Translations under genes and position numbers: made by a program | NCBI GenBank assembly: GCA_030653355.1 | Contig: JAURZN010000175.1 | Span: 1-33,533 of the forward strand | DNA from: Gallionella sp. | GTDB taxonomy: Bacteria; Pseudomonadota; Gammaproteobacteria; Burkholderiales; Gallionellaceae | DNA: 33,533 nt | Direction: 5' to 3' | Part shown: positions 1 to 33,533 of the stretch, piece by piece | How positions within the stretch are numbered: position 1 is the stretch's first letter | Layout of the letters: every line of letters begins with the position of its first letter | The notes under the pieces: generated by a model | What the model was told of the DNA's origin: nothing | Seen by the model: the letters and a program-made list of their open reading frames with translations, nothing else | Database searches by the model: none

Positions 1-814
1 GTAGCGAGGGCGCCTCTTTGACTTCAGCCACGTCTCGCACATAGACCGGCGTCCCCTCGCGGGAGGCCAACACCACATTGCCGATATCCCGCACATTGCC
101 GACCAGGCCGAGACCGCGCACCAGATACTGCTCCTGCCCGATATCGAGATATTGCCCGCCGACCTGACGGTTGTTGGCGGTGAGGGTCTCCATCACGGTC
201 TTGAAGCTGAGGCCATATTTGATCAGCTTTTGCGGATTGATCAGCACCTGGTATTGTTTTTCCTGTCCGCCCCAGGACGTCACGTCATCCACACCCAGTG
301 CGGTTCGCAGCACTAGGCGAACGTTCCAGTCCTGCAGGGTGCGCAGGTCCATTTCAGACAATTTCTTGTCAGCCGTTTCGATGGTGTACCAGAACACCTG
401 TCCCAGACCCGAAGTATTCGGGCCCAAGCCGGGCTCGCCGTAACCCTGGGGAATACGGTCTTTCGCCTCGAGCAGCTTCTCGCCCACCAGCCGGCGGGCG
501 AAGTAGATGTCGATACTGTCCTTGAAATAGACGCTCACGTAGGAGAGGCCGAATAGCGATACCGAGCGGATTTCCTCCACACCGGCAAGTCCCGCCATGG
601 CGGCTTCCACCGGAGAAGTCAGCAGTTTTTCCACATCCTCGGCGGCCAGACCCGGGGATTCCGTATAGATATTCACCTGCACCGGCGTGACGTCGGGGAA
701 CGCATCCACCGGCACTTCGCGCCAGGCTTTCACCCCCAGCAACACCACCAGCACGAACGCCACCAGCACCAGCACCTTGTAGCGCAATGAGAGATCGACA
801 ATATTGTTCAGCAT
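1..814 (-). CDS. czcA: CzcA-type heavy-metal efflux RND pump, N-terminal part (cut by window edge)
   Basis: This is the inner-membrane proton-driven pump of a tripartite heavy-metal efflux (HME-RND) system. Reading the minus strand from the ATG at 814 gives about 271 residues that run off the window start with no stop. The frame begins MLNNIVDLSLRYKVLVLVAF, the usual first transmembrane helix, followed by the porter-domain signatures VPVDAFPDVTPVQV, SPVEAAMAGLAGVEEIRS and GPNTSGLGQVFWYTI typical of CzcA/CusA proteins. A clear AGGAG ribosome binding site precedes the start, and the gene lies 9 bases after czcB. Full-length family members have about 1,030-1,060 residues, so roughly three quarters lie outside the window. 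The substrate is probably Zn/Co/Cd/Ni-type divalent ions, but the sites that would decide this are not in the visible part, so the substrate is an inference. Confidence 0.93.
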   Translation of the reverse strand, partial: MLNNIVDLSLRYKVLVLVAFVLVVLLGVKAWREVPVDAFPDVTPVQVNIYTESPGLAAEDVEKLLTSPVEAAMAGLAGVEEIRSVSLFGLSYVSVYFKDSIDIYFARRLVGEKLLEAKDRIPQGYGEPGLGPNTSGLGQVFWYTIETADKKLSEMDLRTLQDWNVRLVLRTALGVDDVTSWGGQEKQYQVLINPQKLIKYGLSFKTVMETLTANNRQVGGQYLDIGQEQYLVRGLGLVGNVRDIGNVVLASREGTPVYVRDVAEVKEAPSL

Positions 815-823
815 GGCCGTCTC

Positions 824-2059
824 CTATTCCGCGCCGATTTGCGATTTGAGCAATCGGGCTTTTAGCGCGTAGGCGCCGCTTACCACCACGCTCTCGCCCG
901 CCGCTACGCCAGATTTAAGCACGATGTAACCTTGAGCTCGTTCACCCACTTCCACAGCGCGGGGTTCAAACCCGCCATTTTCAGCGACGAAAACGGTCGG
1001 TATCCCTTGCAGTAGCAACACTGCGTCAACAGGCACGATGAACACCTTGGCACCCGCCCCTTCGGTGTTTATCGCGACACTGGCAAACATTTCAGGTTTC
1101 AGTCTGCCGTCAAGATTCGGCACTTCCACACGCGCCTTGACCGTGCGAGTTTCCTTGTCCATCGTGCTGCTGATGTAGGCGAGCCGCCCTGTGAAGATTT
1201 CATCCGGGTAGGCGGAAATGGTGACCGTGGCCTGTGCGCCTACCTTGACCTTGCCAAGGTCTTTCTCGAACAGATCGCTTTCTATCCACAGGGTGGACAG
1301 ATCGGCCACGGTGAAGAGTGACTTATCCGGCGTGGCGAGCTCCCCCAGCACCGCTTTTTTCTCAATAATTGTGCCGACAAACGGGGCACTCAGCGGAAAC
1401 ACCGAGCCGGAGTGCCCCAGGTCGACACCCATCATGCGCAGCTTGTCACTGGCAGCTCGCAGCGCGGCACGGGCCTTTTCGTGTTCGGCGCGGGCGCGCA
1501 GGTAGTCCTTCTCCGGAATGATGTTGTCGGCGTGCAAACGCTGGGCGCGCTCGAAATTGGCTTGTGTTACCGCAGCCTCGCTCGCCGCTTGCAGATAGCT
1601 GGAATGCGACTCGCCCAGATCGATACTGTCCAACTCCGCCAGCTGTTGTCCCGATTTCACTCGATCACCCAGGCTCGCATTCACCCTGACGACACGCCCT
1701 GGCACACGCGGTGCAACATGCGCCAACCTATCCTGATTGGCCTGGATAGTTGCCGTGACCATGATCTGCCCGGATTTTTTCTGCAATGCCAATTTTTGCA
1801 CTTTGATGCCCGCTGTTTGGGCTTCTTCGGCACTCAAGGCAAGCAGTTTTTCGAGGCTTTTTTCGTCCTGTTTTTCCTGTTTGGGAGTTACCTCGTTATT
1901 GCTCGCCGGTTCCGTTTTTTCGGACTGCCTTGCGTCTTTCTCCGGTGCTTTGGGTTTGTCGCCGCACCCTGTAAGAATGATTGTAAATAAACTACTGATC
2001 AGTAGCCAAGAGCCCCAGCGCCCCAAGTCACGCTTTTGTGGGTTGTGTAAGTTTTTCAT
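824..2059 (-). CDS. czcB: CzcB-type periplasmic adaptor (membrane fusion) lipoprotein
   Basis: This 411-residue adaptor would link the CzcA pump to the CzcC outer-membrane channel. The N-terminus has a hydrophobic segment ending in the lipobox LTGC, with Cys at about residue 32, so it is probably a lipoprotein anchored in the inner membrane. A charged, Lys/Glu-rich linker follows (residues 35-80), then a barrel-sandwich/lipoyl half (VAPRVPGRVVRVNASLGDRV), an alpha-helical hairpin, the second lipoyl half (LSAPFVGTIIEKKAVLGE) and a beta-barrel with WIESDLFEKDLGKVKVG. There is no N-terminal heavy-metal-binding motif and no C-terminal CusF domain, unlike the other adaptor in this window. AAGGA lies about 9 bases before the ATG. 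It lies between czcC and czcA and is transcribed with them. Confidence 0.93.
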   Translation of the reverse strand: MKNLHNPQKRDLGRWGSWLLISSLFTIILTGCGDKPKAPEKDARQSEKTEPASNNEVTPKQEKQDEKSLEKLLALSAEEAQTAGIKVQKLALQKKSGQIMVTATIQANQDRLAHVAPRVPGRVVRVNASLGDRVKSGQQLAELDSIDLGESHSSYLQAASEAAVTQANFERAQRLHADNIIPEKDYLRARAEHEKARAALRAASDKLRMMGVDLGHSGSVFPLSAPFVGTIIEKKAVLGELATPDKSLFTVADLSTLWIESDLFEKDLGKVKVGAQATVTISAYPDEIFTGRLAYISSTMDKETRTVKARVEVPNLDGRLKPEMFASVAINTEGAGAKVFIVPVDAVLLLQGIPTVFVAENGGFEPRAVEVGERAQGYIVLKSGVAAGESVVVSGAYALKARLLKSQIGAE

Positions 2060-2090
2060 GTCATGAATTCCTTGATTTTTAATTTTTTGT

Positions 2091-3389
2091 TCAGTGCATG
2101 TCGCGCGCGGGCTGCCAGCCCGCCGCCGCTTCCAGCGTCACCTGGGTCAAGCGCAATTCGGTGCGGGCATCGAGCAGGTCCCGCTGCCCATCCAACACCT
2201 GGCGGTTGACCAGCAACAATTGCAGCAGCCCGATTTCCCCCTCCCGGAAAGAAATGGAGGACAGGTGCTGGTTTTCTTCCAGGCTGGGCAACACCGATTC
2301 CTTGAGCCGTTTCACTCGATCCTTGAGATTACTGAAGCGCCCCCACAGCGCGACCACTTGGACGCGTACATCACGGGAGGCTGCCTGCTTTTCGATTTCG
2401 GCTTGGGTAAAATCGGTCTCGGCACGACCGATACCAGCCGCATTCCGGCGGAACAGGGGAATTGGTAAGGAAACACTTAAGGACGCAACCTTGTTATCAA
2501 CACCCAACTCGCGACCATAACGCAAACTCAACGTCACGTCCGGGTAAATTGAGGCGCGTTCCAGCTCAACCCGACCCCTTGCAGCCCCTTCTCTGTAATC
2601 CAGGACATTCAAAAGCGGGCGGCGGGCTACACTGGCCAGCAAATCCCCCAACGTGTAAGAGGAAATATCAACGTCGAGCGAACCGGTAACTTCCGGAATT
2701 TGGTCTGGAGGCATCTGGAGGAGTGCAGACAGGTCGACACAAGCCTGCACAAGTTGCTCTCTCAATATGGATACCTGATTTTGGGCGCGTTCCGCTTCCA
2801 CATTGGCGAGATTGCCATCCAGCCGACTATCCTCGCCTGCCGCAACGCGTTTGCCGACGGCTTTGGCGGCATCTTCGATGAGCTTGAGCGTTGATTCCTC
2901 GGTCTGGATGCGCAACTGGAGGCTCAGCACCCGCACAAAACGTTGCTCAACGTCCGCATGCACCTGGCGTTTCGTTTCGGCGATGCTTTCCTGGATTGCC
3001 GCAAAATTTTTCTCGGCTGCTCGTTGCCGAATGCCTTGTTGCCCAGCGATCTCAAAGGTCTGGGACAGACCTGATACACCATCCTTGTTATTAATCGATT
3101 GGCCGGTCTGTGAAACATTAAGACTGCGCCTTTCGGTAGAAATCTGTGGGTTATTCCACAGCAGCGCACCAGCATCGCTGAGTTCGCCCTGCGCTGCTGC
3201 AAGATTCGCCTGGGTAGCCCGCAGTAACGGGTTGGCTTGTTCAGCCTGTTGCCAGGCTTGCTCCAACGTGAGCGGAGCCGACAGGGCTGAAAGTGGAATC
3301 AAAGATGCAAACAAGAATGGCACGCCGATAAGGCGGCGCATTAGCCGCATCCCGACGCGCAGGTTGCGAAAAATAGTGACGAATTGCAC
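2091..3389 (-). CDS. czcC: CzcC-type outer-membrane efflux channel (TolC family)
   Basis: This 432-residue protein is the outer-membrane channel of the czc system. After a basic N-terminus it has a signal peptide-like stretch (GVPFLFASLIPLSALSA). It then shows the two TolC-type repeats rich in long helices: LTLEQAWQQAEQANPLLRAT begins the first, and SIYPDVTLSLRYGRELGVD marks the second-repeat beta strand. The start is taken as GTG at 3389 because AAGGAG lies 5 bases upstream. An ATG start is also possible at Met14, but it has no such site. The gene is 31 bases before czcB, in one operon with czcB and czcA. The assignment to the CzcC branch rests on the neighbours more than on the protein itself. 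Confidence 0.92.
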   Translation of the reverse strand: MQFVTIFRNLRVGMRLMRRLIGVPFLFASLIPLSALSAPLTLEQAWQQAEQANPLLRATQANLAAAQGELSDAGALLWNNPQISTERRSLNVSQTGQSINNKDGVSGLSQTFEIAGQQGIRQRAAEKNFAAIQESIAETKRQVHADVEQRFVRVLSLQLRIQTEESTLKLIEDAAKAVGKRVAAGEDSRLDGNLANVEAERAQNQVSILREQLVQACVDLSALLQMPPDQIPEVTGSLDVDISSYTLGDLLASVARRPLLNVLDYREGAARGRVELERASIYPDVTLSLRYGRELGVDNKVASLSVSLPIPLFRRNAAGIGRAETDFTQAEIEKQAASRDVRVQVVALWGRFSNLKDRVKRLKESVLPSLEENQHLSSISFREGEIGLLQLLLVNRQVLDGQRDLLDARTELRLTQVTLEAAAGWQPARDMH

Positions 3390-3475
3390 GATAACTCCTT
3401 CAGATATGCGTGCGCCAACTCACTTGAGGCGAGCGCGCACTCAAAACAAAATCAAAAACCGATTTGAATCGAATC

Positions 3476-3829
3476 TTAGGAAAGGAGTCGCGGTGGACGG
3501 AAACGTGCGTCGGGAGAAAGGAGTTGAAAGGTATGAGGATGCTGAATAGAATATTCGTCTACGAATTCAGGAAGTAGGGAAATTGGCTGACCGAGCAACC
3601 CCACGAAATGCCCGACTGCATGGCACCAGTGATTACACGGGCTTTGGGGTGAAACATCCGCTTTGATGCCTTGAAATTTAGATGAAGAGTGATGGTCATC
3701 CACAGCCAAGCTACGTTGCTCGTCGAACCACACGTCAGTTACTGGTTCCTTGTTAAACGTCCAGCCGCCAGCGTTGATCACGAGCGTGATCATGAGAAAG
3801 TAAACGGTCTGGCGGATGAATCTACACAT
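3476..3829 (-). CDS. small secreted CzcI-like protein upstream of czcCBA
   Basis: This 117-residue protein precedes czcC by 86 bases on the same strand. The N-terminus (MCRFIRQTVYFLMITLVINA) looks like a signal peptide. The mature part contains a Cys/His cluster, CNHWCHAVGHFVGLL, and the C-terminus is proline/arginine-rich (RFRPPRLLS). CzcI of Cupriavidus czc operons is a small periplasmic protein in the same position and is linked to metal-dependent expression of the operon. I assign this protein to that type by position, size and the Cys/His cluster, not by alignment. A second small secreted Cys/His protein sits ahead of the Cus operon at 18949-19320. No strong ribosome binding site is visible before the ATG. 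Confidence 0.62.
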   Translation of the reverse strand: MCRFIRQTVYFLMITLVINAGGWTFNKEPVTDVWFDEQRSLAVDDHHSSSKFQGIKADVSPQSPCNHWCHAVGHFVGLLGQPISLLPEFVDEYSIQHPHTFQLLSPDARFRPPRLLS

Positions 3830-4189
3830 GTTTCAATACTAAAGGATTTTGTGGTTTAAGTACATTTATTAAGCATGCCTCGTTTTCCACGTGGAAAGTT
3901 TGGTGAGTTCAAATTGCTGATAGATACATCCAAGATGGTTCGTTCAATGTCTCCTTCACGGCACACTGCATTACGCCACGAACGGCTGCTTTATTGCTGC
4001 GAATTTTACACCTTGACGGGCAGGTAACGTATAGCGGTCGAATTGCACGGTGGTTGTCATCCATCCGGTTTTTCGAGACTAAACCGAACTTCACATTTCC
4101 CAATTGCAGATATTCGTGGTAATCAGAAAATGCCCTATTCCAACATTCTCATGTTCATGATGAATGCAATTGAATTTCCCACTTATCAG
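3830..4189. other. 360-base gap between the copper and czc operons
   Basis: I see no convincing gene here. A 64-codon open frame at 3909-4103 (minus) has no ribosome binding site and no recognisable features. The segment must carry the end of the upstream 4190-8889 gene group and the promoter of the czcI-czcCBA operon. The only strong structure is the 14-base palindrome at 3884-3897. I did not find a clear terminator hairpin with a T-run. Confidence 0.5.
3884..3897. promoter_or_regulatory. 14-base perfect palindrome upstream of the czcI-like gene
   Basis: TTTCCACGTGGAAA is perfectly self-complementary and lies 55-68 bases before the start codon of the czcI-like gene, where an operator would be expected. 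No regulator gene is nearby and I do not recognise the consensus, so its role as an operator is inference. Confidence 0.35.
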
Positions 4190-4666
4190 CTAGTGACAAC
4201 CTTTTTTGTTTTCAACTTCCAAACTGCCAATCTCGCATTCTTCCCGGTAATTGATAAAGGCCAGCTTCAGACGATCTACCCAGCCCCCGCCAAGCTCGGA
4301 ACCGATAAAGGTTAACTTATCTGCAATCTGCTCAGTGGTGACCTGTATCAGGTCATACTGTATTTCGATCTTGTTTGCCTCGATGTGAACCGCCTGTATC
4401 CCCATCATCGAAAGCAGCGCCTGCTTCACCTGCCCGGCCTGAACGGCATCCAGTGGTTCAGAGAGCATCAGACTACGTTTTTTGATCACTTCTCTGCCTT
4501 GTTGTGCGGGTGCTTTGTGTCCGGGAAGTCCGATATATAAACGCGGATTCGCCAGAAATCTTTCGCGGCACTGCTCAGAACAAAAAGCATACTGTATGCC
4601 TTCGTATTCGCAGGCATGGGACGTTGTTGGGACTTCCATGTGACAAACCGGGTCTTCGGCGTTCAT
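4190..4666 (-). CDS. YHS-domain protein with a C-terminal HMA-like fold
   Basis: This 158-residue protein starts at the ATG at 4666, which has a strong AGGAGGTG site upstream; longer in-frame starts would run into the preceding gene. Residues 1-50 form a YHS domain (MNAEDPVCHMEV, then YAFCSEQCRERFLANP). These are small metal-binding modules found in copper and other metal systems, with paired cysteines (DPVC, CSEQC). Residues 60-140 alternate strands and helices like an HMA/ferredoxin-like domain (VKQALLSMMGIQAVHI, VTTEQIADKLTFIG) but lack the CxxC metal site. The C-terminus ends KKGCH. It lies 10 bases after a methyltransferase-like gene at the end of the copper operon. A metal-trafficking role is likely, but the exact function is unknown. 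Confidence 0.8.
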   Translation of the reverse strand: MNAEDPVCHMEVPTTSHACEYEGIQYAFCSEQCRERFLANPRLYIGLPGHKAPAQQGREVIKKRSLMLSEPLDAVQAGQVKQALLSMMGIQAVHIEANKIEIQYDLIQVTTEQIADKLTFIGSELGGGWVDRLKLAFINYREECEIGSLEVENKKGCH

Positions 4667-4676
4667 GACGCACCTC

Positions 4677-5321
4677 CTATGATTTTGAACGTGTTCGTTG
4701 CGGGATGAACCTTGATGTATGAGCCGCATATTCCCGCCACTGCGCGCCAAAACGGACTTCTGCATCTCGCTCCTCGGTATGCGCCAGACGCACATACATC
4801 CACACCAGCACAGGGAACATCAACAGGGTCAGCAGCGTTGGCCATTGCAACAAGAAACCAAACATGATGAGTACGAAAGCATCGTACTGGGGATGGCGGA
4901 TTTTGGCATAAGGCCCGGTAATCGCCAGTTGATGATTACGCTGCGCCTGATAGAGAATTTTCCATGCAGATGCAAGCAGGATGAATCCGCCGCCGATAAA
5001 TACAAAACTGAGCATGTGCAACGGATCGGTGTGCGGATCGCCCCTCCAGCCGAGCAGTGTATGCCAGAGATGACCGCTATTATGGGAAGAAATATCAACA
5101 CCGGGATAACGGGTTTGCAACCAGCCGGTAAGCAGATAAATCGTCAGCGGAAAACCGTACATCTCGGCGAACAGCGCCACGATGAAGGCCGAGAACGCAC
5201 TGAACGAGCGCCAGTCGCGCGGCGTTTTTGGTTTGGTGAAGCTGAATGCAAAAATGATGAACACCAGCGAGTTAATGATGACCAGCGACCACAGGCCATA
5301 AGCGTTTTCCGTGAAGTTCAT
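4677..5321 (-). CDS. isoprenylcysteine methyltransferase-like integral membrane protein
   Basis: This 214-residue protein has about five hydrophobic segments. The C-terminal half carries the signature of the ICMT/PEMT-like membrane methyltransferase family: GPYAKIRHPQYDAFVLIMFG (RHP-x-Y), then HTEERDAEVRFGAQWREYAA, which would bind S-adenosylmethionine and the headgroup. Members of this family are often found in bacterial metal-resistance clusters without a known substrate. Its ATG overlaps the stop of the DUF2933 gene (ATGA), implying translational coupling. The substrate cannot be told from sequence. Confidence 0.8.
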   Translation of the reverse strand: MNFTENAYGLWSLVIINSLVFIIFAFSFTKPKTPRDWRSFSAFSAFIVALFAEMYGFPLTIYLLTGWLQTRYPGVDISSHNSGHLWHTLLGWRGDPHTDPLHMLSFVFIGGGFILLASAWKILYQAQRNHQLAITGPYAKIRHPQYDAFVLIMFGFLLQWPTLLTLLMFPVLVWMYVRLAHTEERDAEVRFGAQWREYAAHTSRFIPQRTRSKS

Positions 5322-5539
5322 TTTTCGCTCCTATCAGTATCATGCCCGCCGTGTCCGCCATGCATGAACAGATGCATCAACGGACAGGCCAGCAGCAACA
5401 GAAATGGCAACGCGCCCAGCAGATGAGCACGGTGTTCGGTAAACAGAAAAAATGCAGCAATCGCCAGAAATGCAACGAGAATCCAGTTGTATCCCTTTTG
5501 CGCACAACTGCGCCCGTCAGGTTCGTCCTGCTTCATCAC
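5318..5539 (-). CDS. DUF2933 small membrane protein with His-rich tail
   Basis: This is a 73-residue protein with two adjacent hydrophobic helices (WILVAFLAIAAFFLF and LLGALPFLLLLACPLMHLFM) and a C-terminal HGGHGGHD tail. This matches the short DUF2933 proteins found next to copper ATPases. The tail could bind metal. It sits 42 bases after the ATPase gene and overlaps the methyltransferase-like gene by 4 bases. Either Met1 or Met2 may be the start. Confidence 0.8.
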   Translation of the reverse strand: MMKQDEPDGRSCAQKGYNWILVAFLAIAAFFLFTEHRAHLLGALPFLLLLACPLMHLFMHGGHGGHDTDRSEK

Positions 5540-5581
5540 GCTCTCCTTTCAGGAAAAAGTTTACGTCCAAAAAAAACCTTG

Positions 5582-7972
5582 TTACATCTTCACCCTGTTT
5601 AGCCTGAGTGCATTCAGTATCACCGACACAGAACTGAAACTCATCGCTGCGGCGGCGATGATCGGCGAGAGTAGCAAGCCGAAGAACGGGTACAGCACGC
5701 CTGCCGCAATCGGAATGCCGAGTATGTTGTAGATGAAGGCAAAAAATAGGTTCTGGCGGATGTTGCGCATGGTGGCGCGTGACAGACGCAGCGCACGCAC
5801 GATGCCGTTCAGGTCGCCCTTGATCAGCGTGATGCCTGCACTCTCCATCGCCACATCGGTTCCGGTGCCCATCGCGATGCCCACCTGCGCCTGAGCCAGT
5901 GCAGGCGCGTCGTTGATGCCGTCGCCTGCCATCGCCACGATGCGCCCCTCTGCCTGCAACTGCTTGACAATGGAGGCTTTCTGCTCAGGCAGCACTTCAG
6001 CTTCGATACGGTCTATGCCCAATTTTTTTGCAACCGCTTGTGCCGTGATGCGGTTGTCTCCGGTAAGCATGATGACTTGCACGCCTTCTTCATGCAGGGC
6101 GCGGATCGCCTCTGCCGTAGATGCCTTGACCGGATCGGCCACGCCGATCAGTCCCGCCGCCTTATTGTCGATTGCCAGCAACATCACCGTCTGTCCGTCG
6201 CTGCGCAGCGCCTCGGCACGGATGTGCAAGTCGCTTGCATCGATGTGTAATTCTTCAAAAAGTTTGAGATTGCCCAGCGCGATTGCCCTGCCCTCGACCG
6301 TGCCCGCCACGCCCTTGCCGGTGAACGATTTAAAATCACTGACTGTGTTGAGTGTTATTCCCTTTTTCTCTGCGCCGTTCACGATGGCTGCAGCCAGCGG
6401 GTGTTCGCTGGCGCGTTCCAGACTGGCGCCCAGCCGCAGCACCTCATCCTCTTCAAATCCGGCAAGCGGAATGACCGAAGTCAGTTTCGGTTTGCCCTCG
6501 GTCAGCGTGCCGGTCTTGTCCACTACCAGCGTGTTTACCTTTTCCATGATTTCCAGCGCTTCGGCATTCTTGATCAGCACGCCGGCCAAGGCACCGCGTC
6601 CGGTGCCGACCATGATGGACATCGGCGTGGCCAGTCCCAGCGCGCACGGGCAGGCGATAATCAGCACCGCCACCGCGTTGACGATGGCATGCGCCAGGCG
6701 CGGCTCCGGCCCAAAGAGTCCCCATACCGCTAGTGTGGCGAGCGCTGCCAGCACCACTGCCGGCACAAAATAACCCGCAGTGACATCGGCCAGCCGCTGG
6801 ATAGGCGCGCGCGAACGTTGCGCCTCGCTCACCATATGCACAATCTGCGCCAGCAAGGTGTCTGCCCCTACGCGCTCGGCGCGCATCAACAAACTGCCGG
6901 TGCCGTTCACCGTGGCACCGATCAGCCTTGCATCTGTCGTTTTTTCCACCGGAATGGATTCGCCGGTGACCATGGATTCATCCAGCGAACTGTTACCTTC
7001 CAGCACCACCCCGTCTACCGGCACCTTCTCGCCAGGACGCACGCGCAGCACATCGCTAGGCTGCACTTGTTCCAGCGGAATGTCTTCCTCGTGTCCGTCA
7101 GCACGCACGATGCGCGCGGTTTTTGGTGCTAAGCCCAGCAGCAGTTTGATTGCGGCACTGGTCTGGCTGCGTGCGCGCAATTCCATCACCTGCCCCAGCA
7201 GCACCAACGCCATGATCACCGCAGCAGCCTCGAAATAAACCGGCACGGTTTCCCCCATGCTGCGCATTGCAGGTGGAAAATTCCCCGGCAGCAACATCGC
7301 AATCACGCTGTATGTCCACGCCACGCCGACACCGAGCGAAATCAGCGTGAACATGTTGAGACTGCGGTTGACCAGTGAAGCCCAGCCGCGCCGGAAGATC
7401 GGCCAGCCGCCCCACAACACAACCGGGGTTGCCAGAAAAAATTCCAGCCATTGCAACACCGTCATCGAAACGGAATCCGGTATGAATTGCGGTGCCAGAT
7501 CGGATGCCATCGCCATCACGAACACCGGCAAGGCCAACGCCGCGCTTAGCCAGAAACGGCGCGTCATGTCATGCAATTCGGTATTGTCATCATCAGGTGC
7601 GTTGCGCGGCTCCAGTGCCATGCCGCAGATCGGGCAACTACCGGGTTCATTGCGCACGATCTCAGGGTGCATCGGGCAGGTATATTCGGTAGCACCTGAC
7701 TTGGCCGTAACTGGTGCAATCGGTTCCAAGGCCATACCACACTTGGGACATGAACCCGGCGCAGGCTGGCGAATTTCCGGATGCATCGGGCAGGTGAATA
7801 CACCTGCGATTTGAACGGTAGCCGTCACAGCCGGCTTAAGGTATTCAGTGGGATTTGCCTGAAACTTGGCCAGACACTTCACGCTGCAAAACAGATAAGT
7901 TTGTCCGCTCTCTACGAGGCGGTACGTGCTGTCGGCAGAGACTGTCATGCCGCATACGGGATCAGTTGCCAT
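5582..7972 (-). CDS. copA: Cu(+)-exporting P1B-type ATPase with YHS and two CPMHPE domains
   Basis: This 796-residue ATPase would pump cytosolic Cu(+) (or Ag(+)) to the periplasm. Residues 4-46 are a YHS domain ([14 protein letters not shown]). Residues 59-84 and 97-122 are two heavy-metal-binding repeats ([20 protein letters not shown] and [20 protein letters not shown]); no classical HMA domain is present. The catalytic core is complete: TGES actuator (337-340), CPC in helix 6 (441-443), DKTGT phosphorylation site (485-489), HP locus (524-525) and GDGINDAP (683-690). Helix 7 has YN and helix 8 has MSFSS, as expected for the Cu(+) subgroup. AGGGG lies 8 bases before the ATG. It heads the DUF2933-ICMT-YHS genes and follows two accessory genes, all in one direction. 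Confidence 0.95.
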
Positions 7973-8011
7973 TGCATGCCCCTTTCCGGCGGTGGAAATT
8001 GCCTCAGTGAA

Positions 8012-8413
8012 TCATTTGATCAACCATTTGAAGCTTCTGGGAGACTTGTCGCCTGCCAGACGTATTTGCAGTTCCATTGATCGTGGCTGCGGGACAACCG
8101 CCCTGAAGCGCAACAAGCCCTTGCGGTGATGGCCTCCGGGCGGCGCGCCGTCCCAGGCCAGCGGCAGGTATTGCTTGCCATCAACAATCAGCGTTGCAGA
8201 CTTGGTCAAATCATCGCTCAAGGCCTGCGTATGGGTTTCCAGCGTCACCTCAAAAGTCCATGTTTTCGCATCCGCAGGAATAGCATGCAGCATGGTGGTT
8301 ACCTTGATGTCCCGGTCATTGCTTATTTGCGCTGCCATCTCCACCGCATCGCATGTCGCAATGAGGCCGTTATGCACAAAGGCAATCAACGTTGCAAATG
8401 CCAAACTGCTCAA
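8012..8413 (-). CDS. secreted hypothetical protein of the copper cluster, N-terminus interrupted by TAA
   Basis: I do not recognise the family by name. The 133 residues from a TTG at 8413 include a hydrophobic leader (LAFATLIAFVHNGLIATC) and a soluble part with WTFEVTLETHTQALSDDL, LAWDGAPPGGHHRKGLLRF and a C-terminal FKWLIK. This suggests an exported beta-rich protein with a His pair. The TTG has no ribosome binding site. A better start is the ATG at 8428, preceded by GGGAG at 8 bases and overlapping the stop of the gene before it, but that frame reads M-L-K-stop-Y-L-S-S-L and is cut by TAA at 8417-8419. If the TAA is read through or is an error, a complete signal peptide results. The protein may therefore be inactive, or start weakly at TTG. 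Confidence 0.62.
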   Translation of the reverse strand: MSSLAFATLIAFVHNGLIATCDAVEMAAQISNDRDIKVTTMLHAIPADAKTWTFEVTLETHTQALSDDLTKSATLIVDGKQYLPLAWDGAPPGGHHRKGLLRFRAVVPQPRSMELQIRLAGDKSPRSFKWLIK

Positions 8414-8421
8414 ATATTATT

Positions 8422-8889
8422 TCAGCATTTTTTATGCTCCCGTGTAACGTTGATGACTTTAGGTATGATATAGAGAATACCGGCCACGTTAAAGGCAAGA
8501 CCGACCCAGAACAACTCGATTTGATATTCTGCAACGATGGTGAGAAAGCCGGTGATGCCCAGAACAGGCAAGATATTGACCAGATAATGTGCGCAACAGG
8601 AAACCATTGCCGCAGTGGAGGTCGTGCCGGACACCGCTACCACCTTGCCTGATGCGCCATGTTGCCCGACAAGTTGCTTGAGGTAGGTGTAGAGACCGAC
8701 CTGAATGCCGAATCCCAACGCAAGGGACACGAAGAAATACCAGAACTTTGTAAACTGCTCGAGTGTGAAATCCACCCCAGAAATCAGACTGACCACCGCA
8801 AAATAAATGGCGAGCAACAACACAAATGCACCCGCTCCAAATTGGATGGGTCTTATGGATAGAGCCGTCTCAGATTGTTGCTGCGTCAT
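8422..8889 (-). CDS. multi-spanning membrane protein with adjacent Cys pair, metal-cluster accessory
   Basis: This is a 155-residue protein with about four to five hydrophobic segments (near residues 17-38, 50-70, 102-122 and 125-145). A conserved-looking SCCAHY at 97-102 sits just inside or at the edge of a helix and could bind a soft metal. The start is Met at 8889, with GAGG just upstream; an ATG at 8937 has no ribosome binding site. The C-terminus reads EHKKC, and its stop overlaps the preferred start of the next gene. It is the first membrane gene ahead of the ATPase. I cannot name the family; a copper-linked membrane role is inferred from position and the Cys pair. Confidence 0.7.
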   Translation of the reverse strand: MTQQQSETALSIRPIQFGAGAFVLLLAIYFAVVSLISGVDFTLEQFTKFWYFFVSLALGFGIQVGLYTYLKQLVGQHGASGKVVAVSGTTSTAAMVSCCAHYLVNILPVLGITGFLTIVAEYQIELFWVGLAFNVAGILYIIPKVINVTREHKKC

Positions 8890-8903
8890 GCTGACCTCAC
8901 ATT

Positions 8904-8933
8904 CAGTCGAATATTCAAGGCGTCCAGTCGAAT
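8904..8933. promoter_or_regulatory. direct repeat of CAGTCGAAT spaced 21 bases
   Basis: CAGTCGAAT occurs at 8904-8912 and again at 8925-8933, in the same orientation and 21 bases apart, or two helical turns. It lies 15-44 bases upstream of the 8889 start. That arrangement suits a dimeric activator such as a response regulator, but no regulator is identified. Confidence 0.3.
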
Positions 8934-9007
8934 TCATACTAATGATTAAATTCCAGTGTGTCCATGCATTACTGACATGTCACCCGACTCATCCGCTCAT
9001 TCGGTGC

Positions 9008-9235
9008 TTACCCTAATGCCTTCTTTAATAAATTCAACATACCATCCTCATGCATCACAACAGGTTCATAAACAGGTGACTTTTCTGTCGAAGGTGATTG
9101 CCCATGATTACAGGTCATTGTCCAACGACGCTGCAGGACATTTTTGCAATAATCATAGCGGCACGCACCGGGCCTTCCCGCAACAGCTAGGCTTAACATT
9201 TGACAGCTGCATTTATTCCCATGCGAGTTTTCCAT
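9008..9235 (-). CDS. small Cys-rich hypothetical protein
   Basis: This 75-residue frame has six cysteines, in CSCQ near the start, then CRYDYC and MTCNHG, a spacing that suggests a zinc- or copper-binding fold. AGGA lies about 7 bases before the ATG. There is no signal peptide and no transmembrane segment, so it would be cytosolic. It lies between the HD-GYP gene and the membrane-protein gene on the operon strand, which fits a small metal-binding accessory. I do not recognise the family, and a chance open frame is not excluded. Confidence 0.4.
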   Translation of the reverse strand: MENSHGNKCSCQMLSLAVAGRPGACRYDYCKNVLQRRWTMTCNHGQSPSTEKSPVYEPVVMHEDGMLNLLKKALG

Positions 9236-9262
9236 AAATTTTCCTGTCGTTATTGAAATCCC

Positions 9263-10111
9263 CTAGAAATATTTTTTTATTATCACTTTTAGTGTTTTCT
9301 GCAAATATCCTCGATCGGATTGTCCAATCTCGCCGTATAGCGTGGCGGCGACAGTTATGAAGATACTAACTACTTCAGGATCAAAATGTCCCCCGGCTCC
9401 ATCCTGTAAAATTTTTAATGTGTCATCAATCAACAAGGGGGCCTTGTAGGGCCGTTTGGACATCAATGCATCGAACACATCCACCACGGCAAACAATCTT
9501 GCGGCAAGCGGAATCTCCTTACCATGAATGCCATGTGGGTAGCCGCTGCCATCGAATTTTTCATGATGGAAAAGCACCACGTCCCGGGCGCGCTTCAGCC
9601 AAGTGGAATCCTGGATAATCTCGCCGCCAAATATCACATGTCGTTTCATAATCTCAAACTCATCCGCAGTCAGTCGCCCCGGTTTCAGTAGTATCTGATC
9701 CGGAACTCCAATTTTTCCGACATCGTGCAGAAAAGCACCAACAATCAGCGATTCGATGCTATCTCGATTCAGGTTCATTGTTTCGGCAAGCCTGACCGAA
9801 TACAGCGTCACCCGGTAATTATGCGTATCGGTATCGGCATCTCTTTTTGCTATAGCGCTACCCAATGATTGCAATAATTCAAGGTTCGAATCCAAAAGCG
9901 ATTGAGACAGGGACTCGGACCGCCGCGTCAATCCAAGTAAAACGGGGTAAAGCAAGATTAAAATCAAAATCACCGCAACGAAAGAAGTCAGTGTTGCATT
10001 GCGCGCCTGATGTTTTCTTGCATATTGCGTTCCAACATCAAGACGATAGACGCCTTCAAAATACACTTCCTTCACACGCATCGAATCAAGCAGTGGTATG
10101 AGCACTTGCAC
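9263..10111 (-). CDS. HD-GYP domain protein, catalytic part downstream of an in-frame stop
   Basis: HD-GYP proteins hydrolyse cyclic di-GMP. This 282-residue part, read from a GTG at 10111, has a periplasmic stretch, a transmembrane helix (residues 42-62), a linker and a complete HD-GYP domain: HD in FLHDVGKIG (129-130), then HHEKFDGSGYP (182-192), RLFAVVDVFDALMSKRPYK and GGHFDPEVV. All metal-binding residues appear present. The same frame continues upstream without a break, through 24 further codons, to a TAA at 10184-10186, beyond which the N-terminal sensor half lies in the same frame. The original gene therefore probably encoded about 426 residues. Reinitiation at GTG, with GAGG 11 bases upstream, could still make this half. 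It is an unusual gene for a metal cluster. Confidence 0.8.
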   Translation of the reverse strand: MQVLIPLLDSMRVKEVYFEGVYRLDVGTQYARKHQARNATLTSFVAVILILILLYPVLLGLTRRSESLSQSLLDSNLELLQSLGSAIAKRDADTDTHNYRVTLYSVRLAETMNLNRDSIESLIVGAFLHDVGKIGVPDQILLKPGRLTADEFEIMKRHVIFGGEIIQDSTWLKRARDVVLFHHEKFDGSGYPHGIHGKEIPLAARLFAVVDVFDALMSKRPYKAPLLIDDTLKILQDGAGGHFDPEVVSIFITVAATLYGEIGQSDRGYLQKTLKVIIKKYF

Positions 10112-10183
10112 GAAATCTTCATCCTCATTCGTTAGCCAGTTATAGTGTTGCTTGCCTGGCTTTGGAAAAACATGCTGATGCGC

Positions 10184-10531
10184 TTACACAGTACTTCGAA
10201 GACTGCCGGCCTCCATCCCCCATGCTTCCATCAATGATTTTCCGGATGAATCGAAAATACGGATACCTGCAAAGCTGGAGTTCTCCAATAGTTTGGCAAG
10301 TTCAAGCTGACTCATTTGAGAGTCCGCCGCAACCAGTTTCCGCATTTCAGGGGAATCGAAATGTCTGGCACTTGCCGCAGCTTGTTCAAAGGCCATCTTT
10401 TCGACTCTCCAGTTTTCCAGATAAAAAACAAGTGTGCCGACAAGTACGCTGATCAATATGCCTGATACAAAAAATCTTGTAAGCAGATAACGATGGAGTT
10501 CTCTGGAATTATTGGGAATGGCTGCAAACAT
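10184..10531 (-). pseudogene. N-terminal sensor fragment of the interrupted HD-GYP protein
   Basis: These 115 residues from the ATG at 10531 (a TTG at 10543 is the alternative) have one transmembrane helix (FFVSGILISVLVGTLVFYL) followed by a periplasmic sensor-like segment with FAGIRIFDSSGKSLMEAW. The frame ends in TAA at 10184, and the next codons in the same frame lead directly into the HD-GYP part at 10111. The periplasmic domain would therefore be split between the two products. Most likely this is the front of a single membrane sensor phosphodiesterase broken by a nonsense change (CAA to TAA is the simplest). No good ribosome binding site is seen at either start. Confidence 0.7.
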
Positions 10532-10551
10532 GATTTTCTGCAATGCCTCAT

Positions 10552-10567
10552 TTCAAATTTATTTGAA
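10552..10567. promoter_or_regulatory. 16-base perfect palindrome upstream of the HD-GYP gene
   Basis: TTCAAATTTATTTGAA is perfectly self-complementary and ends within 10-25 bases of the candidate starts of the interrupted HD-GYP gene, so it could be an operator. AT-rich palindromes of this length do arise by chance, and no cognate regulator is known. Confidence 0.28.
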
Positions 10568-10681
10568 TCTGATTGATAGTTGACTTGCTGGCTTTGTCAA
10601 AAAAGCCGACATATCAATTCAAACGGGGAAAAAATGTACGCCAAAATATTGTTCATCCTGGCGCACACTGAAACACGTAAT

Positions 10682-10960
10682 TTAGTGCTTCTCTTTCAAG
10701 TGATCGTGCATAGGCATGTCTTTAGGCATGGATTCACGATGACTCTTACCGCTCGCAGTGCTTCCGACAGGCATGCCAGTTTTCTCTTCCATATGACTGT
10801 GTCTTTTCACAGGCTTTTTTGCCTCTGCCTTTTCAGTCTTAACTGTCTCAGTTTTTTCCGTTCCGGTGTTGGTGTCGTGAACATCAACGGCAAATGCCGT
10901 TACATTGAAAACAGAAAATATAACCAAAGTGGCAGCAAGCAATGTAGATTTAAGTTTCAT
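10682..10960 (-). CDS. small periplasmic His/Met/Lys-rich protein
   Basis: This 92-residue protein starts at the ATG at 10960 with GGAGAA upstream; a longer frame to 11038 has no such site. Residues 1-24 are a classic signal peptide (MKLKSTLLAATLVIFSVFNV, ending TAFA). The mature protein is disordered-looking, rich in Lys/Glu/Thr, and then carries scattered His and Met (RHSHMEEKTGM, HRESMPKDMPMHDH), as in periplasmic copper-binding peptides. There is no conserved domain I recognise. A metal-buffering role is inferred from composition and location. Confidence 0.68.
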   Translation of the reverse strand: MKLKSTLLAATLVIFSVFNVTAFAVDVHDTNTGTEKTETVKTEKAEAKKPVKRHSHMEEKTGMPVGSTASGKSHRESMPKDMPMHDHLKEKH

Positions 10961-11041
10961 TTTATTCTCCGAATGGTGGTGGTTAAAAAATATGCTGTAA
11001 CAAAAATTATTTAAACGCGCATCGACACCTCCTTTCAATAA

Positions 11042-11248
11042 TTAGGTCGCTGGATAGCTGTTTTCAGCCGGTAACTGATCAATTTCCACTTCCGCAGCCA
11101 GCCAGTTTTCTAAATCACAACCGCATTTGAACCCACCTTTCTCGGCGAGGTGATAAGCAGCAATCTCAACATATTGCCGCCGTTGCGCTTCAGACAGATT
11201 GATTACGGTTTCAGCTTTGCTGCTCTTGGTTTTGGTTTTGGTTCTCAT
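11042..11248 (-). CDS. DUF2934 family small protein
   Basis: This is a 68-residue protein with a Lys/Thr-rich N-terminus, then the family pattern QRRQYVEIAAYHLAEKGG and DLENWLAAEVEID. DUF2934 proteins are short cytosolic proteins of unknown function. Here a CGC motif replaces the more usual residues before DLENWL. AAGGAG lies 7 bases upstream of the ATG. It is read in the same direction as its neighbours in the metal block. Confidence 0.8.
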   Translation of the reverse strand: MRTKTKTKSSKAETVINLSEAQRRQYVEIAAYHLAEKGGFKCGCDLENWLAAEVEIDQLPAENSYPAT

Positions 11249-11302
11249 GATTTGTCTCCTTCATATAAAAGTTGGTTCGATGGCTAACGCTCAATCCTGT
11301 CC

Positions 11303-11512
11303 TTACTCAGAACGGTCAGACTGCGGTTCGATTGCACTGCATCGCCAATCTAATGTGATGAGAACTACTGCCGCTCCCACGGTCATCGCCATGCTCCATG
11401 CCACCATGCCACCATGTAGAACCATACAACCGTTCAGTGCCAATATAGTTACTACCAATATGATTGTTCTACCTATCCTATTCTCCTTGCTCCAAGTTAA
11501 TGACAACGACAA
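11303..11512 (-). CDS. possible two-helix small membrane protein, weak start
   Basis: This 69-residue open frame from a TTG at 11512 has two hydrophobic stretches (TIILVVTILALNGCMVLHGG and MAMTVGAAVVLITLDW). No ribosome binding site is seen at the TTG. The codons just before it are in frame with the 26-codon His-rich frame at 11516-11596, separated only by TAA. It could be a small membrane protein, the back half of an interrupted gene, or non-coding. Confidence 0.28.
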   Translation of the reverse strand: MSLSLTWSKENRIGRTIILVVTILALNGCMVLHGGMVAWSMAMTVGAAVVLITLDWRCSAIEPQSDRSE

Positions 11513-11515
11513 AAT

Positions 11516-11596
11516 TTAATGCGTGTGATCATGTTCATGCCCACTGGCAGCGAGCTTTTCGGTAGCACGCTTGCCCCATCCATTTACCGCTTTCAT
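11516..11596 (-). CDS. possible 26-residue His-tailed micropeptide
   Basis: The ATG at 11596 follows AAGGA at 8 bases and lies 4 bases after the stop of the DUF2231 gene. The short product begins MKAVNGWGKRATEKLAASG and ends HEHDHTH. It could be a metal-binding micropeptide, or the displaced C-terminus of the His-rich DUF2231 protein after a frameshift. The next open frame (11303-11512) continues in the same frame after the TAA. Confidence 0.28.
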   Translation of the reverse strand: MKAVNGWGKRATEKLAASGHEHDHTH

Positions 11597-11600
11597 CGCG

Positions 11601-12281
11601 CTAATCCTTGTGCGACGGCGTTCCCGGCGCATGGGTATGCCCAGCCTTTTTGTGTGCGGTGCCTGCGCCGTCCGTGGCGGAAGTTTTGCCACCCGGCTCC
11701 GCATCATGCGTAGACTCGCTATTCGCAGTGTCATCGTGGCTATGGGCATGAACATCCTCATGAGGCGTTGCTTCACCCTGCATGAATATGTCGCTGTGTT
11801 CTCCGCCGTGTTCATGGGTATGTTCCTCAGGCGCAGGCAAGGACATCACACCCAAGCCATGCCGATAGACTACCTCGCCACCATGCCAGGCAGCACTGAC
11901 CACTAGCAACCATACCGCGACCAACAAAGCTAGAAAACTTGGCGAGGGCACCGTATGAGAACGACCGCGCCACACATCCCAAGCGGCAAGCAGCGCCAGC
12001 GCGCCAAGAGCGACAAGTGCCCAATTACGATGGATCGTCATGGCCAGATGCCCCGCTTCGTCATGTTCAACACTGTTGTAAGCCAGCCAGCCGAACACCG
12101 CTGCGATACAGGCAAAGATAACTGCCGCCCACAACATCCAGCGTCCCGTCATCAGGCATTGCGCCGTCAATGAGTGGTTTTTAAATATCGTACCAGCGCC
12201 AATAAAAGCCACTGCAGCCGTAGAAAAGGCAATCGGGAAATGTACTAATACCGGATGCCAATTTGGAATAATTTCAATCAT
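11601..12281 (-). CDS. DUF2231 membrane protein with His-rich C-terminal tail
   Basis: This 226-residue protein begins with the DUF2231 signature WHPVLVHFPIAF (residues 8-19) and has about four hydrophobic segments up to residue 140 (including WMLWAAVIFACIAAVFGWLA and FLALLVAVWLLVVSAAWHGG). The last 80 residues form a hydrophilic tail dense in His, Glu and Asp (EEHTHEHGGEHSD, HEDVHAHSHDD, HKKAGHTHAPG), very likely metal-binding on one side of the inner membrane. AAGGA lies upstream of the ATG, and the gene is 33 bases after the DUF411 gene. DUF2231 has no established biochemical role; a metal-sequestering or transport-assisting role is inferred from the tail and context. Confidence 0.82.
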   Translation of the reverse strand: MIEIIPNWHPVLVHFPIAFSTAAVAFIGAGTIFKNHSLTAQCLMTGRWMLWAAVIFACIAAVFGWLAYNSVEHDEAGHLAMTIHRNWALVALGALALLAAWDVWRGRSHTVPSPSFLALLVAVWLLVVSAAWHGGEVVYRHGLGVMSLPAPEEHTHEHGGEHSDIFMQGEATPHEDVHAHSHDDTANSESTHDAEPGGKTSATDGAGTAHKKAGHTHAPGTPSHKD

Positions 12282-12314
12282 TACTGTCCTTTTAAACTCC
12301 TGCTAATAGATTCG

Positions 12315-12752
12315 TTATTCGACTGAAAACACATATGGATCTTTCCCATCTTTCGGCACAGCGTAAACAGTCAATGTTCCCTTTTTCATCTCTCCCATAC
12401 CTGGTGAATTCATCTTCATACCAGGCACACTGATGCCGATTATGGCTGGTTTCTCCTTGAGCAGTTTACGAATGGCACTGACTGGAACATGCCCCTCAAC
12501 CACATAACCATTGACCAATGCCGTATGACAACTAGCGGCATGTGACATGCCATAATTCTTCTTAATGGCATCCATGTTTGATTCATTTTCTGTTTTCACC
12601 GTAAATCCGTTTTCACGCAGATAGTCCACATACTTTTCGCAACAGCCGCATGTTGGGCTTTTGTAAACTGTCATCGCCGTAGCGGCTTGTGCGGCACTTA
12701 TACTTGTGAGTACGAATATCAGGAAGATCATTAGTTGTTTAAGAATTTTCAT
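12315..12752 (-). CDS. DUF411 periplasmic copper-cluster protein
   Basis: This 145-residue protein has a signal peptide (MKILKQLMIFLIFVLTSISA) and the DUF411 pattern: SPTCGCCEKYVDYLRENGF, SCHTALVNGYVVEGHVP and GISVPGMKMNSPGM. These provide a CGCC site, another Cys-His and a Met cluster suitable for Cu(I). DUF411 proteins, some labelled CopG, are common in copper/silver resistance operons. Its start overlaps the end of cusA by 14 bases, with AGGA 6 bases before the ATG. The function is probably periplasmic metal binding. Confidence 0.85.
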   Translation of the reverse strand: MKILKQLMIFLIFVLTSISAAQAATAMTVYKSPTCGCCEKYVDYLRENGFTVKTENESNMDAIKKNYGMSHAASCHTALVNGYVVEGHVPVSAIRKLLKEKPAIIGISVPGMKMNSPGMGEMKKGTLTVYAVPKDGKDPYVFSVE

Positions 12753-15700
12753 ATTGTTCCTTTGGCTTATTGCTAATGAATGTTATGCGTGTCACTTCAC
12801 GTTGTTTGATCAAGGCATAGATCACCGGAATCACCAGCAGCGTTAATATGGCTGATGAAATCATGCCGCCGACCATCGGTGCTGCGATGCGGCGCATCAC
12901 TTCAGAACCTGTTCCCGTACTCCACAGAATGGGCAACAAGCCTGCCATGATCGCCACCACGGTCATCATCTTGGGGCGCACGCGCTCCACTGCACCGTGC
13001 ATGATAGCTGTGTGCAGATCGACGGCGTTCGGTTGACGGCCTTCATCAGAGCAACGTGACTGAACGTCCTGCCACGCCTGCTCCAGGTAGATCAACATCA
13101 CCACCCCCGTCTCCGCTGCCACACCCGCCAGTGCGATAAAGCCAACCGCCACGGCGACGCTCAAGTTGTAATCGAGCAACCACAGCAGCCACACACCTCC
13201 GACCAGCGCAAACGGTACGGATAGCATCACCACCAAAGATTCGGTGACGCGTTTAAAATTGAGATACAGCAACAGGAAGATGATCAGCAACGTGATGGGA
13301 ATGACGATCTTCATTTTCGCGGCAGCACGTTCCATGTATTCGAACTGCCCGCTCCAGGTCGCGTAATAACCGGGTGGGAATTTCACCTGTGCGGCAACTG
13401 CTTTCCGCGCATCTGCCACGTAAGAGCCGATGTCACGATCACGTATATCCACAAAAATATAAGCGGAAAGCAGCGCATTCTCGGTGCGGATAGCAGGTGC
13501 ACCTTTGCTAAGACTGACCTTGGCAAGTTGTCCGAGTGGAATCTGAGCACCCTCCATGGTTGGCACCAGCACTTCGTGGGCAATCTGTTGCGGATCGCTA
13601 CGCAATTCGCGCGGGTAACGTACCGTCACGCCAAAACGTTCCCGTCCCTCAACCGTCGTCGTAACCATCTCACCACCCAGGGCGGTAGAAATGACTTCCT
13701 GTAAATCACCGACGCCAATCCCGTAACGTGCTAGGGCAATGCGATCCGGTTCGATGTCAAGGTAGAAGCCGCCCGTTAATCGTTCGGCAAAAGCACTAGT
13801 GGTGCCAGGAACCTTTCTGACCACCGCTTCTATTTCCTTAGCGAGCCGCTCCATTTCATCCAGATTTTTACCAAACACCTTGATGCCTATCGGCGTGCGA
13901 ATACCGGTTGCCAGCATATCGAGACGCGCCTTGATCGGCATCGTCCACGAATTTGCCACACCGGGAAATTGTAGTGCTTTGTTCATCTCGCCGATCAGTT
14001 TGTCGATCGTCATTCCAGATCGCCACTCCTCCTGCGGCTTTAAGTTGATGACCGTCTCAAACATCTCCAATGGTGCAGGATCGGTTGCCGATTGCGCGCG
14101 CCCAGCCTTGCCATATACGGATGTCACTTCAGGAAAGCTCTTGATAATCTTGTTCTGCGTCTGCAACAATTCCGCCGCCTTGGTCACCGACATGCCGGGC
14201 AAGGAGGCTGGCATAAATAACAACGTGCCCTCATTGAGCGTTGGCATGAACTCGCTACCCAATCGGGTAGCGGGATAGGCTGACAATATCAAAACCAGTG
14301 CAGCAACGACGATGGTCATTTTCTTGTGTTTCAGCACCGCAGCAATAAGCGGACGATAGCCCGTGATTAACCAACGGTTTAGCGGATTTTGCGCCTCTGG
14401 TTTGATGTTTCCGCGTATGAATAGCAACATCAGCACCGGCACCAGTGTGAGCGAGAGCAACGCTGCGCCCGCCATGGAAAAGGTTTTGGTGAAAGCCAGC
14501 GGAGAAAACATTCGTCCTTCTTGCGATTCCAGCGTAAATACTGGCAAGAACGATACGGTGATGATGAGCAGCGAAAAGAACAGTGCCGGTCCGACTTCCT
14601 TGCACGCCGCAATCATCGCTTCTGTGCGCGATTCACCTTCTTTTACCCGCTCCAGATGTTTGTGTGCATTCTCGATCATCACGATAGCCGCATCTACCAT
14701 CGCGCCGATGGCAATGGCAATGCCGCCCAGACTCATGATATTGGAGTTCAGCCCCAGCACGCGCATCGCAATGAAAGAAATTAAAACACCGACAGGCAGC
14801 ATCACGATGGCGACCAACGCACTGCGTGCATGCATCAAGAACACCATACACACCAGTGCGACAATTAAACTTTCTTCCAGCAGCGTGCCTTTTAATGTTT
14901 CAATGGCGCGATGGATCAAATCGGAACGGTCATATACTGAAACAATCTTTACGCCTTCCGGCAAACCGGGAGCGATTTCAGCGATCTTTTCCTTGATGTT
15001 GTGGATGACTTCTAATGCGTTTTGCCCATAGCGCGCCATGACGATGCCTGATACGACTTCACCCTCGCCGTTTAACTCAGTCAGTCCGCGCCGTTCATCC
15101 GGCCCCAGTTCGACACGGGCAATGTCGCGCAGCAGCACAGGGGTGCCTCGCTCGGCTTTAACGACCAGATTCTCGATGTCACTCTTGCCACGCAGATAGC
15201 CACGCCCGCGCACCATATACTCGGTCTCGGCCATCTCCACCACGCGCCCGCCAACATCGCGGTTCGAGTCACGGATAATCTGTGACACTTTGCTCAAAGG
15301 AATACCATAAGCGCGCAGTTTCACTGGATCGACTGTCACCTGATATTGCTGTACAAAACCACCGATGGAAGCGACTTCCGCCACACCGTGTGCCTTGGTG
15401 AGTTGATAGCGCAGATACCAGTCCTGCATGGTGCGCAGCTCGGCCAAGTTATGTTTTTCGCTCAGCACGGCGTACTGATACACCCAGCCCACCCCGGTTG
15501 CATCCGGCCCCAGTTGCGGCGCGACATTTTTAGGCAGTCGTCCCGCGATACTGTTGAGATATTCCAACACCCGGGAGCGCGCCCAATAGATGTCGGTGCC
15601 ATCCTCGAAAATCACATATACAAACGATGCGCCAAAAAACGAGAAGCCGCGCACCACCTTGGATTTCGGCACCGCCAGCATCGCGGTGGTGAGCGGATAG

Positions 15701-15897
15701 GTGACCTGATCCTCAACCACCTGCGGAGCTTGTCCGGAATACTCAGTGTAAACAATTACCTGCACATCGGATAAGTCAGGCAGGGCATCCAGTGGCGTTT
15801 TGAGTACCGCATAAATGCCCGCCAAGGTAACAAACAAGGTTGCCAGAATAACCATAAAACGGTTTCGAGCAGACCAATCGATGATGGAATTTAGCAT
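12739..15897 (-). CDS. cusA: CusA-type copper/silver efflux RND pump
   Basis: This 1,052-residue proton-driven pump is full length for the HME-RND family. The start is placed at the ATG at 15897 (MLNSIIDWSARNRFMVILA), with GAGGG upstream and one base after the cusB stop; a longer frame to 15927 would overlap cusB. Helix 4 carries the proton-relay motif GAMVDAAIVMIENAHKHLE. The three methionines used by E. coli CusA for Cu(I)/Ag(I) appear conserved in context: GTLLFMPASLPG, PLEMFETVI and ARLDMLATGIRTPIGIKV. That argues for monovalent metal specificity, in contrast to the other RND operon here. It is followed, with overlap, by the DUF411 gene. Confidence 0.95.
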   Translation of the reverse strand: MLNSIIDWSARNRFMVILATLFVTLAGIYAVLKTPLDALPDLSDVQVIVYTEYSGQAPQVVEDQVTYPLTTAMLAVPKSKVVRGFSFFGASFVYVIFEDGTDIYWARSRVLEYLNSIAGRLPKNVAPQLGPDATGVGWVYQYAVLSEKHNLAELRTMQDWYLRYQLTKAHGVAEVASIGGFVQQYQVTVDPVKLRAYGIPLSKVSQIIRDSNRDVGGRVVEMAETEYMVRGRGYLRGKSDIENLVVKAERGTPVLLRDIARVELGPDERRGLTELNGEGEVVSGIVMARYGQNALEVIHNIKEKIAEIAPGLPEGVKIVSVYDRSDLIHRAIETLKGTLLEESLIVALVCMVFLMHARSALVAIVMLPVGVLISFIAMRVLGLNSNIMSLGGIAIAIGAMVDAAIVMIENAHKHLERVKEGESRTEAMIAACKEVGPALFFSLLIITVSFLPVFTLESQEGRMFSPLAFTKTFSMAGAALLSLTLVPVLMLLFIRGNIKPEAQNPLNRWLITGYRPLIAAVLKHKKMTIVVAALVLILSAYPATRLGSEFMPTLNEGTLLFMPASLPGMSVTKAAELLQTQNKIIKSFPEVTSVYGKAGRAQSATDPAPLEMFETVINLKPQEEWRSGMTIDKLIGEMNKALQFPGVANSWTMPIKARLDMLATGIRTPIGIKVFGKNLDEMERLAKEIEAVVRKVPGTTSAFAERLTGGFYLDIEPDRIALARYGIGVGDLQEVISTALGGEMVTTTVEGRERFGVTVRYPRELRSDPQQIAHEVLVPTMEGAQIPLGQLAKVSLSKGAPAIRTENALLSAYIFVDIRDRDIGSYVADARKAVAAQVKFPPGYYATWSGQFEYMERAAAKMKIVIPITLLIIFLLLYLNFKRVTESLVVMLSVPFALVGGVWLLWLLDYNLSVAVAVGFIALAGVAAETGVVMLIYLEQAWQDVQSRCSDEGRQPNAVDLHTAIMHGAVERVRPKMMTVVAIMAGLLPILWSTGTGSEVMRRIAAPMVGGMISSAILTLLVIPVIYALIKQREVTRITFISNKPKEQYENS

Positions 15898-15898
15898 C

Positions 15899-17482
15899 TT
15901 AATGTCCCTCGTGTTGCTGCGGCGCAAGCGCTTGCAACTTGGTAATCACCCATTCATCGGGTTTTCGCTCGACGAGTTCGAAGGTGATCTTGCTACCTGG
16001 TTTGATACCGGCGGCCAATGAGGAATTAGTCAAAGCGAAGTCCATGGTCATGCCGAGCCAGCCCAGTGATTTGATCGGCTCATGGGTGATGCTCACAGAA
16101 CCATCCTCATTGATGCCGTTCAGGATGCCTGCTGCCTGATGACCTATTGTTGCAGGATTTTTCTTTGGCGCTGCAGGAGTTGCATGCGCTGAGTGATCTT
16201 CTGCGACGGGTGTAGCCCCGCCATGTGCTGCATGACCACCAAGACCACCCAACGCCGCTTTGAGGTTACTTTCCGCATCGATCAGGAACAAGGCCGAAGT
16301 AACTACCTGCTCCCCCTCTACAAGGCCATCCAGTATCTCGACATAATCGTTGCTGCGGCTACCCAATTTGACAGTGCGCGGCGCAAAGCGGCCTTGTGCT
16401 AATTGCACCAGCACCACCTGACGCATGCCACTGTCTATCACCGCCGAAGTTGGCACCGTCAGCATCCGAGTATTACTGCCTACGGGCAACGTCACGTTGG
16501 CAAACATGGATGGCTTAAGCAAACCTTGTGGATTGGCAATCTCCACGCGTACTTGCACGGTGCGCGTCGCGGAATTCAAAGTCGGATAGACGAAGGCGAC
16601 TTTTCCCTTGAACAACTTATCCGGGTATGCACCGATACTGACCTGTGCGTCACTACCTGTCTTTACCTGCCCGATATCCTGCTCGTTGATGTCTGCCAGC
16701 ACCCACACTTGAGACAAGTCGGCGATCTGATACAACGTCTCTCCCGGCATGAAGCGCATGCCCTGTACGGCCTTTTTTTCCAGTACGATGCCCGATACCG
16801 GCGCGTAATAGGTCAAGCTGCGTCTGGATTTTCCGGTGGTTAATTGCTTTATTTCTCCCGGCGTAATATCCCAGTTTTTCAGGCGTACCAGACTGGCATC
16901 AGCCAGTTGCTTCATGCCCGCTTTAGTTTCTTCATCTGCATTTTCAAGTTTTGCTTCGCCTTGTGCGGCAATCGCGTATTCGCGCTGCGCCGACACCAGT
17001 TCGGGGCTGTACACATCAAACAACGCCTGTCCACGGTTAACAGTCTCTCCGGTGCTGTTTACATAAAGGTGTTCCACCCAGCCCTCAAATTTCGGCGCGA
17101 TGGTATAGGTACGGCGTTCGTCGATTTCAACGCGTCCAGTGGCCTGTATGGTTTTGTTTAAACCGCGTAGCGTGGCTGCTTCGCTTTTTACGCCGAGTTT
17201 TTGCACTTTTTCAACACTAATATTGACACCACCCTCCTCCTGAACAGCATCACCGTCATACACCGGTACGTAATCCATCCCCATCGCATCTTTTTTGGGT
17301 ACCGGCGAGGTATCCGGCAAGCCCATCGGATTGCGGTAATAAAGAATCTTGCGTTCCACCTTTACGGCATCGGCTGTAGCCGGCGCTGTCACCCCGGAGA
17401 AGCGCTTTCCCAAGCTATAGCTGCCAGCCGAAATAATCGAAACAACGACGATAATTGACACTAATACTATGATTTTTTTCAT
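15899..17482 (-). CDS. cusB: CusB-type adaptor with heavy-metal-binding motif and fused CusF-like domain
   Basis: This 527-residue periplasmic adaptor joins CusA to CusC. It has an N-terminal membrane anchor or signal (IIVLVSIIVVVSIISAG), then a heavy-metal-binding module (YYRNPMGLPDTSPVPKKDAM), lipoyl halves and helical hairpin (APKFEGWVEHLYVNSTG; YYAPVSGIVLEKKAVQGMRF), a beta-barrel (WVLADINEQDIGQVKTG) and a membrane-proximal domain. A His-rich linker (GGHAAHGG, EDHSAHA) leads to about 80 C-terminal residues matching the copper chaperone CusF, with ITHEPIKSLGWLGMTMDF keeping His, Trp and Met-x-Met of its Cu(I) site. In E. coli CusF is a separate protein. The start overlaps the cusC stop by 4 bases. 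Confidence 0.95.
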   Translation of the reverse strand: MKKIIVLVSIIVVVSIISAGSYSLGKRFSGVTAPATADAVKVERKILYYRNPMGLPDTSPVPKKDAMGMDYVPVYDGDAVQEEGGVNISVEKVQKLGVKSEAATLRGLNKTIQATGRVEIDERRTYTIAPKFEGWVEHLYVNSTGETVNRGQALFDVYSPELVSAQREYAIAAQGEAKLENADEETKAGMKQLADASLVRLKNWDITPGEIKQLTTGKSRRSLTYYAPVSGIVLEKKAVQGMRFMPGETLYQIADLSQVWVLADINEQDIGQVKTGSDAQVSIGAYPDKLFKGKVAFVYPTLNSATRTVQVRVEIANPQGLLKPSMFANVTLPVGSNTRMLTVPTSAVIDSGMRQVVLVQLAQGRFAPRTVKLGSRSNDYVEILDGLVEGEQVVTSALFLIDAESNLKAALGGLGGHAAHGGATPVAEDHSAHATPAAPKKNPATIGHQAAGILNGINEDGSVSITHEPIKSLGWLGMTMDFALTNSSLAAGIKPGSKITFELVERKPDEWVITKLQALAPQQHEGH

Positions 17483-18732
17483 AACTCTTCTCCAATCAGG
17501 CGTTCTATTTCAGCTAGGCGCAATTGCGCGTCATACTGCGCTTTGATGCGTTGTTGGCGCGCTTTCAGTATTTGACGCTGCGCATCGAGCAGTGTGGAAA
17601 AATCAAGTTTGCCAGTCTCATACCCACTCAGCGCAGATTGAAAACTCAGCTCAGCTTGAGGTAGAAAACGCGTAGCGATGAGTGTCTCGGTACGCTGCGC
17701 GGTCTCAAGACCGGATACACTTTCCGATAATTCCGACAACACTTGATTGAGCAGAGATGCTTGACGCGCAGCGGATGCGGCCATCTTCGCTTCCGCTTCA
17801 TGCTCCTGAGAACGGCGCGATTCCTGTTGCAACGGAATATTGAATTCAACCATCAGATCCCAGCTTTTTACAGTACTGCCGCTCTGCGTCGGGGCGACAC
17901 CAAGGGTAAATCCGGGATAACGATTTTTATAGGTCAGGTCGCGGTTCTGCTGGGCTTCGTTGACGCTCGCATCAGCCACTTGCAGCTGCGGATTGTGCGC
18001 ACGCAGCCTATCTTCCAGCGACGTAAGTCGTGCTGAGGCGGGAATTGGACGCAATTGCAGCGGCTCCGCCAGATCTGCATTGGCAGGACGCGACAGTAGA
18101 TTGTTCAGGCTTGCATGCACATGATGCTGTTCATTGTCCAATTCAATCAGCATAGTTTGCAAATCAGTTTGTTCGATTTGCGCGCGTATCACTTCCTGCT
18201 GTGTACCCAGCCCGTTTGCATAGCGAGTTTGCGCGATTTTTTCCAGGCGCTTAGTTAAATCCAATGTTGCACGGGTCAGTCTGATACTGTCCGACAGGTA
18301 GTAATGCATCGCATAGGCAGTTTTTATTTTCCCACTCAAATCCACCCATGCAATGGCAGTTTGTCCGCGCGCCCCGGCAACTTGTGCTTCGGCTATTCCT
18401 CTCTGTAAATCGAGCTTGCCGAACCACGGAACGCTTTGCATCAGCAAATAACGCGTACCGCCTACCTGTGACGGCAACAAGCTCGGCGGTTTATTCGTGC
18501 CTTGATTAGTAATGTCCATCAACTCGGTACGCAGCACCGGATCAGGCAATGCACCGGCGGGTTGCACGCGCAGCGAGGCGGCCTCGGCCTCATATCGCAT
18601 CGCAGTCAGAGCCGGATTGTGTTCGCGCGCATAACTCAATAAACCATGTAAGTCTGCACCTAAAGGTGGCTCTGCAGCTATTGCCGCAAAGCTTGAGGCG
18701 CAGCCAATCAGCATTGAAATCAGATTTTTCAT
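17479..18732 (-). CDS. cusC: CusC-type outer-membrane efflux channel (TolC family)
   Basis: This 417-residue protein is the channel of the Cus system and first gene of its operon. The start is the ATG at 18732, with AGGA 7 bases upstream; the in-frame GTG at 18744 lies within that site and is unlikely. A signal peptide (MKNLISMLIGCASSFAAIAA) precedes two TolC-type repeats (LLSYAREHNPALTAMRYEAE; RLRAHNPQLQVADASVNEAQ; NRYPGFTLGVAPTQ). It overlaps cusB by 4 bases. A good promoter lies at 18822-18849. It is equivalent to, but not closely like, the czcC product at 2091-3389. Confidence 0.92.
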   Translation of the reverse strand: MKNLISMLIGCASSFAAIAAEPPLGADLHGLLSYAREHNPALTAMRYEAEAASLRVQPAGALPDPVLRTELMDITNQGTNKPPSLLPSQVGGTRYLLMQSVPWFGKLDLQRGIAEAQVAGARGQTAIAWVDLSGKIKTAYAMHYYLSDSIRLTRATLDLTKRLEKIAQTRYANGLGTQQEVIRAQIEQTDLQTMLIELDNEQHHVHASLNNLLSRPANADLAEPLQLRPIPASARLTSLEDRLRAHNPQLQVADASVNEAQQNRDLTYKNRYPGFTLGVAPTQSGSTVKSWDLMVEFNIPLQQESRRSQEHEAEAKMAASAARQASLLNQVLSELSESVSGLETAQRTETLIATRFLPQAELSFQSALSGYETGKLDFSTLLDAQRQILKARQQRIKAQYDAQLRLAEIERLIGEEL

Positions 18733-18749
18733 ATTATTCCTCACGGACT

Positions 18750-18763
18750 CGTAACGAGTTACG
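18750..18763. promoter_or_regulatory. inverted repeat in the cusC leader
   Basis: CGTAAC-GA-GTTACG is a 6-base perfect inverted repeat, with a second overlapping one (ACTCG-TAA-CGAGT). It lies 18-31 bases upstream of the cusC ATG and downstream of the predicted promoter. It may be a leader hairpin or a protein-binding site; the evidence is the symmetry alone. Confidence 0.28.
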
Positions 18764-18821
18764 CTGCAAATCCGTCTTTGTTATTGCACCAGTGAGAATG
18801 ATCAGCAAACCACGAGCATTG

Positions 18822-18849
18822 GTATTAACAAAATGTGTGCGTGCGTCAA
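18822..18849 (-). promoter_or_regulatory. sigma70-type promoter of cusCBA
   Basis: On the minus strand TTGACG (18849-18844) and TAATAC (18827-18822) are separated by 16 bases, a good match to the -35/-10 consensus. Transcription would begin near 18815, giving a leader of about 80 bases before cusC. It lies after the small upstream gene 18949-19320, so cusCBA can be expressed independently of that gene. Confidence 0.55.
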
Positions 18850-18948
18850 ACTGGTAAAACAAGGGCGAACGCAGACGCTTAAAGACTAAGGACGAGCTAG
18901 AGTCAGATCAATTTACGAAACTGGTAGACGGAGTCGTCCTGTAGATCA

Positions 18949-19320
18949 CTAAGCGAGAGGTGGAGGAACGACAGGTGTGGAGGTGATGGAATGATACGAG
19001 AATAAATAGGGCGTGACCGAAATGGCAGATTGCAGAACTTCTAGGTTCTTGATTGCCTGCACACCCAAATACCCGCTGCATGCCAGATGGCAGACAGCAC
19101 AGGCGGTGCAGGATGTTCCGTCCTGATCGTTGTTGGGTGACTGATCATGCGACATCGCGTGTTGATGTTCATCCATATCTTGCATCGTATCCATGCCAGC
19201 TTCATGGCACGAGCCATTCTGTATTTGCATCGATACGCTTGCCGCCAGCGCTCCACCGCTAAACAGTGGCAGCCAGATGGCTAAAAGCACAGCGATAAAT
19301 TTTCGTATAAAACTGGACAT
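18949..19320 (-). CDS. small secreted Cys/His protein upstream of cusCBA
   Basis: This 123-residue protein has a signal peptide (FIRKFIAVLLAIWLPLFSGG). It then has a His/Asp/Met-rich stretch (MDTMQDMDEHQHAMSHDQ) and a Cys-rich centre (CTACAVCHLACSGYLG), and ends in VVPPPLA. The layout resembles DUF2946-like or CzcI-like small periplasmic proteins that precede metal efflux operons. The czcI-like gene at 3476-3829 has the same position, signal peptide, central Cys/His group and proline-containing end. A role in metal sensing or binding is inferred. TTGACA (-35-like) lies at 19355-19350, but the -10 is poor. Confidence 0.7.
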   Translation of the reverse strand: MSSFIRKFIAVLLAIWLPLFSGGALAASVSMQIQNGSCHEAGMDTMQDMDEHQHAMSHDQSPNNDQDGTSCTACAVCHLACSGYLGVQAIKNLEVLQSAISVTPYLFSYHSITSTPVVPPPLA

Positions 19321-19426
19321 GCTCTTATTTTTTCAGAGAAGGAGCTAAATGTCAAGATATCTGCTTACGTGGCATACCAGTCATTAAAAATCCTCAGCAA
19401 TTGAGATCTGTTTTGGTTTCCTGTCC

Positions 19427-19455
19427 TTGCCTTTTTATTTACCTTACTTTATAGT
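19427..19455 (+). promoter_or_regulatory. promoter of the vapBC pair
   Basis: TTGCCT (19427-19432) and TATAGT (19450-19455) are separated by 17 bases, a good sigma70 arrangement ending 24 bases before the antitoxin ATG. The -10 lies inside the operator repeat at 19440-19474, so antitoxin binding would block RNA polymerase. Confidence 0.55.
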
Positions 19456-19474
19456 AAGGATATAAAGTAAGGTA
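19440..19474. promoter_or_regulatory. autoregulatory operator of the vapBC pair (perfect 14-base inverted repeat)
   Basis: TACCTTACTTTATA (19440-19453) and TATAAAGTAAGGTA (19461-19474) are perfect inverted copies separated by 7 bases. The spacer starts GTAAGGA and repeats part of the half-site, so a nested smaller repeat (CCTTAC...GTAAGG, 19442-19459) is also present. It covers the -10 box and the ribosome binding site, as expected for the DNA-binding antitoxin that follows. Confidence 0.6.
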
Positions 19475-19479
19475 TAGAT

Positions 19480-19722
19480 ATGTCAACTGCAACCATAACC
19501 AGTAAAGGTCAAATTACCATCCCAGCCATTGTGCGCGCTGCGCTTGGTGTAGAGGCTGGTGATCGAGTCGAGTTTGTTCAAGTTGAGCCTGGGCGATTTG
19601 AGTTATTTGCATCTACGCAGCCTGTGAGTGCCTTGAAAGGCTTGGTGAGAAAACCGACCACGCCAGTAACGGTTGAAATAATGAACGAGACAATCGCAGA
19701 GCGCGGAGCATCATCAAAATGA
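19480..19722 (+). CDS. vapB: AbrB/MazE-fold antitoxin (VapB type)
   Basis: This is an 80-residue protein whose first half is a swapped-hairpin AbrB DNA-binding domain (ATITSKGQITIPAIVRAALG, then VEAGDRVEFV). The C-terminal half (MNETIAERGASSK at the end) would bind and neutralise the PIN toxin. AAGG lies 7 bases before the ATG. Its stop overlaps the toxin start (ATGA), so translation is coupled. Autoregulation through the 19440-19474 operator is expected of the family. Confidence 0.88.
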   Translation: MSTATITSKGQITIPAIVRAALGVEAGDRVEFVQVEPGRFELFASTQPVSALKGLVRKPTTPVTVEIMNETIAERGASSK

Positions 19723-20114
19723 TCGGTTTGGATACCAATGTTCTCGTTCGCTATATTACTCAGGACGACCCGGTGCAGTCGCCCAAAGCAACGCGACTGA
19801 TTGACTCGTTATCTGCGGATGATCCGGGCTACCTTAGCCTTGTTTCGGTGGTGGAACTGGTCTGGGTGTTGATGGGATGCTACTCATCATCCAAGGCTGA
19901 GATTTGTGTTGTGCTGGAAACGTTGTTGCGCACCAAAGAAATTATCGTTGCGAATGCCGACATTGTTTGGAGAGCTTTGCGACTATTCAAGGCTAATAAC
20001 GCTGATTTTTCGGACTGCTTGATTGAGCGTTCTGCCAGCGATGCTGGATGTGGCTATACAGCGACATTTGACCAAGGTGCTGTCAAGAATTGCGGGATGA
20101 AGTTAATCGACTAA
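19719..20114 (+). CDS. vapC: PIN-domain toxin ribonuclease (VapC type)
   Basis: This 131-residue PIN-domain protein is predicted to cut RNA and stop growth when free of its antitoxin. The acidic catalytic residues are visible: Asp5 (IGLDTNVLVRY), Glu46 (VVELVW), Asp99 (ADFSDCLIE) and Asp118 (TATFDQGA). The start is the ATG overlapping the antitoxin stop. The pair lies between the metal block and the conjugation genes, and would stabilise the mobile element carrying them. Confidence 0.9.
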   Translation: MIGLDTNVLVRYITQDDPVQSPKATRLIDSLSADDPGYLSLVSVVELVWVLMGCYSSSKAEICVVLETLLRTKEIIVANADIVWRALRLFKANNADFSDCLIERSASDAGCGYTATFDQGAVKNCGMKLID

Positions 20115-20142
20115 ATTGCTATTGGCACAAAGGAGATAAAAA

Positions 20143-20733
20143 ATGGAAATCTTGATTTTATTGGTGTTCGCTATTGGTGCTGGCACGATTATTTACTACA
20201 TTGGCAAAGGCGCGGTTGGGTTATATCGCAAAGCTTTTGGATTGCAGAAGGGCGCTGACGCAATGCAGACTAATAGCTTTGCGGCGCAAGACGGATCTGG
20301 CGAAACAGGCTGGTTTGGCCTTCCGAAATACCGTGATGTGATCGTGCCAGACAAACATCACTACGCAACAGTTGTTTACATGGACAGCCCGGTTAAACAG
20401 TATTTCTATGACTTGATGGCTGGGTGGAAACTCGTAATCGAAGATGGCGCTATCAAGCTTGGATTGAGTTTTCTGTTCTTTTTCGCATTAGGTGCGATGG
20501 TGTCTTTTGTGTGGATGCTGATCATTGTAATTTTAACCATGTGGTTTTTGCTTTGGACATCCCCTAGCGCAATGAGGGCGACCAGAAGGTCGGCAGAAAT
20601 GTCAAAAAACCTCACCGCTGATGATTGGCGGCAAGTGTACCGTGAACTGGATGAGTCAAGAGAACGCGAAGATAAAATGACAAGAGCGTTTAGGCGAAGC
20701 GGCATCGGTCATCGCTGGCAATACCCAAGATGA
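20143..20733 (+). CDS. three-helix membrane protein converging on traG (candidate entry-exclusion protein)
   Basis: This 196-residue protein has an N-terminal helix (ILILLVFAIGAGTIIYYIG), a soluble segment (residues 25-100), two close helices (about 106-139, LGLSFLFFFALGAMVSFVWM onward) and a charged cytosolic tail. AAGGAG lies 7 bases before the ATG, 28 bases after the toxin gene. I recognise no family. In F and in SXT/R391-type elements, a small inner-membrane exclusion protein (TraS or Eex) is encoded just downstream of traG. This gene occupies the equivalent place but on the opposite strand. That role is an inference from position and topology only. Confidence 0.6.
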   Translation: MEILILLVFAIGAGTIIYYIGKGAVGLYRKAFGLQKGADAMQTNSFAAQDGSGETGWFGLPKYRDVIVPDKHHYATVVYMDSPVKQYFYDLMAGWKLVIEDGAIKLGLSFLFFFALGAMVSFVWMLIIVILTMWFLLWTSPSAMRATRRSAEMSKNLTADDWRQVYRELDESREREDKMTRAFRRSGIGHRWQYPR

Positions 20734-20741
20734 ATGGTTTG

Positions 20742-20773
20742 GGGCGGCAAATGACGCCCTACCGCCCTTTTTT
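20742..20773 (+). terminator. rho-independent terminator after the 20143-20733 gene
   Basis: GGGCGG (20742-20747) pairs with CCGCCC (20762-20767) across a 14-base loop, followed by six T residues (20768-20773). It ends the plus-strand vapBC/membrane-protein transcription, and its T-run overlaps the traG stop codon. Confidence 0.65.
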
Positions 20774-23700
20774 ATTTCTTGTTTATCGTGTCCGCAATCT
20801 TGTTGCCAAGGTTGTTAGCTTTGTTTGCCACATCAGATACAGCTTCAAGCGTAGCGTTGTTGGTATTTTCTACCGCTTGAAGCACAGGCTGAACGGCTGG
20901 GTTGTGCGCCACACCTTCTTCACCTGATAACCCTTTGGCTATTCCGCCACCGGCTATTGCGCCACTTATCATGCCAACCCCTTGTACGGTACTGGCAGTT
21001 CCAACATCGGCCTCAGCTCCTTTGCGCGCAGCGCTCCTTTCGATATTTTCTTTGGCTTTATCGGCTGCTACTTTGGATACGGCTGTTGCTTCAGGTGCTG
21101 CCGCTGTTTCGGCTTTGAGCACACCGCCTTCGGCCTTGGTTGCCTGAGATGCTACGCGCTCTTCCGTTTTGGCGGCAACTTTCAGCGCGGTTGCCTGTGC
21201 AACATCTCCTGCTTCCCTGCCTAGAATTTTTCCACCGACATTACCAAGAAGTTTGCCGCCAGCCCCACCCCCAACCGTCAACCCAACCGCAACCGCAGTT
21301 CCCACGATGTTCTCAGTGAGCGTTCCTGTATTCTGATCCGCAACTGGCTTCGCTACACCAGCGTCATCTGGAATCAGCCCTGCCCTATCCGCAAGTTTAG
21401 TTGCGTCTGACCCAAGCGCGACCGGCAATGCATTCGCGGCAGCTCGCCCAAGATTGCTTCCCTTGGTTGGGTCGGTGGAATTTTCTGCGCTGGTCTTGAT
21501 CGGCTCCCCTTCTTCCTTAACATTCCCTTTGCCGGCGCCGATTGCGGCAGTGGCTTGCCCTGTCATTGCCTGCACTTGACCTGTCACATTGTTGGCTGGC
21601 GCAGTGCCGGGGGCAACGCCAGCAGTTGCTTGCAGCCTCCCTACTTCCTTGTTATTTTTCGCATCAAAAGCTGAAACTGCTTGAGTGCCAGGCACAGTGG
21701 CTTGGTTTTGTTCGTGCTGGGCTGCTACCCCGTTGGTTGGTGCTGGCATGGTTTTTTCGATCTCTGGGACTAACTTTTCATCCGAGAATTTTTGAGCGTA
21801 CTGGCTCAAGCTTTCTGGAGCATAACGAGACATCGCTTCAACATCGTTGGCTGTGAAAGTTTTCCCGGATGTCGGATTGTTTTGTCCTCTAATCCAATCC
21901 ATGAACTCGTTCATGTGATTTGTATCGTAGCTCGCCCCCATTTCTTTGGTGCGGATCGCGGCCTCTTTGAAGGCAACTGCTTTTTCATGGCTGGCTTGGG
22001 CAGATTGCACATTCGACAAACTGTTATCAAGACTGCTTCTAACCCCTGTCGCTGCCCTCACGGTTGACTCGTCACCCTGTGTAAAACTTGAGCTATGCGC
22101 TGCGGTGTTGGTCTTGGTGACCGCCTCTTTGTAGTCCTTCTTATTTGCCAACTCGTGGGCTAATTTTTGTGTTTGTGATGTTGCCGAACTACTTGTTCCT
22201 TTGGTTTCGACACCGCCCGATACGGTTGCGCCGCCAAATGGAGTATTCAACCCACCCGATGCCTCTGCTCTGGCGAAGGCCGATACTTGTGCCATCTGCG
22301 TTTGGTTTAAGCCATGCTCCTTGGCAAACTTATCTGTCAATGCCTGTTCCTGTCCAAACGAGGTCATAAACTGCGCCGCACCTGTTAATGTGTCACCGGT
22401 TGAGGCATTGGTGCTTTTCCCGTGACCTCTTTCAAAAGAAGAAGTGGCACTACGGGCTGCGGTCATGCTGTTGGAGGCTGTTGTCGTGTCGGCAAGTGCG
22501 GCTCTTTCCGAATTTTCTGAAGCTGTTTGAAGCGAACCAGATGTTCTCCCGCTCAGACCAACCTTAGCCCCGATATTTTGAAATGCGGCGGTATTGTTAA
22601 CCAGATGGGTTGCTTTGCCATTTTCCATACCGTAGAAGTTACCTACATTGTCCGCGCCAGTAGAGCTAAATCCACCTTGACGGATCGTTGGACTTGCACT
22701 GTATTGCATCATGCTTAAATTATCGGCTGACTGATTACCCAGAGAGGCATTACCCATCTGCGTATTCCCTGCCGACATGCCAGAGGCAATTCTCTCGGCT
22801 TCACGCGCTGGCGTAGTCATCCCCGCAATTGCCTGTGCGCCTACATCCCCGCCCTTTACGATTGCTGCTGCGATGGCGGGTATCGCCGTGGCGGCGATCA
22901 TGCCGGCGATGGCCTCATCGCTAATGTAAGCGTTGTTCACCATGCTGTATTGCGACATGGACAAACCAAGCCCGCTGGTCATTGCCGCTAGGTCTTGCGC
23001 GTGCATTGTCATCACAAGGTGCATGACAGCATAAAGCGGTGGCCACAATTGCACCCACACAAGGCTCATTACATAGCCCTTCAATACCAACCCACCTTTA
23101 TGCCCCGCCAGCAATACCAGCAACATGATGATCGGAAAAACCGAATACTGCACAATCTCCACGATGTTCTTGACCTTAGGCATGGTGCTTTCCGATAGCT
23201 TGGACATCATTTTGTAACTGTCGGAGGTTGAGCGTATGGCTTGCGCCTGAGCCAGGTTTGCCGCCGCACCTGCCGCATCGCCGATCTGTGCTGGCAGCAG
23301 GTACTGGGCATCAATCATAAAATTGCTCATGGCTGTTTGTTTCACCGTATCCATTGCGGTTTTAGAGATCCCCAGCATGTAGTTGGTGCTGGTCTGAATC
23401 GCGCTTTGCACGGCAGCATTGGCGGCAGCGGTTGGTAATCCTGGATAAAGCCGATTGCCCAGCGTATTCATTTGCTGCGTATTGACCGCGAGGATTTGCG
23501 TGGTCAAAAATCCGTATGCGCCATCGCAGCCATACGTTCCTGCAACCGTTGTTGAACCTGGAACAGCGCGAATTGTGACGAGCCTACCCGGATTGGTTCT
23601 GCCGTTGAGATAAGTCCAGATGTCGTTCGTTTTTGCCATGTCTGAGGCGACGATGTAGCCTGTAGCATATTCTGGCACCACGCATTCCCGATAAAACTCC

Positions 23701-24185
23701 ATGAGGTTGCTGGTCAAAATCGAATTATCGAACTTGGTGTGCAGTATTTCTTGCTGAACGCGATGCCCCCACAGTGTGCCGTTGCTGCGGAACTGGATGT
23801 CGGCTGGTAGTGAAAAGGTTGTCTCAAACGTTCGGGTTAACCAATCCCCGACATGACTAACCGAGTGTGCAAAAGAGGCAAGGCCAATGGGCACGTTGGC
23901 CACAGTAACGGAGGGCTGGTTCCCGGTTCGGTCGGTTATCACCACGCTGACTTTAGGGACGAGCAGCATTCCATTGAATACGGCCAGCATTATGACCCAC
24001 CGCCCAAAGTCGGGTAGCTGACTGAATCCTGCAAGCACGGCCATTGCCATTGAAAGCAGCCCCACCAAAGCAATGGTGCGCATGAGGCCAAGATAATCGC
24101 TGCTACCCACAATTGCAGCCACTGCGTTGAACACCAGCTGTAGCTCCCTGACATTCCAGTAGGAAAATATCTCAAACGTAAACAT
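20772..24185 (-). CDS. traG: TraG, mating-pair stabilisation / channel assembly protein
   Basis: TraG of F-type systems is an inner-membrane protein that helps assemble the pilus and stabilises mating pairs; its C-terminal part interacts with the exclusion protein of the recipient. This 1,137-residue protein starts FEIFSYWNVRELQLVFNAVA, typical of the family. It has helices near residues 35-80, a periplasmic loop with paired Cys, more helices at about 345-400 (IVQYSVFPIIMLLVLLAGHK) and 430-445, then a very long soluble C-terminus rich in Ala, Thr, Ser and Gln. It is longer than F TraG (about 940 residues); the extra length is Ala-rich and low in complexity near the end. Its ATG overlaps the traH stop (TAATG). 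Confidence 0.9.
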   Translation of the reverse strand: MFTFEIFSYWNVRELQLVFNAVAAIVGSSDYLGLMRTIALVGLLSMAMAVLAGFSQLPDFGRWVIMLAVFNGMLLVPKVSVVITDRTGNQPSVTVANVPIGLASFAHSVSHVGDWLTRTFETTFSLPADIQFRSNGTLWGHRVQQEILHTKFDNSILTSNLMEFYRECVVPEYATGYIVASDMAKTNDIWTYLNGRTNPGRLVTIRAVPGSTTVAGTYGCDGAYGFLTTQILAVNTQQMNTLGNRLYPGLPTAAANAAVQSAIQTSTNYMLGISKTAMDTVKQTAMSNFMIDAQYLLPAQIGDAAGAAANLAQAQAIRSTSDSYKMMSKLSESTMPKVKNIVEIVQYSVFPIIMLLVLLAGHKGGLVLKGYVMSLVWVQLWPPLYAVMHLVMTMHAQDLAAMTSGLGLSMSQYSMVNNAYISDEAIAGMIAATAIPAIAAAIVKGGDVGAQAIAGMTTPAREAERIASGMSAGNTQMGNASLGNQSADNLSMMQYSASPTIRQGGFSSTGADNVGNFYGMENGKATHLVNNTAAFQNIGAKVGLSGRTSGSLQTASENSERAALADTTTASNSMTAARSATSSFERGHGKSTNASTGDTLTGAAQFMTSFGQEQALTDKFAKEHGLNQTQMAQVSAFARAEASGGLNTPFGGATVSGGVETKGTSSSATSQTQKLAHELANKKDYKEAVTKTNTAAHSSSFTQGDESTVRAATGVRSSLDNSLSNVQSAQASHEKAVAFKEAAIRTKEMGASYDTNHMNEFMDWIRGQNNPTSGKTFTANDVEAMSRYAPESLSQYAQKFSDEKLVPEIEKTMPAPTNGVAAQHEQNQATVPGTQAVSAFDAKNNKEVGRLQATAGVAPGTAPANNVTGQVQAMTGQATAAIGAGKGNVKEEGEPIKTSAENSTDPTKGSNLGRAAANALPVALGSDATKLADRAGLIPDDAGVAKPVADQNTGTLTENIVGTAVAVGLTVGGGAGGKLLGNVGGKILGREAGDVAQATALKVAAKTEERVASQATKAEGGVLKAETAAAPEATAVSKVAADKAKENIERSAARKGAEADVGTASTVQGVGMISGAIAGGGIAKGLSGEEGVAHNPAVQPVLQAVENTNNATLEAVSDVANKANNLGNKIADTINKK

Positions 24186-25603
24186 TAACGTTCATTCCCA
24201 AACACGGTCATCGAAGTAAAGGCTTGTGCAGGAATACCGGCAACCATTGCCTGGTGCATGAGCTGTATTTGCCTTTCCAGTTGCGCTTCCTGTTGCACCT
24301 TTGCGTATTCCGCAAGACGTGATGCTTGAAGATTGCCGTTCAGTAGTGTGAGCCTATCATTCAGTTTTTGCAGTGCGTCTTGCGCGTCTTTGGGTGCAGA
24401 GCCGTTCTGTGAATTAGCCATGATTTGCGCTGCCGTTTTGAGGATGTTATTGATATAGGCATAGGCAACGTCCACAGCAATCAGTCTTTTGTACGCATCA
24501 ATAAATCCGGGATTGACGGACGCGCTGGTGGAGATCATTTTCCAGACTGGGATCGCGGAGGCATCGACCAGCTTAAAATCGCTGATCGTTTGCGGACCGC
24601 GACTAATCACGTTATTCCTCAAATTGTCCAGCTTGGTCGCAATTCGATTGATAAACGGCGTGACCGCGATACTACCAACGGTAGGATGAAGGCAATCCAC
24701 CGCTGTGTCGCAAGTGAACAGGTTGATTGGCGAGGTTACGCCATCGTTGTAACCGATAAAGTCGTTTAACTCCACCCCCGTCGGATCAACGTAATGCCAG
24801 CTTGCGCTTGTACCACCATTCGCGGCGTTTACTGCTGGATTTGGCGGGTCAATAATGATCGTGCCCGTCATGCTCATAATAAAAAGTTTGTCTTGATTAT
24901 CCAATCCGGTGCTTTTGCTCAAGGCCATCCAAACCACATTACCGGGTCTGTATTGATCTTTTTTGGAAGGGTCTAGTGCAATGGCCGCATCCTCCGCGAG
25001 TCGCTTTGCTGCTGCGCTATCTCGTGAGGTCTTCCATGCATCGTATGAATCCGGCAGCATATTTGAAACAGCTCCCGCCACATGACCAAACATATCCGAT
25101 GAACTTTTGGATAGATCAGAACCAAATAGCGCGGGGATACCTTCCGCCATCTTGCAGGAGTTGACATTCATTCCGTTGACCTTGTTGGCAACATCCTGCA
25201 AATACTCGAACAGACTTGCCATTTCAGGCATGGACGACTTGATGGCCAGCAGGAATGCGTAGCTGATTGAAGTGCCGATGTTCTGGAACAGTGCTGTAAT
25301 CGCAGCTTTGTTGATAAACGAAAACGAACCTGCTGTCAGGTCAATCCCACCGCAGCCGATATTCAGCGATGGCGGTGTCATCTGCACTAGCTGGTAGCTC
25401 TTGACGGGTGATCTGGCGTAAAAGCCGCCCGCCGAGTATCCGTTCATCGTCTGCCCCTTGTAAGACGACGGCGGTGTGGCATTTGAGTACCCACCCATAC
25501 TATCGAACCAACTCTGCATTCCTGTTCCGACGTTAGCGTTGACAGGCGCAGAAATGAGACAGGTAGCAGCAAGCACAGAAATAAGCAACTTGTTGTAGCG
25601 CAT
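24185..25603 (-). CDS. traH: TraH, periplasmic pilus-assembly protein
   Basis: This 472-residue protein with a signal peptide (KLLISVLAATCLISAPVNAN) matches the F-type TraH family in length and content: GTGMQSWFDSMGGYSNATPP at the mature N-terminus, IGCGGIDLTAGSFSFINKAA, and C-terminal coiled-coil-like helices (LNDRLTLLNGNLQASRLAEY). TraH acts with TraF, TraW, TraU and TrbC in the periplasm to extend F pili. AAGGA lies upstream of the ATG, 12 bases after traF. The order traF-traH-traG is the classical one. Confidence 0.92.
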   Translation of the reverse strand: MRYNKLLISVLAATCLISAPVNANVGTGMQSWFDSMGGYSNATPPSSYKGQTMNGYSAGGFYARSPVKSYQLVQMTPPSLNIGCGGIDLTAGSFSFINKAAITALFQNIGTSISYAFLLAIKSSMPEMASLFEYLQDVANKVNGMNVNSCKMAEGIPALFGSDLSKSSSDMFGHVAGAVSNMLPDSYDAWKTSRDSAAAKRLAEDAAIALDPSKKDQYRPGNVVWMALSKSTGLDNQDKLFIMSMTGTIIIDPPNPAVNAANGGTSASWHYVDPTGVELNDFIGYNDGVTSPINLFTCDTAVDCLHPTVGSIAVTPFINRIATKLDNLRNNVISRGPQTISDFKLVDASAIPVWKMISTSASVNPGFIDAYKRLIAVDVAYAYINNILKTAAQIMANSQNGSAPKDAQDALQKLNDRLTLLNGNLQASRLAEYAKVQQEAQLERQIQLMHQAMVAGIPAQAFTSMTVFGNER

Positions 25604-25615
25604 GATGAAATCCTT

Positions 25616-26437
25616 TTAGAGATCGCCGGGTTTGGTTTGAGTCAACACATAAATCCGCTCAACGAAGTCCTGCAACGACAACACGCCCGAACCCAGAATG
25701 ACCATTTTGTGTGTTTTGACATTACCGAGCACAAACAGCGGCACGGCATCTACCCCCAGCTTTGCGGATAGACCGTTGTCTTTAACCGAGGGAGGCAACC
25801 CGTCAATCGTTGATCCATCCAAACTGATCGGTAAAATTGTCATATCGTATTGGCGGGTAATCCATTGCAAGGTCGGCACCATGTGCTTGCAATAGGGGCA
25901 ATCACCCCGAAAGAAGAAGAATATCCCCCACTCTTTGGCAAGGTCGGCCATCGTGTTGTTTTGCCTGGCATCCCGGTCTCGCGTTGCCACCTTGATGGCG
26001 GAGTTATTCATTGGATTTTTAAGTTCAAAGTTCAGCTCGGCGGATTGCCACAGGACACGCCGCCATATATCCGCAAAATAGCTGGCACGGTCGATTTCAA
26101 CCTTCTGCGCGGCCATGTACGATTTGATGTTTTCTGCGGTGGGATGCACCACGGCCAGCGCGCGCTTGGCATCAAGGTCTTTGCGTATTTTCTCCAGCTC
26201 TTCGACAGCGAGCTCTTCTTTGGTCTTTACCGATTCTTCAGGTGTGCTGATTTCTTTGGGTTTCTTGACTGGCCGTGCTGCTTCTTCACAGTACCAGTTA
26301 AACTTTTCCTGACCATGACACGCCCATGCAGATGAATATTCCATGCCTGATGGATAATCTCGTCCTTCCAGCGCGAACAATGAGGTCGGCACTAACGCGG
26401 CCATCAAAATAAGCAAAGTTGGGATAGCCAGGCGCAT
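25616..26437 (-). CDS. traF: TraF, thioredoxin-fold pilus-assembly protein with CPYC
   Basis: This 273-residue periplasmic protein has a signal peptide (LAIPTLLILMAALVPTSLFA). A coiled-coil segment at about 65-95 (EELAVEELEKIRKDLDAKRA) precedes a thioredoxin fold with GDCPYCKHM (Cys180 and Cys183) and a cis-Pro region (VDAVPLFVLG). The TraF family aids F-pilus assembly. The intact CPYC suggests redox activity, possibly with DsbC encoded at the other end of this operon. It starts 3 bases after the trbI stop. Confidence 0.88.
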   Translation of the reverse strand: MRLAIPTLLILMAALVPTSLFALEGRDYPSGMEYSSAWACHGQEKFNWYCEEAARPVKKPKEISTPEESVKTKEELAVEELEKIRKDLDAKRALAVVHPTAENIKSYMAAQKVEIDRASYFADIWRRVLWQSAELNFELKNPMNNSAIKVATRDRDARQNNTMADLAKEWGIFFFFRGDCPYCKHMVPTLQWITRQYDMTILPISLDGSTIDGLPPSVKDNGLSAKLGVDAVPLFVLGNVKTHKMVILGSGVLSLQDFVERIYVLTQTKPGDL

Positions 26438-26440
26438 GAG

Positions 26441-26803
26441 TTACTTCTTGCCCAAGGCCAGCTCAGTGACGCGCTGTGTGTAATCGTAGGTGGTGCCGGG
26501 TGAATCTTTGATAATCGCAGCCGAGTTGATGAGAGTACATCTGCACTCGCCTGCTACCTGGGTAAGCGCGGCATCAAGCTGTTTGCCAAAGCGCGAAGCG
26601 GACTCAATGATTTCCGTTTGCGCTGTCTGATCCATGCCGGGCTTCATTTGCGCGGCCAATCTCTTTTGTTGCGAAGTGACAATACCGATAATGTCCACCT
26701 TCGCCATTGCGGGCGCGGGGTGAAAATGTTGCCATCCGGCCAAGACTGCGATAGTGACCGTTGCCGAGACAACGCCAGTGGTGAGGTGAGCGAGAGTGGA
26801 CAT
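26441..26803 (-). CDS. trbI: TrbI-like F-type conjugation membrane protein
   Basis: This is a 120-residue protein with one N-terminal membrane helix (TTGVVSATVTIAVLAGWQHF), then a periplasmic part with IIGIVTSQQKRLAAQM, SRFGKQLDAALTQVAGECRC and TLINSAAIIKDSPG. This matches the layout of F-plasmid TrbI, where a helix is followed by a short domain ending in a valine-rich strand. TrbI influences pilus retraction or assembly. GGGAAA lies upstream of the ATG. It is placed after traC as in F. Confidence 0.75.
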   Translation of the reverse strand: MSTLAHLTTGVVSATVTIAVLAGWQHFHPAPAMAKVDIIGIVTSQQKRLAAQMKPGMDQTAQTEIIESASRFGKQLDAALTQVAGECRCTLINSAAIIKDSPGTTYDYTQRVTELALGKK

Positions 26804-26815
26804 TTTGTTTCCCGA

Positions 26816-27010
26816 TTAAGCGATGATGCGAATCTGCAAGCCTGCATGAGTATCAAAAAACACCACGTCCTCACACAGGCAGAAAGACGCAGTAAATACC
26901 TTGTAGCCCGCATTTTTTAGCTCGCCAGCAATGTCCCTTGCCCGCTTTTCTTCGGTCTTGCAGCGTTCAATGATGCGACGAACGACTTTGCGTTTCATGT
27001 TGTTTGCCAT
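26816..27010 (-). CDS. small basic hypothetical protein between traC and trbI
   Basis: This 64-residue protein starts at the ATG at 27010 with AAGGA 8 bases upstream. It has a basic N-terminus (NMKRKVVRRIIERCKTEEKR) and a short central motif (FTASFCLCEDVVFF). There is no signal peptide or membrane helix. I recognise no family. Its good ribosome site, correct strand and tight position (12 bases before trbI) suggest it is a real gene of the transfer operon. Confidence 0.55.
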   Translation of the reverse strand: MANNMKRKVVRRIIERCKTEEKRARDIAGELKNAGYKVFTASFCLCEDVVFFDTHAGLQIRIIA

Positions 27011-27055
27011 TTTTAGTTTCCTTATGTGAATAAAGTTTTCGACTCGATCTTCGTG

Positions 27056-29641
27056 TTAAAAAAGTCCCATTTTTCGTCTGTCCTCGCGCGTTCCTTTGCG
27101 CCTGTCATTTTTGATTCTTTCGTTAAGCAATACCTCGATAGCCTGTTCGGTCGTCATGTTGTTTTGCTCGCGCATGGTCTTTATCCGCTCGAAATCTTCA
27201 GCGCGTGTGGAGAACAGCATCATTGAGAACGGATCAAGCAGTAAGCGACCAATCCCGGATCCCATCGGGCTATGCACAAAGATTTCCGAGTAATTGCCAT
27301 GATCGGTGGTGATAGAGGAAAGCTGGCGTTTCATCCACTCATCGATGGTGAGCTTGCCTTCTTTGCCTAGACGGTCAATGTTTTCCGGCTTCTGCCGCAG
27401 CAAGAACAGCCAGTCCGCATTATTGATGGTTGCTTTGGTTGCTTCCGTCTTGTAGTAGTCATCCACGCTTTGGGTGATCGTGCCGAATGCACCGCCGTAC
27501 TTTCTTGCCCTGCGATAACCGGCTTCGATGAAGTGTCCGCTGCTGCCGCTCCCCATCAAGTCCCACGCCTCGTCAATAATCACGATCTTGCGCCGGGAGC
27601 GATCCAGATACATTTCCTGTGTGATGCGATACATGATGATCTGCATGACCACCGCCTGAAGATCTCTTTTACTCTTGAGTTCCTCAAGCTCAAGCACGAT
27701 AAAGTCATTGTTAAATTCAATCGTTGCAGGACCTTCAAAGTAGCTCGCATATACGCCGTATTTTGTGTAGGGTTCAAGTGCGACGGCCATGTGCATCAAC
27801 TCCGTTTCGCTATCAGAACTCTCATTAATTTTGCCAATGCGTAGCAGCTCGTAAATGTCCGTGATGGTGGTGTCACTCCCCTTCACTCCCCATACCTGCT
27901 TGATAGCGGAAGCAAGTGCGGTATAGCAAAAGTTGTTCAGGGGCTCACGCGGACTCGCCATTTCAGCCAGGAGAGGAAGCAACATTTCCATGTCGTTATT
28001 GATGTCCCTGACCATCGAGAATGGATTGAGGCACAGCGTATTGTCACGCTCGTCAGTAAATTCAATGAATTCGCCGCCCATCAACTCGCACAAATTTTTG
28101 TAACTGCGGCCTACGTCAATAATCCAGACTTTGGCATCGGCTGCACGATAGCGGTACGCCATTTCATTCACAAATACCGATTTGCCAGACCCGGATAACG
28201 CGGCCACCGCAAAATTGTAGTTACCACCCGTGTTGTCAAACAGGTCGAACCCCATCGGTTGCCCACGCCGCCCGAACAGGGTAATCAGCGGAGTCTTGGT
28301 CCCCTTCCACTCGGCAATCAACGGCGATGTCATCACCGCGTTGTCGAGCGTCTTGGTGTAAGAACGCCCGAATGCAACCAAGTCTTCTTGCAATGGTTGT
28401 CCTAGCGTCATTGGTAGCGATGCGACAAATGCCTGATGCTGCAAATAATAGTCGCGCGACAGATCAAACCCCCTCGCACGCCACACCGATCTAACCGCGT
28501 GCTCAGCACGGGATGCATCAGCTTTTGTCGATAGCAGGCAGATTTGGTGGTACATGCGCAGCGTCCCCTTGCCTTCATCAAAAGCACCCAGCACAGCATC
28601 CCAGTCGCGCTTACGATCTTGTAGGTCTGGCTGAAATCTTGCCATGTACGAGGCCGCGTTCTGTGTAGCGCGAGCACTTTTTAGTTGCGCATAAGTGCGT
28701 GCGGATTCGTAATCTTGCACAACCGCGCCCATGGTGATCGAGAATGGGCATGGCATTGCCAGGGCAGCTTGGTATGGGTCGCCAATGACGCTGCTCATGT
28801 GATTCAGGCGGCTATATTTCGGGTAGTTCCTGACCGAGAAAAACTGCATAACAGTTTCTTGGCCGCCACTCTTGCAAGACCGGATGCCTTCATCGCTAAC
28901 GCAGGATGCAATTTCGCGGTTGGACAGTTGTTCGCGGATTATTTGGTTGGGGTTGTAACTCAAGGACAACTCGCTGCGCTTCTCAGGACAAAACACCCGC
29001 TCGTGATCGAAGAAATCGCCCACAAAATCCAGCAGGTGATCCGGGGTCCAATCGAACCCATCCAAGTTCGCCGACCTGAGTGTTGCACGGACACTCTCAC
29101 GCGTCCTGATCGCCTCCTCTACATCCCCCACTTCAAAAGGGGAAAGTGGCAACGTGATCGAAATGACGCACCTGAAATTGCGCAACCAATACACCCTGTT
29201 GGCTAGTAGCGATTTGGACGTACCCCCCATGTAGTATTCATTGCGTCGCGTCGTTATCCCAGCCAGCTCGCTTACTCGCACCGTGTCTTTTTGTTTTTTC
29301 AACATAGGTGCGATATCTGGTGATGCGTACAGTGAAATCTGGATGCCTGTTTTAGCCATGCACGAATCGAACAGGCTGGACAGTATTTTCTCCATTTCAT
29401 CAGTTGCACCGGTCTGTGGGTCAATCTCGATGGCAAAGCCAATTGAAAACTGCTCTTTTTTGCCGAAACCGCCTTGATCCAGGATAAACAACCGTTCGGT
29501 TGGAATCCAGCCAACGTAGGGCAACAAACCGGCCAGTCTGGGGGTGCTGGTGAATTGCTCGATCAAATGACGCGGAATCGCATCAGCACGGCCATATCTC
29601 TCATGCAGAAAGATATTTTTAAGTGCGCTTGTGAATGACAT
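27056..29641 (-). CDS. traC: TraC, VirB4-like ATPase of the F-type secretion system
   Basis: TraC is the cytosolic/membrane-associated ATPase that powers pilus assembly and DNA transfer. The start is the ATG at 29641 (MSFTSALKNIFLHERYGRAD), giving 861 residues, close to F TraC (875). A longer frame to 29899 would run back through traV and is not used. Walker A is ALSGSGKSVF (481-490) and Walker B is KIVIIDEAWD (684-693). The N-terminal half carries the TraC-specific domain (LLPYVGWIPTERLFILDQ). It begins one base after the traV stop. All nucleotide-binding residues appear intact, so it should be functional. Confidence 0.95.
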   Translation of the reverse strand: MSFTSALKNIFLHERYGRADAIPRHLIEQFTSTPRLAGLLPYVGWIPTERLFILDQGGFGKKEQFSIGFAIEIDPQTGATDEMEKILSSLFDSCMAKTGIQISLYASPDIAPMLKKQKDTVRVSELAGITTRRNEYYMGGTSKSLLANRVYWLRNFRCVISITLPLSPFEVGDVEEAIRTRESVRATLRSANLDGFDWTPDHLLDFVGDFFDHERVFCPEKRSELSLSYNPNQIIREQLSNREIASCVSDEGIRSCKSGGQETVMQFFSVRNYPKYSRLNHMSSVIGDPYQAALAMPCPFSITMGAVVQDYESARTYAQLKSARATQNAASYMARFQPDLQDRKRDWDAVLGAFDEGKGTLRMYHQICLLSTKADASRAEHAVRSVWRARGFDLSRDYYLQHQAFVASLPMTLGQPLQEDLVAFGRSYTKTLDNAVMTSPLIAEWKGTKTPLITLFGRRGQPMGFDLFDNTGGNYNFAVAALSGSGKSVFVNEMAYRYRAADAKVWIIDVGRSYKNLCELMGGEFIEFTDERDNTLCLNPFSMVRDINNDMEMLLPLLAEMASPREPLNNFCYTALASAIKQVWGVKGSDTTITDIYELLRIGKINESSDSETELMHMAVALEPYTKYGVYASYFEGPATIEFNNDFIVLELEELKSKRDLQAVVMQIIMYRITQEMYLDRSRRKIVIIDEAWDLMGSGSSGHFIEAGYRRARKYGGAFGTITQSVDDYYKTEATKATINNADWLFLLRQKPENIDRLGKEGKLTIDEWMKRQLSSITTDHGNYSEIFVHSPMGSGIGRLLLDPFSMMLFSTRAEDFERIKTMREQNNMTTEQAIEVLLNERIKNDRRKGTREDRRKMGLF

Positions 29642-29642
29642 G

Positions 29643-30164
29643 CTAATTTGACCCTTGTGATTGCTCTTGCCCAAACTGGCTTTGTGGCAACACTGATTGC
29701 GGTACCGCCGGTTGCGATAATGCGGGTTGTGGCTTTGCAATCGGTGCCATGACACGATATTGGTTGGCAATTTTTTGGGTGCTATGAGCCACTTGCCAAT
29801 GCCCCGGATCGGCAACGGCATACAGGAATGCCTGATCGTGCAACACCTTTCTGCTGTCTTCCCACGGAGCAACCCACACACGCAATACACTTGGCGCACT
29901 CAGTACGGGTGTGCCTGTTTGATGGGCTTCACCAACGACCCTCTCGGCTACTTTGGCTTGATTTTCCTTACTGTATCTGGAGAATGGTTTTGCTGCCGAA
30001 CCAGGCAGGTTATCAGCAACAGCATTGGCATAGACTCCCGATAGTGATGAGCAGTTAATGCCCGGTGGCGCTTTGCAGGTGAACGACTTTTGGGCATCAA
30101 GTCCTACCATGCTGCATCCGGTGATGCTCAAGCAAGCCGCCATTACTGAAATCCCAACACGCAT
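29643..30164 (-). CDS. traV: TraV outer-membrane lipoprotein
   Basis: This 173-residue lipoprotein has lipobox SITGC with Cys at residue 17, followed by KSFTCKAPPGINCSSLSGVY, the Cys-containing TraV signature. TraV anchors the TraK/TraB outer-membrane core of F-type systems. The start at 30164 (MRVGISVMAACLSITGC) is chosen because GGAG precedes it at 8 bases and its ATG overlaps the dsbC stop (TAATG); an ATG at 30188 lies inside dsbC. The C-terminal 30 residues are rich in Pro and Gln. Confidence 0.88.
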   Translation of the reverse strand: MRVGISVMAACLSITGCSMVGLDAQKSFTCKAPPGINCSSLSGVYANAVADNLPGSAAKPFSRYSKENQAKVAERVVGEAHQTGTPVLSAPSVLRVWVAPWEDSRKVLHDQAFLYAVADPGHWQVAHSTQKIANQYRVMAPIAKPQPALSQPAVPQSVLPQSQFGQEQSQGSN

Positions 30165-30898
30165 TATTTTTGCTCCTTGTTTAGCCATTTCTCGATTTGG
30201 TCTGCTGCCGCCATGCCTGGCAATACGCGACCGTCTGCGGCGATCAGTGTGGGCGTGCCATTGATATTGAACTTTTGACCGAGCTGGACATTGCGTTCAA
30301 TCGGGCTGTCGCAGTGCTTGTCTGTCACAGGTGCTTTGTCGTGCAGCATGTAGTCACGCCACGCGGCTGACTTGTCGATTGAACACCATATCCCCTTTGC
30401 TTTTTTGGATGCCTCTGGATGCAGCCCATCCAAGGGCATCAGGAAGGTGTAGATCGTCACATTGCTTAACTTGGGTAGTTCTTGCTCCAGCTTCTTGCAA
30501 TAAGGGCAGTCTGGATCGGAAAAAATCGCCAGCACCCGCTCGCCCTTGCCACGCACAGTCTTAATGGCATCCTCAAGAGGCAACTCCGAAAAATTCACTA
30601 CGTTTAGCTCGTCAAGACGTTGGGCTGTTAAGTCTTGCTGGGTCTTCATGTCAAAAATATGGCCAAACAGGAAGTAGCGCCCTTCGCTGTTTGTATAGCC
30701 AATATTTTTGCCCATAGCCACTTCGTAAATCCCGTCGATGCCGGTTTTGCGCACGTCACTGATCTGCGTTGACGGGTAGAGGTCGCGCAATGTTTTTGTA
30801 ACGTCCTTTGCTGCGCTGCTGTCATCCCAATTGCCAGCTTGAACTGCGGTCGCGCAAATCAATAACAACATGGCAAATAGCTTGGTTTTGTATTTCAT
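30164..30898 (-). CDS. dsbC: DsbC-type periplasmic disulfide isomerase of the transfer operon
   Basis: This 244-residue protein has a signal peptide (KLFAMLLLICATAVQAG), an N-terminal dimerisation domain (DVTKTLRDLYPSTQISDVRK; GRYFLFGHIFDM) and a thioredoxin domain with SDPDCPYCKKL (Cys131 and Cys134) and cis-Pro region NGTPTLIAADGR. DsbC-like or TrbB-like isomerases are often encoded in F-type operons to fold Cys-rich proteins such as TraV, TraU, TraN and TraH. AGGAG lies 8-9 bases before the ATG. The left inverted repeat of a mobile element begins 20 bases upstream of the start codon, so its native upstream genes have been separated from it. Confidence 0.92.
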   Translation of the reverse strand: MKYKTKLFAMLLLICATAVQAGNWDDSSAAKDVTKTLRDLYPSTQISDVRKTGIDGIYEVAMGKNIGYTNSEGRYFLFGHIFDMKTQQDLTAQRLDELNVVNFSELPLEDAIKTVRGKGERVLAIFSDPDCPYCKKLEQELPKLSNVTIYTFLMPLDGLHPEASKKAKGIWCSIDKSAAWRDYMLHDKAPVTDKHCDSPIERNVQLGQKFNINGTPTLIAADGRVLPGMAAADQIEKWLNKEQK

Positions 30899-30917
30899 TG
30901 ATAAGTCTCCTATTTAT

Positions 30918-30940
30918 CTAGCCGTTCCGCAAAGGTGTGT
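30918..30940 (+). repeat. left terminal inverted repeat
   Basis: These 23 bases begin CTAGCCGTTCC and end AAAGGTGTGT, and perfectly mirror 33511-33533. The repeat lies 6 bases upstream of the dsbC ribosome binding site and immediately before the transposase leader. Confidence 0.85.
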
Positions 30941-30959
30941 GCTTTGGTTAATGGTAGCG

Positions 30960-30965
30960 TATAAT
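30960..30965 (+). promoter_or_regulatory. -10 box of the transposase gene
   Basis: A perfect TATAAT lies 20 bases inside the left repeat and about 20 bases before the AGGAG at 30986-30990. No good -35 is present at 16-18 bases, where the repeat end lies, so the promoter may be weak. Confidence 0.4.
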
Positions 30966-30996
30966 CCCCTGTAGTGTAAAGCAATAGGAGATTATC

Positions 30997-32751
30997 ATTT
31001 CCGGTATAAATTCTTCCGCAGCAAGTTCGGGTCGCGTACCCGCTGAAGCTGACGGCATCCAGGTCAATTTCTGCAAAAACCCTGCTTGCAGTAACTACGG
31101 TGTCACGCCTAAAACAACCGTGTTGCGCGGGAGAACAGATCATGGATTGCAGGATAGCTACCTTGTACAAGCGTCTGGCGGAATTCCAGTGCTTCATTGT
31201 CGCGTATGTGGAGAAAATCCCCCGGTCAAAAGCAACACGGCCATTGCAGAGGAACGTGCGCGTTACCTCAAGGATTTAGTCATAGCGCCGGAACCGTCCT
31301 GCCCTGACGAATCTTGCTCCAATCACACTATTCCTGTCGGCAAAGGCTACCAATCTATCGGACTGACTAAATCAGGATCACGCCGTTACCGTTGCAACGT
31401 ATGCAAAAAAACCTTCTCGGTAGGCAAATCCACCACTGGCCATAAGCAGCCGCATAAGAATCGGTTGATATTCTCACTGCTAATGAATAAGTCACCATTC
31501 CGCCGAATTTGCGAGGTCGCCGACATCGGGCCGGAATCCGTCTATGGCAAAATTGACTTTCTCTATCGCCAGTGCCTCGCTTTCGCTGCCGACCGTGAGA
31601 AGCGTCTGCTGTCCGGTATGAAAATACCGCGCCTGTACATAGGTGTTGACCGGCAGGACTACATGGTAAATTGGACGCGGAACGCAGACCGTCGTAATGT
31701 AATGCTGCATGCGGTAGGCTCTGCCGACAATGCCACCGGTTACGTCTTCGGCATGCACCTCAACTACGATGCCGCAATGGATTCGGAAGTCATTGAAAAA
31801 GAGGCTGTAATCGTTGGTGACTATCAAGTCAAAGCCCCCTTCAGACATTATGCGCGCTGTTGGCTGAAAGAGGATTACACCGCCGCTATACTAAAAAATG
31901 CGAGTCGAAAAAGGAAGGCAACGCAAGGCTTACAAAGCGATATTGAGGCAGCCTACCTGAATGCCGACCAACGGGATGATATCGAGGTATCTGAAACGCA
32001 AGACGCTGGCCGTAAGCTGCCAACCAAAGGGGTGCAGATTCATGCTGAGTACAGCCTGTATGGGCATTTCTTCTTCCTGAAGAAGTTATTGGGTGGCGTA
32101 GAGAAATTACGCTTCTTTCTGGATCAGGACTCGGGAATGCGCGCCGCATGCCTTGCCACATTCCAACCTGAGATTACCGCACGCCGGGCCGATGCTTTTT
32201 ATGTGCGCATCGCCAAGGAAATGACCATTGCTGAAAAACGAGCGGCCATCGCATTGAGCCGAACTGAGTTTGAGAATGCACGCCAAGCCAACCCTGGACT
32301 GTCAGATACAGAGCTGAAAACGTTGCTCATCAAGGAACGTATAAGGCACATGGCTACCATCGGTAAGTGGCAAGATCGGTGGATGCTGCACCCATTTCCA
32401 AATATGAGTGAACCGGAAAAGGCGGTGTGCTACCTGACGGATTATAAGGATTACGATGCCGATCATTTGGCGCGTCTTTATAACAAGGCATCGTTACACG
32501 CCATTGATTGTTTCTTTATGCAGGTGAGGCGGCGACTGTCCATACTTGAACGCCCCATTGTTTCGGCGAGTAACACGGGGCGTACCTGGTATGGCTACAG
32601 CGCCTATAACCCGGAAACCATTGTGAAGATGCTGGGCATCTTCCGCGTGTTCTACAACTACTGCTTGGCTGGGCAGGATAAGAAAACACCGGCTATGCGG
32701 CTGGGCTTGGCAAAGGGCAAGGTCAGCCTGGAAGATATTATTTATCACTAG
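30997..32751 (+). CDS. double zinc-ribbon DDE-like transposase, apparent ATT start
   Basis: The product is about 584 residues if started at ATT 30997; the first standard start is GTG at 31120. The region before GTG encodes VNFCKNPACSNYG, whose cysteines (26, 31) pair with HCRVC (68, 71) in a first zinc ribbon. A second ribbon uses CPDESC (102-107) and RYRCNVCKKTFSV (133, 136). The catalytic-like core follows: LYIGVDRQDYMVNW (Asp near 218), FFLDQDSGMRAA (Asp near 376/378) and a C-terminal helix RRRLSILERPI with Glu near 519. These fit a DDE transposase, with the third residue tentative. AGGAG (30986-30990) is 6 bases before the ATT; the frame is closed upstream by TAG at 30985. It lies within perfect terminal repeats, supporting a transposase role. 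Confidence 0.72.
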   Translation: MSGINSSAASSGRVPAEADGIQVNFCKNPACSNYGVTPKTTVLRGRTDHGLQDSYLVQASGGIPVLHCRVCGENPPVKSNTAIAEERARYLKDLVIAPEPSCPDESCSNHTIPVGKGYQSIGLTKSGSRRYRCNVCKKTFSVGKSTTGHKQPHKNRLIFSLLMNKSPFRRICEVADIGPESVYGKIDFLYRQCLAFAADREKRLLSGMKIPRLYIGVDRQDYMVNWTRNADRRNVMLHAVGSADNATGYVFGMHLNYDAAMDSEVIEKEAVIVGDYQVKAPFRHYARCWLKEDYTAAILKNASRKRKATQGLQSDIEAAYLNADQRDDIEVSETQDAGRKLPTKGVQIHAEYSLYGHFFFLKKLLGGVEKLRFFLDQDSGMRAACLATFQPEITARRADAFYVRIAKEMTIAEKRAAIALSRTEFENARQANPGLSDTELKTLLIKERIRHMATIGKWQDRWMLHPFPNMSEPEKAVCYLTDYKDYDADHLARLYNKASLHAIDCFFMQVRRRLSILERPIVSASNTGRTWYGYSAYNPETIVKMLGIFRVFYNYCLAGQDKKTPAMRLGLAKGKVSLEDIIYH

Positions 32752-32866
32752 CTCAGACCGTCTTATTGCTAGACGCGAGCGCAAGTAAAAGGTTAGGATA
32801 TAACGACTCAAATAATCCCAATATTTAGCAGCCTTACAGTTTAACAAATCATTTTTCAGGAGATTT

Positions 32867-33091
32867 ATGATGGCTCTCGTTTCATGTCACATATGTAATT
32901 CACCAGTTGCAGATGACGCTCCAAATTGTATGAAATGCGGAACGCCGGGGCCGAAGCAACAGAGGAAAAAAAACTTAATTAAAAATATGCGACTACTTGC
33001 ATTTGTAGCGGTGCTTGTAGTTCTTGGATATGCGTGGTTCGTGTTTATCCCCGAAATTCAACAACAGGGTTTGCTCAACAATGGCGGCTAA
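32867..33091 (+). CDS. small zinc-ribbon membrane protein carried by the element
   Basis: This 74-residue protein begins with one zinc ribbon (CHIC, Cys7 and Cys10; CMKC, Cys21 and Cys24), then a basic linker (QQRKKNLIKN), one transmembrane helix (residues 41-61, MRLLAFVAVLVVLGYAWFVF) and a short tail. AGGAG lies 6 bases before the first ATG. It starts 115 bases after the transposase gene. Its last 99 bases overlap the end of the gene on the other strand. The function is unknown; zinc-ribbon plus single-helix proteins are widespread and poorly characterised. Confidence 0.68.
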   Translation: MMALVSCHICNSPVADDAPNCMKCGTPGPKQQRKKNLIKNMRLLAFVAVLVVLGYAWFVFIPEIQQQGLLNNGG

Positions 33092-33487
33092 ATTCAGTAA
33101 GTCAGCATCAAGATTTTTTCTGTTCAATAGACAATCCCAAGCATCTCTAACCAGAGAAGTTAATTCTTGTTCGTATTTTGGTGAGTAAAGCAAAAAGGTA
33201 AGGCAGTAATTATCATCAAATACCCCCTTGATAAGCCAAAATGCTTTTAATCTTTTATCGTCAAACATGGCAGCCTCTCTTAACTGCTGTTCGATCAGTG
33301 CGGCAACTGCCACCGGTGCTTTGAAATATACATAAGGGGGTTTTCTCACAAAACCGCCAAAATGCCCTTGGCAAGATGCAACTGTTGTAATAACGCCAGT
33401 AGCATTCATGGTATCGACAAGGTTTTTTATCCTCTCATCAATTTCTGAGTAGGGTTTTTTAGCGAGAAATTTAAGCCAAGAAATCAT
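32993..33487 (-). CDS. hypothetical protein carried by the element, convergent with the zinc-ribbon gene
   Basis: This 164-residue soluble protein has WLKFLAKKPYSEIDERIKNL at the N-terminus, then ATGVITTVASCQGHFGGFVR (Cys39, His42) and KPPYVYFKAPVAVAALIEQQ. The SCQGH segment is faintly like the SCSGR motif of TYW3-type proteins, but I would not assign that function. AGGG lies about 10 bases before the ATG, and the start is 24 bases inside the right terminal repeat. The last 33 codons overlap the zinc-ribbon gene in antisense; the C-terminal tail (HEPRISKNYKHRYKCK) may be a by-product of that overlap. Its good codon structure supports a real gene. Confidence 0.62.
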   Translation of the reverse strand: MISWLKFLAKKPYSEIDERIKNLVDTMNATGVITTVASCQGHFGGFVRKPPYVYFKAPVAVAALIEQQLREAAMFDDKRLKAFWLIKGVFDDNYCLTFLLYSPKYEQELTSLVRDAWDCLLNRKNLDADLLNLAAIVEQTLLLNFGDKHEPRISKNYKHRYKCK

Positions 33488-33510
33488 CGCGCGATTCCCT
33501 GTCTGTTTTT

Positions 33511-33533
33511 ACACACCTTTGCGGAACGGCTAG
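33511..33533 (-). repeat. right terminal inverted repeat, ending at the window edge
   Basis: These 23 bases are the exact reverse complement of 30918-30940. They end at the last base of the window, so the true outer limit of the repeat is not visible. Confidence 0.85.

What the first reader, a model, noticed from the sequence alone, without database searches (positions are those of the whole stretch)
30918..33533. Unrecognised 2.6-kb mobile element with perfect 23-base ends and two passenger genes
Exact terminal inverted repeats flank a large transposase-like protein with two zinc ribbons and a possible DDE core, plus two genes unrelated to transposition. I do not recognise the family. The unusual length (about 584 residues), the paired zinc ribbons and the passenger genes could define a new insertion-sequence or transposon group.
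Basis: partly seen in the sequence, partly recalled or inferred. Interest (0 to 1): 0.78.

Follow-up and report, generated by a model that had tools for sequence, protein, structure and literature searches.

The report
Transposon family carrying restriction-modification systems
The stretch is a complete, recently active 2.6-kb transposon from a little-described family whose members move by one long IS1-related transposase and often carry restriction-modification or other defence genes, and, in a distant relative, a trimethoprim-resistance gene.

Summary
The finding is real. Window 30918-33533 has perfect 23-bp terminal inverted repeats. The host assembly shows three left-end and four right-end junctions, six of these seven on other contigs, which give three exact 9-bp target-site duplications: at least four insertions. 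The 584-aa transposase has two zinc ribbons, an IS1 InsA-like part and a predicted RNase H fold with invariant D218, D376/D378 and E518. I delimited both ends of 32 distinct elements of 1.9-17.7 kb in several phyla; 26 have exact duplications of at least 9 bp. Cargo lies between transposase and right end and differs between close relatives. By my grouping 12 of 32 carry restriction-modification genes, 5 other defence or toxin-antitoxin genes, 9 other or unknown genes, 6 nothing; 0 of 146 flanking proteins matched the restriction-modification cargo. The window's own cargo is a zinc-ribbon protein and a TYW3-fold protein, not restriction-modification. The one named relative found is Tn7491, the dfrG transposon (PMC10763498). 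It is not IS1 proper. No paper found in my searches describes the restriction-modification cargo; ISfinder was not available.

The parts
30909..30917 (.). left copy of the 9-bp target-site duplication CCTATTTAT (the right copy lies on contig C74)
30918..30940 (+). left terminal inverted repeat
30960..30965 (+). TATAAT, likely promoter -10 box (inferred), at a position where many relatives have a similar box
   Evidence: sequence
30961..30972 (+). 5' arm of the hairpin that overlaps the TATAAT box
30984..30995 (+). 3' arm of the hairpin; holds the likely ribosome-binding site AGGAG (30986-30990)
30997..32751 (+). transposase, 584 aa, inferred ATT start codon
32867..33091 (+). passenger 1: 74-aa zinc ribbon plus hydrophobic (probably membrane, by eye) segment
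   Evidence: Zn_ribbon_3, below cut-off; 3 proteins listed, one of them the window's own
32993..33487 (-). passenger 2: 164-aa protein with predicted TYW3-like fold
33511..33533 (-). right terminal inverted repeat; end of contig C161

Best explanation
This is an autonomous unit transposon. One long DDE transposase, with two N-terminal zinc ribbons and an HTH for end binding, recognises ends of the type CWAGCCGTTC...GTGTTGAA and inserts the element with a 9-bp staggered cut. Cargo sits between the transposase gene and the right end, is replaced often, and across the elements sampled is most often a restriction-modification system. Shown: ends, several copies, duplications, cargo inside the duplicated boundaries, different cargo behind similar transposases, a model with an RNase H core. 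Inferred: end binding by the zinc/HTH part; catalysis by D218, D376 (or D378) and E518; low transposase expression through a weak start codon (ATT in the window's group, TTG or ATG in many others) and through a hairpin that would form fully only in transcripts entering from outside and would mask the ribosome-binding site; and that restriction-modification cargo helps host and element persist.
Confidence: 0.87

Rival explanations
1. It is simply an unusually large member of the IS1 family (the long single-ORF group that I recall as ISMhu11), already covered by ISfinder.
Against: Score 36.9 against a cut-off of 100; no match of InsB to the family alignment (a single sequence); ends do not begin GG..TG as IS1A's do; 584 aa against InsA 91 aa and InsB 167 aa; no split frames. 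ISfinder could not be searched.
Confidence: 0.25
2. The restriction-modification genes are chance neighbours: such genes cluster in islands where transposons also insert.
For: Restriction-modification genes are common and cluster in islands (general knowledge); a right end could be mis-assigned in single cases; mad2 of PADLOC matches 8 of 57 cargo but also 4 of 144 flanking proteins.
Against: In 11 of the 12 elements concerned they lie inside boundaries with an exact duplication of at least 9 bp (L024 ends with its contig). 0 of 146 flanking proteins of the same loci match the cargo restriction-modification proteins, against 15 of 58 cargo proteins, most of which are the queries themselves. 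Pfam on 144 flanking proteins shows no restriction or DNA-methylase family among the 25 of 219 listed, which include all families with two or more members; general methyltransferase domains (4 members) probably explain mad2.
Confidence: 0.05
3. The window element is a non-autonomous or dead copy moved by something else.
For: Non-standard start codon; no second full-length copy in the assembly, where repeats are collapsed.
Against: Intact 584-codon frame, perfect ends, 100% identical junction sequences, three duplications; the ATT is at the same place in L009, L010, L011 and L014, and two homologues (P0006, P0088) have ATG exactly there.
Confidence: 0.06

Closest known systems
Tn7491 (dfrG transposon; first seen inside Tn6198)
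   Same: Homologous transposase over its whole length (tblastn 23.5-24%; profile probability 99.9, E 4.2e-34), ends TAAGTAGTTC.. comparable to CWAGCCGTTC.., 9-bp duplication, passenger gene downstream on the opposite strand (PMC10763498: passages and section 15 part 1).
   Different: Bacillota; cargo dfrG; a small ORF upstream of the transposase; very distant transposase (longest branch of the tree).
IS1 family (IS1A of E. coli K-12)
   Same: InsA-like zinc ribbon and HTH; 9-bp duplication (recalled for IS1).
   Different: Ends, size (768 bp), split ORFs; no match found for InsB.
IS1595 family with passenger genes (recalled)
   Same: Zinc ribbon near the N-terminus (IS1_IS1595_Zn, E 0.001, below cut-off); passenger genes (recalled).
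   Different: Recalled for IS1595: about 300-aa transposase, GGC ends and 8-bp duplications; here 584 aa, CTAG ends and 9 bp.
Tn5, Hermes, ISCth4 (IS256) transposases
   Same: RNase H core by structure comparison.
   Different: None appeared in a sequence search of solved structures.

Membership tests
DDE (RNase H fold) transposase | RNase H core with D, D, E at the right strands and helix | tested here: met
   Model pTM 0.80; D218 in strand 210-223, D376 at the end of strand 368-376, E518 at the start of helix 518-525, pLDDT about 60 there; Hermes, Tn5, ISCth4 and integrase rows lead, at moderate Z; residues invariant in 38. Active-site geometry not measured.
IS1 family | scores above the curated cut-off of the IS1 transposase model NF033558 | tested here: not met
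   36.9 bits against 100
IS1 family | ends beginning GG...TG (recalled; IS1A starts GGTGATG) | tested here: not met
   window CTAGCCG; IS1A read
IS1 family | InsA-like zinc/HTH domain | tested here: met
IS1 family | InsA/InsB split reading frames | tested here: not met
   single 584-codon frame
Group that includes Tn7491 | full-length homologous transposase | tested here: met
Group that includes Tn7491 | 9-bp target-site duplication | tested here: met
Group that includes Tn7491 | similar terminal repeats | tested here: inconclusive
   only xxAGxxGTTC shared with the dfrG element
IS1595 family | 8-bp duplications and GGC ends (recalled) | tested here: not met
   9-bp duplications, CTAG ends
Named element in ISfinder | match in ISfinder | not testable with these tools
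   database not held

The most novel reading that the evidence does not exclude
A distinct, widespread transposon group, so far named only through the resistance transposon Tn7491, that acts in environmental bacteria as a dedicated carrier of restriction-modification and other defence systems (type I-like, II, IIG, III, AbiE, Fic and others), swapping cargo behind a constant transposase and reaching 17.7 kb with a single recognised transposition gene.
Probability: 0.55. Interest if true: 0.8.

Novelty: new variant of a known kind. Interest (0 to 1): 0.68.

Why it matters
How restriction-modification systems move between genomes is an old question, because many sit in genomes without a visible vehicle (general knowledge). 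Here such systems lie inside precisely bounded transposons with target duplications, so the vehicle, its ends and its cargo slot can be tested. The same kind of vehicle carries dfrG in staphylococci, enterococci and Listeria, which links a clinical resistance transposon to a large environmental family.

Tried and rejected
Chance repeats: rejected. Assembly fold-back at the contig end: rejected, since six other contigs end in 139-141 bp of the element and flanks pair as 9-bp duplications. Membership of IS1: see the membership test. A fixed passenger pair: rejected, since cargo differs between close transposases. Passenger 2 as a known defence protein: no PADLOC hit. Sequence search of solved structures with the transposase gave only zinc-finger and other chance-like hits. 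In viral contigs 1 of 27 pattern matches encoded a relative. Consensus folding of 18 leader sequences on a MAFFT alignment gave 6 pairs and a covariation term near zero, probably because the arms are misaligned; the counts use 14 stems chosen because they pair, so they show variety of pair types and are no independent test.

Papers: searches for ISMhu11 (0 papers), IS1 family with passengers and IS1595 (20, 3), restriction-modification in transposons with passengers (3), IS1595 with methyltransferase passengers (23), defence cargo with target duplications (2) and IS1 family transposase with restriction-modification (4) showed no title or abstract start describing such a family; only listings were seen. 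Two papers looked up by recalled identifiers were not held; the second was meant to be a 2010 study by Furuta, Abe and Kobayashi on mobile forms of restriction-modification systems, which I know only by recall and which may bear on novelty.

Controls and dropped rows: cargo and flank sets come from 26 of the 32 elements (window, L089a and L114-L117 not included). Frames of at least 150 aa only. Cargo: 57 of 58 used (dfrG dropped). Flanks: 160 found; all of L084 (5) and L085 (9) dropped, and 2 long genes (144 used; 146). Of the families hit by flanks, 25 of 37 and 25 of 219 were listed. Two small frames of L021 and one of L032 were not searched.

Full report
OBSERVATION. The window's last 2616 bases are bounded by perfect 23-bp inverted repeats, found nowhere else in the window and in none of 100 shuffles. 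The contig stops exactly at the right repeat. In the same genome (224 contigs) contigs C62 and C63 begin with the left 139 bp, and C73, C64, C75 and C74 end or begin with the right 140-141 bp, all at 100% identity. The flanks pair: C63/C73 GCTTGTGGG, C62/C64 AAGAAAAGG, window/C74 CCTATTTAT, each an exact 9-bp duplication; C75 (CATCCCTTG) has no partner among the junctions found. There are therefore at least four insertions. Joining the C63 and C73 flanks without one duplication gives a 229-codon frame across the junction that reads like a response regulator, by eye. The window copy sits about 20 bp upstream of a gene with DsbC_N and thioredoxin domains.

FAMILY. One scan of genome contigs gave 54 loci in Pseudomonadota, Thermodesulfobacteriota, Methylomirabilota, Acidobacteriota, a Clostridia MAG and others. 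10 of 199 genomes of relatives, the window's own included, have matches. 130 plasmid records (90 Enterococcus; all but one under 60% identity) and 2 phages match. A blind scan for inverted ends plus duplication found 14 of 30 loci, against 0 of 90 with left and right taken from different loci; ends alone reached the threshold in 88 of these 90, so the duplications carry the weight (first scan). With a motif built from these ends and longer flanks I delimited both ends of 32 distinct elements: 19 from the genome-contig loci as fetched, 4 more of these after longer flanks (L090, L093, L095, L096), 2 second copies in those genomes (L089a, L091), 4 in related genomes (L114-L117), 2 from plasmid and phage records (L085, L084; L087 is the same element as L084) and the window. 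L016 repeats L017 and was not counted. 26 of 32 have exact duplications of at least 9 bp. The other six: L017 8 of 9; L021, L022, L057 and L117 none found; L024's contig ends at the element. The remaining 30 genome-contig loci were cut by contig ends, were fragments, or showed no clear right end. The end consensus is CAAGCCGTTCACTTAAGGTGTTGAAA, with A or T at position 2. Sizes run from 1.9 to 17.7 kb.

CARGO. Cargo lies between transposase and right end; the grouping is mine. Restriction-modification (12 of 32): L011 and L024 Eco57I-type; L012 D12 methylase and NotI-type nuclease; L013 N6 methylase and specificity subunit; L018 methylase and a weak type II nuclease hit; L019 Eco57I-type methylase and BsuBI/PstI nuclease; L090 methylase and ResIII, as in type III; L091, L093, L095 and L096, each with an about 1020-aa N6/Eco57I protein; L115 N6 methylase and, below cut-off, Eco57I on two frames. 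Not counted: L009, MmeI-type, right end outside the contig, and L037/L119, type III, behind a broken transposase. Other defence or toxin-antitoxin genes (5): L026 AbiEii with DUF6088/AbiEi-like, L036 AbiEii, L035 Fic, L030 PDC-S11, L114 Gp49. Other or unknown (9): window, L021, L022, L029 (RNase_T), L032 (DUF192), L045, L051, L116, L084 (dfrG). No room for cargo (6): L017, L020, L057, L085, L089a, L117. In PADLOC at E<=1e-5 methylase families lead among 57 cargo proteins, with up to 8 members each; among 144 flanking proteins 37 families match, and the 25 listed hold no restriction or methylase family, while mad2 matches 8 cargo and 4 flanking proteins. Pfam on the same 144 shows four members with general methyltransferase domains, which probably explains mad2, and no restriction or DNA-methylase family among the 25 of 219 listed, which include every family with two or more members. 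By phmmer 0 of 146 flanking proteins match the 19 cargo restriction-modification proteins at E<=1e-4, against 15 of 58 cargo proteins, which are themselves among the queries. The tree puts the window with L009 (MmeI type, 79% identity) and L037 (type III), then L011 (IIG) and L010: cargo changes behind a similar transposase (L037 and L057 rows are short).

CONTROL OF EXPRESSION. In many left ends a TATAAT-like box runs into the 5' arm of a hairpin whose 3' arm holds a purine-rich stretch just before a possible start codon: 34 of 42 left ends have a stem score of at least 9 against 193 of 1680 shuffles, and 23 of 42 show box, stem, purines and start in order under a lenient pattern without a shuffle control. 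A transcript from the element's own promoter would lack most of the 5' arm; one from outside would hide the binding site. I recall this logic from IS10 and IS50. At the start position window, L009, L010, L011 and L014 have ATT, and many others TTG or ATG (by eye).

KNOWN RELATIVES. Tn7491 (PMC10763498: passages, and section 15 part 1) has exactly the ends seen in L084 and L087 and a 9-bp duplication, and its authors report evidence of movement. Its transposase is a full-length distant homologue. IS1 shares only the InsA-like part here. Whether ISfinder already lists near relatives is open.

On recounting I withdrew one contig-length match (1993) that cannot hold both genes, noted that the own genome is among the 10 of 199, and added. 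Confidence in the best explanation went from 0.88 to 0.87 because the promoter-hairpin pattern holds for 23, not most, of 42.

Noticed in passing
window 30997-30999: Inferred ATT start codon of the transposase, at the same place in L009, L010, L011 and L014; start rules without ATT give 543 instead of 584 aa here.
   Followed up: partly
window 25616-30898: Genes next to the element, among them a 947-aa frame that looks like a TraC-type ATPase (by eye) and a DsbC-like protein, look like a conjugative transfer region on the minus strand.
   Followed up: no
L089 2512-4432: Two elements of the family side by side, separated by one 9-bp duplication (GGCGAATCT), as if one had inserted at the boundary of the other.
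   Followed up: no
L037 / L119: Transposase broken by stops while the type III restriction-modification pair and the right end remain: cargo may outlive the vehicle.
   Followed up: no
L091, L093, L095, L096: Large elements (9-17.7 kb) share an about 1020-aa N6/Eco57I protein and carry further genes (an FRG-domain protein in L091, a flavin oxidoreductase in L093, large proteins without Pfam hits).
   Followed up: partly
L030 9821-10759: Candidate defence protein PDC-S11 (DUF4268) inside a delimited element.
   Followed up: no
L022 100-2765: Two right-end motifs 61 bp apart (2704 and 2765), perhaps remains of a second element.
   Followed up: no
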